This document shows, one piece after another, positions 1 through 64,000 of a stretch of DNA of 64,000 nt. Positions within the stretch are counted from its first letter, which is position 1; every line of letters begins with the position of its first letter. This DNA is from Thermodesulfatator sp. (GTDB lineage: Bacteria > Desulfobacterota > Thermodesulfobacteria > Thermodesulfobacteriales > Thermodesulfobacteriaceae): the NCBI GenBank assembly GCA_027064165.1, contig JAMOQE010000065.1, forward strand, positions 1 to 64,000, given 5' to 3'. Made by a program: the position numbers and the translations under genes. The notes below the pieces were generated by a model. It was not told the DNA's origin. It made no database searches and was given only the letters and a program-made list of their open reading frames with translations.

Positions 1-623
1 TTACAGGGGGACCTACCAGGGAATTTATAGATGATGTCAGGTTTATTACCAATGCCTCCTCTGGCAAAATGGCTTTTTATCTCGCAAAAGAGGCTTATTA
101 TCGGGGAGCAGAAGTCTTTATTGTCTGGGGAGGAGGAAAATTGCCAGGAAATTTTCCTTATTTACCTGATACTCCATTTCCTCACATTTTCAAAGTTAAT
201 ACCACCAGAGAAATGTATGAAAGGTGTAAAAAGCTTTTTCCCTCTGTAGATATTGCGATTTTTGCCGCTGCTCCAGTGGATATAAGGCCAAGGAAAGCTT
301 TTTCGGGTAAAATCAAAAAAAGAGAACTTATGGGATTTAATCTTGACTTTGAACTCACAGAAGATATTGCCAGGGAGTTGCTTAAAGCCAAAGGGGAAAA
401 GATTGCTATAGGTTTTGCTCTTGAGGAAAAGGAAAAACTCTTTGAATATGCCTCTATAAAGCAGAAAGAAAAAGGCTTTGATTATCTTGTAGCCAATCCT
501 TTAGAAACTATGGGCAAAGAGACTTCAGATTTTTATATTTACACGCCTTCAGAAATAATTGAGCTAAAAAACACAAGTAAAGAAGAGTTAGCCCGCAGGC
601 TTTTTGGGCTGATAAGTGCATAA
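1..623 (+). CDS. coaBC: Phosphopantothenoylcysteine decarboxylase / phosphopantothenate-cysteine ligase, C-terminal part (5' truncated by window)
   Basis: Frame 3 is open from the window start: TGGPTREFIDDVRFITNASSGKMAFYLA..., the CoaB ligase-domain motif; C-terminal 'DYLVANP' typical of CoaB. Confidence 0.9.
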   Translation, partial: TGGPTREFIDDVRFITNASSGKMAFYLAKEAYYRGAEVFIVWGGGKLPGNFPYLPDTPFPHIFKVNTTREMYERCKKLFPSVDIAIFAAAPVDIRPRKAFSGKIKKRELMGFNLDFELTEDIARELLKAKGEKIAIGFALEEKEKLFEYASIKQKEKGFDYLVANPLETMGKETSDFYIYTPSEIIELKNTSKEELARRLFGLISA

Positions 624-1652
624 AGGTTCTTCTTCCAAGTAATCACCGGTTGCTTCATAAGCCCTCGCCCTGCAACCTCCACATACTCTTATGTATTCGC
701 ATCTTCCACACTTGCCTTTGTAATTTTTGAAATTCCTCAGTTTGTTAAAGACTTCAGAGCCTTCCCAGACTTCTTTAAAGCTCTGTTTGCGCAGGTCTCC
801 GCACGGGATTTCTAAGTAGCCACAGGTTTGCACAATTCCTACATGAGAAATAAAGCAGAATCCAATGCCTGCAAGACAGCCCCTTGTTACAGCATCCAGT
901 CCAAAAGTTTTCTGATCCACAGTTTTGCCTTCTTCCCTTGCTCTCTGTCTTAGAATGCGATAATATTGAGGAGCACAGGTAGCCTTTAATTGAAGCCCGC
1001 TTTTTTCCCTCTGGTCATAAAACCAGTTTAAAATTTGCTCATACTCCTCTGCAGAAAGGACTTTTTCCTGAAGCTCTTTTCCTCTTCCTACAGGCACAAG
1101 CAGAAAAATGTGATGGGCAACTGCACCAAGCTTTTTGGCAAGCTCGTGAATTTTGGGAAGCTCCTCAGCATTTAAAGCAGTGATGGTAGTATTTATTTGA
1201 AAAGGAAGGCCAGCCTTTTTTAAGGCTTCTATGCCCCTTAAGGCACCTTCAAAGGCTCCTTTAACCTTCCGAAAGTTATCATGAGCCTCTGGAGAAGCTC
1301 CGTCAAGGCTAATACTAACCCTTGCAATGCCAGCCTTTTTTAACTCTCTGGCAAGTTTTTCATCAAGCAATGTTCCATTGGTGGCAAGCACAGGCTTAAA
1401 CCCCAGGGTTACTGCCTTTTCAATGATTTCAAAAAGATCTTTCCTTAAAAGAGGCTCTCCACCTGTAAGGATGATTACAGGGCTTGCAACTTCTTTTATT
1501 TCTTCCATTATGCGAAATATTTCGGAGGTGGTAAGCTCATTTTCGTAAGGCCCTTTTGAGGAGGCAGCCCTGCAGTGCACACAATTGAGATTACAGGAGC
1601 GGGTAAGCTCCCAGGCAATAAGCCTGGGAACAAATCGGGATCTTAATTCCAC
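588..1652 (-). CDS. ahbD: Radical SAM/SPASM protein, AhbD-like (Fe-coproporphyrin decarboxylase / heme b synthase family)
   Basis: CNLNCVHC radical SAM motif, GGEPLLR, C-terminal SPASM-like cysteines (GCLAGIGFCFIS, CGYL, CGRCEYIRVCGGCRA). Confidence 0.75.
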   Translation of the reverse strand: MELRSRFVPRLIAWELTRSCNLNCVHCRAASSKGPYENELTTSEIFRIMEEIKEVASPVIILTGGEPLLRKDLFEIIEKAVTLGFKPVLATNGTLLDEKLARELKKAGIARVSISLDGASPEAHDNFRKVKGAFEGALRGIEALKKAGLPFQINTTITALNAEELPKIHELAKKLGAVAHHIFLLVPVGRGKELQEKVLSAEEYEQILNWFYDQREKSGLQLKATCAPQYYRILRQRAREEGKTVDQKTFGLDAVTRGCLAGIGFCFISHVGIVQTCGYLEIPCGDLRKQSFKEVWEGSEVFNKLRNFKNYKGKCGRCEYIRVCGGCRARAYEATGDYLEEEPLCTYQPKKPAG

Positions 1653-2404
1653 TTCTCTTCCTCCCTGCTCCTTATCACTTTGTTAACCAGGGAACCGATG
1701 TGTTCTATTTTTACTTCCACCACATCTCCTTCCTGTAGCCTACCCACTCCAGGAGGAGTTCCTGTGGCAATAACATCTCCGGGATTGAGTGTCATAATAT
1801 TTGCTAAAAATTTCACTAACTCAAAAGGATGAAAAATCAATTCAGATGTGTAAGAGCTTTGTTTAACTTCACCATTTACCAAAGTTTCTATTTTTAAACC
1901 CTCTGGGTCTTTTATGTCCACCCTTATAAAGGGGCCAAAAGGGGCAAAGGTATTAAAACTTTTTGCTCGTGCCCACTGGCCATCTTTTCGCTGAAGGTCC
2001 CTTGCTGTAACATCGTTAAAACAGGTATATCCCAGGATAGCTTCTTTAATCTGTGCAAGATTTCTGGGTTTATAAATATATTTACCAATTACAATGGCAA
2101 GCTCTCCTTCGTAGTGTACTTCATTGCTCTGTGGAGGAAGAATGATTTCTTCCATGTGGGCAATAGCTGCAGAAGGGGGCTTAAAGAAAAAGAGAGGTTC
2201 CTTAGGAAGCTCCATCCCCAGCTCTCTGGCATGATCCCTATAATTAAGTCCAATACCTATAATCTTGGTGGGCATGCAAGGAGGCAGGATTTTAAGCGCA
2301 GAAAGGGGAAAACTCTTTTGATCTCCTACCCTTATTACTGTATTTCCTTCAATAAAACCAAAAAATTCCCCTTCCATTGCAGACCTGAATCTTCCCAGAA
2401 ACAT
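1643..2404 (-). CDS. Fumarylacetoacetate hydrolase family protein
   Basis: IGIGLNYRDHARELG, HYEGELAIVIGK, GDVIATGTPPGVG motifs of the FAH family. Confidence 0.9.
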   Translation of the reverse strand: MFLGRFRSAMEGEFFGFIEGNTVIRVGDQKSFPLSALKILPPCMPTKIIGIGLNYRDHARELGMELPKEPLFFFKPPSAAIAHMEEIILPPQSNEVHYEGELAIVIGKYIYKPRNLAQIKEAILGYTCFNDVTARDLQRKDGQWARAKSFNTFAPFGPFIRVDIKDPEGLKIETLVNGEVKQSSYTSELIFHPFELVKFLANIMTLNPGDVIATGTPPGVGRLQEGDVVEVKIEHIGSLVNKVIRSREEEKWN

Positions 2405-2434
2405 AAGTTCTCTCCCACAGTTTTTTATTTTTAA

Positions 2435-2463
2435 ATTTTACCTCTAAACGTGTCTCTGGTAAA
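2435..2463 (-). promoter_or_regulatory. Candidate sigma70-type promoter for the FAH gene
   Basis: Minus strand TTTACC-N17-TAAAAT (-35 at 2463-2458, -10 at 2440-2435). Confidence 0.5.
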
Positions 2464-2467
2464 GGGG

Positions 2468-2496
2468 TTTACACCTGAGGAAATATATTTTATAAT
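2468..2496 (+). promoter_or_regulatory. Candidate sigma70-type promoter for hyuA
   Basis: TTTACA (2468-2473) -N17- TATAAT (2491-2496), 9 nt before the ATG at 2506. Confidence 0.6.
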
Positions 2497-2505
2497 GGGG
2501 CTGTT

Positions 2506-4449
2506 ATGAACATAGCGGTGGATACAGGGGGGACTTTTACTGATGTAGTTTATCTTGAAGATGGGGTTTTAAAGGCTCGTAAAGTTTTTTCTACGCCTAC
2601 TGATCCTTCTCAGGCTATTTTGAATGGAATTAAAGGTTTTACTCCCACAAACTTAATACACGGCACAACTGTAGGTACAAATGCCTTTTTGGAGAGAAAG
2701 GGAGCCAGAGTAGCCTTTATTACTACTTCTGGCTTTGAGGATCTTGTTTTTATAGGCCGTCAGGCGAGGCCAAAGCTTTATGATTTTTTTGTGGAAAAGC
2801 CAGCCCCTATTCTTAGAGAAGATCACACCTTTGGTATAAAAGAAAGAATTTCTGCAGAGGGAAAAGTCCTTTTACCCCTCTCTGATGGAGAAATTGCTCG
2901 CTGTATAAATTGGATAAAGGAAATTTCTCCAGAGGCCATTGCTGTATGTTTGCTTCATTCCTATCTTTATTCATTTCACGAGGAAAAGCTTAAAAGTGCC
3001 CTCACGGAGATTGGTGTGCCTCTCAGCATTTCTTCTGAAGTTTTGCCAGAGTTTAGGGAATACGAAAGGGCAAGCACAACCCTTATAAATGCTTACCTTG
3101 TGCCTGTAATGTCCCGTTACTTAAGCAGGCTTAAAGAAAAGCTGCCAGGAGCTAATCTTTATATTCAGCAGTCTAATGGAGGCTGGCTTACTGTGGAAGA
3201 GGCAAAGGAATTTGCCTGCCACACCGTGCTTTCAGGGCCTGCTGGTGGTGCTGCCGGGGCACTTTTATGGGCCTCAGTTCTTAACGAAAAAAGGCTTATA
3301 ACCTTTGACATGGGAGGCACTTCAACAGATGTGTGCCTCATAGATGGGGAGCTTCCTTTTACCAGGGAGTATGTATTTGATGGTTATCCCTTGAGTATCC
3401 CTGTGATTGATATTCATACAGTTGGGGCAGGTGGAGGGTCAATTGCTTATATTGACAGAGGAGGGGCACTCAAAGTAGGGCCTCAGAGTGCTGGGGCAGA
3501 TCCCGGTCCTGCCTGCTACGGAAAAGCACTGAATCCCACAGTTACTGATGCCAATGTAGTGCTGGGAAGGATTCTTCCCGACATGTTTCTGGGAGGAAGG
3601 TATCAACTCAAAAAAGAGCTTTCAGAAGAGGCAATTTTTTCCATAGGTAAGAAGCTCGGGCTTTCCATAGAAGAAACAGCCCTTGGTATAATCAAAGTTG
3701 CTAACATAAATATGAGCCGTGCAGTAAGAAAGGTTTCTCTTGAAAGGGGCTATGATCCTCAGGAATTTGTCCTTTTCTGCTTTGGAGGGGCAGGAGCTTT
3801 ACATGCCTGTGCTATTGCTAAAGAACTTGGCATAAAAAAAATAATGATTCCCAAGCTTGCAGGTGGCTTTTCCGCTTTTGGGCTTCTCCTTTCTCCACCA
3901 ATGAAAGACTTTTCACTTACAGTGTGGCTTGCTTCCCATGAAAAAGAAAGGCTTGCTTCGCATATAGAAACTTTAAGAAAAAAGGCATTTAAACACTTAA
4001 AAAAGGTTGGGTTGAATCCTGAAAACTTTACCGAAGAAATTTTTCTTGATCTTCGTTATAAAGGTCAGGGGTTTGAACTTACTGTCCCCTTTTCTGAACA
4101 CTTTGTAGAAGACTTTGAGGAAGAACATGCAAGACACTTCGGACATTCTTTTTCTGGAAAAGTACCTGTAGAAATAGTAACTTTAAGGCTTAGACTAAAA
4201 GGCACTCCTCTTGCTGAAAGTTTTTGTATAGAAAAAGAGAATTCTTCTTTCTCAAATTTTGAAACCAGGGTTTACACAGAGGAAGGTTATGTAAGTGTTC
4301 CTGTTGTGGATTGGAATTCTTTTTCCGTAGGGGACACATTTGAAGGTCCCATGTTAATTATAGAATCTTTTACCACGGTATGGGTGGAGAAAGGTTTTAA
4401 AGGACAGGTAAAAGAGAACTATACCCTTATTTTGGAAAGAAAGGATTAA
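2506..4449 (+). CDS. hyuA: Hydantoinase/oxoprolinase family protein, HyuA-like subunit
   Basis: DTGGTFTDVV, HGTTVGTNAFLERKGA, TFDMGGTSTDVCLI, HTVGAGGGSIAYID motifs. Confidence 0.92.
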   Translation: MNIAVDTGGTFTDVVYLEDGVLKARKVFSTPTDPSQAILNGIKGFTPTNLIHGTTVGTNAFLERKGARVAFITTSGFEDLVFIGRQARPKLYDFFVEKPAPILREDHTFGIKERISAEGKVLLPLSDGEIARCINWIKEISPEAIAVCLLHSYLYSFHEEKLKSALTEIGVPLSISSEVLPEFREYERASTTLINAYLVPVMSRYLSRLKEKLPGANLYIQQSNGGWLTVEEAKEFACHTVLSGPAGGAAGALLWASVLNEKRLITFDMGGTSTDVCLIDGELPFTREYVFDGYPLSIPVIDIHTVGAGGGSIAYIDRGGALKVGPQSAGADPGPACYGKALNPTVTDANVVLGRILPDMFLGGRYQLKKELSEEAIFSIGKKLGLSIEETALGIIKVANINMSRAVRKVSLERGYDPQEFVLFCFGGAGALHACAIAKELGIKKIMIPKLAGGFSAFGLLLSPPMKDFSLTVWLASHEKERLASHIETLRKKAFKHLKKVGLNPENFTEEIFLDLRYKGQGFELTVPFSEHFVEDFEEEHARHFGHSFSGKVPVEIVTLRLRLKGTPLAESFCIEKENSSFSNFETRVYTEEGYVSVPVVDWNSFSVGDTFEGPMLIIESFTTVWVEKGFKGQVKENYTLILERKD

Positions 4450-4450
4450 A

Positions 4451-6022
4451 ATGCAAAGAACTCTTGCCATAGAGCTTGAGATTTTTAATAAGCTTTTTTC
4501 AGCTATTGCTGAGGAAATGGGTATTGTTCTTAGAAGATCCGGTTTTTCTCCCAATATCAGGGAGAGGTGTGATTTTTCCTGTGCCATTTTTGACAAAAAG
4601 GGAGAGCTTGTTGCTCAGGCTTCTCACATACCGGTTCATCTGGGAGCCATGCCAGAGACAATGAAACATCTTGTAGGACGATTTGACTGGAAAGACGGAG
4701 ATGTCATCATTACCAATGACCCTTTTACTGGCGGTACCCATTTACCTGACATAACCTTAGTAAAGCCTGTATTTTTTAAAGGTGCTCTTGAGTTTTTTCT
4801 TATTGCAAGAGCGCATCATGCTGATGTGGGCGGCAAATATGCAGGTTCTATGGCAGTCTCCACTCATATAGATGAAGAAGGCGTAAGGATATCTCCTACC
4901 TACCTTTTTAAAGAAGGAGAACTTCAAGAAGACTTTTTCCATTCACTTATTTCAAAACTTAGAAATCCTGAAGAAAGGGAGGGAGACTTCAGGGCTCAAA
5001 TAGCCTCACTTTTTAGGGGAGAAAAAAGACTTAAGGAACTGGTAACAAAATATGGTTTAGAAAAAGTGCTTGAAATGGCAGGAGAACTTAAAGCTTATTC
5101 TCAAAAAGCTATGCAGGAGCTTATAAAGAGCTTACCTGAGGGAGTTTATTCTTTTGAAGATTATCTTGACGACGATGGCTGCGGAACAGAAGATATACTT
5201 ATAAAGGCTCAAATCATAATAAAAGACAATAAAATTGTGGTTGATTTCAGGGGAAGTGCTCCTCAGGTAAAAGGGAGCATTAATGCTCCAAGGGCAGTAA
5301 CAGAGGCAGCGGTTTATTATGTATTTCTTTGCCTTTTAAATACCCTTGGTGACTTCCCCATAAATCATGGTTGCTTTTCCCCCATAGAAATCATTACAGA
5401 GCCGGGAACAGTGGTTGATGCGGTTTATCCTGCAGCAGTTTCAGGAGGAAATGTGGAGACTTCTCAAAGGATAGTGGATGTGCTTCTTGGAGCCCTTTCT
5501 TCTGCCTGCCCTGAGCTTATTCCTGCAGCAAGCTGCGGCTCCATGAATAATGTGGCTATAGGGAATGACTCCTTTGCCTATTATGAAACAATTGGTGGAG
5601 GCATGGGAGGAAGGCCTGGAAAACCAGGGCTTAGCGGGGTTCACACCCACATGACCAATACTCTAAATACACCTGTTGAGGCCTTAGAGCATGATTACCC
5701 CTTAAGGATTGTGCGTTATTCTCTGAGAAAGAATTCAGGAGGAAAGGGAAAGTTCCCTGGTGGAGAGGGTATAATAAGAGAATATTATTTCTGCACAGAT
5801 GCTACTGTGACACTTCTTACAGAAAGAAGAAAATACTCACCTTATGGTCTTTTTGGAGGAGAAGCTGGAGCAAAGGGAGAAAATTTTCTTATTACTCTTA
5901 GTGGAGGAAAAAAGGCACTTCCAGGAAAAGTCAATCTTGAAGTAAAAAAAGGCGAAAGGCTTGTCATTTCTACCCCTGGAGGAGGGGGCTATTCCTCTTT
6001 CAGAGCAAGGCCCTTGAAATAA
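4451..6022 (+). CDS. hyuB: Hydantoinase B/oxoprolinase family protein, HyuB-like subunit
   Basis: RRSGFSPNIRERCDFSCAIFD, NDPFTGGTHLPDI, ARAHHADVGG, C-terminal TPGGGGY; directly follows hyuA. Confidence 0.92.
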   Translation: MQRTLAIELEIFNKLFSAIAEEMGIVLRRSGFSPNIRERCDFSCAIFDKKGELVAQASHIPVHLGAMPETMKHLVGRFDWKDGDVIITNDPFTGGTHLPDITLVKPVFFKGALEFFLIARAHHADVGGKYAGSMAVSTHIDEEGVRISPTYLFKEGELQEDFFHSLISKLRNPEEREGDFRAQIASLFRGEKRLKELVTKYGLEKVLEMAGELKAYSQKAMQELIKSLPEGVYSFEDYLDDDGCGTEDILIKAQIIIKDNKIVVDFRGSAPQVKGSINAPRAVTEAAVYYVFLCLLNTLGDFPINHGCFSPIEIITEPGTVVDAVYPAAVSGGNVETSQRIVDVLLGALSSACPELIPAASCGSMNNVAIGNDSFAYYETIGGGMGGRPGKPGLSGVHTHMTNTLNTPVEALEHDYPLRIVRYSLRKNSGGKGKFPGGEGIIREYYFCTDATVTLLTERRKYSPYGLFGGEAGAKGENFLITLSGGKKALPGKVNLEVKKGERLVISTPGGGGYSSFRARPLK

Positions 6023-6040
6023 CCCTTTGGCCTGGAAACT

Positions 6041-6883
6041 TTACTTACAAGGCTTACCACTGGTAATATCACAAACTCCTTCTTTTTCCTCAAACTGAAA
6101 GGGAAAAAGATAAAAACCGGTTGAAATTTCTTTAAACCAGTTAATAATGGCTTTGTCACCACAAATTATTTCAATGTTTTTTTTGTGTTTATAAATTAAT
6201 ACAGGAACTCCTTTTATACCCAGAACCTGCATCAACGGGAAGACTTCCCTTACCGGGTATTGAATTATATGAATCTTTTCTTTTTTTGCAAAGTCCTCTA
6301 CTATTTTGCAGTGTTTACAATTTTCTTTGTAAATAAGAATAGGGGAATCCGTTGGAGGCAGGGGCTTTAAGGGTATATTTACCAGGGCAGTGGCAATAAA
6401 AACAGCTAAGGCTCCAGCAAAAGCGCCTCCATAAATAAAAGCAAAATTGCTGTTTTCCCTTTGATAATAGTAATCTAAAATAGCGAATAAAAAGATTAAA
6501 CTTGCTATAGTAAGGCAATAAGAGCAATATTTCCCCAGAAACCAGGTTTGTATTCCTATGAAATATCCTTCAACTATGATAGCTCCTGTAACTATCAGGA
6601 TTCTTAATTTTAAGAAAGATTCAACAAAAATTATATTTAAAAAATCTACAAAAGAAGTAAAGAATAAATAGGCAAACAAGAGGAGCCCGAGCCAGTTGAG
6701 TAAGTTATAAGCGTCAAAGCTATGTACCACATGACAGGAGGAAGAAGTACAGAGGGACTGGCCTTGTGTATTTAAAACAATCTCTGTCAGAGTTAACACA
6801 AAACCTGCAAAAGAGATAATTGTAAGTATAATTTTTATAGATTTATTTCTTGTTTTAGTGAACATAACATTAGACTTTTTCAT
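6041..6883 (-). CDS. VKOR family disulfide-generating membrane protein with C-terminal thioredoxin-like domain
   Basis: Hydrophobic TM segments, CTSSSC loop cysteines, CSYC redox motif, then a soluble domain with CKHC and a GVPVLI cis-Pro-like motif. Confidence 0.8.
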   Translation of the reverse strand: MKKSNVMFTKTRNKSIKIILTIISFAGFVLTLTEIVLNTQGQSLCTSSSCHVVHSFDAYNLLNWLGLLLFAYLFFTSFVDFLNIIFVESFLKLRILIVTGAIIVEGYFIGIQTWFLGKYCSYCLTIASLIFLFAILDYYYQRENSNFAFIYGGAFAGALAVFIATALVNIPLKPLPPTDSPILIYKENCKHCKIVEDFAKKEKIHIIQYPVREVFPLMQVLGIKGVPVLIYKHKKNIEIICGDKAIINWFKEISTGFYLFPFQFEEKEGVCDITSGKPCK

Positions 6884-8190
6884 TAGACTTTTTTTCTTAT
6901 AATTTTGTAGGCTTCGTCAAATATTTTGATAGCGCAGTATTCTCCACACATGGTACAGGCCTTGCTTTTGGAAGCACCCCCCTGTTTTCTATAAGCCTTT
7001 GCTTTTTCTGGATCTATGGCAAGCTCAATCTGTTTTTTCCAGTCAAGAGCTGCTCGGGCTTTTGCCATCTCTAAATCCCATTCCCAGGCACCTTTTACTC
7101 CTTTAACCAGGTCCGCCACATGGGCTGCAATCCTGGCGGCTATTACTCCTTCTTTGACATCGTCCACAGTGGGGAGCCTTAAGTGTTCTGCAGGAGTGAG
7201 AAAACAGAGAAAGTCTGCCCCTGCAGAGGCAGAAATGGCTCCACCAATGGCAGCAGCAATGTGGTCGTATCCAGGGGCAATATCAGTAGGAAGAGGACCA
7301 AGCACATAAAATGGGGCACCGTGACATAATCTTTTTTGCAATTTTACATTAGCTTCAATTTGATCAAGAGGGACATGCCCCGGGCCTTCTATCATTACCT
7401 GCACTCCTTTCTCCCAGGCCCTTAAAGTAAGCTCCCCCAGGATAATAAGCTCCTGTATTTGTGGGGCATCTGTGGCATCCGCAATACAACCAGGTCTTAT
7501 TCCATCTCCTAAAGAAAGAGTCACATCATACTCATGGGCAATCTCCAGAAGTTCGTCAAAGTATTCATAAAGGGGATTTTCTTTATTATTGTAAATCATC
7601 CATTCCAAAATAAATGAACCGCCCCTTGAGACTATGCCAAGAACCCTTTCTTTGTTTTTTAGTCTTTCAATTACCTCCCTTGTAACTCCACAGTGCACAG
7701 TCATAAAATCTACGCCTTCCTCTGCCTGTTTCTCTATCACTTTAAAAATTTCGGAAACACTCATTTCAACGATAGACTTGTGGTGCTTTTCCACGGCCTC
7801 AACACCTGCTTGATAAATAGGCACTGTGCCCAGAGGCACCGGACACCTTTCTCTTATTGCCTGCCTTATTTCAGTAAGGTCTCCCCCGGTGGAAAGATCC
7901 ATAATGGTATCAGCTCCGTATTTTAAGGCCACTTCCAGTTTCTTTAACTCTTCTTCAAGATTGGGTCTGTCCTTGGATGTGCCTATGTTTACATTAACTT
8001 TCGTTCTTAATCCCTTCCCAATGGCACAGGGTTTGGTAACCAAAGCACTTTTATTTTTACAAAGAACTACTTCTCCCCTGGCAATTTTCTCTCTCAGCTC
8101 CTCTGGTGTAATACCTTCCTGAGTTGCACAAATTTTCATATCTTTGGTTATTTTGCCTTCTTTTGCAAGTTCAAGAATAGTTTTCACCAA
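6883..8190 (-). CDS. thiC: Phosphomethylpyrimidine synthase ThiC
   Basis: DTIMDLSTGGDL, EGPGHVPLDQI, C-terminal CTMCGEYC cluster motif. Confidence 0.97.
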   Translation of the reverse strand: MVKTILELAKEGKITKDMKICATQEGITPEELREKIARGEVVLCKNKSALVTKPCAIGKGLRTKVNVNIGTSKDRPNLEEELKKLEVALKYGADTIMDLSTGGDLTEIRQAIRERCPVPLGTVPIYQAGVEAVEKHHKSIVEMSVSEIFKVIEKQAEEGVDFMTVHCGVTREVIERLKNKERVLGIVSRGGSFILEWMIYNNKENPLYEYFDELLEIAHEYDVTLSLGDGIRPGCIADATDAPQIQELIILGELTLRAWEKGVQVMIEGPGHVPLDQIEANVKLQKRLCHGAPFYVLGPLPTDIAPGYDHIAAAIGGAISASAGADFLCFLTPAEHLRLPTVDDVKEGVIAARIAAHVADLVKGVKGAWEWDLEMAKARAALDWKKQIELAIDPEKAKAYRKQGGASKSKACTMCGEYCAIKIFDEAYKIIRKKV

Positions 8191-8210
8191 GCTCCTCCCC
8201 GGTTTTTAGT

Positions 8211-8774
8211 TCAGCAATATTTTTCTAAACAGATCTGATCTTTTCCTGAAATTTCCTGAAAATAAACAGATACATACTCATCTGGCTCAATTTTTTTTAC
8301 TCGCAGGCTTACATAATTTGGCTCTATGGGAAGTTCTCTCCCTCCTCTGTCCACAAGTACTGCAAGTTCAATTTTTTTTGGCCTTCCAAGGTCTATCAAG
8401 GCATCAAGTGCAGCCCTTGTAGTTCTCCCGGTATAAATTACATCATCCACTAAAATAATCACTTTGTCGTCAATGGGAAAAGAAATGTCTGTTTTTTTCA
8501 GGTGAGGTTGAGAAGAAATACTTGTCCAGTCATCTCTATAGAGGGTAATGTCAAGAAAGCCAGTAGGAGGTACTACTCCAAGCTTATCTTTAAAGAACTT
8601 GCAGAGCCTTTGGGTAAGCGGAGTTCCTCCGGTTTGAATTCCTATAAAAGCTACATTTTTAAGTCCTGGATGGGCTTTTAAAATGGCTTCTCCCAGGTTC
8701 GTTACCAACTTTGCAAATTTTTTGGGCCCGGCTATTACCTTTTTCTTTTTTTGAGATAAAATTTCTTTATCCAT
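8211..8774 (-). CDS. pyrR: PyrR: pyrimidine operon regulator / uracil phosphoribosyltransferase
   Basis: VILVDDVIYTGRTTRAALDAL PRPP motif, FIGIQTGGTPLTQRL, LYRDDW. Confidence 0.9.
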   Translation of the reverse strand: MDKEILSQKKKKVIAGPKKFAKLVTNLGEAILKAHPGLKNVAFIGIQTGGTPLTQRLCKFFKDKLGVVPPTGFLDITLYRDDWTSISSQPHLKKTDISFPIDDKVIILVDDVIYTGRTTRAALDALIDLGRPKKIELAVLVDRGGRELPIEPNYVSLRVKKIEPDEYVSVYFQEISGKDQICLEKYC

Positions 8775-8820
8775 AAAAAGTATATTAACCCTTTAGCTTT
8801 TTTTTTCAAGAGGTAGAAAG

Positions 8821-9231
8821 ATGGAGGTGGAAGTAAATTATAGAGTAATCTACGGGGACACAGATTGTGGTGGGGTAATGTACTATGCCAATTATTTAAA
8901 ACTGTTTGAAATAGGCAGAACAGAGCTTATAAGAGCCCTTGGAATAACCTATAAAGAGGTGGAAGAAAAATACGGAATTTTCTTGCCTGTGGTGGAAAGT
9001 TTTGTAAAATATAAAGCTTCAGCTTTTTACGATGATCTTTTGACTATAAAAGCCCAAATTACCGAGCTTAAACCTTATAAAGTTAAGTTTAGTTGTGAAA
9101 TCTGGAGAGAGAAAGAACTTTTGGTAGAAGGATATACATTACACGTACCTCTTAAGGCAGGTAAAGTGGTAAGATTCCCAAAAGAAGTTTACCAAATCCT
9201 TGAAAAAGGCCTTGTGAAGGAGGAAAAGTGA
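8821..9231 (+). CDS. Acyl-CoA thioesterase, YbgC/4-hydroxybenzoyl-CoA thioesterase family
   Basis: [28 protein letters not shown] hot-dog signature. Confidence 0.92.
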
Positions 9232-10340
9232 AGCTAAATGTAGGTATTGTAGGACTTCCCAATGTAGGAAAGTCCACCATATTTAATGCCCTGATTCAGA
9301 ATATAAAAGCAGAAGTTGCAAACTATCCTTTTTGTACCATAGAGCCAAATGTAGGCGTTGTAGCTGTTCCTGATGAGAGGCTTTTTAAAATTGCAGAAGT
9401 TGAAAAGAGTGCCAAGGTGACGCCTGCAACCATAGAGTTTGTGGATATTGCAGGGCTGGTAAAAGGAGCAAGTAAAGGCGAGGGTTTGGGGAATCAGTTT
9501 TTGTCTCACATAAGAAAAGTTGCTGCAATTGCCCAGGTGCTCAGGTGCTTTGAAGATCCAGAAATTGTGCATGTTGAGGGAAGCATTGATCCTGTAAGGG
9601 ATGCTGAGATTATTGAGCTTGAACTTATTCTTGCAGATCTTCAGAGCGTTGAAAAAAGAATTGCAAGAATTGAAAAGGTTGCCAAAAGCGGAGATAAAAA
9701 GGCTAAAAAAGAGCTTGAAGTGCTTTTTAAAGCAAAGGAGGTGCTGGAATCCTTTTCAACTTTAAGGAGCAAAAAGGAGTTTTTTTCTGAGGAGGAATTA
9801 AAGCTTCTTTCATCTACGCTTTTCCCTTTAACTTTAAAGCCCATGATGTACATAGCCAATGTTTCTGAAGGGGATCTGCCAGATGGAGAGGGGAATCCTT
9901 ATGTAAAAGCACTCAAAGAAAAGGCAGATAAGGAGGGGATTCCAGTTATAATACTTTGTGGTAAAGTAGAAAGTGAGCTTGTTGCGCTTTCTCCAGAAGA
10001 AAGGACAGAGTATCTGGAAATGCTTGGTCTTTCTGAACCAGGGCTTTACAAGATGATAAAAAAGGGATATGAGCTCCTTGATCTTATTACTTTTTTTACA
10101 GCTGGTCCCAGAGAGACAAGGGCCTGGACAATAAAAAAAGGCACCAAAGCCCCTCAGGCTGCTGGAGAAATTCATTCAGATATGGAAAAAGGGTTTATTG
10201 CTGCTGAAGTGCTTTCCTGGGAGGATTTTGTAAAAGCAGGCTCTTTTTCAAAGGCCCGTGAGCTGGGGATGTTAAGAATTGAAGGGAAAGACTACGAAGT
10301 AAAAGACGGAGATTTAATTTATTTCAGATTTAATGTTTAA
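9228..10340 (+). CDS. ychF: Redox-regulated ATPase/GTPase YchF
   Basis: [35 protein letters not shown]-terminal TGS-like domain; GTG start overlapping the upstream gene. Confidence 0.96.
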
Positions 10341-10365
10341 CAAGTTGTGATTTTTGTGGTATAAT
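10337..10365 (+). promoter_or_regulatory. Candidate sigma70-type promoter for the PilZ-OPRT gene
   Basis: TTAACA (10337-10342) -N17- TATAAT (10360-10365), 8 nt before the ATG at 10374. Confidence 0.65.
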
Positions 10366-10373
10366 AAAAAATT

Positions 10374-11345
10374 ATGGATAAACGCAGATTTTTGAGGATT
10401 CCTATCTCCTTAGAAGCGGTTTATATTTTTGATGAAAAAGATAGGACAGGTAAAATAAAGGATATAAGCTATGGAGGAGTTTTTATTGAAACAGAAGATG
10501 CTCCTCCTCTTGGAGAGATTGTTCCGCTTGTGCTCACTATAGAAGGGGTAAGTCCTGCTATAAAAATTTTTTTAAAGGGAAGGGTGGTAAGAAGGGTTCC
10601 GGGGAAAGGTTTTGCTTTAAAATTCGTGGAAATTTCTCCTGAAAGTTTAAATCATTTGAAAAATCTACTTTATTTTAATTCTCCGTGCCCGGAAGAAATA
10701 GAAAAGGAATTAAGGGAATTTCTGGGTGAGGCCTATCCTCTTGCACAGATTTTGAAAGAGTTAAACATTACCTGTTTAAAAGAAACTTTGATGGATTATA
10801 TTCTGGAAAGGGCTTTTCTTTATTCTCCAGAGGAGCCTTTTACTCTGGCAAGCGGAGAAAAAAGCCCATATTATCTTGATTGTCGCAAAATTACTCTTTA
10901 TTCTCCTTCGTTTTCCCTTATAGGGGAACTTTTCTGGGAAGAAATGAGGTTTCTCAACATTCAGGGTGTAATGGGGATGAGTATTGGAGCAGATCCTATT
11001 GTAGCTGCAATACTTGCAAAGGCTGCAGAGGAGGGAGTGGAGCTTGAGGGGCTTCTTGTAAGAAAGGAGCCCAAAAAGTATGGCACCAGAAGGCTTATAG
11101 AGGGCAATGTAGTGCCTGGTCAGAGGATTGTTGTGGTGGAAGATGTGGTTACTACTGGTGGCTCAGTGTTAAAGGCTGTTAAAGCTGCTGAGGAGGCAGG
11201 CCTTAAAATAGCCAAAGTAATCGCTCTGGTAGATAGAGAGGCAGGGGGTAAAGAAAATATTGAATCTCAGGGTTATAATTTTTTTGCATTTTTCACCCTT
11301 TCTGAAATAATAGAGGCATTTGAAAAAAGAGGCAAAAAGCAGTGA
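10374..11345 (+). CDS. pyrE: PilZ domain-orotate phosphoribosyltransferase fusion protein
   Basis: N-terminus MDKRRFLRIP (RxxxR) and DISYGG (D/NxSxxG) of PilZ; C-terminus FTLASGEKSPYYLDCR, RKEPKKYGTRRLIEG, VVVEDVVTTGGSVLKA of OPRT, in one uninterrupted frame. Confidence 0.92.
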   Translation: MDKRRFLRIPISLEAVYIFDEKDRTGKIKDISYGGVFIETEDAPPLGEIVPLVLTIEGVSPAIKIFLKGRVVRRVPGKGFALKFVEISPESLNHLKNLLYFNSPCPEEIEKELREFLGEAYPLAQILKELNITCLKETLMDYILERAFLYSPEEPFTLASGEKSPYYLDCRKITLYSPSFSLIGELFWEEMRFLNIQGVMGMSIGADPIVAAILAKAAEEGVELEGLLVRKEPKKYGTRRLIEGNVVPGQRIVVVEDVVTTGGSVLKAVKAAEEAGLKIAKVIALVDREAGGKENIESQGYNFFAFFTLSEIIEAFEKRGKKQ

Positions 11346-12487
11346 TCCCTGAGGGGTTTCTTTTTTCTGCGGTTAATTCTGGAATAAAGCCTGAAAAACC
11401 CTTTGATCTTGGGCTTATTTTTGTGCCTGAGGGAGCGGTTGCCTGGGGTGTTTTCACCAGAAACACTGTAAAGGCTGCACCAGTTATCCTGGGAAAAAAA
11501 ATTTTACAAAAGCATTCCGTAGTGAAAGGTATCCTTGCCAATAGTGGGGTGGCCAATGCCTGTACAGGAAAAGAAGGCTTAGAAGCTGCTCAAAAGGTGC
11601 TTGAGGCTGTACAAAGAATTCTCAATATACCCTCAGGAGCATTGCTTCCAGCATCCACAGGAGTGATTGGTGATCCCCTGCCAGTAGAAAAAATTATAAA
11701 AAGCCTCCCAGAGCTTATAAAGGGCCTTTCTCCTGAAAGGGCAAAAGACTTTGCCCAGGCTATTACTACCACGGATACCTTTCCCAAGATTGTTCAAAAA
11801 ACTTTTCAGGGAGTTAACATCCTTGGCATAGCAAAAGGGGCAGGGATGATAGCCCCTAATATGGCCACCATGCTTGCTTTTATCTGCACAGATGCCATTC
11901 TTGAAAGAAGCTGGCTTAAAAAAGCCCTTTCTAAGATGGTAGAAAGTACATTTAACTCCATAAGTGTTGATGAAGATACATCCACAAACGACACGGTTTA
12001 TTTTCTGGCAAGCTGTAAAAGGAAGGTAAAGAACCTTTCTGGCTTCAGAAAGGCATGTGAAGAAGTGATGAGAGAGCTTGCCTATCTTATTGTAAAAGAT
12101 GGAGAGGGAGCAACCAAAGTTATAAGGGTGCTGGTAAAGGGGGCGAGAAAAAAGCAGGAAGCCAGAGAACTTGCAAGGGCAATTGCTACATCTCTCCTTG
12201 TAAAAACTGCCTTTTATGGAGGAGACCCTAATTGGGGAAGAATTTTTGCTGCCATGGGAAAAACAGGAATCCCCTTTCAGCCTGAAAGGGTGGAGCTTTT
12301 TTTAAACGAAATTCCCTGGATTAAAAATTTAACCCTCGTTACCGAGGAAAGGATTTTGGTAGAAGAAATGAAAAAAGAAGAGGTAACTCTTACTGTGCAC
12401 CTGAAAAAAGGCAGGGCAAGGGCAGAATTTTTAAGTTCAGACTTAACAGAAGAATACATAAGAATCAATGCCCACTATCGTACCTAA
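11342..12487 (+). CDS. argJ: Bifunctional glutamate N-acetyltransferase/ornithine acetyltransferase ArgJ
   Basis: GAGMIAPNMATMLAFICTDA (autocleavage motif), VDEDTSTNDT, GGDPNWGRI; GTG start overlapping the upstream stop by 4 nt (GTGA). Confidence 0.96.
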   Translation: MIPEGFLFSAVNSGIKPEKPFDLGLIFVPEGAVAWGVFTRNTVKAAPVILGKKILQKHSVVKGILANSGVANACTGKEGLEAAQKVLEAVQRILNIPSGALLPASTGVIGDPLPVEKIIKSLPELIKGLSPERAKDFAQAITTTDTFPKIVQKTFQGVNILGIAKGAGMIAPNMATMLAFICTDAILERSWLKKALSKMVESTFNSISVDEDTSTNDTVYFLASCKRKVKNLSGFRKACEEVMRELAYLIVKDGEGATKVIRVLVKGARKKQEARELARAIATSLLVKTAFYGGDPNWGRIFAAMGKTGIPFQPERVELFLNEIPWIKNLTLVTEERILVEEMKKEEVTLTVHLKKGRARAEFLSSDLTEEYIRINAHYRT

Positions 12488-12492
12488 GGCCA

Positions 12493-13257
12493 ATGAAAAT
12501 CTTACTTACCAATGATGATGGCATCTTTGCAGAAGGAATTTGTGCACTTTATGAAGCCCTTTACGAAGAGCATGAAGTTTATATAGTGGCTCCAGAGGCA
12601 GAAAGAAGTGCAGTTGGGCATGCCATTACCATCCATTATCCTCTTAGAGTCAATAAAGTCAAAAGGGGAAGGCACTTCTGGGGATACGCTGTAAGTGGCA
12701 CCCCTGCAGACTGTGTTAAACTTGCTATTTACGAGCTTATAGGGCCTGTTGATCTTGTTATCTCTGGGATTAATAGAGGAGCCAATGTAGGAATAAATGT
12801 GATTTATTCTGGCACAGTGTCTGCTGCTACAGAGGCAAAAATGCTTGGTTATCCTTCTTTTGCAGTGTCAGTAGATGGATTTGAAGACATAGATTTCTGC
12901 TTTGCAGCAAACTTTATGGCTGATGTTATTCAAAAAATTGACGAATTTCAGATAACAAAGCCATTCTGTTTAAACATAAACTTTCCCAATGTTAATCCCT
13001 GCTGTATTAAGGGTATAAAAGTGGTAAGGCAATCTACAGCGCCGTTAAAAGAGTTTTTTGATAGAAGAATAGATCTCCATGGAAAAGTTTATTACTGGCA
13101 GGGTGCCGAGGAGCATACGGAAAGTTCCCCTGATACAGATGTAATAGCTTTAAAACAAGGGTATATAACTATTACTCCTATAATGTTTGATCTTACTAAT
13201 TACGCACGCCTTTCTTCTATAAACAAATTGGCTAAATTACTTGATCAGATTATATAA
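12493..13257 (+). CDS. surE: 5'/3'-nucleotidase SurE
   Basis: MKILLTNDDGI, APEAERSAVGHAIT, SGINRGANVGINVIYSGTVSAATEA. Confidence 0.97.
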   Translation: MKILLTNDDGIFAEGICALYEALYEEHEVYIVAPEAERSAVGHAITIHYPLRVNKVKRGRHFWGYAVSGTPADCVKLAIYELIGPVDLVISGINRGANVGINVIYSGTVSAATEAKMLGYPSFAVSVDGFEDIDFCFAANFMADVIQKIDEFQITKPFCLNINFPNVNPCCIKGIKVVRQSTAPLKEFFDRRIDLHGKVYYWQGAEEHTESSPDTDVIALKQGYITITPIMFDLTNYARLSSINKLAKLLDQII

Positions 13258-13268
13258 AGTGTTATAAT
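13241..13268 (+). promoter_or_regulatory. Candidate promoter for the small HTH gene, within the surE 3' end
   Basis: TTGATC (13241-13246) -N16- TATAAT (13263-13268); SD GGAGG just upstream of the ATG at 13322. Confidence 0.4.
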
Positions 13269-13321
13269 TATCTACCACTTTTATTGAAATTTTATTAAAA
13301 AGTTTGTAAAGGAGGTGTGTA

Positions 13322-13555
13322 ATGAGAAGACGCAGCCGTATTATAACAATTGAAGATGTAAGATTCGTTTATGAAAATTATGCAAAGATGAGTGCCAATG
13401 AAATTGCAGAAAAGCTGGGAATAAGCAGATTTCAGGTAAACAAAATCGTAAATGAACTCAGGAAAAGGGGTGTAAACATTCCTAAAAAAATAGGAAAAAA
13501 AGTAAATGTATATGATCAGTTTGTAGAAGAACTCAAGAAAGAGGGAAAGATTTAA
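13322..13555 (+). CDS. Small helix-turn-helix protein (77 aa)
   Basis: MSANEIAEKLGISRFQVNKIVNELRKRG reads as an HTH; strong SD AAAGGAGG upstream. Confidence 0.75.
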   Translation: MRRRSRIITIEDVRFVYENYAKMSANEIAEKLGISRFQVNKIVNELRKRGVNIPKKIGKKVNVYDQFVEELKKEGKI

Positions 13556-14474
13556 AACAATTTTTTAAAAATTCACAGTCTTTTTTTATTTGCAGTCTCA
13601 ATTCTTCTGGAGAGGCAAACTTTTTTTCTTCTCTTACAAATTTTAATACTTCAACTCTTAGCACTTCTCCGTAGAGGTTGCCAGAAAAGTCAAAAAGATG
13701 CACCTCTACGGAGAGCTCTTTCTCGTCAAAAGTGGGATTTCTTCCTATGTTCATAGCTCCAAAGAACTTCTGGCCCTTAACCATTGCCTTTACTCCGTAA
13801 ACTCCAGGAGGAGGAAGGAGTTTTTCCTCAGGTACTTTTAAGTTTGCCGTGGGGAATCCAAGCTTCACACCTCTTCCCTTGCCTTTTATTACTTCTCCAG
13901 AAAAGAAATAAGGATGTCCAAGAAGCTCTCCTGCCTTTTCCACCTCTCCTTTTTCTATAAGTCCTCTTATAGTGGAGCTTGATACTGTAAGGCCATTTAC
14001 CTTTATAGGCCCAAGGCTTTCTGCCCGAAATTCAAATACCCTACCAAGCCTTTTTAAAACATCTATATTTCCTTCTCTTCCCTTGCCAAATCTGAAGTTA
14101 AAACCCACCACCACGGCCTGCACCTTAAGCCCATCTACCAGATACTTTTCCACAAAAAGATCTGCAGAAAGCTCTGCAAGCACTCTTGTAAAAGGAACAA
14201 GACAGATGTGATTTATTCCCTCTTTTTCAATAAGCTCAAGTTTTTCTTCAATGGTGGTCAAAAGTTTGAAATGGGATTCTGGAAAGAGTACTTTTCTGGG
14301 ATGGGGATCAAAGGTTACCACAACTGGTGTGGCTTTAAGCTCATTTGCAAGTTCTTTTGCCCGTTGCAAAAGTGCTTTGTGCCCTAAATGAATACCATCA
14401 AAACTGCCTATGGTAATTGCTGTTCTGAATTCTAAAGGAAAATCTTCAGGAGTAAAGATCTTCAGGCCTTTCAA
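13533..14474 (-). CDS. ribF: Bifunctional riboflavin kinase/FAD synthetase RibF
   Basis: TIGSFDGIHLGHKALL, VTFDPHP, GRGVKLGFPTANL. Confidence 0.96.
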   Translation of the reverse strand: MKGLKIFTPEDFPLEFRTAITIGSFDGIHLGHKALLQRAKELANELKATPVVVTFDPHPRKVLFPESHFKLLTTIEEKLELIEKEGINHICLVPFTRVLAELSADLFVEKYLVDGLKVQAVVVGFNFRFGKGREGNIDVLKRLGRVFEFRAESLGPIKVNGLTVSSSTIRGLIEKGEVEKAGELLGHPYFFSGEVIKGKGRGVKLGFPTANLKVPEEKLLPPPGVYGVKAMVKGQKFFGAMNIGRNPTFDEKELSVEVHLFDFSGNLYGEVLRVEVLKFVREEKKFASPEELRLQIKKDCEFLKNCFKSFPLS

Positions 14475-15582
14475 ACTTTCCCTCCATTAATTTGAGGAAA
14501 GAATCAAAGAGATACACCGAATCATGAGGCCCTGGAGCATTTTCTGGATGATACTGCACAGAAAATGCTTTTATTTCGGGCACAAATATGCCTTCCAGGG
14601 TTTCATCATTTAAGTTTATATGGGTAACAAGTGTATCCTTAGGAAGTTCTTCTTTCTTTACGCAGAAGCCATGATTTTGCGAGGTAATTTCCACTTTTTT
14701 CGTAAAGAGGTTAAGCACAGGATTGTTAATTCCTCTGTGCCCAAACTTGAGCTTAAAAGTGCTTGCCCCCAAAGCCTGACACAGAATTTGATGCCCAAGG
14801 CATATCCCAAAAATTGGTTTTTCCCCGAGGAGCTTTTTTACATTTTCCACGATGGTTTTGAGGGCTGCCGGGTCCCCAGGGCCATTTGAGAGAAAAACCC
14901 CGTCAGGATTGTGCTTTAGCAGCTCTTCTGCAGGAGTATAAGCCGGAAATACAAGACATTCAACCCCTCTTTCTGCAAAAAGCCTTAGCTGATTCAGCTT
15001 AAGTCCAAAGTCATATACCGCTACTTTAAATTTGCCTGTGCCTTTAAAGCTTTTTCTATTTTCTTTGCCCTTATTTCCGTAGTAATAGACTTCTGGAGAA
15101 GTTACCTCTTTAACAAAGTCTCTTCCTACATAATCTGGACTTGCTTTTATCTTTTCAAGAAACTCCTTGGGATCAAGGGTTTCAGTGGTGATGCCTCCTT
15201 TCATGGCACCATAAATTCTCAGGTGTCTTGTAAGTGCCCTCGTGTCTATCCCTTCCACACCAAGAATTCCGTGCTCTTTTAACCAGTCCCCTAAGGATTT
15301 TTCTGCCCTCCAGTTGCTATAACGGGGTTGATATTCCCTTACAATAAAACCCGCTACCTGGATTTTTTCACTCTCCCAGTCCTCAGAGTTTACTCCGTAA
15401 TTACCTATAAGGGGATAGGTCATGGTCACAATCTGTCCACGATAGGAAGGATCCGTAAGGATTTCCTGATAACCTGTAATACCGGTGTTAAAAACGATTT
15501 CTCCAAAGGTTTCTCCTCTCCCTGTGAAGGAGCGCCCCCAGAAACAGGTGCCGTCTTCCAGCATAACAAGGGCCTTCATCAA
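14446..15582 (-). CDS. carA: Carbamoyl-phosphate synthase small subunit CarA
   Basis: FLSNGPGDPAAL, FGICLGHQILCQALGA, VQYHPENAPGPHDS glutaminase motifs. Confidence 0.97.
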   Translation of the reverse strand: MMKALVMLEDGTCFWGRSFTGRGETFGEIVFNTGITGYQEILTDPSYRGQIVTMTYPLIGNYGVNSEDWESEKIQVAGFIVREYQPRYSNWRAEKSLGDWLKEHGILGVEGIDTRALTRHLRIYGAMKGGITTETLDPKEFLEKIKASPDYVGRDFVKEVTSPEVYYYGNKGKENRKSFKGTGKFKVAVYDFGLKLNQLRLFAERGVECLVFPAYTPAEELLKHNPDGVFLSNGPGDPAALKTIVENVKKLLGEKPIFGICLGHQILCQALGASTFKLKFGHRGINNPVLNLFTKKVEITSQNHGFCVKKEELPKDTLVTHINLNDETLEGIFVPEIKAFSVQYHPENAPGPHDSVYLFDSFLKLMEGKFERPEDLYS

Positions 15583-16755
15583 GCAGCCTCCCTTGCCTTC
15601 TCTTTTAACTCTTTTTTTGCCTTCCAGATAAGAAATTCCCTGATAAAGTCATCCAGCTCACCATCAAGCACCTCATCCACTTTGCCTGTTTCATAGCCTG
15701 TGCGGTGATCTTTGACAATTCTATAGGGGTGAAGAGTATATGTTCTAATCTGGTTGCCCCAGGAAATTTCTTTTTTTTCTCCTATAAGGGCTTCTTTTTT
15801 CTCCTGAAGCTTCTGCCTTTCAAGCTGATAAAGTCTGGCTTTAAGTATTTTAAGGGCTGTCATTTTATTAAAATATTGACTTCTTTCATTTTGACAGGTA
15901 ACCACTATGCCTGTGGGTAGATGAGTTATTCTTACGGCAGACTCAGTTTTGTTTACATGCTGCCCGCCGTGTCCACTTGCTCTCATGGTCTCAATTTTTA
16001 AGTCCTCAGGCTTTATTTCTATCTCTACATCCTCTTCAATTTCAGGGATTACCGTGACAGAGGCAAAAGAGGTGTGCCTTCTTGCATTGGCATCAAAAGG
16101 AGAAATGCGGATAAGACGATGAATGCCCTTTTCTCCCTTGAGGAAACCATAAGCCCATGGACCTTCTATAAGGAGAGTGGCATTTTTTATGCCTGCTTCT
16201 TCTCCAGGTAAACTGTCAACCAGTTTTACCTGATACCCCTTCTTTTCAGCCCAGCGCACATACATTCTGAGAAGCATGTAAGCCCAGTCCTGAGCATCAG
16301 TGCCCCCTGTGCCTGCATGGATGCTTAAAATAGCAGAAGAACCATCGTATTCTCCCGAAAGAAGCAGTTTACACTCTCTCTCTTTAAGTTTAGCTTCAAA
16401 ACAGGAAAGCTCATTTAAGAATTCATTTAATACCTCAAGAGACTTTTCCTCTTTGTAGATTTCGTACCACTCTGAGATGTCTGCAAGTTCTCCTGCCAGT
16501 TCTTCAAAAAGGGAAAGCCTTTCTGCAAGTTGAGACCTTTCTTTAAAAAGGGCTTTTGTTTGCGGAGAATCCCAGCTGTCTATTTTTTGAATTTTTTGTT
16601 CAAGCAGTGAGAGTTTCTCCTTTATGCCTTCGGGGTCAAAGACACCCCCTTAAGTCTTCAATTTTTTCTTTGAGCTCTTTGAGCTTTTTTTCAAAATCTA
16701 CATTCTTATAAGCTTGAAGAGTGTGCTTAGCTTCTTTAACTTTTGCCTTTGCCAT
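15579..16755 (-). CDS. prfB: Peptide chain release factor 2, complement(join(15579..16637,16639..16755)) with +1 programmed frameshift
   Basis: GGQ motif (SGHGGQHVNKTESAVRI) and RF2-type SPF (RISPFDANARRHTSFASV). Upstream 39-codon frame MAKAKVKEAKHTLQAYKNVDFEKKLKELKEKIEDLRGCL ends at TGA, with the rest in +1. Confidence 0.95.
16635..16650 (-). promoter_or_regulatory. prfB autoregulatory +1 frameshift site
   Basis: Minus strand reads AGGGGGTGTCTTTGAC: SD-like AGGGGG, slippery CTT, in-frame TGA followed by C. Confidence 0.95.
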
Positions 16756-16761
16756 GGCACT

Positions 16762-17475
16762 CTAAATATAATTCAAATTAACTTCCTTTGCAAGCTCTTT
16801 TGCAGTTTTTATACAAATTTCTTTTCCGTCAAACATTAAATAAGAAAAATTCTCTTGAAGTAATCTGCTCAAAATGCCGTGCAAGAGTTTTTGTGGATAA
16901 GGAAAATCTTCCGGGAAGTGTTTTATTCTGGAGAAAGCCCAAACTCCCAGAAAGGCAACTGCAGGATCTGAAGTTTTTTCAAGAAGTTTTTTTAAGTGAT
17001 AGGGAGCCCTGGTTTCCCAGAGCATTGGAGAAAACTTTTCTGCAAGTCTGCCTATACCCCATACCACACCTCTTTGTGCAGGAGGGAATTCCAGAAAGTT
17101 TCCGCTATCTTCCCAGATGTAGGACACAAAAATCCAGCGATACTCATTTCTGAGTAAAGGGGAATTATAGAGGGCTTCTGCAAAACCCTCTGGCACTCCC
17201 CATGGCATACTTCCAGATTCCTCGTTTAGCATCCACATAAGTCTTCTGATAACTATACGCGCACGCTCTGGCTCAACTTCTGCAATTTCAGCCACTACCT
17301 TTCCAAAGGCATAGATAGCCTTCCACCTTACCACTTCGTCCTTATGAAGAAATGCTCCAATAAGATGGCTGACTACTTTAGTTAAAGGGTATTTCCGCAG
17401 GGCAGGAAAAATTTCCGCAAGTTCTTTTTCTTCAAGGATTTTCCAGACGAGATTTTTGAGATTTTTGATATAAAT
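16762..17475 (-). CDS. HEAT-repeat-like protein, DVU0298-like family; proposed AUU start at 17475
   Basis: KVVSHLIGAFLHKDEVVRWKAIYAFGKVVAEIAE... HEAT-like. Frame opens at TAA 17490-17488, followed directly by AGGAGG and then ATT with 6-nt spacing; the first GTG (17334) lies inside the conserved-looking repeat. Confidence 0.65.
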   Translation of the reverse strand: MYIKNLKNLVWKILEEKELAEIFPALRKYPLTKVVSHLIGAFLHKDEVVRWKAIYAFGKVVAEIAEVEPERARIVIRRLMWMLNEESGSMPWGVPEGFAEALYNSPLLRNEYRWIFVSYIWEDSGNFLEFPPAQRGVVWGIGRLAEKFSPMLWETRAPYHLKKLLEKTSDPAVAFLGVWAFSRIKHFPEDFPYPQKLLHGILSRLLQENFSYLMFDGKEICIKTAKELAKEVNLNYI

Positions 17476-17476
17476 T

Positions 17477-18670
17477 TTACGCCTCCTTTACTTTTTTTGC
17501 AACAAGCTTCCCAAGCTGTCTGCAGTCTTCAAGAGCCTTTGCATCAGGAACATACTTTACTTTTAGCCCCTGGTGAACAAGCTCTGTGCCCATTTTTTCA
17601 AGGACTTGATTGAGATGTTTTACTGCCTCTCCACTCCAACCAAAAGAACCAAAGGCAGCTCCAATTTTTTGGCGTGGCCTTAAGCCTTTCATATAGGTGG
17701 TAAATCCTGCCATAGTGGGAAGCATGTTGTTGTTTAAAGTGGAGGAACCAAGGATTAGGCCTTTAGCCTCCATTATTTCTGCCATAAGCTCTGTCCAGTC
17801 ACTTAAGTTTACTCTGAAAAGCTTTGCTTCAACCCCTTCAGCCTGTATGCCTTCGGTAATAGCCTTTGCCATTTTTTCTGTGCTTTTCCACATGGTATCA
17901 TAAATAACAACCACCCTGAGATCAGCTTTATAACTGCTCCATTTCTCATATAGGTCAAGAACTTCTTTTGCCTTTTTCCTCCAGATTACTCCATGATCAG
18001 GACATATTATTTCAGGAGAAATACCTTTTTCTTTGATAGCTTTTAAGAGCCTTTGCACCTGAGGAGAGTAAGGAAGCACGATATTGGCATAGTACTTGGC
18101 AGTTTCCTGTTGCAGGATACAGGCATCAACCTCGTCATCAAATCTCTCCATAGTGGCAAGGTGCTGCCCAAATGCATCCTGAGACACAAGAATTTTCATT
18201 TCTGGAATGTAAGTAATCATACTATCAGGCCAGTGAATCATTGGAGTTTCAATAAATTGAAGGGTATTTTGGCCTGTTTTTATTTCTGTACCGGTTGTTA
18301 CCACTTCAAAAGGAAAATCAGCTCTATGAAGATGAGCTTCAAGTCCTATCTTTCCATTTCTTGTAAGAAATATTTTTTCAGGCTTAATGGCCTCTACAAT
18401 CTTTAAAAAACCTCCTGAATGATCTGGCTCAATGTGATTTATCACTAAATAATCTATTTCTTCTGGAGAAATTACACTGCTCACCCTTGAAAGAAGCTCT
18501 TCTTCAAACCCTTTTTTTACAGTGTCAAAGAGCACTTTTTTCTCGTCAAGTAATAAATAGGAGTTATAAGAAGAGCCCCTTATGGTGTTATATCCGTGGA
18601 AATCTCTTATATTCCAATCTATAACCCCTACCCAGAAAAAGTTTTTTTTTACTTCTACGGCTTTAAACAT
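17477..18670 (-). CDS. fprA: FprA/flavodiiron (A-type flavoprotein)
   Basis: NHIEPDHSGG di-iron motif, CPDHGVIWR, flavodoxin domain VVVIYDTMWKSTEKMAKAI. Confidence 0.93.
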   Translation of the reverse strand: MFKAVEVKKNFFWVGVIDWNIRDFHGYNTIRGSSYNSYLLLDEKKVLFDTVKKGFEEELLSRVSSVISPEEIDYLVINHIEPDHSGGFLKIVEAIKPEKIFLTRNGKIGLEAHLHRADFPFEVVTTGTEIKTGQNTLQFIETPMIHWPDSMITYIPEMKILVSQDAFGQHLATMERFDDEVDACILQQETAKYYANIVLPYSPQVQRLLKAIKEKGISPEIICPDHGVIWRKKAKEVLDLYEKWSSYKADLRVVVIYDTMWKSTEKMAKAITEGIQAEGVEAKLFRVNLSDWTELMAEIMEAKGLILGSSTLNNNMLPTMAGFTTYMKGLRPRQKIGAAFGSFGWSGEAVKHLNQVLEKMGTELVHQGLKVKYVPDAKALEDCRQLGKLVAKKVKEA

Positions 18671-18672
18671 GG

Positions 18673-19095
18673 TTATCCTCCTTGGTCTTCTGTCCCAAAA
18701 TCCTCCTGGGAAGCTTCACATTCTTTTTCCCATAGGCCATGCAAATTGCAATATTCTCTTGCTTTTACTGGTTTTTCTATTGTTTTAAAAAAGGCCTTTG
18801 GTTCTTCTCCAGGTTTTAAAAATTTTATCTGAACCCCATCTTTTTCAATAAGCTCAATCCAAACAATGTAGTGTTTCTCTTCCATGGGATGGGCTGCACT
18901 GCCAACTTTTACTTCATAGCCCTCATCTTTTGCCTCTACAACCGGCACATGCTTTTCCTGGGCAGCATCTGTTGAACCTGTTTTTAAAAGTTCCATAGGT
19001 TTCCCACAGCAAACAAGCTGCCCTTTTCCACCCTGCAATACAAACACTATGTTTCCACAAATATTGCACCTGTAAACTTCCATTCTTTCTGCCAT
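18673..19095 (-). CDS. dfx: Desulfoferrodoxin (2Fe superoxide reductase)
   Basis: Desulforedoxin-type CNICGN...LVCCGKPM; catalytic-site [11 protein letters not shown] and CNLHGLW. Confidence 0.95.
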
Positions 19096-19299
19096 TATAA
19101 TCTCCTTTTTTAGAATTATTTTAAATTAAAAATTAATACAAAAAATTAAAAAGTCAAGAAACACTTTCTTAAAAATTATACGAAAATACTTAATTTTGTA
19201 AAGTGCTTTAAATTGAAAGCTTGCTAAGCCCTTGTTTTAGCTTGAAATTGGTATTAAACTTAAAAATAAAGTTTTTATTAGGTGAGGAGGAAGCCTTAG

Positions 19300-22038
19300 A
19301 TGTTTACCAGGATTCTTTCAAAGATCATTGGGACAAAGAATGAGAGAGAGCTGAAGAAGCTTAAGCCCATTGTGCAGAAAATAAATGCCCTTGAGCCAGA
19401 ATTTAAAAAGCTTTCTGACCAGGAACTTGCAAGAAAAACCGTGGAATTCAAGGAACGCCTTGAAAGAGGAGAAAGTTTGGATGAGCTTCTCCCAGAAGCA
19501 TTTGCCACTGTCAGAGAAGCTGCAAGAAGAGTGCTCGGGATGAGGCACTTTGATGTGCAGCTTATGGGTGGCATTGTGCTTCATCAGGGTAAAATTGCTG
19601 AAATGAAAACAGGTGAGGGTAAAACCTTGGTTGCCACTTTGCCAGCTTATCTTAATGCCCTTACTGGAAAAGGCGTGCACATAGTAACGGTAAATGATTA
19701 CCTTGCCAAGAGGGATGCCGAGTGGATGGGCCCTGTTTACAGATTTCTTGGAATTTCAGTGGGTTACATAGCTTCTGGAATGAATGATGCTGAAAGAAAA
19801 AAGGCTTATGCCTGCGATATCACCTATGGAACAAACAGTGAATTTGGTTTTGACTATTTGAGAGACAACATGAAGTATTCTCTTGAAGACATGGTGCAGA
19901 GGGGGCACTACTATGCCATAATAGACGAGGTGGACTCTATCTTGATTGATGAGGCAAGAACTCCCCTTATTATCTCTGGGCCTTCTGAAGAATCAACCGA
20001 CCTTTACTACTTTATTGACGAGGTGGTAAGAAAACTGAAGAAAGATGTGCATTTTACGCTTGATGAGAAAAACAAAAACGCCATGCTCACAGAGGAAGGT
20101 ATTGCTGAGTGTGAAAAGCTTCTTGGCATAGACAATCTTTACAATCCCAGATATGTGAGGCTTATCCATCACATTCATCAGGCGTTAAGGGCACATCATC
20201 TTTTCCATAGAGATGTGGATTATGTGGTGAAGGATGGCAAGGTAATTATTGTGGATGAGTTTACAGGAAGGCTTATGCCTGGAAGACGCTGGAGTGATGG
20301 ACTTCACCAGGCAATAGAAGCCAAAGAAAGGGTAAGGATTGAAGCAGAAAATCAGACCCTTGCGATGATCACTATTCAAAATTACTTCAGGATGTACGAA
20401 AAACTTGCTGGAATGACCGGTACTGCTGCTACAGAGGCTGCAGAATTTAAAGAAATTTATGGCCTTGATGTGGTGGTAATTCCCACGCACAAGCCCATGA
20501 TTAGAGAAGATTATCCTGATGTGATTTTTAGAACCCAGAAGGAAAAGTTTCAAAAAGTGGTGGAAGAAATAGAGAAGTGTTATAAAGAGGGAAGGCCTGT
20601 TCTTGTGGGTACGACCAGCATTGAAAAAAGCGAAATTATTTCCCGAATGCTTAAAAAGAAAAAGATCCCCCATCAGGTTCTCAATGCCAAGCATCATGAA
20701 AAAGAGGCACAGATTATTGCCCAGGCAGGAAGGCCTCATGCCGTAACTATTGCTACCAACATGGCTGGAAGGGGAGTGGATATCCTTTTAGGAGGCAATC
20801 CTGAAGGCCTTGCCAAAATGGAGCTTGAAGCAAAGGGATATGATCTTTCAGAAATAGACGAAAGGGCCTGGAACGAAGCCCTTACCATGGCAAAAGAGGG
20901 CAGGGATCCCACAGAAAAGTACCCCGAAGAATGGGCAAAGGTGCTTTATGAAAAGGTAAAGCAGTGTCAAAAGGATGCAGAAAAAGTAAAGGCCCTTGGA
21001 GGGCTTTACATTATTGGTACCGAAAGACACGAGTCAAGGAGAATTGACAACCAGCTAAGGGGTAGGGCTGGAAGGCAGGGAGATCCCGGTGCATCAAGAT
21101 TTTTCCTCTCTCTTGAGGATGATCTTCTCAGGCTTTTTGGCTCAGAGAAAATAAAGGCCCTTATGGACAAGTTTGGTATGACAGAAGGTGAGCCCCTTGA
21201 GCATCCCTGGCTCTCAAAGGCCATTGAACAGGCACAGAAAAAGGTAGAGGCCTATCACTTTGAAATCAGAAAACACCTTCTTGAATACGACGATGTAATG
21301 AACAAGCAAAGAGAAACAATTTACTCTCAGAGAAGAGAGATTCTACAGAGCGAATCCATAAAGGATTGGATACTCTCCATGATAGAAGAGGTTTGTGAGA
21401 ATATTGTGGAAACAACCTGTGGTGAGGCAAGAGAGGTAGAGGAGGAAACATTAAAAGAAGCTATAACTAAATTTCAGGAAATTTTTGCCTTTACTCCAGA
21501 GATAGAGGAAGGAATAGCTTCACCACAAAAACTTGCTGAAGCCCTTAAGAAAGCAGCTCTTAAAAAATACGAAGAAAGAGAAAAAGAACTTGGAGAAGAG
21601 ACATTAAGAGCACTTGAAAAGTACTTTTTACTTACCACTATAGATGCCCTCTGGAAGGATCATCTTCTCACCCTTGATCACTTAAAAGAAAGCGTTGGTT
21701 TAAGAGGCTATGGTCAGAAAGATCCTCTTCAGGAGTACAAAAGAGAGGCTTTTCATTACTTTATGGAACTTATGCAGAAGATTAAAGAAACCACGCTTTC
21801 TTATTTATATAGAGTGGAAGTAAGGGAAGAGCCTGCTCAGGAGCTTCAGGTTGAGCGGCCGAGTTCCAAAAACCTGGAATACAAAAAACAGGATGTTTTT
21901 GAAGAAAAAGAAGAAAAGCCTGCTAAACAAAAGCCCATTAGAGTAAGAAAGGTGGGAAGAAATGATCCCTGCCCCTGTGGCAGTGGAAAAAAGTATAAAA
22001 AATGTTGTGGAAGAAAAGATAAAAGGAGAACCGGATGA
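19300..22038 (+). CDS. secA: Preprotein translocase ATPase SecA
   Basis: [20 protein letters not shown] Walker [19 protein letters not shown]-terminal [18 protein letters not shown]. Confidence 0.98.
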
Positions 22039-22259
22039 GGTGTCCCAAGTGTAATTACTTTTTTTCAGAAGAAGTGGAAGTTTGTCCTAAATGTGGGAGG
22101 GATATGAGAGATGTAATAGAAAAGTTGGGATTTTTCCCGAAACCAGGTAATACTCCCATTCTTACACCAGAAGAATTTTTTAAAGGCCATACACCACCTC
22201 AAAAATCAGAAGCTACTTCTTCTCCCAAGGAAATAGAGTTAAATTTATCAGAAGAATAA
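22035..22259 (+). CDS. Small zinc-ribbon protein (74 aa)
   Basis: [24 protein letters not shown]; overlaps the secA stop by 4 nt. Confidence 0.8.
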
Positions 22260-22260
22260 C

Positions 22261-22992
22261 CTAAGGGACTCTTTCCCCCCAAAAGTCTTTTTTAGTACCA
22301 TTTTTTAATTCTTCTGTTTCTTTTACTGCCTTTTTATAATAGGTTAAAACCAATTTTCTTGCTTTAACAGCAGGAGAAGTCTCTGGATAGTTATTTATTA
22401 AATAAAGAAGTCTTCCATAAGCAGCTCTATAATAACCTATTTTATAATAAAACTGGGCCACATATAGCTCATGTTTGGCAAGAAGTTCTCTCAATTTTTT
22501 AATTCTATTTTTTACTTCTGTGGTATAAGGGCTATTGGGATAAGTCTCAAGGAGCCTTTGATAGGCTTCTATAGCCTTTTTGGTAAAGCTCTGGTCCCTA
22601 TCATAACTTTTTCTCATTTTATAATAACAGGTACCTATCTGGAAGATTACATAAGGAATGGCCTCATTAGCAGGATAAAATTTTTCAAATTCTTCGTAAA
22701 GAGCTACTGCCTCAAGATATTTTCCTTCCCAGAATTTAGAATCAGCCATCTTGAGATGAGCATAAATTGCTTGAGGAGAACCTGGATAAAGATTTCTTAC
22801 CTGCTCATAATATTGATAGGCCCTTTCATACTGCCCTCCGTGAAAACACCTTTCTGCTTTCCTGAGAAGCTCCCCTAAATTTGTTTCTTCTGGAGATTCA
22901 TGATGGAAAATATGAACTCCCTGATTAAAAAGCCCACACCCTGCCAGAGAACAAAAAATCAAAAAGATTATAAATGCTTTTAATACTTTCAT
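22261..22992 (-). CDS. bamD: BamD-like outer membrane assembly lipoprotein (start trimmed from ORF track)
   Basis: Lipoprotein signal MKVLKAFIIFLIFCSLAGCG, TPR-like repeats (YPGSPQAIYAHLKMADSKFWEGKYLEAVALYEEFEKFYP). Confidence 0.82.
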   Translation of the reverse strand: MKVLKAFIIFLIFCSLAGCGLFNQGVHIFHHESPEETNLGELLRKAERCFHGGQYERAYQYYEQVRNLYPGSPQAIYAHLKMADSKFWEGKYLEAVALYEEFEKFYPANEAIPYVIFQIGTCYYKMRKSYDRDQSFTKKAIEAYQRLLETYPNSPYTTEVKNRIKKLRELLAKHELYVAQFYYKIGYYRAAYGRLLYLINNYPETSPAVKARKLVLTYYKKAVKETEELKNGTKKDFWGERVP

Positions 22993-23002
22993 TCCTGCTC
23001 TC

Positions 23003-23932
23003 TCAGTGGGAACTTTCAAGATATTTTTCTGCAGAAAGGGCTGCCACAGCTCCTTCTCCACAGGCATTTATAATTTGCCTGAAAGGTTTGCTTATACAAT
23101 CCCCACAGGCATAGACTCCTTTCAGGCTGGTTTCCATGTTTTGATTAACTAAAATAAAACCCTTTTCATCAAGTTCAACAACCCCTTTTAACCATTCTGT
23201 TTCCGGTTCATGTCCTATGAAAATAAATACTCCAGCCACTTCAAGAAACCCTTCTTCTCCGGTTTGTCTGTTATAAGTAACCACTCCTTCCACAGAGTCT
23301 TTACCTTTTATTTCTTTCAGCACCGTATTCCATATAATTTCTATTTTGGGATTTTCTTTAACCCTTTGTTGAAGAATAGGAGTTGCTCTAAAGGCGTCTC
23401 TTCTATGTATAAGATATACTTTTTTAGCAAATTTGGTAAGGTAAAGTGCTTCCTGAAGTGCCGTATTTCCTCCACCAATCACGGCTACTATTTGATTTTT
23501 AAAAAAGGGACCATCACAGGTGGCACAGTAAGAAACTCCTTTCCCTGTAAGCTCTTTTTCTCCTGGAATGCCAAGTTTTCTCATACCTGCGCCAAGTGCC
23601 AGAATCACCGTCCTTGCCTTTACGACCTCTTTATCTTCCAGGAGAATTTCTTTGAGTTCACCTTCAGGCTTAAGTGCAATGGCTTTTTTCTGAACAAGAT
23701 TTAAGCCATATTTTTCTACCTGCTCTTGCATTTTCTGGATAAGTTCAAAGCCTGGGATCCCTTCCGGGAAGCCCGGGTAGTTTTCTATAAGGTCTGTAAG
23801 GAGCACCTGGCCTCCAATAGGGCCTTTTTCTATAAGCAGGGCTTCAAGGAGTGCTCTTCTGGCATAGAGATAAGCGGTAAGACCTGCAGGGCCTCCTCCT
23901 ATAATTGCTACATCCCAAATTTTGTCTGACAT
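23003..23932 (-). CDS. trxB: Thioredoxin reductase
   Basis: IGGGPAGLTAYLYARRA, CATCDGPFF redox motif, ACGDCISKPFRQI. Confidence 0.95.
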   Translation of the reverse strand: MSDKIWDVAIIGGGPAGLTAYLYARRALLEALLIEKGPIGGQVLLTDLIENYPGFPEGIPGFELIQKMQEQVEKYGLNLVQKKAIALKPEGELKEILLEDKEVVKARTVILALGAGMRKLGIPGEKELTGKGVSYCATCDGPFFKNQIVAVIGGGNTALQEALYLTKFAKKVYLIHRRDAFRATPILQQRVKENPKIEIIWNTVLKEIKGKDSVEGVVTYNRQTGEEGFLEVAGVFIFIGHEPETEWLKGVVELDEKGFILVNQNMETSLKGVYACGDCISKPFRQIINACGEGAVAALSAEKYLESSH

Positions 23933-23935
23933 AGC

Positions 23936-24262
23936 CTACCCCTCAAGCACTTTATTAAGGGCATTTAAAATGGTGGCTTTGGAGACAGCCCCCACTATGC
24001 TTTCCACAGCTTCTCCATTTTTGAAGATGATAAGTGTGGGGATGGCACGAATGCCAAATTTTCCAGGAGTGATGGGATTTTCGTCCACATTACACTTGCA
24101 CACTTTGACTTTGCCTTCAAGCTCTTCTGCCAGTTCTTCTATTATTGGGGCTATTGCCCTGCATGGTCCACACCAGGGAGCCCAGAAATCCACAAGTACA
24201 GGAATTGAAGAATTCAAAACCTCCTCCTCAAAAGTTTCATCTGTAATAGCCTTTACTCCCAT
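23936..24262 (-). CDS. trxA: Thioredoxin
   Basis: VDFWAPWCGPCRAIAPI, RAIPTLIIFKNG. Confidence 0.97.
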   Translation of the reverse strand: MGVKAITDETFEEEVLNSSIPVLVDFWAPWCGPCRAIAPIIEELAEELEGKVKVCKCNVDENPITPGKFGIRAIPTLIIFKNGEAVESIVGAVSKATILNALNKVLEG

Positions 24263-24332
24263 AATTCCCCTCCCTTTTATTTGACTAATTTACTAAAATT
24301 TTAATTTAATACTCTTACAAATTTCTGCAAGT

Positions 24333-25052
24333 TTAAATTTCAAGATTTTTTTTCAAAATTAAAACGAGTCTTTTATAGGAAACTTCTAATTTTTTGGCCA
24401 TATTTTCTCTTTTAAGGGCAAAATAGTTATAAGCTATTACGGCAGGGATAGCACAGAAAAGACCCATGGCAGTATTGATAAGTGCTTCAGCAATACCAGG
24501 AGCAACCGTTGCCAGACTTGCGCTTCCCTTAAGTCCTATGGCATGAAAGGCCTTCATTATCCCCCAAACCGTGCCAAAAAGTCCGATATAGGGGGCTACA
24601 TTTCCTGTAGTGGCCAGAAATCCCAGCCCTTTTAAAAGGGACAGGCTGAATTCTTCTCTTTCTATCACAATTTTTTGTTCCAGTTCTTTATCCATAAGAG
24701 ATATTTTTAGTGCTTTTTCTCCAGTATCTGTAGCCTTAGCCATATATTTTTCATACAATTCATCAAACCAAAGAATAAATTTTTTAAATCTTTTGAAGAT
24801 TACATTATTAGATTCTGTCTTGATTTCTCTTATAAATCTGCTCAGGTTTGGCTCGTATTGCAAAATTTTTTCTGCTTTATTCAGGTAAGCACTTATCTTT
24901 TTGTATATAAAAAGATTGTATATTATGTAAGCCCAGCTTTGAAGGCTCATAAGCAGTAAAATAAATAAAACAGCTTTTCCCACAGGGCCTGTTTGAAGAA
25001 AAAATTTTAAAAGCTCCAAGCTAATCCTCCTTTGCCAGATCTCCTTCCTCAA
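24333..25052 (-). CDS. tolQ: MotA/TolQ/ExbB proton channel family protein (start uncertain)
   Basis: GLGFLATTGNVAPYIGLFGTVWGIMKAFHAIG, ATVAPGIAEALINTAMGLFCAIPAVIAYNYF. Confidence 0.88.
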   Translation of the reverse strand: MRKEIWQRRISLELLKFFLQTGPVGKAVLFILLLMSLQSWAYIIYNLFIYKKISAYLNKAEKILQYEPNLSRFIREIKTESNNVIFKRFKKFILWFDELYEKYMAKATDTGEKALKISLMDKELEQKIVIEREEFSLSLLKGLGFLATTGNVAPYIGLFGTVWGIMKAFHAIGLKGSASLATVAPGIAEALINTAMGLFCAIPAVIAYNYFALKRENMAKKLEVSYKRLVLILKKNLEI

Positions 25053-25842
25053 AAGGCGTTTTTAACACTTTACCCAAAGTTTTAAGAGCTGTCAAACCAC
25101 CCTGCCCCAGGTTTTCCGTATATTCATTGACATAAGTTTTTACATGCTTTCTTATTACCTCTTCTTCAATTTCCTGGGCATACTTTTTTAGAAGAGGCAT
25201 GACTTCTTTTTCATGTGTTTTAGCCCACTCAAGGCTATTTTTTATTGCCTTTAATATGCTTTTCTTTACTTCTTTTGAAAGCTCCCTTTTTACGAAAAAA
25301 CCTCCCAGAGGCACAGGGGCCTTCGTTTTGGTTTCCCAATAGTTGCCTAAATCCTGAATAAGCACCAATCCATATTTGTGAAATACAAATCTTCCTTCAT
25401 GGATAAGTATTCCCATATCTACCTGATTTTGCAAAATGGCAGGTATAATTTTGTCATAGCGCAAAAAGATTTTTTGAATCTTTCCTGGATAAAAGAATTT
25501 AAAAAGTAAATGAGCTGTGGTGTATTCTCCGGGAATGGCAACTTTAAGCATGGGAAATTCTTCCAATTTATAAAAATTTTTTCCTACAAGGAGAGGACCT
25601 GTGCCAAATCCCATGGCAGAACCTACAGAAAGGAGTTGATATTCTTTCTTTATTTTCTCCCACACGCCAAAAGAGGCTTTAATTACTGGAATTTCCCCTT
25701 GAATGGCTAAAGTATTCAAGGCATCTATGTCTTCAAATAGGAAAACAGGATTGAAAGGAGCAGTAATTTTCTTTAAAAGAAGTCCTGCCATAATAAACAC
25801 ATCATTGGGGCAGGGAGAAAGGGCTATTTTAAGCTCTGACAT
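25021..25842 (-). CDS. mqnD: MqnD-like 1,4-dihydroxy-6-naphthoate synthase (futalosine menaquinone pathway)
   Basis: IALSPCPNDVFIMAGLL; periplasmic-binding-like fold; adjacent to the mqnB-like gene. Confidence 0.85.
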   Translation of the reverse strand: MSELKIALSPCPNDVFIMAGLLLKKITAPFNPVFLFEDIDALNTLAIQGEIPVIKASFGVWEKIKKEYQLLSVGSAMGFGTGPLLVGKNFYKLEEFPMLKVAIPGEYTTAHLLFKFFYPGKIQKIFLRYDKIIPAILQNQVDMGILIHEGRFVFHKYGLVLIQDLGNYWETKTKAPVPLGGFFVKRELSKEVKKSILKAIKNSLEWAKTHEKEVMPLLKKYAQEIEEEVIRKHVKTYVNEYTENLGQGGLTALKTLGKVLKTPFEEGDLAKED

Positions 25843-26438
25843 TCCCAGAACCTCCTTAGAGAGTTAAAAGCTTTTTCTGTATCCCAGGGGGCTTCCGGAT
25901 CAGAAAGCAAATTGCTTATAGCCCTTACTTCAGCAAAACAAATTCCAGCTTTTTTGGCTGCAAGGGCAACAGCAAAACCCTCCATATTTTCAGCAAGTGC
26001 TTTATAAATTTTTGAAAATTTTTTAGCACGCTCCTTTTCATAAGAGCAGGCACAAACTGTACACATTGCTCCAATCCTTGTTTTTATCCCCTCAGGAAGG
26101 GCAAAGATTTCTAATAAATTTTTGTCTATTTCAATTTCTTTTTTCATTCCCAGATTTTCTGGAAGAGGTGCATAATTTTGAAAGATTTTCCTCCCGGAAT
26201 CTGCCCAGACTTCTTTTGAGGCAATAACAATGTCTCCCGGGAAGAGCCCTGTTTCCGGGTAGCCTCCTGCAAGGCCTGTAAGTACAATCAAAGCTGGTTT
26301 GTATTTTTTTATTAACCTGTAAGACTCTATGGCAGCCTCTATTACTCCTACTCCACAGATTTCTATTTTTAAATTCAGCTCCTTAAGGGCCTCTGCCTCA
26401 AATTTAGAGGGAGTCACTATCAAAGTTTTCCCTTTCAT
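25824..26438 (-). CDS. mqnB: Futalosine hydrolase-like nucleosidase (start trimmed)
   Basis: VLTGLAGGYPETGLFPGDIVIASKEVWADSG, ENMEGFAVALAAKKAGICFAEVRAISN; adjacent to mqnD. Confidence 0.82.
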   Translation of the reverse strand: MKGKTLIVTPSKFEAEALKELNLKIEICGVGVIEAAIESYRLIKKYKPALIVLTGLAGGYPETGLFPGDIVIASKEVWADSGRKIFQNYAPLPENLGMKKEIEIDKNLLEIFALPEGIKTRIGAMCTVCACSYEKERAKKFSKIYKALAENMEGFAVALAAKKAGICFAEVRAISNLLSDPEAPWDTEKAFNSLRRFWECQSLK

Positions 26439-26688
26439 CTTCGTAAAAGAGCTCAACTTCAATACCCTCTTCACACAGGCTTTTAAGAAAAAAATCCATT
26501 TCATTTGCCCTTATAAGATTACCCTCAGAATAAAAGGGGAGAAACACTTTTGCCCTGGGTGGATTTATATTTTCTACTTTAACTTCAATTTGAAGTGGGT
26601 GTTCACAGTGCTTTAGTTTTTCTTTAAAGAGCTTTTTTAAAAACAACCTGAGATCTTTTTCGTTTTTAAATTTTCTTTTCACTTTCAA
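26404..26688 (-). CDS. Hypothetical protein (94 aa)
   Basis: ORF upstream of and overlapping mqnB; no recognised motif. Confidence 0.5.
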   Translation of the reverse strand: MKVKRKFKNEKDLRLFLKKLFKEKLKHCEHPLQIEVKVENINPPRAKVFLPFYSEGNLIRANEMDFFLKSLCEEGIEVELFYEDERENFDSDSL

Positions 26689-26753
26689 AAAGTGATTTAA
26701 AATTTAATCTGAAAAATATTTTATTTTAATCTCTGCTTAAAAGCAAGGGTAAA

Positions 26754-27500
26754 ATGAAGGTATTTATTGGCACCTCTGGCTGGAGTTATTACTCTTTTAA
26801 AGGTATTTTCTATCCTGAAGAGCTGAAAAGCAGGGACTGGCTTTCTTTTTATGCCAGGCATTTTAATGCTGTGGAGATTAATGCCACTTTTTACCGCCTT
26901 CCCAGGAAAAGCACTTTTGAAAAATGGTATGCTGAAACACCTGAAGACTTTATTTTTTCAGTAAAAGCCTCAAAAGTAATAACCCATGTTAAGCGTTTGA
27001 AAGATGTAAAAGAAGAGCTTTCTAATTTTTTAGATAGAGTCTCAGTGCTTAAGGAGAAAGCAAGGGTACTGCTTTTTCAACTGCCTCCTTCCTTAAAATA
27101 CGATAAAGCTCTTCTGGAAGGCTTTTTTCCTTTGCTTCCCGGAGAGTACTTAAATGTGATAGAAGTGAGACACAAAAGTTTTCACTGCGAGGAGTTTTTT
27201 GAAATTTGCAGAAAGTATAATGTTTGTTTATGCTTTTCTGATTGCGGGAAAAAGTATCCTTATGCCTGGTTTGAGGTGCAAACAGCCCCTTTTCTTTATG
27301 TAAGGCTTCACGGCTCCCCAGATATTTATGTGTCCAACTATTCAAAAGAAAGGCTAAAAGAGCTTGCAGCTTTTTTAAAAGAATTTCAAGCTGAAGAGTT
27401 ATTCGTGTTTTTTGACAACACAGCAAAGGGCTACGCAGTTTTAAATGCCCTTGAGTTTAAAGACCTTTTAAAGGTCGGGTCTTTTGAGACTGATTTTTGA
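26754..27500 (+). CDS. DUF72 (YecE-like) family protein
   Basis: IGTSGWSYYSFKGIFYPEEL, ARHFNAVEINATFYRLP, YVRLHGS, VFFDNTAKGYAVLNA. Confidence 0.93.
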   Translation: MKVFIGTSGWSYYSFKGIFYPEELKSRDWLSFYARHFNAVEINATFYRLPRKSTFEKWYAETPEDFIFSVKASKVITHVKRLKDVKEELSNFLDRVSVLKEKARVLLFQLPPSLKYDKALLEGFFPLLPGEYLNVIEVRHKSFHCEEFFEICRKYNVCLCFSDCGKKYPYAWFEVQTAPFLYVRLHGSPDIYVSNYSKERLKELAAFLKEFQAEELFVFFDNTAKGYAVLNALEFKDLLKVGSFETDF

Positions 27501-28137
27501 AGCCTGTAAGATATTTTTCGGCAAGTTTTAAGTCTTCGGGAGTGTTTACATTAAAAAAACTCTTTACAGCTATAGTATCACAATTTTGTAAAAAACAAAT
27601 TAGACCTGCTTCTCGCAAAAACAGAAAAAATCTGTACAGGCTTTTTTTGGAAGAAATTTTGAGAAAGTTTGTTAAAGTGTTTGCCAGGGAGGAAGGATAA
27701 ACTCCTGGAAAAGGCTCCATTTTTTCTTCTTTTTTGCAGATAAAAACTTTGTTTCTGTCCTGTTCAGCGATTTTAAGGAGCCATCTTAAGAAAGATGTTT
27801 CTAAAAGGGGCTGATCAGTGGCTACCACGAGTAATTGATGTTCTGGGAGTTGTTTCATTGCAGAGACAATCCCTGCAAGGGGGCCTTCTATGCCTTCAGT
27901 TCCGTCGTAAATAAAGTTTCTTTTCTCAGAGGTTACCTGCCCTTTTTCAAAAAGGCTCAGTATCTCTCTTTCCTGGTCTTTTGTTCTTACTGAAATGTAT
28001 ATCGGCAATTTTAAATGTGCTACTTTTTTATAAACATGGACAAGAAGGGGCAATCCATTTAAAAGGGCTTTATATTTTTTCCCTCCTATTCTGCTTCCCT
28101 TCCCTCCTGCAAGGATAAGGACAGCCTTTTTTGACAT
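27457..28137 (-). CDS. mobA: Molybdenum cofactor guanylyltransferase
   Basis: ILAGGKGSRIGGKKYKALLNGLPLL, VVATDQPLL, NVNTPEDLK. Confidence 0.88.
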   Translation of the reverse strand: MSKKAVLILAGGKGSRIGGKKYKALLNGLPLLVHVYKKVAHLKLPIYISVRTKDQEREILSLFEKGQVTSEKRNFIYDGTEGIEGPLAGIVSAMKQLPEHQLLVVATDQPLLETSFLRWLLKIAEQDRNKVFICKKEEKMEPFPGVYPSSLANTLTNFLKISSKKSLYRFFLFLREAGLICFLQNCDTIAVKSFFNVNTPEDLKLAEKYLTGFKNQSQKTRPLKGL

Positions 28138-31131
28138 TTAAATATTCCTTATAAGCTTTATTTCACTGCCTTTAATAGGATTCTTTTTGACTTCAAGGAC
28201 AACAGGGAACCTCTTTTTTAATTCCTCAAGGTGTGAGATAATGCCAATTATCCTTCCACTTTTTTGTCCCAGTGTGATCAGGGTATTTATTACCTTTTCA
28301 AGAGTACCCGTATCCAGGCTTCCAAACCCCTCATCTATAAACAAAGATTCAAAAGGCTTGCTTCTTGAGAGCCTTAAAATCACATCAGAAGTCCCAAGGG
28401 CAAGGGAAAGTGTGGCTATAAATGATTCACCTCCTGAAAGGGTCCTTACCTCCCGGCTTTTTCCGGTGTAGATATCAAATACTTCTAAATTAAAGTCTTT
28501 TTTAAGTACTTCGTTACTTATAAACTTATATCTCCCAAAAGAAAAGTCCTGAAAATATTTGTTAGCTCTCTCCAGAATAAGTTTTATGAAGGTAGAAAGT
28601 ACATAAGAATGAAAAGAAATTTTCAGAGAATTTTTCCCAAGCACAAGGGAGGATAGATGTTCAATTATCTGGAAGCTTTTTTCAAGCTCTCTTAAACTTT
28701 TTATAGAAGCTTCAAGTTCGTTTTTTACCCTTAAAAGCTCTTCTTCCCTGTTTTTTATTTTCCCGATTTCTTCCATCAATTTTTGTAAAGCACTTTCCGT
28801 TTCATAAAAGCTTTGCCTTTTTTCATTGAGCACAGTTTTAATTTCCTCAATGTTTAAGTTTATAGAAGTTTGCTGCTCTTTTAATTCCTGCAAATTTTTT
28901 TCCAATCTTTCTTTTTCCCTGTAAAAGGCTTCCACCTCGTTTTTTAAGGAAGACAGGCTGTTTAAAAGCTCATTTGCCTGTTTAAGTTCTTTTAGAGATT
29001 GGAAAATGCCGTTTTTTATCAAAGAAAATACATGTGCAAAGGTCTCTTTATACTCCTTCGTTCTTTTCCGGATGAAATCTTTTATCTGGAAAAGCTTTTC
29101 TTTGTTCTGTAAAATTTTGTTTTCTATTTGTTTTATCTGCTCTTCAAGATGTTTTTTTCTTTTTTCAAAATTTTTTACTTCAATCCTTATTTTTTTTATC
29201 TCTTCTTCAGGATCCCTTAGCCTTTCTCCCCAGATTTTTTTTATTTCATTCAAAGCGCCTTCCAAACTGTTTAGCCTGCCCTTTTTAGTTAAATAAGCCC
29301 CCTTTTTTTCTTCAAGTTTTTTTTCTATGCTCTTGAGCTCTTTTAAAGTATCTTCCAGTTCCATACTAAAAGAATCATAAAGCCGGGAGATAAAAGGAAG
29401 ATTTTCTTCCATGTCTTTTAGATAATTCTTAAGAATAGCCAGGTTTTTGATTATTTGCTTTTTTGTTTCTGAGAACTCTGCAAGAAGCTCCTTTTCTTCT
29501 GTTTCTCCTACCTTTTCTTCAATAACGCGGAGCATTCCTTTTAACTGATTGCATTCTTTTTCCAGATTCTTTAAATTTGTTTCTTCATTTTCAAGTGACT
29601 TTTTGATTTGTTGGAGTTTTTTAAAATTTTCAGAAGGAGAAAGAGGGGATGGGTGTTCTTTTGCTCCGCATAGAGGGCAGGGCTCACCGGGTTTTAAAAA
29701 TTCAAGCAGTTTCTCTGCCTCAGAAAAGGCAGAAAACCTTTCTTTTTCTTTTTTTAGTTCACTTACCTTTTCTTTCAAAGCATACAGCCTGTTTTCGGAA
29801 GTCTTGAGTTTTTTTTGTAAAGACTTCTTCCTTTCAATAAGAGAAAGCCTCTCATTTATTTCCCTTTCTTTTTGCATAAGCTCTTTTAAGTCTTTTAGAA
29901 TCCCCAGAAGAAAAGAAAGCTTTTCAAGCTCCTTCGTAAGATCTTTTTTTTCATTTTCTAAAAGTGTTATCTCCTTTTCAAGGTCGCTGACCTCTTTTTC
30001 TAAAGATTCTTTTAAAGCCTTTTTTGTTTTTAAATCCTTTACCACCTTCTCCAGTCTTTCCAGTTCGTGAAGTTTTTGCTTTAAACTTTCTATTTCCTGT
30101 TCCTTGTTCATAATTGTTTCTTCATCTTTTTTCAGTTTTGTAAGCTCCTGTCTGGCAAGGTTTAATTCTTCTTTTATTTTCTTTTTTTGTAAAGTAAGAT
30201 TTCTCAGCTCTTTCCAGAGAATTTTCAAATTTTTATAATAGGGCAGTTTTTGTTGAAATGCATCAAGCTTTTTTATTAACTCCTTTTTCTCCTGATATAA
30301 AGGGACTTTTTCGTTGAGGACATTAAGCTCTTTTTTAAGTTTCTCCACTGTTGAAAGTGTTTCAAGCGTCTTTTCAAGTTCTTTTATTTCTTTTTCTAAA
30401 ATCTGTTTTTTATTAACAAGCTTTTCTTTTTCCAGAGATAAGCGGCGCTCTTTTTCTTGAAGTTCTTGGTATAGAGAAAAAAACTCTTCTTCAGAAGTTA
30501 TTCCTAAAAGAGTCTTCATGGATTTTATCTTTTCGGTGATGATCTTGAGTTCTTCCCTTAAAGTGTTTCTCTTTTCTTTTAAAAATTCTTCAAGGGAGGC
30601 ATAAAAGGCGGTTTCAAATATCCCTTCAAAGAGCTGTTTTCGTTCTTTACCTTTGGCAAGCAAAATTTCTCTATATTCTCCCTGAGGAATGAGAAATACC
30701 TTTTTAAACTGCTTTGGTTCAAGGCCAATAAGTTCCTTTATTTTAGAATTAACTTCTTTTTTGTTGGTAGAGACAAGGGAGCCGTCAATCCATAGAGAGA
30801 CTTTTTCTGAAACTCCTTCAAAAGGAAGTCTTCTGGTTATTTGATATGTCCTTCCGTCAAGGAAAAATTTGAAACTGATTTCAGGGAAACCCCGGTTTTT
30901 AAAATTTGAATAAAGCAGGTGAGAAATTAGCTCCCTGGCAGGGCGTGCTTTAACGCTTGCTTCTCCAAATAGAGCATATACCATGGCATCAAAAAGAGTG
31001 GTTTTCCCTGCACCTATCTCTCCAGATATAAGAAAAAGTCCGCAGGAATTAAGAAGAGAAAAATTCTCTTCTGAAATTTCAGTCTTTATGTAAGGACCAA
31101 AGCCCTTAATACTTAGATAGAGGGGACGCAT
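28138..31131 (-). CDS. sbcC: SbcC/Rad50-type SMC-like nuclease ATPase
   Basis: GEIGAGKTTLFDAMVYALFGEASVKA, long coiled coils, zinc-hook CPLCGAKEHPSP, signature LSGGESFIATLSLALG, Walker B SLFIDEGFGSLD. Confidence 0.93.
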   Translation of the reverse strand: MRPLYLSIKGFGPYIKTEISEENFSLLNSCGLFLISGEIGAGKTTLFDAMVYALFGEASVKARPARELISHLLYSNFKNRGFPEISFKFFLDGRTYQITRRLPFEGVSEKVSLWIDGSLVSTNKKEVNSKIKELIGLEPKQFKKVFLIPQGEYREILLAKGKERKQLFEGIFETAFYASLEEFLKEKRNTLREELKIITEKIKSMKTLLGITSEEEFFSLYQELQEKERRLSLEKEKLVNKKQILEKEIKELEKTLETLSTVEKLKKELNVLNEKVPLYQEKKELIKKLDAFQQKLPYYKNLKILWKELRNLTLQKKKIKEELNLARQELTKLKKDEETIMNKEQEIESLKQKLHELERLEKVVKDLKTKKALKESLEKEVSDLEKEITLLENEKKDLTKELEKLSFLLGILKDLKELMQKEREINERLSLIERKKSLQKKLKTSENRLYALKEKVSELKKEKERFSAFSEAEKLLEFLKPGEPCPLCGAKEHPSPLSPSENFKKLQQIKKSLENEETNLKNLEKECNQLKGMLRVIEEKVGETEEKELLAEFSETKKQIIKNLAILKNYLKDMEENLPFISRLYDSFSMELEDTLKELKSIEKKLEEKKGAYLTKKGRLNSLEGALNEIKKIWGERLRDPEEEIKKIRIEVKNFEKRKKHLEEQIKQIENKILQNKEKLFQIKDFIRKRTKEYKETFAHVFSLIKNGIFQSLKELKQANELLNSLSSLKNEVEAFYREKERLEKNLQELKEQQTSINLNIEEIKTVLNEKRQSFYETESALQKLMEEIGKIKNREEELLRVKNELEASIKSLRELEKSFQIIEHLSSLVLGKNSLKISFHSYVLSTFIKLILERANKYFQDFSFGRYKFISNEVLKKDFNLEVFDIYTGKSREVRTLSGGESFIATLSLALGTSDVILRLSRSKPFESLFIDEGFGSLDTGTLEKVINTLITLGQKSGRIIGIISHLEELKKRFPVVLEVKKNPIKGSEIKLIRNI

Positions 31132-31152
31132 AGATTTTAAAAAAAGAAAATT

Positions 31153-31614
31153 TTATTTAATTCTGCCTTTATATTTTCTGGAGATTTCTCTTTCAAGCTC
31201 CCTTCTTTTTATGGTCTCTCTTCTATCATAAATTTTTTTACCCCTGGCAAGGGCAAGTTCCACTTTGGCAAGCCCTCTTTCATTGAAATAAACACGCAGG
31301 GGAATCAGAGTATAGCCCTTTTGCTGGACTTTGCCCATGAGGCGTTTTATCTCCCGCTTGTGAAGGAGAAGTTTTCTGGTGCGGGTGGGATCAAGGTGCT
31401 GGGCTTCCCGGCTGTGAGGATAGGGGCTTATGTGAAAGTTATAGAGAAAGACCTCTCCATCTACTATTCTGGCAAAGCTGTCTGCCAGATTGGCTCTTCC
31501 CATTCTCAGGGATTTAACCTCACATCCCTTAAGCTCTATTCCTGCTTCATAGGTTTCTTCTATGTGGTATAGATGCTTTGCCTTTTTATTTGTACATACT
31601 ATCTTTTCTGCCAT
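31153..31614 (-). CDS. smpB: SsrA-binding protein SmpB (start trimmed)
   Basis: [61 protein letters not shown]. Confidence 0.97.
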
Positions 31615-31643
31615 GCTTTGAAAAATACCACACTTAATTTTAC

Positions 31644-31672
31644 TTGACAAGCCTTTTAGTTTTTGATATTTT
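31644..31672 (+). promoter_or_regulatory. Candidate sigma70-type promoter for ppsA
   Basis: TTGACA (31644-31649) -N17- TATTTT (31667-31672); SD AAAAGGAGG upstream of ATG 31720. Confidence 0.5.
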
Positions 31673-31719
31673 TTAAACAAGGAAGTCTTATATTTAAAAG
31701 CTTAAAAGGAGGCTCAAAA

Positions 31720-34161
31720 ATGGCTCAAAAAAGGCCTTTTATTCTCTGGTTTGATCAGATTTCTTATCACGATGTGCCTCTGGTAGGAGGTAAAAATGCT
31801 TCTCTTGGGGAAATGTATTCAAAACTGAGTGCCAAGGGTATAAAAGTTCCTTATGGATTTGCAGTAACTGCAGAGGCGTATAAATATTTTATTCAGGAGA
31901 ATCATCTGGACAATAAGATTAAAGAAATTTTAAGCGGACTGGATACTCGGAATGTTGAAGACCTGCAAAAAAGAGGGAAAAAGGTAAGGAACCTGATTTT
32001 AAGGGCAAAGATGCCCCCGGCCCTTGAAGAAGAAATTAAAAAGGCCTATGCCAGAATGGAAGAGCTTTATGGGAAAGAGGTGGATGTAGCTGTAAGGTCT
32101 TCAGCTACTGCAGAGGATCTGCCGGATGCCTCTTTTGCGGGTCAGCAGGAGACATATTTAAACATAAAAGGTATAAAAAATGTGATTAAAGCTGTTCAAA
32201 AGTGTTTTGCCTCTCTTTTTACAGATAGGGCTATTTCTTATAGAGAGGATAAGGGTTTTGACCACTTTTCTGTGTATCTTTCTGTAGCTATCCAGAAAAT
32301 GGTAAGGAGTGATAAGGCCTGCTCCGGAGTGATGTTTACCCTTGATACAGAAAGTGGATTTAAAGATGTGGTTTATATTACAGGTACTTGGGGTTTGGGA
32401 GAGGCACTTGTTCAGGGCATGGTAAATCCTGATGAATTTTATGTATTTAAACCCACTCTTAAGGAAGGGTATAAACCAATTCTTTCCAAAAAGCTCGGGA
32501 GTAAAGATATAAAGATGGTATATGGTGCCGGGCGCTCTGCAGTAAGGACGGTAAAGACTACAAAAGAAGAGAGGCTTTCTTATGTGCTTTCTGATGAGGA
32601 AATACTTACCCTGGCTAAGTGGGCTATGGCTATAGAGGAACATTATGGAAGGCCCATGGATATAGAATGGGCAAAGGACGGAGACGGTAAAGGAATAGGT
32701 ACTGGAGACCTTTTTATTGTGCAGGCCCGTCCAGAAACAGTTCATTCTTCCAAGGAACAAAAATTTTACGAAATCTATAAACTTAAAGGTGAGGGAGAGG
32801 TCCTTTGTACAGGAAAGGCTGTGGGAAGCAAAATTGGCCAGGGGAAAGCAAGGGTAATTTTAGATGTTAGTGAGATCAACGAGTTTCAGGAAGGGGAAGT
32901 GCTGGTTACGGAGATGACGGATCCTGATTGGGAACCCATTATGAAAAAGGCAGCAGCTATTGTTACTGACAAAGGTGGGAGGACCTGTCATGCTGCTATT
33001 ATTTCAAGAGAACTTGGAATCCCCTGTATTGTGGGAACGGAAGTTGCTTCCAGAATAATAAAAACCGGGGATGAAATTACTGTAGATTGTTCAAGAGGAG
33101 AGGAGGGATATGTATTGAAAGGCCTTGTACCTTATGAAGTAGAAAGAATTGATCTTGAAAGTCTTCCCAGGACAAAGACCAAGATTATGATGAATGTAGG
33201 TATTCCTGAGCAGGCCTTTCATCAGGGACAGATTCCAAATGATGGGGTGGGGCTTGCAAGAATTGAATTTATTATAGGTTCCCATATAGGGATTCATCCA
33301 CTGGCACTTATAGAATATGAAAAATTAAAGGAACAGGCAAAGAGTGATCCCAAAATACGAAAAGTGGTGAGGATAATAGAAGAGAGGGCCTTTGGTTATG
33401 AAAGAAAGGCTGATTTTTTTATAGACAAGCTTGCTCAGGGAATAGCTACCATTGCCGCAGCTTTTTACCCCAAGGATGTAATTGTAAGATTTTCTGATTT
33501 TAAAACAAATGAATACGCCAATCTGGTAGGTGGATTTCTTTATGAACCCGAAGAGCATAATCCGATGCTTGGGTGGAGAGGGGCATCAAGATACTATGAC
33601 CCCAAATTTGAACCTGCCTTTGCTCTTGAGTGTCTGGCTATTAAAAAGGTGAGAGAAGAAATGGGGCTTAAGAATGTCAAAGTAATGATTCCTTTCTGCA
33701 GGACATTAGAAGAAGGCAGGAAAGTAATTGCTGTAATGGAGAAATATGGACTTAAGCAGGGAAAAAACGGACTTGAGATTTATGTAATGTGTGAAATTCC
33801 AAGCAATGTGGTTCTTGCAGAGGAGTTTGCTGAAATTTTTGATGGTTTTTCCATTGGGTCTAACGACCTTACTCAGCTTACTCTGGGATTAGATAGAGAC
33901 TCGGAGCTTGTTTCTCATATTTATGATGAAAGGAATCCTGCTGTGAAGAGGCTTATAGAGCATGTGATAAAAGTAGCCAAGAAAAAGAAGCGCAAAATAG
34001 GTATATGTGGGCAGGCTCCCAGTGATTTTCCTGATTTTGCAGAATTTCTTGTGGAGTGTGGTATAGATTCCATGAGTTTAACCCCTGACACGGTGGTAAG
34101 GACAAGACTTCTTGTTGCAGAAAAAGAGAAGGAAAGGGAAAAGAATGCCAAAGCTAAATAA
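31720..34161 (+). CDS. ppsA: Phosphoenolpyruvate synthase (pyruvate, water dikinase) (start trimmed)
   Basis: VGGKNASLGEM, VRSSATAEDLPDASFAGQQETYLN, TDKGGRTCHAAIISRELGIPCIVGT, FSIGSNDLTQLTLGLDRD. Confidence 0.95.
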   Translation: MAQKRPFILWFDQISYHDVPLVGGKNASLGEMYSKLSAKGIKVPYGFAVTAEAYKYFIQENHLDNKIKEILSGLDTRNVEDLQKRGKKVRNLILRAKMPPALEEEIKKAYARMEELYGKEVDVAVRSSATAEDLPDASFAGQQETYLNIKGIKNVIKAVQKCFASLFTDRAISYREDKGFDHFSVYLSVAIQKMVRSDKACSGVMFTLDTESGFKDVVYITGTWGLGEALVQGMVNPDEFYVFKPTLKEGYKPILSKKLGSKDIKMVYGAGRSAVRTVKTTKEERLSYVLSDEEILTLAKWAMAIEEHYGRPMDIEWAKDGDGKGIGTGDLFIVQARPETVHSSKEQKFYEIYKLKGEGEVLCTGKAVGSKIGQGKARVILDVSEINEFQEGEVLVTEMTDPDWEPIMKKAAAIVTDKGGRTCHAAIISRELGIPCIVGTEVASRIIKTGDEITVDCSRGEEGYVLKGLVPYEVERIDLESLPRTKTKIMMNVGIPEQAFHQGQIPNDGVGLARIEFIIGSHIGIHPLALIEYEKLKEQAKSDPKIRKVVRIIEERAFGYERKADFFIDKLAQGIATIAAAFYPKDVIVRFSDFKTNEYANLVGGFLYEPEEHNPMLGWRGASRYYDPKFEPAFALECLAIKKVREEMGLKNVKVMIPFCRTLEEGRKVIAVMEKYGLKQGKNGLEIYVMCEIPSNVVLAEEFAEIFDGFSIGSNDLTQLTLGLDRDSELVSHIYDERNPAVKRLIEHVIKVAKKKKRKIGICGQAPSDFPDFAEFLVECGIDSMSLTPDTVVRTRLLVAEKEKEREKNAKAK

Positions 34162-34438
34162 GATATTGGCAGGAGGGATAATTACAGTTCTGCTTGTTTT
34201 GAATGGCTCTGGTTTTGCAGGGGCTGCAGAAAATTCTACTTCCTTATCTGTAGCGTTTGAGAAAGAGAGTATTTGGCAAAGGATAAAAAAAGATGTCAAA
34301 AAGACCTGGGAGGGACTTTTCAGGAAGGAAGAGGACTATCGGGTAAAAATCCCTATCCCTCCTCCGCCCCCTCCGCCTCTTGGTTTATTTAAAAAAGCTC
34401 CTGCCAGTAATTCTACCTTTTGGCAATGGTATCAATGA
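34145..34438 (+). CDS. Small predicted secreted protein with polyproline tail
   Basis: Signal-peptide-like MPKLNKILAGGIITVLLVLNGSGFAGAA; IPIPPPPPPPLG; overlaps the ppsA 3' end. Confidence 0.65.
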   Translation: MPKLNKILAGGIITVLLVLNGSGFAGAAENSTSLSVAFEKESIWQRIKKDVKKTWEGLFRKEEDYRVKIPIPPPPPPPLGLFKKAPASNSTFWQWYQ

Positions 34439-34785
34439 GGAAAAAAAACCCCAGGATTTTAATAAAACCCTATAAAAAGAAAAAGAAGAATCGTTTTAAG
34501 TATGTATTGATGGGATTTTTATTTTTTGGTTTTCTGTTAAGCCTTTCTTTTTATTTATGGATTAGCTGGCTGGTAAAACGGGAGGCCTCGGAGATAGAGC
34601 AGATAAAAAAAAATAATGCCTACCTGAGGAGAGAAATTCATAAGTATCTTTCTTCTGATAGGTATTATGAAGAGATTTTGAGGACAAAATATGGATTTAT
34701 AAAAGAAGGAGAAAAAATTTTTGTTTATTCAGAACCACTTTTTAAAAAGAGCATGAAGAAGATTTCAGGAGGTAGAGCATTATGA
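34435..34785 (+). CDS. FtsB/DivIC-like septum formation initiator family protein
   Basis: Short basic N-terminus, one TM, coiled coil, then [22 protein letters not shown] (FtsB/DivIC signature). Confidence 0.8.
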
Positions 34786-35252
34786 AAATAATAGAGGGGT
34801 TTTATAAAGGTGAAGGATTAAGTTTTGGAATAGTGGTAAGCAGGTTTAATGTATTTATTACTCAGAAGCTTCTGGAGGGTGCCCTTGATGTATTAAGGCG
34901 TCATGGTGTAAGGGAGGAGGATATTACAGTGGTATGGGTACCAGGAGCCTTTGAAATACCACTTGTTGCCAAGAAATTGGTTAAAAGTGGTAAATTTAAT
35001 GCAGTTATTTGTTTAGGGGCAGTGATAAGAGGAGCTACTCCACACTTTGAATATGTGGCTGCAGAGGCTGCAAAGGGAGTGGCTCATGTAATGCTTGAAG
35101 AAGAAAGGCCTGTTGTTTTTGGTATTTTGACCACAGATACTATTGAGCAGGCCATTGAAAGGGCAGGTACCAAAGCAGGTAATAAAGGAGCAGAAGCAGC
35201 TCTTTCGGCCCTGGAACTTGCAAATTTGGAAAAGCAGCTAACCGAGCTTTGA
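34782..35252 (+). CDS. ribH: 6,7-dimethyl-8-ribityllumazine synthase
   Basis: [51 protein letters not shown]. Confidence 0.97.
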
Positions 35253-35280
35253 TAATTTTAAAAGGAGCAGGAGGATAGTG

Positions 35281-36447
35281 ATGTTAAAGACAATAAAAGA
35301 TTTTGAACTTAAGGGTAAAAGGGTTTTCATCAGGGTGGACTTTAATGTGCCTTTAGAGGGTGATAAAATCGTTGACGATACTAGGATTCTTGCAAGCTTG
35401 CCAACAATAAATTATGCAGTGCAATCCCAGGCAAAGGTCATTATTTGTTCTCATTTAGGAAGGCCAAAGGGGAAGAAAGTGCCGGAATATTCTTTGAAAC
35501 CTGTTTATGAGTACTTAAAAAAGCTTTTAAAAACCAGGGTAGAGTTTCTTGAAGAAATTTCTGACGAAGCCCTTTCTCATGCCTGTAAAGAGCTAAAAGA
35601 GGGAGAGGTGCTACTTCTTGAAAATGTAAGGTTTTATCCAGGAGAGACCAGAAATGATCCGGAGTTTGCTGCTGTTTTGGGGAAAAATGTGGATGTTTTT
35701 ATAAACGATGCTTTTTCTGTGTCTCATAGAGCTCATGCTTCTGTTGTGGGAGTTCCTGCTCTGGTAAAAGAAAAGGGAATAGGTTTTCAGATGGAAAAGG
35801 AGCTTAAATATCTTTCTAAAGTGGTTAGCAAGCCTGAACGTCCTTTCTTTGCTGTGGTAGGAGGTAGTAAGGTTTCAACGAAAATAGGAGTGCTTAAGAA
35901 TCTTATTTCCAAGCTGGATAAACTTATTATTGGTGGAGCTATGGCAAATACCTTTCTGGCTGCTCAGGGATACCCGGTAGGAGCTTCTTTTGTGGAAAGA
36001 GAATACATTGAAGTGGCAAAGAAGGTAATTAAAGAAGGCAGGGAGGAGGGAGTAAAGATTTATCTTCCTGTAGATGTAGTAGTTGAAAGAGAGGGCTCTG
36101 TAGAAGAAGTTGGGATAAAGGATGTTCGGGAAAAAGATGTAATTTATGATATAGGAAGCAGGAGTGTTGAATTTTTTTCAGATGCAATTAGTGGGGCGAA
36201 GACCGTGGTATGGAATGGCCCGCTGGGGTATTTTGAAAAGGCGCCTTTTCACCGGGGCACGGTTTTTATAGCCCGGAAAATAGCGGCTTTAAACGCTACC
36301 ACTGTAGCAGGGGGTGGAGATACTCTTGCAGCCATTAAACTGGCAGCAGTGGAAAGTGCATTTTCTTATGTTTCCACTGCAGGAGGAGCCTTTCTGGAAT
36401 ACCTTGAGGGTAAGGAATTGCCAGGCATAGCAGTGCTTAAATCGTAA
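35281..36447 (+). CDS. pgk: Phosphoglycerate kinase
   Basis: RVFIRVDFNVPL, SHLGRPKG, NDAFSVSHRAHAS, VVGGSKVSTKIGVL. Confidence 0.98.
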   Translation: MLKTIKDFELKGKRVFIRVDFNVPLEGDKIVDDTRILASLPTINYAVQSQAKVIICSHLGRPKGKKVPEYSLKPVYEYLKKLLKTRVEFLEEISDEALSHACKELKEGEVLLLENVRFYPGETRNDPEFAAVLGKNVDVFINDAFSVSHRAHASVVGVPALVKEKGIGFQMEKELKYLSKVVSKPERPFFAVVGGSKVSTKIGVLKNLISKLDKLIIGGAMANTFLAAQGYPVGASFVEREYIEVAKKVIKEGREEGVKIYLPVDVVVEREGSVEEVGIKDVREKDVIYDIGSRSVEFFSDAISGAKTVVWNGPLGYFEKAPFHRGTVFIARKIAALNATTVAGGGDTLAAIKLAAVESAFSYVSTAGGAFLEYLEGKELPGIAVLKS

Positions 36448-36471
36448 CTTTTACCCTTAAGGAGGTTTGAG

Positions 36472-37236
36472 ATGGGTAAGCCTTTATTTGCGGGAAACTG
36501 GAAAATGAACAAAGGCGTTGCAGAGACAAGGGAATTTTTTGAAAAATTCTTACCCCTGACAAAAGACATTGATTTTGAGAATAGAGAAATAATGATTGCT
36601 CCGCCATTTATTTCTCTTTCTGTAGCAAGTGAGATTGTAAAAGATAGTAAAATCTCCCTGGGAGCTCAGAATGCCTGCTGGGCGAAAAAGGGCGCTTTTA
36701 CAGGGGAAATTTCTCCTGTCATGTTAAAAGAGCTGGGAGTAAAATATGTAATTTTAGGCCATTCTGAAAGAAGGCATATTTTTGGAGAAAGCAATGAGCT
36801 TATAGCAAAGAGGGTAAAAGGGGTTTATGAAGAAGGGCTTATTCCTGTACTTTGTGTAGGAGAAACCCTTGAAGAAAGAGAAAAAGGGATAACTTTTGAA
36901 GTGGTGGAAAATCAGTTGAAAGAAGGACTGAAGGAAATTGGGAATTTAGATGGCGCTGAGCTGGTAATTGCTTATGAGCCTGTGTGGGCAATTGGCACAG
37001 GGAAAACCGCCACCCCTTCTCAGGCAGAAGAAGTGCATTCTTTTATAAGGCAGATCCTTGGTGAGATGTACGGTAAAAATGTTGCAGATGTTATAAGAAT
37101 TCTTTATGGAGGCAGTGTGAAGCCTGGCAACATAAAAGAGCTTATCGTACAACCAAATATAGATGGGGTGCTTGTAGGAGGTGCCTCTCTTGAGCCAGAA
37201 AGCTTCTTTGAAATCTGTAAGGTTGAGATTTCGTAG
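36472..37236 (+). CDS. tpiA: Triosephosphate isomerase
   Basis: FAGNWKMNKG, VILGHSERRHIFGE, AYEPVWAIGTGKTATP, ILYGGSVKPGN. Confidence 0.98.
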   Translation: MGKPLFAGNWKMNKGVAETREFFEKFLPLTKDIDFENREIMIAPPFISLSVASEIVKDSKISLGAQNACWAKKGAFTGEISPVMLKELGVKYVILGHSERRHIFGESNELIAKRVKGVYEEGLIPVLCVGETLEEREKGITFEVVENQLKEGLKEIGNLDGAELVIAYEPVWAIGTGKTATPSQAEEVHSFIRQILGEMYGKNVADVIRILYGGSVKPGNIKELIVQPNIDGVLVGGASLEPESFFEICKVEIS

Positions 37237-37938
37237 GTGAAAGATCTTCCTGTACTTTTTCAAGAAATTGAGTACTTACAGAAGGCTTTTTTAAGAAAGG
37301 ATGAACACTTACTTGATAAACCTTTTTATCCTGTTGTTTCTCTTATAAAGGATCTTATTTTTCAAGACAATCAGATTTCCGAAGTGATTCTGGAAGTGTT
37401 AATGCGTGTTTCAAAGATGCTTTATTTCAAAAGCCAGTTAGTTTTATCTACTTTCCTTCACAGGGAAGAAAAGGAAGAGGAGGAAGAAGAAAAGGCAGGA
37501 GAGATTCAGGAAATGAGACCTGTGGCGCTGAGTCTTCCTACAAAAAGGCTTCTGTGGGAAGATGTCTTTTTACCTGAACCTTCTTATAATTTTTGGGAGA
37601 ACTTAAGAGAAGTACAATTTGAAGAAAAAGGCGATTTGATGATGTTATTAAAAGCCATTTTGAGAATTCTTGAGGCAGAAAAAAGTATCCAGGAGGTCGT
37701 AGAAAGGGATTTTTGTTACTTTATAGATGATTATATAGAAAAACTTCAGGAAGTATTACAAAAAAAAGGAGCCATTACTTTTAACGAATTGATTTCTGAA
37801 CTTGATTTTTCCTCTTCTGAGGCCCAAATTCATGTAGTTTATTATTTTCTGGCAGTGCTTTTTTTATGTTTTCAAGGGCTATGTTCTATAGTCCAGCAAG
37901 AAGAATTTGGAGAAATTCAGATTTTTAGAAATATCTAA
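37237..37938 (+). CDS. Divergent ScpA-like segregation/condensation protein
   Basis: ILEVLMRVSKMLYFKSQLVLS resembles the ScpA helix (aeyLvmAaeLl.iKSr.LLp); C-terminal VVYYFLAVLFLCFQGLCSIVQQEEFGEIQI resembles the ScpA winged helix. GTG start immediately after the tpiA stop. Confidence 0.6.
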   Translation: MKDLPVLFQEIEYLQKAFLRKDEHLLDKPFYPVVSLIKDLIFQDNQISEVILEVLMRVSKMLYFKSQLVLSTFLHREEKEEEEEEKAGEIQEMRPVALSLPTKRLLWEDVFLPEPSYNFWENLREVQFEEKGDLMMLLKAILRILEAEKSIQEVVERDFCYFIDDYIEKLQEVLQKKGAITFNELISELDFSSSEAQIHVVYYFLAVLFLCFQGLCSIVQQEEFGEIQIFRNI

Positions 37939-37980
37939 AAATATTAATAAAAATAGATAGTGAAATAATTCATAAATTTC

Positions 37981-38008
37981 TTGACAAATTTTTAAATCCT
38001 ATTAAAAA
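37981..38008 (+). promoter_or_regulatory. Possible promoter for the ferredoxin-nuo operon
   Basis: TTGACA (37981-37986) -N16- TAAAAA (38003-38008); weak -10. Confidence 0.3.
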
Positions 38009-38029
38009 GACAGAAGTGGGGCGAGGGGG

Positions 38030-38497
38030 ATGGCATACAAGATAGTGCACTTTCCAGAGAAATGTACCGGATGCAGGGAATGTGTCAAGGCCTGTGCCGA
38101 GGCTCATGGAGGTATTGCAAATTGTAAAATTTTTGAAGTAAAAAATACTTTTGCATTTTTTCACTGTATGCATTGTGGGAAGCCCAGGTGTGCAGAGGCC
38201 TGTCCTACTGGTGCTATTCAAAGAATTGAGGGAAAAATTGCTGGTTATGTTTTCAGGACACCTATTAAAGAACAAAATGTGGTGGCCTTTTTCAGTGAAA
38301 GGTGTGTAGGTTGTAAGAATTGTGTTGAAGCCTGTATGTTTGGAGCTATAGAGGAAAATCCATATCTTGGTATAATAAACAAGTGTGATCTCTGTTATGA
38401 AAGACTTAAAAAAAATGAATTGCCTTATTGTGTGGCAGCCTGCCCAAATGAAGCTTTGCAGCTGAAATATACTACTGTGGAGGCTGGAACAAAGTGA
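38030..38497 (+). CDS. Four-cluster 4Fe-4S ferredoxin-like electron transfer protein (HycB/HydN type)
   Basis: CTGCRECVKAC, CMHCGKPRCAEACP, CVGCKNCVEAC, CDLCYERLKKNELPYCVAACP. Confidence 0.9.
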   Translation: MAYKIVHFPEKCTGCRECVKACAEAHGGIANCKIFEVKNTFAFFHCMHCGKPRCAEACPTGAIQRIEGKIAGYVFRTPIKEQNVVAFFSERCVGCKNCVEACMFGAIEENPYLGIINKCDLCYERLKKNELPYCVAACPNEALQLKYTTVEAGTK

Positions 38498-38847
38498 AGG
38501 GGCTTTTTCCTTTTTTTCTGTTTTTCTTTTTGCTGTTGGTGCTCGGAATTGTATTAATTCTTCTCAATGATTTTCTGGGGCTTAAAAGGCATTCTAAAGA
38601 GAAGCTCATTGCCTATGAATGTGGTCTTGATCCTTCTGGAGATGCAAAAATTCCTTTTAGAATAAGATATTATTTAATTGCATTGGTTTTTCTCGTGTTT
38701 GATGTGGAGGTGGTTTTTCTTTATCCATGGGCTGTTGCTTTTGACGAGCTTTCCTGGTTTGGTTTTGTTGAAGTAACTGTTTTTATAATAGTGCTTCTTG
38801 TGGCTTATATATATGCCTGGAAAGAAGGAGCTTTAAAGTGGGAGTAG
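38494..38847 (+). CDS. nuoA: NADH-quinone oxidoreductase subunit A
   Basis: [43 protein letters not shown] start. Confidence 0.95.
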
Positions 38848-39353
38848 AACGAGATACTATAGAAATAGCAGATGGAGTAAAGCAGATACCAGGAACTCCT
38901 GTTTTTATTACAAAATTTGATAAGGTTATTAACTGGGCAAGGGCAGGGTCCATGTGGCCTCTAACTTTTGGTCTTGCCTGCTGTGCCATAGAAATGATGG
39001 CAACAGGAGCAAGCCACTATGACCTTGACAGGTTTGGCATAATTTTTCGTGCTTCTCCCAGACAGGCGGATCTAATTATTGTGGCTGGAACAGTTACCAA
39101 AAAAATGGCTCCTGTCGTAAGAAGGGTGTACGATCAGATGCCAGAGCCCAAGTATGTAGTTGCAATGGGAAGCTGTGCATGCTCTGGTGGTGTTTTTCGC
39201 ACCTATTCTGTGGCACAGGGCTGTGATCAGTTTTTGCCTGTAGATGTCTACATACCCGGATGTCCTCCAAGGCCAGAGGCACTTCTTCATGGCCTGCTTA
39301 AACTTCAGGAAAAAATAAAAAAAGAAACAAAAAGGTGGGGCTTTTGGAGATAA
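38838..39353 (+). CDS. nuoB: NADH-quinone oxidoreductase subunit B
   Basis: [45 protein letters not shown]. Confidence 0.97.
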
Positions 39354-39868
39354 TAGAGGCTTTAAAAGGGTTAAAAGAAGTCAGGAGTCTTGAGGAAAAG
39401 GAAGATGCCTGGGTTATTTGGACTGAAAGGGAGCTTACACTGCCCCTTATGAAGAAGCTCAAAGAGCTTGGCTTTAATTATCTTATAGACCTGTGCGGTG
39501 TGGATTATTTGAACTATAAGTCAGAGAAAAAAAACTTTAGATTTGAAGTTGTGTATCATCTTTACTCCCTTGAGCACAGGATACTTGTGAGGGTAAAGGT
39601 GGGCATTCCCGAGGAGGAGGCCTGGCAGTATTCTGTGTCTCATATCTGGAGCTGTGCTAACTGGCTTGAAAGGGAATGTTTTGACATGTTTGGGATAAAA
39701 TTTCTGGGGCACCCAAATTTAAAGAGGATTTTTATGCCGGAAGACTGGAAGGGGCATCCATTGAGAAAGGATTATCCGCTAAATATTGAAGGAGAAGAGG
39801 AGTGGGAGACTTATAAAAAGCTTGTAGAAAGGCATAAGAGGAAGAGAGGAGATGCAGCCACTCATTGA
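39335..39868 (+). CDS. nuoC: NADH-quinone oxidoreductase subunit C
   Basis: [40 protein letters not shown]. Confidence 0.95.
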
Positions 39869-41081
39869 ACTTGAGAAGAGGCAGGTAGGGGAGGAGGCCT
39901 GGGAAGAGCCTTTTTTCCTGAACATGGGGCCCCAGCATCCTTCTACTCATGGAGTTTTACGGCTTAGAATAGAGCTTGAAGGTGAAACCATTGTAAACTG
40001 TGAGCCTGTTATAGGTTATCTTCACAGGGGCATTGAAAAGCTTGCAGAGACTTTAAATCCTAATCAGTGTATTCTTCTGAGTGACAGGCTGGATTATATT
40101 TCTTCAGTTGCAAACAATGTAGCATTTGCCCTTGCCTTTGAGAGGCTTATGAAGATTGAGGTGCCAAGAAGGGCAAGGCTTATAAGAACCATTGTTTCAG
40201 AAATGGCAAGGCTTTGCAGCCATCTTCTCTGGCTTGCCACTCATGCCCTTGATATAGGTGCTATAACTGTTTTTCTTTACTGTTTCAGAGAAAGAGAGTG
40301 GCTTCTTCAGATTTTTGAAAAGATCTGTGGAGCGAGACTTACTCATGGATATGTGAGGGTGGGAGGAGTAAGGCGGGATTTCACTCCGGAGGTAGTAGAG
40401 GAGCTTTACGAATTTGTGCGGGTATTTCCTGAAAGAATTCTTGATTATGAAACCCTGCTTGATGAAAATAGGATCTGGCTAAAAAGGACAAAGGGTATAG
40501 GGGTAGTTTCTCCCGAGAAAGCTATAGATCTGGGGCTTACAGGCCCATCTCTTAGAGGTTCTGGAGTACCTTATGATGTAAGGAAGTTCAGGCCGTATGA
40601 TGCCTATGACGAGGTAGAATTTCTGGTACCCACCGGGAAAAATGGAGATACTTATGATAGGTATAAGGTGAGAATGCAGGAGATGAGGCAATCTGCAAGC
40701 ATTATAAAGCAGTGTTTGGATAAACTTTCTGAGACAGAAGGGGAGCCTGTTCTTTCTGAAAAGGCTCCGGACCTTTTGCTTCCTAAGATGAGAAAAGAAG
40801 TCTGCCCCATGCTTACTCCAAAGGGGAAGGTAGTTTTTAGGACAAGGAAAAAGGAGATTATTCCCAAAGGGGAGGCCTTTGCTTCTATTGAAGCTCCCAA
40901 GGGAGAGCTTGCTGTATATGTGATAAGTGATGGGACAGATACTCCCTGGAGGCTCAGGATAAGAACCCCTTCTTTTGTGCATATTTCTGCTATTCCTTAC
41001 CTTGCTAAGGGACACATGATAGCGGATCTTGTGGCTATAATTGGTACTCTGGACATTGTGCTTGGAGATTCTGACAAGTGA
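39852..41081 (+). CDS. nuoD: NADH-quinone oxidoreductase subunit D
   Basis: NMGPQHPSTHGVLRLRIELEGE, GYLHRGIEKLAE, C-terminal VAIIGTLDIVLGDSDK. Confidence 0.97.
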   Translation: MQPLIELEKRQVGEEAWEEPFFLNMGPQHPSTHGVLRLRIELEGETIVNCEPVIGYLHRGIEKLAETLNPNQCILLSDRLDYISSVANNVAFALAFERLMKIEVPRRARLIRTIVSEMARLCSHLLWLATHALDIGAITVFLYCFREREWLLQIFEKICGARLTHGYVRVGGVRRDFTPEVVEELYEFVRVFPERILDYETLLDENRIWLKRTKGIGVVSPEKAIDLGLTGPSLRGSGVPYDVRKFRPYDAYDEVEFLVPTGKNGDTYDRYKVRMQEMRQSASIIKQCLDKLSETEGEPVLSEKAPDLLLPKMRKEVCPMLTPKGKVVFRTRKKEIIPKGEAFASIEAPKGELAVYVISDGTDTPWRLRIRTPSFVHISAIPYLAKGHMIADLVAIIGTLDIVLGDSDK

Positions 41082-41088
41082 GGAGGAG

Positions 41089-42057
41089 ATGAGCGAGCTA
41101 ATCTGTCTGCTGATTTGTAGTGTAATTTTGCTTGTAATTGCTCTTTTGCATGTAGCTTATCTTACTTATGCGGAAAGGAAAATTATTGCCAGGATGCAGC
41201 AGAGGCTTGGGCCAAACAGGGTGGGACCAAGGGGACTTCTCCAGCCCTTTGCAGACATGCTGAAGCTACTTACCAAGGAACCTATTATTCCTTATGGAGT
41301 GGATAAAAACATTTTTGTGCTTGCTCCGCTTATTTCTCTTGTGTGTGCAGGTTCCGGGCTTGCTTTTATCCCTTTGTGGTCAAATTTTGTGCTCTCAAAT
41401 GCTAATGTGGGCCTGCTTTTTATTCTGGCTTTGAGTTCTCTTAGTGCTTATGGAATAATTCTTGCAGGCTGGTCTTCAAACTCAAGATATGCGCTTCTTG
41501 GGGGTTTGAGGTCCGCTGCTCAGGTAATAAGTTATGAGATTGCTATGGGGCTTTCTCTTCTGAGTGTTGTAGTTATGGCAGGAAGTTTTAATCTGGGAGA
41601 TATAGTAAGGGCACAGGCTAACTTGCCCTGGAAGGCCTTTCTTTTTCCTCAAATAATAGGTTTTGTAGTGTTTTTAATCTCAGCGGTTGCTGAGTGTAAC
41701 AGGGTGCCTTTTGACCTTCCGGAGGCAGAAAGTGAACTTGTGGCAGGGTATTTTGTGGAGTATAGTGGAATGAGGTTTGCCCTGTTTTATCTGGCAGAGT
41801 ACTTTGCCATGCTTGTAATGAGTGGTCTTGCTGTAACCTGTTTTCTTGGAGGGTGGTTGGGGCCTTTTTCCATACCAGGGCTTCCCTTTTTCTGGTTTTT
41901 ATTGAAGTTATATGCTTTTTTATTTTTTTATATCTGGCTCAGGGCAACCCTTCCCAGATACAGGTATGACCAGCTTATGGACCTTGGCTGGAAGCTTCTT
42001 ATACCACTTGCTATTTTGAACCTATTTTTGACTGCAATTATAAAACTACTTGTGTGA
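41089..42057 (+). CDS. nuoH: NADH-quinone oxidoreductase subunit H
   Basis: ERKIIARMQQRLGPNRVGPRGLLQPFADMLKLLTKE; SD AGGAGG before ATG 41089. Confidence 0.97.
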   Translation: MSELICLLICSVILLVIALLHVAYLTYAERKIIARMQQRLGPNRVGPRGLLQPFADMLKLLTKEPIIPYGVDKNIFVLAPLISLVCAGSGLAFIPLWSNFVLSNANVGLLFILALSSLSAYGIILAGWSSNSRYALLGGLRSAAQVISYEIAMGLSLLSVVVMAGSFNLGDIVRAQANLPWKAFLFPQIIGFVVFLISAVAECNRVPFDLPEAESELVAGYFVEYSGMRFALFYLAEYFAMLVMSGLAVTCFLGGWLGPFSIPGLPFFWFLLKLYAFLFFYIWLRATLPRYRYDQLMDLGWKLLIPLAILNLFLTAIIKLLV

Positions 42058-42065
42058 GAGGGAAA

Positions 42066-42608
42066 ATGAGTTTTATTAAAAAAATATTTTTTGTTGAGAT
42101 TTTAAAGGGCCTGCTTTTGACACTGAGGAAGATGCTTTTTGCAAGGCCTGTAACTATTGAGTATCCTGAGAAGGTAAGGCCTGTGCCAGCATCTGGCTTT
42201 AGAGGAAGACACGCCCTTGTAAGGGATCCTGAGACAGGGGATACCCGTTGCATTGCGTGTCTCAGGTGCGTGAAAGTGTGTCCTTCCAACTGTATTAATG
42301 TGGAGTATGTGTGTGATACAGAGAAAAAGTGTCGTGTAGTAACCAAGTATGAGATAGATGCTTTAAGGTGTGTGTATTGTGCTTATTGTGTGGAGGTCTG
42401 TCCAGTGAATGCCATTGTGCTTACTGAGTATTATGAATATGCAGGAAGTTCAAGGGAGGAGCTCTTTTTTGACAAAGAGAAACTTCTCAAAAACTGGGAT
42501 GAGTTTATTGCTGATAAAGAAAGGCCGTATTTTAATCCTTTCTGGAGGCCAGAGGGCATTCCAGAAAAGTTTTTGCCTGTTAAAAAGAGGAAGTTTAAAG
42601 GAGTTTAG
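42066..42608 (+). CDS. nuoI: NADH-quinone oxidoreductase subunit I (two 4Fe-4S)
   Basis: CIACLRCVKVCPSNCI and CVYCAYCVEVCPVNAI. Confidence 0.96.
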   Translation: MSFIKKIFFVEILKGLLLTLRKMLFARPVTIEYPEKVRPVPASGFRGRHALVRDPETGDTRCIACLRCVKVCPSNCINVEYVCDTEKKCRVVTKYEIDALRCVYCAYCVEVCPVNAIVLTEYYEYAGSSREELFFDKEKLLKNWDEFIADKERPYFNPFWRPEGIPEKFLPVKKRKFKGV

Positions 42609-42617
42609 GGCTTAAAA

Positions 42618-43145
42618 ATGGAAAAGTTAGTATTTTATTACCTTGCCTTTGCTATGATCGCTTCAGGGATAGGTGCGGTGGTTTCCAGAAATCCTGTGCA
42701 TACCGTGCTTTTTGTGCTTGGTCTTGTATTGCACCAGGCTTTGCTCCTTTTTACCCTTGGCTCTGAGTTTCTGGCTGCGGTGCAGGTGATAGTATACGCT
42801 GGAGCTGTGCTTGTATTATTTCTTTTTGTTGTTTATCTTATCAACTTGAAAAAAGAGACCTTAAAAAGGCGCTTTATAAAAAATTTTTCTCCTTGTTTTC
42901 TTATCTTTCTTCTATTTACTTTAATTGTTGTAAAGACCTTGCTTTTTTTGCCTGCCCTTACCTCTCATTTTAAAGCCAGGTTGCCTTTTCCCAAGGGGGG
43001 GAGTCCACTTTACTTTATGGCAAAAAATCTTTTTCAAACTTACCTTTTTCAATTTGAATTGATAGGAGTGGTCCTCCTTGTGGTGGTGCTTGGAGCAGTG
43101 TTTTTGCTGAGAAGACTTGACAATCCTTCTGAGGAGGGGAAATGA
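42618..43145 (+). CDS. nuoJ: NADH-quinone oxidoreductase subunit J
   Basis: SRNPVHTVLFVLG, SEFLAAVQVIVYAGAVLVLFLFVVYLI. Confidence 0.95.
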   Translation: MEKLVFYYLAFAMIASGIGAVVSRNPVHTVLFVLGLVLHQALLLFTLGSEFLAAVQVIVYAGAVLVLFLFVVYLINLKKETLKRRFIKNFSPCFLIFLLFTLIVVKTLLFLPALTSHFKARLPFPKGGSPLYFMAKNLFQTYLFQFELIGVVLLVVVLGAVFLLRRLDNPSEEGK

Positions 43146-43444
43146 TACCTTTTAGTTATTATGTAATTCTTGCTATTACTTTGATTTTTATAGGAATTTT
43201 TGGAATGGTTTTCCGGAGGAATCTTATAGTAATGTGTGCCTGCATAGAGATAGTAATAAATGCCCTGATTGTGCTTTTTGCAGCAATTTCTTATTTTCAT
43301 CGGGACACCACAGGTTATATTGTGGTATTTTTTTTAATTGCCATGGCAGCTGCTGAGGCTGCAGTAGGCCTAACTCTTATAGTACTACTTTATAAAAAAC
43401 AGAGAGCAATTCACTCTGAGGAGGTAAGTGAGCTTAAGGGGTAA
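43142..43444 (+). CDS. nuoK: NADH-quinone oxidoreductase subunit K
   Basis: GIFGMVFRRNLIVMCACIEIVINA, AAEAAVGLTLIVLLYK. Confidence 0.95.
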   Translation: MIPFSYYVILAITLIFIGIFGMVFRRNLIVMCACIEIVINALIVLFAAISYFHRDTTGYIVVFFLIAMAAAEAAVGLTLIVLLYKKQRAIHSEEVSELKG

Positions 43445-43447
43445 GTA

Positions 43448-45367
43448 ATGGGAGCTGAGATAAAGATAATAATTGCTGCCATACCAATTTTACCACTTCT
43501 GGCAAGTGTTATTACTCTTATTCTGGGACGCAGATTCTTTAAAGAAGCCTCGTTTGTGCTCCCTGTACTTGGTATTCTTATTAGTTTTTTCTTCTCTTTG
43601 TTTGTGCTTTCTCAGGTGCTGCATGGTAAAACATTTGAGTTTGACCTTTTTGCATGGATTGTTTCTGATTCTTTGAAAGTAGGGTTTGGGTTTTTAATAG
43701 ACTCCCTTTCCATTATGATGGTTTGCATGGTGCTTTCTCTTTCTCTTCTGATTCACATTTATTCCATAGGATATATGGAGGGAGATCCGGGATTTTATCG
43801 TTTTTTTGCCTATATTTCCCTTTTTACTTTCAGCATGCTTGCTCTTGTTATGTCAAACAACCTGCTTCAGCTTTATCTTGGCTGGGAGGCAGTGGGGCTT
43901 TGTTCCTATCTTCTTATAGGGTTCTGGTATGAGAAAAAGAGTGCTGCAGATGCAGCCAAAAAGGCCTTTATTGTAAACAGGATTGGAGACTTTGGCTTTG
44001 CCCTTGGAATTTTTCTGCTCTTTTCTGCTGTGGGAGGGCTTTACTATCATCAGGTATTTGATAACCTGCCCCTTATTCAGGGCAAAACCATAAGTTTTCT
44101 TGGTATCAAGTGGAGTCTTCCCTTTTTAATAAGTTTTTTGCTTTTTATGGGGGCTATGGGGAAGAGTGCTCAGGTGCCGCTTCATGTGTGGCTTCCGGAT
44201 GCCATGGAAGGCCCAACCCCTGTGTCTGCCCTTATTCATGCTGCCACCATGGTGACTGCTGGTGTATTTATGGTGGCAAGGCTTCATCCACTTTATCTTA
44301 TTTCTCCTGGTGCTTTAGAACTTGTTGCACTTACAGGCACTTTTACCTGCTTTATGGCTGCAACCATTGCTCCGACTCAGTTTGATATAAAAAGGGTGAT
44401 TGCTTATTCCACGCTCTCTCAATTAGGTTACATGTTTATGGCCTGTGGAGTTGGAGCCTTTGCTGCTGGCATGTTTCATTTATTCACTCATGCTTATTTT
44501 AAGGCCCTTCTTTTCCTTGCAGCTGGCAGTGTAATTCATGCCTTTCACCATGCTCCAGACCCCAATGACATAAGAATTATGGGCGGGTTAAGAAAATACA
44601 TGCCTTATACATTCTTTACTTTTCTTATAGGAGCGCTTGCACTTTCGGGTTTTCCAGGATTTTCTGGATTTTTTAGCAAAGAGGGAATACTTATCAGTGC
44701 CTATCTTTCTCCTTATCCTTGGGGAAAACTGGTCTGGCTTGTGGGAGTATTTGTGGCATTTCTCACTTCTTTTTACAGTTTTAGACTGGTTTTTGTGGTA
44801 TTTTTTGGAGAGTTCAGGGGAGGGTCTATCTTTCATGGAGAAAAGCCTCACGAATCCCCCCTGGTAATGGTGATCCCCCTGATGTTAATTTCGGTGGGTG
44901 CCATTTTTGCGGGTTATTTAGATATTCCAGGATTTCTTAAGAGTACTTTAGCACACGAGCCTGTTCATCCTCATCATGGGGAGCACTTTTTCCAGAATCT
45001 TCTTGCCTTAATAGCAGGGCTTTCTGGAATTCTGGTGGCCTGGTGGGTTTATATAAAAAATCCAGAGCTTAAAGAGCTCTTTCCCAGAAAGTTCCCCGGG
45101 ATTTACAGGTTCCTTTATAATAAATGGTGGTTTGATGAGGTGTATCACGAAGTTATTGTTAAGCCGGTGCTCTTTCTTTCCAGAAGGCTTGTGGTGGGCT
45201 TTTCTGATTTGTTTGTGATAGAAGGCATTGTAAATGGAAGTGCAAGAGTAGTGGGTGGTATTGCAGGGGCCTTCAGGCGTGTGCATACAGGTATAGTGAA
45301 CCATTATGCAGTTTTTACATTGATTGGTATAATAATATATCTTCTTGTATTTTTTTATTTGAAATAA
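43448..45367 (+). CDS. nuoL: NADH-quinone oxidoreductase subunit L
   Basis: LYLGWEAVGLCSYLLIGFWYEK, MGKSAQVPLHVWLPDAMEGPTPVSALIHAATMVTAGVFM. Confidence 0.97.
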   Translation: MGAEIKIIIAAIPILPLLASVITLILGRRFFKEASFVLPVLGILISFFFSLFVLSQVLHGKTFEFDLFAWIVSDSLKVGFGFLIDSLSIMMVCMVLSLSLLIHIYSIGYMEGDPGFYRFFAYISLFTFSMLALVMSNNLLQLYLGWEAVGLCSYLLIGFWYEKKSAADAAKKAFIVNRIGDFGFALGIFLLFSAVGGLYYHQVFDNLPLIQGKTISFLGIKWSLPFLISFLLFMGAMGKSAQVPLHVWLPDAMEGPTPVSALIHAATMVTAGVFMVARLHPLYLISPGALELVALTGTFTCFMAATIAPTQFDIKRVIAYSTLSQLGYMFMACGVGAFAAGMFHLFTHAYFKALLFLAAGSVIHAFHHAPDPNDIRIMGGLRKYMPYTFFTFLIGALALSGFPGFSGFFSKEGILISAYLSPYPWGKLVWLVGVFVAFLTSFYSFRLVFVVFFGEFRGGSIFHGEKPHESPLVMVIPLMLISVGAIFAGYLDIPGFLKSTLAHEPVHPHHGEHFFQNLLALIAGLSGILVAWWVYIKNPELKELFPRKFPGIYRFLYNKWWFDEVYHEVIVKPVLFLSRRLVVGFSDLFVIEGIVNGSARVVGGIAGAFRRVHTGIVNHYAVFTLIGIIIYLLVFFYLK

Positions 45368-45382
45368 GGGGGCAGAACATAG

Positions 45383-46843
45383 ATGTTTAAAGCGCACCTG
45401 CTTTCCTGGATATTGTGGTTTCCTCTTCTGGGTATAATACTTGTCTGGTTTGTACCGAGGGACAAAGTAAGACTTATAAAGTGGATAACTTTTTTAGCCC
45501 TGCTTTTTGATCTTGTTTTATCCTGTGTCCTTTTAAAAGACTTCAATTTTGCCGAATCAGGATTTCAGTTTGTGGAAAAAGCAAACTGGATTGAGCTCAT
45601 CAATGCCAAATATTTTCTGGGAGTTGATGGAATAAGTGTGCTTTTTGTGCCTCTTTCTGTGCTGGTAAGTGTGCTTTGTGTGCTTATTTCCTGGGATTCA
45701 ATCAAATACAGGGTAAAGGAGTTTTATCTTTGTCTTCTTTTTACAAATATTGCCATGGTAGGTGTTTTTTGTGCCCTTGATCTGTTTTTATTTTATGTGT
45801 TCTGGGAAGCAATGCTTATTCCTTTGTATCTTATTATAGGGATCTGGGGTGGACCAAGAAGGATTTATGCCACTCTTAAGTTTTTTCTTTATACCTTTTT
45901 TGGCTCCATTTTTATGTTTGTTGCTATTCTTTACCTGTTTATAAAGACAGGCACATTTGATTATCTGGAACTTAGCAGGCATTCTTTTCCTATAGAAGTG
46001 GAAAAACTTCTTTTTCTGGGGTTTGCCTTTGCCTTTGCAGTAAAGATTCCCATGTGGCCTGTTCATACCTGGCTTCCTGATGCCCATACAGAAGCTCCTA
46101 CTGCAGGCTCTGTAATTCTTGCTGGAATTTTGATTAAAATTGGAGCTTATGGATTATTGAGATTCTGTCTGCCTCTTTTTCCCCATGCCTCTCTTTATTT
46201 TTCTAAGCTAATACTTATTCTTTCAGTAATTGCTATTATTTATGGAGGGCTTGCCTGTCTTGCTCAGGAGGATTTAAAACGCCTTATAGCCTACAGTTCT
46301 GTAAGCCACATGGGATTTGTTACCCTGGGAATCTTTTCTTTTAATCCTGTTGCGATAAAAGGGGCAATTCTTCAGATGATAAATCATGGTATAGTTACAG
46401 GGGCACTCTTTATGTGTGTGGGAATAATTTACGACCGCACAAAGACCAGGCAGATAAGCTATTATGGTGGGCTGGCAAGCACCATGCCTTTCTATGCGGC
46501 ACTCTTTATGATTTTCACCCTTGCTTCAATAGGACTTCCGGGAACAAACGGATTTGTGGGCGAATTTATGATTCTTCTCGGCACTTTTTTAAAATGCAAA
46601 GCAATTGTATTCTTTGCAGCCCTGGGTGTAATAATTGGAGCTGCTTATATGCTCTGGCTCTATCAAAGGGTATTCTTTCAGAATGTAAGCGAGAATGTTA
46701 AAAATTTGCCAGGACTTAAATTTAACGAAATTGCTGCAGTGTTACCCATGGTATTTTTTGTTTTTTTGATAGGGCTTTATCCCAAAGTTGTTCTTGCTTT
46801 TATGGACACTTCAGTTAAAGCACTTTTGCTTTATTTGAAGTGA
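45383..46843 (+). CDS. nuoM: NADH-quinone oxidoreductase subunit M
   Basis: FYVFWEAMLIPLYLIIGIWGG, KIPMWPVHTWLPDAHTEAPTAGSVILAGILIKIGAYG. Confidence 0.97.
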   Translation: MFKAHLLSWILWFPLLGIILVWFVPRDKVRLIKWITFLALLFDLVLSCVLLKDFNFAESGFQFVEKANWIELINAKYFLGVDGISVLFVPLSVLVSVLCVLISWDSIKYRVKEFYLCLLFTNIAMVGVFCALDLFLFYVFWEAMLIPLYLIIGIWGGPRRIYATLKFFLYTFFGSIFMFVAILYLFIKTGTFDYLELSRHSFPIEVEKLLFLGFAFAFAVKIPMWPVHTWLPDAHTEAPTAGSVILAGILIKIGAYGLLRFCLPLFPHASLYFSKLILILSVIAIIYGGLACLAQEDLKRLIAYSSVSHMGFVTLGIFSFNPVAIKGAILQMINHGIVTGALFMCVGIIYDRTKTRQISYYGGLASTMPFYAALFMIFTLASIGLPGTNGFVGEFMILLGTFLKCKAIVFFAALGVIIGAAYMLWLYQRVFFQNVSENVKNLPGLKFNEIAAVLPMVFFVFLIGLYPKVVLAFMDTSVKALLLYLK

Positions 46844-46857
46844 TGGAGGAGAAGTAG

Positions 46858-48306
46858 ATGGCTTATTTGAACTTTAATGTTATAGGGCTTGAGTTGCTTT
46901 TTTTTCTGATAGGATGTTTGCTTTTTTTTGTGAAAGATTTCATAAAAAAAGAACAGGCAGCTTTTTTCTTAAGCCTTGTAACTTTACTTTTTGCTCTTAT
47001 TTTCGTATTTTTTCTTCCTTTTGGAGACTTTACTCAATCTTTCAGGCTTGATTTCTTTTCATCTTCCATGAAATTTTTGATGATTTTTGGAGGAATCCTG
47101 ATCCTTTTGCTCTCTCGGGGTTATTTTAATAAGTATCTTGTACTGAACTATCCTGAATATTTTGGTTTACTCTTTTTTTCTCTTCTTGGAAGTTTTGTAA
47201 TGGTTTCTGCTATGGACCTTTTGACTTTTTACATTGCTATAGAGTTAATGAGCTTTCCAGTATATTTTTTAATTGCTATGGGATATAAGATAAACAAAAA
47301 AGGCATTGAAGGGGCATTTAAGTACTTCTTTTTAGGGGTATTTTCTTCAGTGTTTTTTATTTTAGGAATTGCAATACTTTATGCTTATACAGGAAGTTTT
47401 TTCTTTAAAGATTTGATTTTTGTGCTTGGGAAAAAAGGAACACATTGGGAAATTCTTTTAGGTGCACTTTTTGTAATAGCAGGGCTTTCAATAAAACTTT
47501 CTTTTGTGCCTTTTCACATGTGGGCACCGGATGCCTACGAAGGGGCAAGCCTTCCTATTACAGCTTTTATGTCTGGAATTATTAAGTTTTCTGTACTTGC
47601 AACCCTTGTAAAAGTTATGCTGATGGCTTTTTTCCCTCTCAGGATAGAAATAGGGAAAATTTTTCTTCCTATTGTGCTTTTAACCATTCTTGGTGGTAAT
47701 TTAATGGCGATAAAGCAGCAAAATCTGGTCAGGATGCTTGCTTATTCTTCTATAGCCCATGCAGGTTATGCCTCTCTTGGATTTATAATAGCAGATTTTA
47801 CGGGTTATACCTTTACGGTGTTTTATGCCTTTACTTATATGATTATGAGCATAGGCGCATTTGGGCTTGTGGCCTGGCTTGAGAGCTGTGATAAAAGACT
47901 TGTGGAAATTCCCAATTTGGGTATTCTTGGTAAAAAAAATGGTTTGGTTAGTTTTTTAATTTTGCTTTTTATGTTTTCCTTAGCAGGCATTCCTCCTACA
48001 GCAGGATTTGTGGCCAAGTTTTATTTACTTTTAGGGCTTGTTAAAGCAGGAAGCTGGTTAATTGCAGTACTTGTACTTCTCTTTTCTGTAATAGGAGCCT
48101 ATCCATATATCAGAGTGGTAAAGTGTGTTTACATGGACAAAGCATTGGAAAAAGTAGAACTCAGGCCATTTAAGTGGGAGTTCTGGTTACCTATAGGCCT
48201 TTGCAGTGTTTTAATCCTGCTCATGGGGATTTATCCCCAACCTTTTGCCAGTTTTTTTTATAAAACAATGTTTCTTTACTTGAGCTTCTTTTATTTTGGT
48301 TCTTAG
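46858..48306 (+). CDS. nuoN: NADH-quinone oxidoreductase subunit N
   Basis: FYIAIELMSFPVYFLIAMGY, GLSIKLSFVPFHMWAPDAYEGASLPITAFMS. Confidence 0.95.
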   Translation: MAYLNFNVIGLELLFFLIGCLLFFVKDFIKKEQAAFFLSLVTLLFALIFVFFLPFGDFTQSFRLDFFSSSMKFLMIFGGILILLLSRGYFNKYLVLNYPEYFGLLFFSLLGSFVMVSAMDLLTFYIAIELMSFPVYFLIAMGYKINKKGIEGAFKYFFLGVFSSVFFILGIAILYAYTGSFFFKDLIFVLGKKGTHWEILLGALFVIAGLSIKLSFVPFHMWAPDAYEGASLPITAFMSGIIKFSVLATLVKVMLMAFFPLRIEIGKIFLPIVLLTILGGNLMAIKQQNLVRMLAYSSIAHAGYASLGFIIADFTGYTFTVFYAFTYMIMSIGAFGLVAWLESCDKRLVEIPNLGILGKKNGLVSFLILLFMFSLAGIPPTAGFVAKFYLLLGLVKAGSWLIAVLVLLFSVIGAYPYIRVVKCVYMDKALEKVELRPFKWEFWLPIGLCSVLILLMGIYPQPFASFFYKTMFLYLSFFYFGS

Positions 48307-48314
48307 TTCCAGGA

Positions 48315-48356
48315 AAACTTTTCCCTCTACAGGAAAAGTTTACCCTTATTTTTTTT
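48315..48356 (+). terminator. Rho-independent terminator of the nuo operon
   Basis: 10-bp perfect stem AAACTTTTCC (48315-48324) / GGAAAAGTTT (48332-48341), 7-nt loop, T-rich tail. Confidence 0.8.
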
Positions 48357-48398
48357 GAAAAATGTCTCAAATTTCTAAAATCTCTGCCCACCTTTAAG

Positions 48399-48414
48399 TG
48401 GCACATCTTTTGAT
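48399..48414 (+). promoter_or_regulatory. Sigma54-like promoter upstream of fliK
   Basis: TGGCAC-N5-TTGAT: matches the -24 element; the -12 element has GA instead of GC, with correct spacing. Confidence 0.45.
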
Positions 48415-48448
48415 ATATAGAAAGTAAAAAAAGCTTGAGGGAGTAAAA

Positions 48449-50008
48449 ATGAAAATAGGACTGTTTTTCCAATCTTTTATCCCTCAAGGAAATGGAACCG
48501 ATGGGAATGTTAATTCTGGTCCTTCTATTACAGAAGGTTTGAGTTGGTTTGAATATTTACTTTTTGCACTTTTCAATCACCTGCAGTTTGGAGAGAGTAA
48601 AAATTTACAAGACTTGCAAGGTGATACGCAGAATCAATTTCAAAATGTAATAAAAATTTCTTCTCAATCTCAGGAAGGGATAGCTGGTCTGGGAGACAAA
48701 AATTTGAATTTACAAAATACAGAACTTCAGGAGATGAATTTACAGAACGATGCTCTTCAGGAAGAAGATTCTCAGGATAAAGGGAAACAGGGGGAGAATC
48801 AACAGACAGGGCTGTTGTTACTTTTGCCTTTTATTTTTAGGCTGGCTCAAAATAGAGATATAGTTCAGGATAAACAGACAGTTTCAGAAAAGGAAAACAT
48901 TTCTTCTGAACTTGCTTTTTTTAATAGAGAAATTTTGAAGGAACTTGTTTTTAAAGGAATGCCTGATGATACACATTTAATAGCACTTGCAGAAAAGCTG
49001 AAGAATTTTACAGAAGATAAGGTTCAGTTAGCAGATAATAAAGCAGTAGAGAGTATTTTTGTGCAGAAGGATAGTATTCAAGATAACACCATAGACACTC
49101 AGGGGAAAACACAGGTTAAAGATATAAGACAGGAAGTAAAACAGCTTTTAGCAAAGATTTTTGATGAAAATAAATCTGACAAGGGAAACGAATTTGATTT
49201 TTCCAGAAATGTATATTCTCAGAAAAATGAAAAACAAGCATCTTTGAGTAATTTTTTTAAGTTGGCTTTTCATGAAGTAGAAAAATTCAACTCAAAAAAT
49301 AATTTTACTTTTCATACAAATTCGTCAAAAGAAATGAAGGCGGCTTTTAAAGAAGAAATTTCTCAAAATTTTCAAGAAGCCCGGGTTGAGAATTCAGTTA
49401 AAAAGGGTGTAGAACAAAGCATTGCCAGAGGTAAAAACGAGGGATTTAAAAGCAATTCTATTGAAGAAAGAGTTCTGCAGGCCTATTTTAGTGTTCAGAG
49501 AGACTTTCAGCCTGTGTCTTTGGAGCGACAATTTGCAATGATATCCAAACAAAATTCCCGGGTTTTTCATAAGGTTCATCTCAATGAGCTTGCTTCTTTT
49601 ATAAAAGATTTTTCTGTTGAGCTTTTGCCTGAGGGAGAAAAAATGGCGCGTTTAAGCCTTGAGCCTCCTGAACTTGGAAGGCTTGATCTTGAAGTCAAAG
49701 TAAAGGATAAAAAGGTAGAGATTGTGGCAAAAGTGGAAAAACCCGAGGCTCTTCACGAAATAAGGCAGCATCTTCATCATATAAAAACGCATTTTGAAGA
49801 GGCAGGTTTGCAATTAAAAGAATTTCAACTCTCTCTTGCCGAGAACCTTGCCGGGGGTGGAGAGTTTCTGGCAGATAAAAAGGGAGAGGGTAGATCATCA
49901 GAGAGAGAAAAGAAACAGGCTGCTATGGAGGTTGCCGGGGTAGAAAATGAAGCTGGAGAGACCATGCCACTTATAAACCAGAAAGGTAGTTATTACTACA
50001 TTGCTTAA
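48449..50008 (+). CDS. fliK: Flagellar hook-length control protein FliK
   Basis: Long Gln/Glu-rich N-terminus; C-terminal LPEGEKMARLSLEPPELGRLDLEVKVKDKKVEIVAKVE; followed by flgD. Confidence 0.87.
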   Translation: MKIGLFFQSFIPQGNGTDGNVNSGPSITEGLSWFEYLLFALFNHLQFGESKNLQDLQGDTQNQFQNVIKISSQSQEGIAGLGDKNLNLQNTELQEMNLQNDALQEEDSQDKGKQGENQQTGLLLLLPFIFRLAQNRDIVQDKQTVSEKENISSELAFFNREILKELVFKGMPDDTHLIALAEKLKNFTEDKVQLADNKAVESIFVQKDSIQDNTIDTQGKTQVKDIRQEVKQLLAKIFDENKSDKGNEFDFSRNVYSQKNEKQASLSNFFKLAFHEVEKFNSKNNFTFHTNSSKEMKAAFKEEISQNFQEARVENSVKKGVEQSIARGKNEGFKSNSIEERVLQAYFSVQRDFQPVSLERQFAMISKQNSRVFHKVHLNELASFIKDFSVELLPEGEKMARLSLEPPELGRLDLEVKVKDKKVEIVAKVEKPEALHEIRQHLHHIKTHFEEAGLQLKEFQLSLAENLAGGGEFLADKKGEGRSSEREKKQAAMEVAGVENEAGETMPLINQKGSYYYIA

Positions 50009-50019
50009 GGAGGAAAGAA

Positions 50020-50679
50020 ATGATTTCAGGCATTGATGAAAAGACAGGGCAGCCAGCGGATCTTAAAAGGATTCCTAAAAAGGTGCTTGATAAGGAGGAT
50101 TTTATGAAGCTTTTTATTACCCAGCTTCAATATCAGGATCCCATGAAGCCCATAGATAATAATGAAATGGCCATGCAGCTTGCACTTTTTAATCAGGTGG
50201 ATCAGCTTTTTAACATCAATGATACTTTGAAACACTTTATGGATTATGTAAAAAAGTCTGATCTGGGTGTAGCCACAAGTCTTATAGGCAAGGTGGTTAA
50301 AGTCCAGGATAATATGGGCAGGGTGGAAGATGGCAAGTTCCTGGGAGGGGAGTTTATCTTGGATGAGCCTGAAAATCTTGTAGAAGTCACCATAAGAGAT
50401 AGTAAAGGAAAATTAATAAAGAAGCTTGATCTTACGAGTCTTTCCAAAGGTACTCATAAAATAGAGTGGGATGGCACAGATGAGGCAGGAAAACCCGTGC
50501 CAGATGGAAATTATACTATATCTGTAGTGATTCCTGGTGGAGAAAATACCAAAACTATAACTCCTATTATGTACGCAAGAGTAACAGGGGCGGTACTTGA
50601 TGATAGTGGTGTAAAAGTGAAAATAGATGAGGCAAAAGATATAACCCTTGATCAGATAAAAGAAATACTGGGAGGTTAG
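50020..50679 (+). CDS. flgD: Flagellar hook capping protein FlgD
   Basis: LDKEDFMKLFITQLQYQDPMKPIDNNEMAMQLALFNQVDQL; HKIEWDGTDEAGKPVPDGNYTI. Confidence 0.95.
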   Translation: MISGIDEKTGQPADLKRIPKKVLDKEDFMKLFITQLQYQDPMKPIDNNEMAMQLALFNQVDQLFNINDTLKHFMDYVKKSDLGVATSLIGKVVKVQDNMGRVEDGKFLGGEFILDEPENLVEVTIRDSKGKLIKKLDLTSLSKGTHKIEWDGTDEAGKPVPDGNYTISVVIPGGENTKTITPIMYARVTGAVLDDSGVKVKIDEAKDITLDQIKEILGG

Positions 50680-50682
50680 GCG

Positions 50683-52071
50683 ATGAGCCTTTTCGGAAAT
50701 ATGTATGTAGGATATACAGGCCTTTATACAGATTCCATTGGACTTAAGGTAAGCGCAGATAATATATCCAATTTAAACACAATAGGATTTAAAAAGCATA
50801 GAACAGAGTTTGAAGATAGGGTGGCAAGAGAAATGGCAGTATTTTCTAATGAAAAACCCTATGGGGGGTTTGTAAAACACATAAGAACGATTTTTGCCCA
50901 GGGTGGGATTACCACTACAGATATTCCTACTGATCTTGCAATCTCAGGGAAAGGCTTTTTTGTGGTTGCGGATAAAGACGGAAATATTTATTACACCAGG
51001 GATGGCCAGTTTTTTGTAAATGAGGCAGATGAACAGCACTTTGCCCTTCAAAATAGCCTTGGAATGTATTTGCTTGGAGCAGATCCTGATACCAAAGAAG
51101 CAGGTCTTTCAGATTTAAAGCCTTATTTAATTCCCAAGGTAATGGATCCCAAGGGCACTTCTAAAATAAAAACGGAGCTTATTTTTGATAGCAGAAAGGC
51201 TACCAATACTCAATCACTTTTGGATAAGTATAAATATGATCCGGATAATCCTCAAGAGCCAATTAAGGATGAAAATTACGATTGGGTCTGGGATTTACCA
51301 ATCTATGATACAAGTGGCAATAAAATAGATTTAAGACTTTATGCAGACAGGGGACAACAAAACAATGAATATGAAATTTTGCTTGCTCTGGCGGATCCTA
51401 CCCTTGATGGAAGAGGGGATGGGGATTATAAAGGAGCTTTTTTATATGGCACTTTAACCTTTGGTGCTTCTGGAGAGATAACCGGAGTAGATTTTCAGCA
51501 AATTTCTATAGATGGTACCCTGTCTCCTGTAAACTGGACAGATGGTTATCCTACATTTACGCTTAATGTAAATGGCGTTGAGCAAAATATTCAGCTTGAT
51601 TTAGGTTTTACTTATGATCCTGATACTGGAGAGTTAAAGAGGACGGACAATGCGTCAAAAATGCTTGCTAATCCCTTTGCCAAATTATCCTATAATCAGG
51701 ATGGCTATTCTATGGGAACTTTTGATCACATTGAAGTGATAACCGAAGAAGGTCTTATAAAGGCCTGGTATTCTAATAATAAAGATATAGAAGTTTCCAA
51801 GATATTTTTAGCAGATTTTGCAGGTTATGAGGAGTCTTTAGAAAAGATAGGGCACAATCTTTTTAAAGCTAAACCAGATGTTACTCCTTTTATTTTTGCT
51901 CCCAGTTCTTCTGAGAGAGGAAAGATTCTTTCAGGTGCACTTGAGACTTCTAATGTAGATTTAGCAGAAGAAATGGTGAGATTAATTGTATTGCAGAGGG
52001 CATTTCAAAGCAATTCAAGGGTTATTACCACTTCTGATGAGCTTTTGCAGGACTTTATAAGACAGGTTTAA
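50683..52071 (+). CDS. Flagellar hook/basal-body protein (FlgE/FlgF-like), shorter paralogue
   Basis: N-terminal SADNISNLNTIGFKKHRTEFED; GGITTTDIPTDLAISGKGFFVV; C-terminal ALETSNVDLAEEMVRLIVLQRAFQSNSRVITTSDELL. Confidence 0.88.
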   Translation: MSLFGNMYVGYTGLYTDSIGLKVSADNISNLNTIGFKKHRTEFEDRVAREMAVFSNEKPYGGFVKHIRTIFAQGGITTTDIPTDLAISGKGFFVVADKDGNIYYTRDGQFFVNEADEQHFALQNSLGMYLLGADPDTKEAGLSDLKPYLIPKVMDPKGTSKIKTELIFDSRKATNTQSLLDKYKYDPDNPQEPIKDENYDWVWDLPIYDTSGNKIDLRLYADRGQQNNEYEILLALADPTLDGRGDGDYKGAFLYGTLTFGASGEITGVDFQQISIDGTLSPVNWTDGYPTFTLNVNGVEQNIQLDLGFTYDPDTGELKRTDNASKMLANPFAKLSYNQDGYSMGTFDHIEVITEEGLIKAWYSNNKDIEVSKIFLADFAGYEESLEKIGHNLFKAKPDVTPFIFAPSSSERGKILSGALETSNVDLAEEMVRLIVLQRAFQSNSRVITTSDELLQDFIRQV

Positions 52072-52117
52072 GAATATGAGCCAATAATCCGAATAAAATA
52101 TTAGGGGAGGTGAAAAT

Positions 52118-54490
52118 ATGGGACTCACAGATGCCCTTTTTACAGGTACAAGTGGACTTAGGGCACTTGGGCATGGTATGAGTGTAATAGGCGATAATGT
52201 TTCCAACCTTAACACCACAGCCTTTAAAGGAGCAAGAATTACTTTCAGTGATGTTATGGCTCAGAGCATTAATACAGCAGCAGGAAGTGGACAACTTGGT
52301 AGAGGGGCAAGTATTCAGGCCCTTTATCAACAATTTACTCAGGGTGCTTTTGAATCTACAGCTAATCCCACAGACATGGCAATTGCAGGAAATGGGTTTT
52401 TTATGGTGAGAGATCCTAAAACAACTGGATCCGTTTTTTATACAAGAGATGGTCAGTTTACTATTGATAAAGAAGGTTATCTTGTAAATCCACAGGGTTT
52501 GAGAGTTCAGGGATGGAAAATAGACGAAACTACCAATGACATTACAGGAGCCTTGACAGACATTAGAATTGACAGAAGTTCTCCCCCTGTTAAGACTTCT
52601 AAAATAGACATGATTACAAACCTTGATGCGAGAGAAGAGACAAGAACAAAAGTTGTTAATATAAGGGGAACTTTAGCTAATCCTGCGAGTGGCAGTACCA
52701 CTACTTCAGGGATATACAATTTTGTAATAAGAGATATTGATGATAACGATATAAAATTACAGGTAAAACTTACATATGATACAGATAAAAAAACATGGAC
52801 TTATGTTATTACAGACATTACAAATAAAACTACTCCCAAGGTTCTTGCTCAAAATTTAGTAGGAACTACTTCCACTCAAGTAACTGTACTTATACCTAAT
52901 ACTGATAATCCATCTACTAAAGAACAGGTTGTTATAGATTGGAGTGCTGTAACTTTGGGAACTAATACTGACTTAAGTATTGGAAAAAAGAGGGTTGCAA
53001 GGATAGAAACAGTAGATCCAAGTACTAGTGCCTGGAGTAATACTGCCACTTATAATGGAGTAACATACTATTATAGAGATATTGATATTCTGAATGCAGA
53101 TGGAACACAGGTTACTTTAAGATTGTTCTTGCACGATAATGGCAATGGCACATGGAATTATTATGTATTTCAAGACCCCACAGGTAATCCTACTAACTCA
53201 GGTGCAAATCCTTCAGAAGATGCTAATAATGGTACTATCCTTAGTTGGGGAACAAACTACGATATTGATAAAGAAGGTGCTGTTAAGTTTTTTTTACATG
53301 GTACTACCCAGGACATTACCTGGGATTGGGATTCAAAGAGAATAATTACTAACAATGATGGTACAGATCCCACTACGAATGACGATTACAGCTATGATTA
53401 TTACAATACTGGTAATGACAATAATGTAGCACTTTACGAAGTTTCAGATTTACCAACTCTTTTGGATTACTGGGATGCAAGAAACGACACTCCTATCCAA
53501 TCCACTTCTTATAATTATAGATCAACTCTTTTTGTTTATGATTCCTTGGGAACTCCCCACGAAGTTACAATTTATTACAATCCTACTACCAGAGATAATG
53601 TATGGGAATTTTTAGTGACATGTAATCCTGATGAAGATCAGAGAGACTTTTTAAGAGACGATACTCCTATGCAATGGTATAATTCTGCTACAGAGACTAC
53701 TATACAAATACCTTCTGGAAATACTTATACCCAATCCAAAAAGGGCGTTTTAATGTATGGAAGGCTTGAATTTGATAATCAGGGTAATGTAAAAAGCTTT
53801 TTTGATACCTATCGTTTGGATCCAAATACAGGGGCTTTGGTAAAAATAATAGATGAAAGTGGTACACCTGTTGCCTCCCCAGATGATAAATATTCCTCCT
53901 TAGGTGAACATGGCTATCCTTTACTGTTAACAGACTTTTTAGGTATTGATTTTCCTTATGACGATAGAGCGGCAAATTCTGAAGATCAGGGTACAGCAAG
54001 AAATGACATTCAGCAAATAGAGCTTAATCTTGGATACTTTTATAAAGATACCTGGCGTTCTGAGTCTGTGAGAACAACCCAATATGCCACTTCTAATGCT
54101 ACTATTTTTTATGATCAGGATGGTTTTGGTCCGGGGTCTCTGGAAAGTATTACTGTGGATAATGAAGGGAGAATTACAGGGATTTATTCCAATGGAAGAG
54201 TAATTCCCCTCTGGATGGTAGGATTAGCTAATTTCAATGCTCCAGAAAAGTTGCAGAGAGTAGGTGGAAACCTTTTTAAAGAAACCACTCATTCAGGGCC
54301 ACCTATTACAGGAAAGCCCGGTACCAATGGGCTTGGAACAATAGCTCCTAATTCTCTTGAACAGTCCAATGTGGATCTTGGTGAACAATTCGTAAAAATG
54401 ATTATCTTCCAGAGAGGCTTTCAGGCAGACTCAAGAATTATAACTGTATCCGATTCTATGCTTGAAGAACTTATAAATCTTAAGAGATAA
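52118..54490 (+). CDS. flgE: Flagellar hook protein FlgE, enlarged (790 aa)
   Basis: MSVIGDNVSNLNTTAFKGARITFSDVMAQS; NPTDMAIAGNGFFMV; C-terminal SNVDLGEQFVKMIIFQRGFQADSRIITVSDSMLEELINLKR. Confidence 0.92.
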   Translation: MGLTDALFTGTSGLRALGHGMSVIGDNVSNLNTTAFKGARITFSDVMAQSINTAAGSGQLGRGASIQALYQQFTQGAFESTANPTDMAIAGNGFFMVRDPKTTGSVFYTRDGQFTIDKEGYLVNPQGLRVQGWKIDETTNDITGALTDIRIDRSSPPVKTSKIDMITNLDAREETRTKVVNIRGTLANPASGSTTTSGIYNFVIRDIDDNDIKLQVKLTYDTDKKTWTYVITDITNKTTPKVLAQNLVGTTSTQVTVLIPNTDNPSTKEQVVIDWSAVTLGTNTDLSIGKKRVARIETVDPSTSAWSNTATYNGVTYYYRDIDILNADGTQVTLRLFLHDNGNGTWNYYVFQDPTGNPTNSGANPSEDANNGTILSWGTNYDIDKEGAVKFFLHGTTQDITWDWDSKRIITNNDGTDPTTNDDYSYDYYNTGNDNNVALYEVSDLPTLLDYWDARNDTPIQSTSYNYRSTLFVYDSLGTPHEVTIYYNPTTRDNVWEFLVTCNPDEDQRDFLRDDTPMQWYNSATETTIQIPSGNTYTQSKKGVLMYGRLEFDNQGNVKSFFDTYRLDPNTGALVKIIDESGTPVASPDDKYSSLGEHGYPLLLTDFLGIDFPYDDRAANSEDQGTARNDIQQIELNLGYFYKDTWRSESVRTTQYATSNATIFYDQDGFGPGSLESITVDNEGRITGIYSNGRVIPLWMVGLANFNAPEKLQRVGGNLFKETTHSGPPITGKPGTNGLGTIAPNSLEQSNVDLGEQFVKMIIFQRGFQADSRIITVSDSMLEELINLKR

Positions 54491-54499
54491 CAAAACTTT

Positions 54500-54529
54500 G
54501 TAGCAGGCAGGACAACCCCTGCCTGCTAC
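54500..54529. terminator. Bidirectional hairpin between convergent flgE and fabH
   Basis: 12-bp perfect stem GTAGCAGGCAGG (54500-54511) / CCTGCCTGCTAC (54518-54529), 6-nt loop, directly after the fabH stop. Confidence 0.7.
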
Positions 54530-55525
54530 TTACCATCTTAGTAACATTCCTCCAAAAGTAAAACCTCCTCCAAAAGCAACAAGTAATACTAAATCTCCTC
54601 TTTTTAACCTTCCTTCCTTTTCTGCCTCATAAAGAGCTAAAGGAATACTTGCCGCGGAGGTGTTCCCATACTTTTGAATGTTTACATATACCTTTTCTTT
54701 GGGAAGCTTTAGCCTTTCCCTCAAATATTCTATAATCCTTAGATTTGCCTGATGGGGCACAAGGAGATCCACATCTTCCGTAGTAAAACCATTTCTTTCA
54801 AGCAGTTCAAAGGCTATTTTTTCCATCATTCTGGTAGCAACTTTAAAAACTTCTCTGCCTTTCATTTTTATGTAATATTCTTCCTTGGGAAGCCTTTCAT
54901 CAAAAGGTGGATAACAGGTGCCCCCACCCTTTAGTGTTAAAAGTTGCCAGTAAGCTCCATCTGCTCCAATGGTAAAGTCTATAATCCTGCTTGTTTCAGG
55001 ATCGGGACTTTTCCCTACTACCGCTGCCCCTGCTCCATCTCCAAGAAGTACACAAATTGTTCTATCCTGCCAGTTTGTTTTTCTGGAAAGTGCCTCTGCC
55101 CCTATTACCAGCACCTTGCTTTCTGGATTGCTTTCCACAAAACTTTTAGCCGTACTTAATCCATAAATAAACCCCGAACAGGTGGCAGAAAGGTCAAAAG
55201 CCCCGGCATTTTTAGCTCCGAGCCCATCCTGCACAAGCACTGCCATAGAAGGAATAATGTATTCAGGTGTAACTGTGGCACAAATAATGAGATTCAATTC
55301 CTCTGGAGAAATATTTGCCTTTTCTAAAGCCTCCTTAGCTGCTTTTATGGCGTGTTCTGTAATGTTCTCCCCATCCCTTAGAATTCGTCTTTCTTTAATT
55401 CCTGTTCTTTCTGTAATCCATTTATCAGAAGTTTCTACCATCTTTTCTAAATCAAAGTTTGTAAGCACTTTTTCGGGCACGGACATCCCCATGCCCAGAA
55501 TGGCAGCTCTTACTGAATTTTTCAC
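54530..55525 (-). CDS. fabH: 3-oxoacyl-ACP synthase III FabH
   Basis: FDLSATCSGFIYGLSTA (active Cys), VPHQANLRIIEYL (His), YGNTSAASIPLAL (Asn). Confidence 0.97.
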   Translation of the reverse strand: MKNSVRAAILGMGMSVPEKVLTNFDLEKMVETSDKWITERTGIKERRILRDGENITEHAIKAAKEALEKANISPEELNLIICATVTPEYIIPSMAVLVQDGLGAKNAGAFDLSATCSGFIYGLSTAKSFVESNPESKVLVIGAEALSRKTNWQDRTICVLLGDGAGAAVVGKSPDPETSRIIDFTIGADGAYWQLLTLKGGGTCYPPFDERLPKEEYYIKMKGREVFKVATRMMEKIAFELLERNGFTTEDVDLLVPHQANLRIIEYLRERLKLPKEKVYVNIQKYGNTSAASIPLALYEAEKEGRLKRGDLVLLVAFGGGFTFGGMLLRW

Positions 55526-56508
55526 TGACTCTCCTCCTTAATAGCACTTTCCAAACGATCCACCAGGTTTACTTTAATAAAATTTATGGCCTGTTTTATG
55601 GCATTTTTAATGGCAAGGGCATCTGATCTTCCATGGGCAATTATAACAGCTCCTTTAACTCCAAGAAGTGGAGCCCCCCCATATTCTCTCCAGTCAGACT
55701 TCTTTTTAAAACTCTTTAAAGCACCCTTAGCAAGGGCCATCCCAAGAAGTGAAATAGGAGATTTTTTAACTTCAGCCTTTAACACTTCAATAATAGCTTC
55801 TGCCAGACCTTCTGAAAGTTTAAGACAGATGTTACCTGTAAAACCATCACAAACCACTACATCTGCTTTACCAAAATAAAGCTCCCTTCCCTCAATGTTG
55901 CCTGTATAATTTAAATTAGAATTTAAAAATAACTCGTGAGCCTTTTTTACCAGGGCATTTCCCTTCCCCACCTCTTCTCCTATTGAGAGTAAAGCTATTC
56001 TGGGCCTCTCTCTACCCCATATTCTATTTAAAAAGGTGGCTCCCATAACTCCAAATTGAAATAAGTCTATGGGTTTGCATTCTGTATTGGCACCCACATC
56101 AAGCAGCACAAAAGGCTCTTTAAGAGTGGGAAGAAGGGTGGCAATAGCAGGACGCCTGACTCCTTTTATTCTTCCCAGAATAAAAATACTTCCAGCAACC
56201 ACTGCTCCAGAATTTCCAGCAGAGACAAAGGCCTGTGCCTTCCCTTCTTTTACAAGTTCAAGCCCTTTAAAAATACTTGCCTTCCTTTTTTTTTTGAAGG
56301 CTTCTGCTGGACTTTCCCCCATTTCAACAACTTCTTCTGAAATACAAAGAGAAACCCTTTCTCTATTTTCCCAGGGTTTTAAAACTTCCTCAGGACCTGT
56401 AAGGATTAAGTAAAGCTCTGGAAAAGCTTTTAAGGCAAGCTCTGCACCTTTCAGAACTTCCCGGGGGGCAAAATCTCCCCCCATTACATCCAGTGCTACC
56501 CTGTACAT
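55522..56508 (-). CDS. plsX: Phosphate acyltransferase PlsX
   Basis: VALDVMGGDFAPREVLKGA, FVSAGNSGAVVA, DVGANTECKP, CDGFTGNICLKLSEG. Confidence 0.97.
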   Translation of the reverse strand: MYRVALDVMGGDFAPREVLKGAELALKAFPELYLILTGPEEVLKPWENRERVSLCISEEVVEMGESPAEAFKKKRKASIFKGLELVKEGKAQAFVSAGNSGAVVAGSIFILGRIKGVRRPAIATLLPTLKEPFVLLDVGANTECKPIDLFQFGVMGATFLNRIWGRERPRIALLSIGEEVGKGNALVKKAHELFLNSNLNYTGNIEGRELYFGKADVVVCDGFTGNICLKLSEGLAEAIIEVLKAEVKKSPISLLGMALAKGALKSFKKKSDWREYGGAPLLGVKGAVIIAHGRSDALAIKNAIKQAINFIKVNLVDRLESAIKEESQ

Positions 56509-56523
56509 AAGCTATAGAAAAAT

Positions 56524-56706
56524 TTAAATTTCTTCTTCCTCCAGAAAGGCTTTGTTTTTATAATAACCACAGGACGGACAGACTCTGTGAGGCACCTTAG
56601 GAGCTTTACATCTTGGGCACACTGCAGAAGGTGGAAGGGAAAGCCCTTGATGAGCTCTTCTTTTCCCTCTTCTTGCACGGGAAGTCTTCCTCTTGGGAAC
56701 TGCCAT
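56524..56706 (-). CDS. rpmF: 50S ribosomal protein L32
   Basis: MAVPKRKTSRARRGKRRAH, CPRCKAPKVPHRVCPSCGYY. Confidence 0.97.
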   Translation of the reverse strand: MAVPKRKTSRARRGKRRAHQGLSLPPSAVCPRCKAPKVPHRVCPSCGYYKNKAFLEEEEI

Positions 56707-56708
56707 TT

Positions 56709-57269
56709 TTAACCCTCCTTTTCAGAAGTTTGTTTCTTTTCAAGAAGCTCTTTCAATATGGCAAAAGGACTATTTTTTCTCTCCCTTCTACAATTACAAC
56801 TCCCTTTATTTAAGTCTTTGCCACATATAGGGCAGATACCTTTACAATCTTCCCTGCAAAGCTTTTTATAGGGTATGCTTAACAATACTTCTTCTCGTAA
56901 GATTTGATAAAAAGAAATCCACTCTCCTTCGTAAAAACTTACTTCCATGTCTTCTTCACCAAGTTCTTTTTCTCCCTCAATATTTAAAGAGGCTGCAGGT
57001 TTAAGTATTAAGTCAAACTTATGTTTTATAGGGTAATTAAATTCAGACAAACACCTATCACAAATAAGGACTATTTCTCCATTTATAGAGCCTCCTAATT
57101 TTACCTCAATTCCTCTTTTTTTCAATTTGAAATATCCGGAAAAGGGTAAGCTAATTTTTATTTCTTCTCCCAGGGTTTTAATATCTTTAAACTCAATTTT
57201 AAGCCCTTCCGGAGGGATATCTTCTAAACTTACACCCCAATTTTTAAGTTCTTCTCTTTTTTCAGACAT
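56709..57269 (-). CDS. DUF177/YceD family protein
   Basis: ICDRCLSEFNYPIKHKFDLILKP, CREDCKGICPICGKDLNKGSCNC; adjacent to rpmF as usual. Confidence 0.92.
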   Translation of the reverse strand: MSEKREELKNWGVSLEDIPPEGLKIEFKDIKTLGEEIKISLPFSGYFKLKKRGIEVKLGGSINGEIVLICDRCLSEFNYPIKHKFDLILKPAASLNIEGEKELGEEDMEVSFYEGEWISFYQILREEVLLSIPYKKLCREDCKGICPICGKDLNKGSCNCRRERKNSPFAILKELLEKKQTSEKEG

Positions 57270-57308
57270 GCCTTAAACATACCTCTTAAAAGAAGTTTTG
57301 TCAAACTA

Positions 57309-57337
57309 TTGCCAAAAATGAAAATTTCGGTTATTCT
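57309..57337 (+). promoter_or_regulatory. Candidate promoter for the IMPase-Nudix gene
   Basis: TTGCCA (57309-57314) -N17- TATTCT (57332-57337), 12 nt before ATG 57350. Confidence 0.45.
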
Positions 57338-57349
57338 AAACTTCCAATT

Positions 57350-58558
57350 ATGGATTTAAAGGCACTTTTTGAAAAGACAAGGGATTTAGTCTATCAAACA
57401 GGCCAATATCTTAAGGAAGCCTATTTTGCCTCTCCTGAAGTGTATCACAAAGGGAAAATAGACCTCGTTACTACGGCTGACTTTGAGTCTGAGAAACGCT
57501 TAAAAACAGGGCTTTCCGGCTTCTTTCCGGATATCCCCATTGTGGCTGAAGAGAGTTTTAAAGGAGAGGGGGTTCCTGAAGGCTTTTACTGGCTTATAGA
57601 TCCTCTTGACGGCACCATCAATTTTGCCCACAAACTTCCCTGGTTTGCTATTTCTGTAGCCCTTATGAAGGGCAAAGAGCCTCTCCTGGGAATAATTTAC
57701 AATCCCATTACTGAGGAATTTTTCTGGGCTATAAAAGGAGAAGGGGCCTATCTTAATGATAGAGCTATAAAGGTGTCTCAAACTGATAACCTTATTGATT
57801 CTCTTCTTTGCACAGGTTTTCCAGTAAAATATGTTATGGAAAAGGCGTATGCCTTTATGCCGCTCTTTCAAAAATTTATGGAAAGGTGTCAGGGAGTTAG
57901 ACGATTTGGCTCAGCTGCGCTTGATCTTGCGTATGTTGCCTGTGGAAGATACGAGGCTTTCTGGGAGCCTTATCTTCATCCATGGGACACAGCAGCAGGT
58001 ATGCTCCTTGTCCTTGAGGCAGGTGGTAAGGTTACTGATTATTTTGGTCACCCCTATGATCCTTTTAAAGACACTGTGGTCGCTTCCAACGGACTTGTTC
58101 ACGAAGAAATTATAAAACTTACTTCAAAATATCATCCTGTCTCGGTGAAGCCTGCACGCAACCCATTCCCCACCGTGGATATAATTATAGAGTACAAAGG
58201 AAAGATTGTGCTTATTTATAGAAAAAATTATCCTGAAGGCTGGGCTATTCCCGGAGGTTTTGTGGATTATGGAGAAACCCTTGAGCAGGCAGCTATAAGG
58301 GAGGCAAAAGAGGAAACTAATTTAGATGTAGAACTTCTTTATCTTCTTGGTTGTTATTCTGATCCTAAAAGGGATCCTCGTTTTCATACCGTCACTACGG
58401 TTTTTGTTGCCAGAGGAGAAGGGGAACCTAAGGCACAGGACGATGCCAAAGATTTAGGGCTTTTTTCCATTGAAGAAATTCCCTGGAAAGAGCTTGCTTT
58501 TGACCATGCAGAGATTTTGAAAGACTACTTAAAGAAAAAAGGAGAAAAAGGTGCTTAA
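57350..58558 (+). CDS. Inositol monophosphatase family-Nudix hydrolase fusion protein
   Basis: IMPase: [46 protein letters not shown]. Nudix box: [26 protein letters not shown]. Single frame. Confidence 0.93.
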
Positions 58559-59498
58559 TGATTATATAAAGATTTCTGAAAAGATCCTGAAGGAGGTTAA
58601 AATTCTTGTTTTTGTGAAAGAGAAACTCTTGGAATCATTGCTAAGAGAATTTTTTGAGACTCATTTGACTGTAAAAACAGAATTTTTTTATGAAAAAGCT
58701 ACCCTTCTTGCTCATCTTTCAGAAGGGAGCTCTTTTTATCAAATAATAGTTTTAGCTCTTCAAGGAGAAATAGAAGAAGAATTGGAATTTTTAAGACAGA
58801 TAAAGTCCTTTGCAAGGGATTCTAAAATTTTAGCTATTTTGAACTATACGCAGAATACTGATATTGCCTGTTATTTTGAAACAGGAGCAGATGATATTAT
58901 TTTTAAACCTTTTACTTTTGGGGAGCTGAAAGCAAGGCTAATTCGTTTGCTACAGGAGTATTTTTTGATAGAAAAATTGAAAAAATATATAATAGAAGAC
59001 CCTTTGACAGGAGTATATAATCGTAGATTTTTTGAGGATGCTATAAGAGAAGAATCGTATAGAGCTTTGAGGCAGAAATATCCTTTAACTCTTTTTATGA
59101 TTGATCTTGATAAGTTTAAATTTTATAATGATACTTTTGGCCATCAGGCTGGGGACCTTTTGCTTAAAAAAGCCGGCCAAACTTTTCTTGAAAGTACCAG
59201 AAAGGGTGTGGATAAAGTGTGTAGATACGGAGGAGACGAATTTTCCATTATTCTTCCTCATATTCATTGGGAAAAATCTCTGGTAGTAGTAAATAGAATT
59301 TTTGAGAATTGGGAAAAGAACAGACCTAAAGAAGTGAGCCTTTCCATAGGCGTTGCAGAGCTTATAAAACGAGAAACTCTGGAAGAGAGTGTCTCATTTC
59401 TTATAAACAGAGCAGATACTGCTTTATATGATGCAAAGAAAAAAGAAGGTCTTTCCTATGAGGTTGATCCGGAATCTAAGAAATTAACTTTAGCCTGA
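58551..59498 (+). CDS. Diguanylate cyclase (GGDEF) with degenerate receiver-like N-terminal domain
   Basis: [55 protein letters not shown]-terminus ends [23 protein letters not shown] like REC domains. GTG start overlapping the upstream stop. Confidence 0.9.
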
Positions 59499-61467
59499 GC
59501 ACATCCCAGCGGGGATTTATTTTTTCAATTTTTACTTTGACTTCCTGCCCTGGTCTTAATCCTTCGGTATAATAAACAAGATCTCCCATTAAATTGAAGT
59601 CCGGTAAGTATACTTTAGCTTTTTTGCTAAAAACTTCTATTATAAGGCCGTTTAAGACTTCATTTTTAAGATATTTTTGCAGGTATTTTAATAGGAAATA
59701 TTTATTTCTTTTGTTCTGTATGTTTAAAGCTCTCTGCAAATTTTCAGTTAATTCTCCCAGGATTTTTATAATGTTTTCTTCAGAAAGAGGTTGTTTTGCA
59801 TTGAGAAAGGAGATAAGCTGATATTGCATTAATAAATCCAGAAAACGCCTCATAGGAGAGGTGAGGGTGGTGTAGGCTTCCACTCCCAGCCCTGAATGGG
59901 GAGCTGGCTCAGTGCTAAGCTCTGACCTGGCAAAGTACTTTAATTGTAAAATTTTTAAATAAAGACTATCCTCAGGGTTTTCAATGACTTCAAAAGGTGG
60001 AGGCTGAGAACGGTAGATTCCAGGAATTCCATGTTTTTGAAAGAAATTAGCACTTAGAGTATTTGTTAGAATCATTGCTTCTGCTATAAGCTCTCTTGCA
60101 GGAGTGAGTTCTATCTTTTGAAGGGTAATCTCACCATTTTCATCAATTTTTACCTGGATTTCCGGAAGAAAGATTGCAAATGCCCCTTTTTCCTCTCTTT
60201 TCTTTTTATGATGTAGAAGAAGCTGATAAAGGTTTTGCCAGAAAGACTTTCCAGCTTTTAATTTTTCGTCAACCTCATCATAGGTTAGGCGCTTATCCAC
60301 TTTTATTATTGAAGGAATAATCTCAAAACTTAAACAGGTTCTTTCCCTGTCAAATACTACCTTGAAACTGAGTGCAGGCCTGAGAGTTCCTTCTTTTAGA
60401 CTGAATCTATCATGGGAAAGCTCAAAGGGGAGCATGGGAATTGTTTCGTCTGGCATATAAAGAGTAAGTGCCCTTTCCAGGGCCTCTTCCCACAGAGCCA
60501 TTCCTGGTTTTACAAAAGAGGCTACATCAGTTATGTGGATGTAAAGTTCTTGCCCAGCTTCGGTTTCTACAAAACTCAGTGCATCGTCAAAATCCTGAGT
60601 ATCTTCAGCATCAATTGTAACGGTGTATAACTCTGTGAGATCTTTTCTTCCTGAAAGAGGAGGATCCATAGATAAAATCTTTTCAACCTCTTCTCTTGCC
60701 TTTCTGGAAAAGTCTTCAGGAAAATGCATCTTTAAAATTTCTATATTTTCGTCTTCTCTGAAAACCTGATGTTTAACCAACAAATCAAAAAGTTTGGCTG
60801 GCTCTGTAACTCCTTTCCTGGAGAGGACTTCTTTAGTGATTTTGCTTGAACGGCTATTTTCTTCCCACAGAAAATAGTCCCTGAATAAACCAAGCCAGTA
60901 GCTCTTTTTTTGTTCTTCTATCTGCGCTTCCTTTCCCTGAAGCAGTGCTTCAAGCACCATCTCGCCTTCCGATAAAAGCCTCAATTTTTCCAATTCTTTT
61001 TGTCTTTGATGTAAAATTTTTTCAACCTCTTCTCTTTTAAGTACGAGAAGAGAATTGGGAGCATTTATTTTAAAAAAGAGCTTTTCTTCAAATACTTTTT
61101 TCATTAAAGCAGCACAATCTTTATCAGAAGGAGGCTCTCCAAGGCATAATTCCGCAAGTTCTTCTGCAGAAATTTCTTCCAATTCTTCTTCTATTACTTC
61201 CCATACCTCTTTTAAATTAAATTTTTCTTTAAGACTTTCTGTTTCCTCATGAAGGAGTTTAAGTAAGTTGATAATCTCTGAGCTGGTTTTAGGTGCTTTT
61301 GTTGTTTTAAGGGTATAGATAAGAGCCTGATAATTTATTAGCTCTTCTTTTCCTGAAGGAAGAAGAAGACGAAGCCTTTTGCCTTTAATGTCTTTTACAA
61401 AGCCGAAAGCAGGACGATTTTTGTGGAGGACGATTACTATTTTGCCTTTTAGCCCTTCAAGATCCAT
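59476..61467 (-). CDS. RNB-domain exoribonuclease (RNase II/R family)
   Basis: TIDAEDTQDFDDALSFVETEAGQELYIHITDVASFVKPG; ALSFKVVFDRE; YTTLTSPMRRFLDLLMQYQL. Confidence 0.92.
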   Translation of the reverse strand: MDLEGLKGKIVIVLHKNRPAFGFVKDIKGKRLRLLLPSGKEELINYQALIYTLKTTKAPKTSSEIINLLKLLHEETESLKEKFNLKEVWEVIEEELEEISAEELAELCLGEPPSDKDCAALMKKVFEEKLFFKINAPNSLLVLKREEVEKILHQRQKELEKLRLLSEGEMVLEALLQGKEAQIEEQKKSYWLGLFRDYFLWEENSRSSKITKEVLSRKGVTEPAKLFDLLVKHQVFREDENIEILKMHFPEDFSRKAREEVEKILSMDPPLSGRKDLTELYTVTIDAEDTQDFDDALSFVETEAGQELYIHITDVASFVKPGMALWEEALERALTLYMPDETIPMLPFELSHDRFSLKEGTLRPALSFKVVFDRERTCLSFEIIPSIIKVDKRLTYDEVDEKLKAGKSFWQNLYQLLLHHKKKREEKGAFAIFLPEIQVKIDENGEITLQKIELTPARELIAEAMILTNTLSANFFQKHGIPGIYRSQPPPFEVIENPEDSLYLKILQLKYFARSELSTEPAPHSGLGVEAYTTLTSPMRRFLDLLMQYQLISFLNAKQPLSEENIIKILGELTENLQRALNIQNKRNKYFLLKYLQKYLKNEVLNGLIIEVFSKKAKVYLPDFNLMGDLVYYTEGLRPGQEVKVKIEKINPRWDVLRLKLIS

Positions 61468-62185
61468 GAGCAATGTGAAAAGCTTCTTTTAAATCAAGAG
61501 TGCCTTCATAAATAGCCCTTCCTGTAATTACCCCAAATAAACCAGAATTTTCATACTTTTTAAGAAGCTTTATGTCCTCAATATCTTTTATTCCCCCTGC
61601 CAGAATTAAGGGATGAGGAGAGGCTGATAAAGCCCTTTCCAGCCTTTCTGTCTCAACACCTTTTTGAGTCCCATCTCTTTCTATCAAAGTAAGAATTATA
61701 GCAAAGAGCTGAAAGTCTGCCAGTTGAGATAAAAATTCTAAGTAGTGTATTTCAGAAATACGAAGCCAGCCAGAAAGCGCAATAAAATCTCCCTTTACAT
61801 CCACACTTACTATTATTCTTTGAGGGTATTCCTCTGTAATTTTTTTTAGCCATGCAGGATCCTGAACTGCCCTGGTTCCAAGAATGACCTGAGAAACCCC
61901 TTCTTTTAAATACATTTCAATGTCTTCTCGTGTCCTTATGCCTCCTCCTACCTGCACAGGAATTTTCACTTTCTTGATTATAGAAAGGATTAAGTCCTTA
62001 TGAACTGGATAGCCTTCTTTTGCTCCGTCCAGATCTACTATGTGTATTCTTTTTGCCCCTGTATTTTCAAAATAAAGGGCATAAGAAATTGGATCTTCTC
62101 CATATACTTTGGTCTTCTCGTAATCTCCCTGAAAAAGGCGAACAACTTTTCCGCCTCGCAAATCTATAGCAGGTATTATTAGCAA
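61457..62185 (-). CDS. hisA: HisA, phosphoribosylformimino-AICAR ribotide isomerase
   Basis: IIPAIDLRGGKVVRLFQGDY, VQVGGGIRTREDIEMYL, LILAGGIKDIEDI; TTG start with AAGGGGG SD. Confidence 0.95.
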   Translation of the reverse strand: MLIIPAIDLRGGKVVRLFQGDYEKTKVYGEDPISYALYFENTGAKRIHIVDLDGAKEGYPVHKDLILSIIKKVKIPVQVGGGIRTREDIEMYLKEGVSQVILGTRAVQDPAWLKKITEEYPQRIIVSVDVKGDFIALSGWLRISEIHYLEFLSQLADFQLFAIILTLIERDGTQKGVETERLERALSASPHPLILAGGIKDIEDIKLLKKYENSGLFGVITGRAIYEGTLDLKEAFHIAHGS

Positions 62186-62195
62186 GGGCGCCCCC

Positions 62196-62855
62196 TTAAA
62201 AATGTGCTTCTATAATCCTGTGAAAGCCCCTTTGAGCAAGTTCTTCAGCCTTTAGCCAGGCAATTTTTCCGTAAAGGGAGAAATTCAATAAATTTTCGTT
62301 TAGAGGTTTCTGAGTTTCATCAAAAACTTCTTTCCAGATAACTTTTCCTGTTTTTCCGTCATACAGCACCAGCACAAAGGCCACGCTTGCAGGGGACTTT
62401 ATAGAAATAGCACTACCCTGCCTCTCCCTGAACCTGAAGACCTTCCCACATAGGATTCCATCTGCCGAAGTCTTTTGCGCGATATACTTTACTACTTCTG
62501 CTGGGTTTTTGCTTCTATTTAAAGCATCCTCTAAAAGCGCTTCATAGCTTCTTTCAGAAAGAAAAAAGAAGTGAATAGAGCTTTTTACCTGCGATAGTTC
62601 TTCTTCAAGAAGATAATCCATAGTTTTTAATACATGGGGAGTGATTTTATTCGTAATAATCCCTCCTTCAGAAAAGAGTATAGGTAACTTTTCTGTGTCT
62701 TGATAAGAGGCAAAAGGGAGTACCACAATTTTTTTCATTTTGGAATGAGCCAAATGGACAGGCCTTTTCTTACCTAAAAGGCTGCAACCTGAAATTACAC
62801 TTCCCCAGATTAAAAAAATTAGTAAATAAAAAGGCTTCAATTTTCTCTTTTTCAT
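62196..62855 (-). CDS. Predicted lipoprotein of unknown function
   Basis: Lipobox ISGCSLLG after hydrophobic N-terminus; VVLPF, DGILCGKVFRFRERQG, VLYDGKTGKVIWKEVFD. Confidence 0.8.
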   Translation of the reverse strand: MKKRKLKPFYLLIFLIWGSVISGCSLLGKKRPVHLAHSKMKKIVVLPFASYQDTEKLPILFSEGGIITNKITPHVLKTMDYLLEEELSQVKSSIHFFFLSERSYEALLEDALNRSKNPAEVVKYIAQKTSADGILCGKVFRFRERQGSAISIKSPASVAFVLVLYDGKTGKVIWKEVFDETQKPLNENLLNFSLYGKIAWLKAEELAQRGFHRIIEAHF

Positions 62856-62906
62856 ATTAAAATAATTTTAACAGAAAACATCCCTTTATACAAGGGAATT
62901 TTGGTT

Positions 62907-62934
62907 TATATTTTAAAATGTATATTTTAAAATG
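62907..62934. repeat. Perfect tandem direct repeat, 2 x 14 bp
   Basis: TATATTTTAAAATG at 62907-62920 and 62921-62934; each contains the palindrome ATTTTAAAAT. Confidence 0.85.
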
Positions 62935-62969
62935 GGAATGCAATAAAATTCGTTTAAGAGGAGGGTGTT

Positions 62970-63365
62970 ATGATTGAGATTGAAAAAATCCGGGTGAGAG
63001 ATGTGATGAGTTCTCCAGTAGCTACGATTGATGGAAATGCCACTGTAAAAGAAGCTGCCAAGAAAATGATGGAGTCAGGCTATAGAGGACTTGTGGTAGA
63101 AAGGGTGAGTGAAGACGATGCTTACGGAATTATTACAGTAAAAGACATCGTTTACAAAGTTATTGCCAAGGGGATACCATTAGAAAAGGTAAAGGTCTTG
63201 GAGGTCATGACCAAGCCCTGTATAGTGGTGCCTGATTATTATGATATAAAATACGCTGCCAGACTTATGGCTATGGCAAATGTAGTAAGGCTTCCTGTAG
63301 TTTCTAATGATAAACTTGTGGGGATGATTACCCTCAGGAATATAGTAAAACCTTTTGTGAAATAG
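62970..63365 (+). CDS. CBS-domain pair protein
   Basis: VRDVMSSPVATIDGNATVKEAAKKMMESGYRGLVV ... VLEVMTKPCIVVPDYYDIKYAARLMAMANVVRLPVV; SD GAGGAGG. Confidence 0.93.
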   Translation: MIEIEKIRVRDVMSSPVATIDGNATVKEAAKKMMESGYRGLVVERVSEDDAYGIITVKDIVYKVIAKGIPLEKVKVLEVMTKPCIVVPDYYDIKYAARLMAMANVVRLPVVSNDKLVGMITLRNIVKPFVK

Positions 63366-63385
63366 AATTTTTAAATAAGGGAGTG

Positions 63386-63405
63386 GGGCCCGGCGCCCCT
63401 TTTTA
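63386..63405 (+). terminator. GC-rich hairpin with T-tract after the CBS gene
   Basis: GGGGC (63386-63390) / GCCCC (63396-63400), 5-nt loop CCGGC, then TTTTT (63401-63405). Confidence 0.7.
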
Positions 63406-63408
63406 AAA

Positions 63409-64000
63409 TGTTGGACTTTTTATTTAATCCCAAATCTGTAGCTATAATAGGTGCTTCTGATAATCCTAAGAAAATAGGGTATGCTTTAGTCAAAAATTTA
63501 ATTGATGCGGGCTTTACAGGTAGCATTTATCCAATTAATCCCAGAAAAAAAGAAATTCTTGGACTTCCTGTTTATCCTTCAATTATAGAAGCTCCTGAAG
63601 TGCCAGAATTGGCAGTCATTGCAGTTCCTGCTGTAGCTGTTTTGGAGGTGCTGGAAGAGTGTGGAAAAAAGGGAGTTAAAGGGGTAGTGGTTATCACTGC
63701 TGGTTTTAGAGAAACCGGAGAAGAAGGAGCAATTTTAGAAAGGAAAATTCTGGAAACTGTAAAGAAATACAACCTGAGGATGGTTGGTCCCAATTGTTTG
63801 GGGGTGATGAATACTAAAACCGGGTTAAATGCCACTTTTGCTCCGGATTTTCCTCCTTCTGGCAGAGCTTCTCTATTTTCTCAATCCGGTGCATTAGGAG
63901 TAGCCCTTATTGACTGGGCTATGGAAAATAATTTTGGTTTTTCAAAATTTGTAAGCCTGGGGAACAAAGCAGATTTAAATGAATGTGACTTCTTGGAATA
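63409..64000 (+). CDS. CoA-binding domain protein, acetyl-CoA synthetase (ADP-forming)-like, 3' truncated by window
   Basis: Frame from ATG 63409: MLDFLFNPKSVAIIGASDNPKKIGYALVKNLIDAGFTGSIYPINPRKKEILG...MVGPNCLGVMNTKTGLNATFAP...SLFSQSGALGVALIDWA. Confidence 0.9.

Follow-up and report, generated by a model that had tools for sequence, protein, structure and literature searches.

The PilZ effectors of c-di-GMP that are known act mostly in motility, exopolysaccharide, secretion, chemotaxis and transcription (PMC12564702). MapZ regulates an enzyme, the methyltransferase CheR1, by binding it when loaded with c-di-GMP, and in the cellulose synthase BcsA c-di-GMP alters the gating of the active site (PMC12564702). 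On the side of nucleotide metabolism, work on pyrimidine mutants of E. coli connects UMP synthesis, via the cyclase YedQ, to cellulose under c-di-GMP control (PMC3281075). Between pyrimidine supply and biofilm decisions the link seen so far is genetic, as in this E. coli case, with no direct molecular connection such as a c-di-GMP receptor attached to an enzyme of the pathway.

We have analysed a stretch of DNA of 64 kb, hereafter the window, in which a PilZ domain and an orotate phosphoribosyltransferase (OPRT, encoded by pyrE) are carried by one and the same open reading frame. Coordinates of the features discussed below are collected in Table 1.

Table 1. Features of the PilZ-OPRT fusion gene and of its surroundings in the 64-kb window.
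Feature	Position	Strand	Basis and remarks
Fused PilZ-OPRT gene, encoding 323 aa; the genome's sole OPRT (pyrE)	10374..11345	+	ORF, Pfam, NCBIfam
Sigma-70-type promoter TTAACA-17-TATAAT, extended -10 TG	10337..10365	+	Consensus scan, 11/12 matches
PilZ domain, aa 1-100	10374..10673	+	Pfam PF07238; AF2 beta-barrel plus helix; Foldseek MapZ, Alg44
RxxxR c-di-GMP switch motif, R4-R-F-L-R8	10383..10397	+	R4, R8 invariant in 23/23 fusions
D/NxSxxG motif, D30-I-S32-Y-G-G35	10461..10478	+	Canonical here; canonical in 18/23 fusions
Helical connector: aa 106-120 (tail helix of PilZ) plus the N-terminal half of helix aa 122-147	10674..10778	+	AF2 DSSP
OPRT domain, aa 136-323	10779..11342	+	TIGR00336; Foldseek to MtOPRT 5hki, E 1.2e-18
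Flexible catalytic loop, R230-K231-E-P-K234-K-Y236-G-T238	11061..11087	+	R230, K231, K234 invariant in 23/23 fusions
PRPP-binding motif VVVEDVVTTGGS, V253-S264 (E256, D257)	11130..11165	+	E256, D257, T260, T261, G262 invariant in 23/23 fusions
REC-like plus GGDEF protein	58551..59498	+	GGDEF E 2.8e-38; REC slightly below cut-off

The single unbroken frame described in the first-pass annotation was recovered with the same coordinates. From stop to stop it measures 325 aa, and just two sense codons precede M1. The -10 hexamer of this strong, near-consensus promoter ends 8 bases before the ATG at 10374. As the promoter lies just ahead of this codon, a leaderless message beginning with the PilZ part is probable, and the promoter position also suggests that a single polypeptide is probably made from the gene. 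A check for two separately translated proteins gave no sign of them: near the junction, start codons in frame occur only at aa 127, 139 and 140, none of them with a Shine-Dalgarno sequence, and separate translation of the OPRT part was rejected on this ground. That a sequencing error would have joined two genes, or that one frame would yield two proteins, is hardly credible. No point in its favour was found, and the frame is open in 23 genomes, including single-contig assemblies (4 of the 22 further genomes sharing the fusion) and named culture-collection strains; the missing internal ribosome-binding site and a promoter suited to a leaderless start at M1 also speak against it.

At the other end of the gene, the stop codon shares bases with the GTG start codon of an argJ-like gene that follows directly (11342-11345), and this overlap suggests translational coupling of the two. 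The genes adjoining the fusion vary among genomes, with a pstS-like gene or a TauE-like permease elsewhere. Since the neighbours vary by lineage, an operon-level hint of coupling is absent. A PyrR-like gene (8211-8774, minus strand) and carA (14446-15582, minus strand), both identified from their translations, lie less than 5 kb from the fusion. Searches of the 64-kb window for a PyrR-binding RNA element or a c-di-GMP riboswitch returned zero Rfam matches.

The N-terminal part of the protein was proposed at first reading to be a PilZ domain with both c-di-GMP-binding elements, RRFLR for RxxxR and DISYGG for D/NxSxxG, and both are indeed present. The Pfam model PF07238 matches aa 2-100 with an E-value of 1.3e-15 (58 bits for a gathering cut-off of 22.5), and it is found in all 23 fusions at E <=0.01. 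Across these fusions, only R4, R8, G79, F80 and S91 are invariant within aa 1-100. Every sequence has D or N at position 30, S32 is kept in 20 of the 23 and G35 in 21. The complete D/NxSxxG motif occurs in 15 of 15 fusions from the window's genus, in 3 of 7 from Caldimicrobium and in 0 of 1 from the third genus. A consistent loss of the motifs among homologues, which would have refuted c-di-GMP control, is thus not observed: RxxxR and D/N30 are retained in 23 of 23 fusions and D/NxSxxG in 18 of 23. In the five fusions with a substituted S32 or G35 (four from Caldimicrobium, one from the further genus), the change touches the second motif, and on this basis much of Caldimicrobium may have lost or modified control by c-di-GMP. 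The Caldimicrobium variants read DFSLAS, DMSLGS, DIGLGG or DLGFGG, and a weak response or none is predicted for them. This erosion is the chief argument against a uniform role of c-di-GMP, and also provides a natural negative control.

Substitution rates were estimated by the Nei-Gojobori method. For close pairs within the window's genus, dN/dS is 0.08-0.16 for PilZ, with one pair at 0.24, and 0.06-0.14 for OPRT, these ranges referring to the pairs for which a PilZ value was computable. In Caldimicrobium, where dS is near saturation, the values are 0.09-0.22 for PilZ versus 0.05-0.07 for OPRT. The dN/dS of a decaying passenger domain is expected to be near 1. A ratio of about 0.1, equal to that of the enzyme part, and the invariance of R4 and R8 therefore disfavour the idea of PilZ as a decayed passenger. 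Judged from these ratios, the domain, including both arginines of RxxxR, is under strong purifying selection.

Selection of this kind could also be imagined if PilZ only aided the folding or heat stability of an essential enzyme, free of any signalling. The hosts carrying the fusion are thermophiles, the D/NxSxxG motif is eroded in part of the lineage, and the Caldimicrobium ratios just given have PilZ evolving somewhat faster than OPRT, all of which would suit such a role. However, a purely structural appendage would not be expected to keep exactly the two c-di-GMP arginines, located at a flexible N-terminus, invariant in 23 of 23 sequences, and sister genera have an unfused OPRT. We consider this explanation quite unlikely.

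The C-terminal part had been described as a complete OPRT with its catalytic loop and PRPP motif. This holds, with a match to TIGR00336 (pyrE, NCBIfam) over aa 154-311 at 132.1 bits, above the curated cut-off of 106.8, and with the checked substrate-contact residues in place. Pribosyltran (Pfam) matches aa 244-295, the closest solved chains by sequence are OPRTs, and the fused OPRT lies below the reach of narrower equivalog models such as NF001729. R171, R230, K231, K234, E256 and D257, present in 23 of 23 fusions, correspond by alignment to R38, R94, K95, K98, E120 and D121 of MtOPRT, whose roles have been described (PMC5430920). The histidine of the flexible loop is missing; its place is taken by Tyr236 in 22 of 23 fusions, the loop reading K-K-Y-G versus K98-A-H-G in MtOPRT. 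To our knowledge, the loop histidine is usual in OPRT, but membership of the family does not rest on that residue. Tyr is found at this position in one unfused OPRT as well (L015), so Tyr236 is neither specific to the fusion nor the mark of a lost function.

Each fusion genome has a single locus scoring above the pyrE cut-off, namely the fused frame. No second, unfused pyrE was found in the fusion genomes, the other PRT-family matches of the window genome staying below the pyrE cut-off. An unfused pyrE as a backup of the fusion was rejected accordingly.

The fusion occurs in 23 of 32 genomes of the Thermodesulfobacteriaceae, a family of thermophilic sulfur bacteria, 15 of the 23 from the window's genus, seven from a second one and one from a third. 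Named carriers are Thermodesulfobacterium hydrogeniphilum, T. thermophilum, T. hveragerdense and T. geofontis, together with Caldimicrobium thiodismutans and Caldimicrobium MAGs. When 298 genomes of the phylum were sampled, the full-length protein proved confined to this one family (identity 51-62%), and all other matches listed from that sample start within or after the connector, and hence are OPRT alone. A stand-alone homologue of the PilZ domain is carried by 6 genomes of two other genera of the family. Three family genomes remain: G303 (64% complete), where the match is a PilZ domain on a chemoreceptor, G314, which is matchless, and G318, with a weak and broken match. The G303 chemoreceptor gene (L070:995-2845) encodes a methyl-accepting chemotaxis protein with the PilZ domain at its C-terminus. 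No independent PilZ-OPRT fusion was found in the 298 phylum genomes outside the family, and a scan of 85,488 species, which gave 39 confirmed loci, likewise showed none. The latter scan used two short OPRT peptide patterns only, so that distant or independent fusions could escape it.

The sister genera encode a free pyrE and a free PilZ of 123 aa, the latter adjoining radA in 5 of 6 loci. This free PilZ aligns with aa 1-120 of the fusion, and the alignment extends over the helical tail with its terminal LGEA. All six copies (L064-L069) show DxAxxG or NxAxxG, not D/NxSxxG, and c-di-GMP binding is possibly altered in them, a point that speaks against c-di-GMP control of the fusion; DxSxxG is common in other stand-alone PilZ relatives of the phylum. 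A separate PilZ orthologue was not found in the fusion genomes (at E 1e-6 each genome gave a single match), and another PilZ search of these genomes added only two weak matches, in frames of about 650 aa.

Phylogenetic trees were calculated for each part of the protein. In the OPRT tree, every fusion lies on one side of a branch supported at 100/99, and the closest outgroup is formed by the OPRTs of G314 and G318, which are sister-genus genomes without a clear PilZ homologue. In the PilZ tree, the fusions form one clade (98/96; 91/89 when the tree is run without five sister sequences) beside the stand-alone PilZ proteins of the same family and order. The Caldimicrobium fusions group together at 100/98 with OPRT and weakly, at 65/69, with PilZ. 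Because both trees give a single clade, we infer from them that PilZ joined pyrE in one fusion event, followed by vertical descent. An operon origin of the fusion, with pilZ and pyrE as former neighbours, is unsupported, since the sister PilZ lies beside radA and OPRT is absent from those loci. The unfused pyrE genes that were scanned showed no PilZ up to 1.5 kb away. In G314 and G318 (L110:1-1356 and L115:1-1356), a candidate c-di-GMP phosphodiesterase gene of the HD-GYP type (HD_5, the match having been tested for L110) lies directly upstream of the unfused pyrE.

A structural model was obtained with AF2 from the 23 sequences (monomer, ligand-free; mean pLDDT 87.8, pTM 0.71). It places the PilZ barrel first, followed by helix 89-102, helix 106-120 and a continuous helix 122-147 running into alpha-1 of OPRT. 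The six-stranded barrel is matched by Foldseek to 5xly, 4xrn and 4rt0 with a probability of 1.00, at moderate TM-scores of about 0.55-0.65. In MtOPRT the orotate site is closed by movement of the hood, and alpha-1 is part of that hood (PMC5430920). Because alpha-1 is a moving element in MtOPRT, the model and this analogy indicate that PilZ is attached to a mobile element of the catalytic domain, through a near-rigid helical junction.

The geometry of the junction bears on the possibility that c-di-GMP-loaded PilZ binds another protein, thereby localising OPRT or keeping an old adaptor function, with OPRT kinetics unaffected. A near-rigid helix is not the floppy linker that would suit such an arrangement, and placing an adaptor on an essential enzyme of which the cell has no other copy would be odd unless both were coupled. 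On the other hand, the fused PilZ goes back to an adaptor-like protein that stands alone and is widespread across the phylum, and the fusion genomes are without a separate orthologue, so the fusion must do the former PilZ job. We regard this possibility as unlikely. The signal might also travel in the reverse direction: occupancy of OPRT by PRPP, orotate or OMP would alter the output of PilZ, and a motility or surface effector would thus read the pyrimidine or PRPP status of the cell. Ligand binding closes the hood (PMC5430920), and in the model the hood is continuous with the PilZ helix. In the fusion genomes, moreover, the effector has no second, separate copy. Against a reverse signal, which we hold to be very unlikely, count the lack of a known partner for this PilZ and the direction of the bacterial examples of which we know, BcsA and MapZ-CheR1, all running from PilZ to the enzyme.

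The window genome has 19 GGDEF, 4 EAL and 3 HD_5 (HD-GYP-type) domain matches and, on this domain evidence, is equipped both to synthesise and to degrade c-di-GMP. It has only four PilZ matches, the fusion included. One of the 19 GGDEF matches is the protein, encoded in the window itself, that the first-pass annotation had mentioned (Table 1); the flagellar genes it also mentioned are read from translations only. The preceding frame (57350-58558, plus strand; 402 aa) combines an inositol monophosphatase family domain (aa 11-260) with a NUDIX domain (aa 275-392). Elsewhere in the window, prfB (release factor 2; 15579-16700, minus strand) is split into two frames, with a break near ...LRGCL-TGA / GVFDPEG that looks like the ordinary programmed +1 frameshift.

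Considering the sequence, the model and the analogies together, we give a slight preference, little better than an even chance, to a mechanism in which PilZ binds c-di-GMP and thereby, by way of the hood, alters the activity of OPRT. Rising c-di-GMP would bind PilZ at RxxxR and D/NxSxxG, and the bound nucleotide would pull the flexible N-terminus onto the barrel. PilZ would then be repositioned against the hood or the dimer of OPRT, the closure of the hood or of the loop would be altered and OPRT activity changed. De novo UMP supply would in this way follow the motile/sessile signal. As to the sign of the effect, we lean slightly towards inhibition, by analogy with MapZ-CheR1; activation, feeding the UDP-sugar demand of the sessile state, is nearly as likely. 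Allosteric control of UMP synthesis by c-di-GMP had been suggested from the first inspection of the sequence. With this suggestion the purifying selection on PilZ, its likeness to MapZ, the helical junction to the hood and the rich c-di-GMP machinery fit; the alternative offered alongside, competition for the nucleotide pool, is unsupported in this analysis. Tentatively, with somewhat less than even confidence, the proposal may be widened to the family: the sole OPRT of Thermodesulfobacteriaceae would be set by c-di-GMP and would govern all de novo UMP, and with it UTP and UDP-sugars, as the outcome of a single fusion event, with re-tuning or loss in part of Caldimicrobium.

Control of UMP synthesis by c-di-GMP is plausible from the sequence. 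A PilZ domain on the only OPRT of the cell would wire c-di-GMP directly to nucleotide synthesis. The fusion, fixed across a clade of genera, would be a PilZ effector whose output is a housekeeping enzyme of nucleotide synthesis. With a single chain, a thermophile source and natural variants having intact and eroded motifs, the question of c-di-GMP control is tractable at the bench.

Among known systems, no solved PilZ comes closer than MapZ (PA4608) of Pseudomonas aeruginosa, whether by profile (E 4e-10 across aa 2-117, a stretch that takes in the helical tail) or by fold (5y4r, 5xly), 5xly being its complex with CheR1 and c-di-GMP. In the 5xly chain, R9/R13 and D35/S37/G40 align with RxxxR and DxSxxG of the fusion. 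MapZ is, however, a separate single-domain adaptor acting on CheR1, whereas the PilZ studied here sits covalently on an enzyme of nucleotide synthesis; the fusion is thus not a stand-alone adaptor of the MapZ type, its homologue in sister genera being the one that stands alone. Alg44, a c-di-GMP-bound PilZ, is likewise matched in profile and fold. BcsA resembles the fusion in having PilZ covalently on an enzyme, but it is a membrane exopolysaccharide glycosyltransferase and its PilZ domain is C-terminal. As cited in PMC12564702, the PilZ-DnaK chaperones of Myxococcus xanthus carry PilZ on a housekeeping protein, in this case a chaperone and not a metabolic enzyme. MtOPRT (5hki/5hkf) has the OPRT fold and the catalytic residues in common with the fusion, but is without PilZ and has the loop histidine. 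In UMP synthase, OPRT is also part of a fusion, but there it is joined to OMP decarboxylase, the two being consecutive enzymes, and not to a signal receptor. The first-pass annotation knew of no characterised PilZ-OPRT enzyme, and no paper on one was found in the open-access literature, an absence that is not proof. The conserved PilZ-OPRT domain combination is apparently undescribed: PilZ and OPRT are individually known modules, and what is new is, it appears, their combination.
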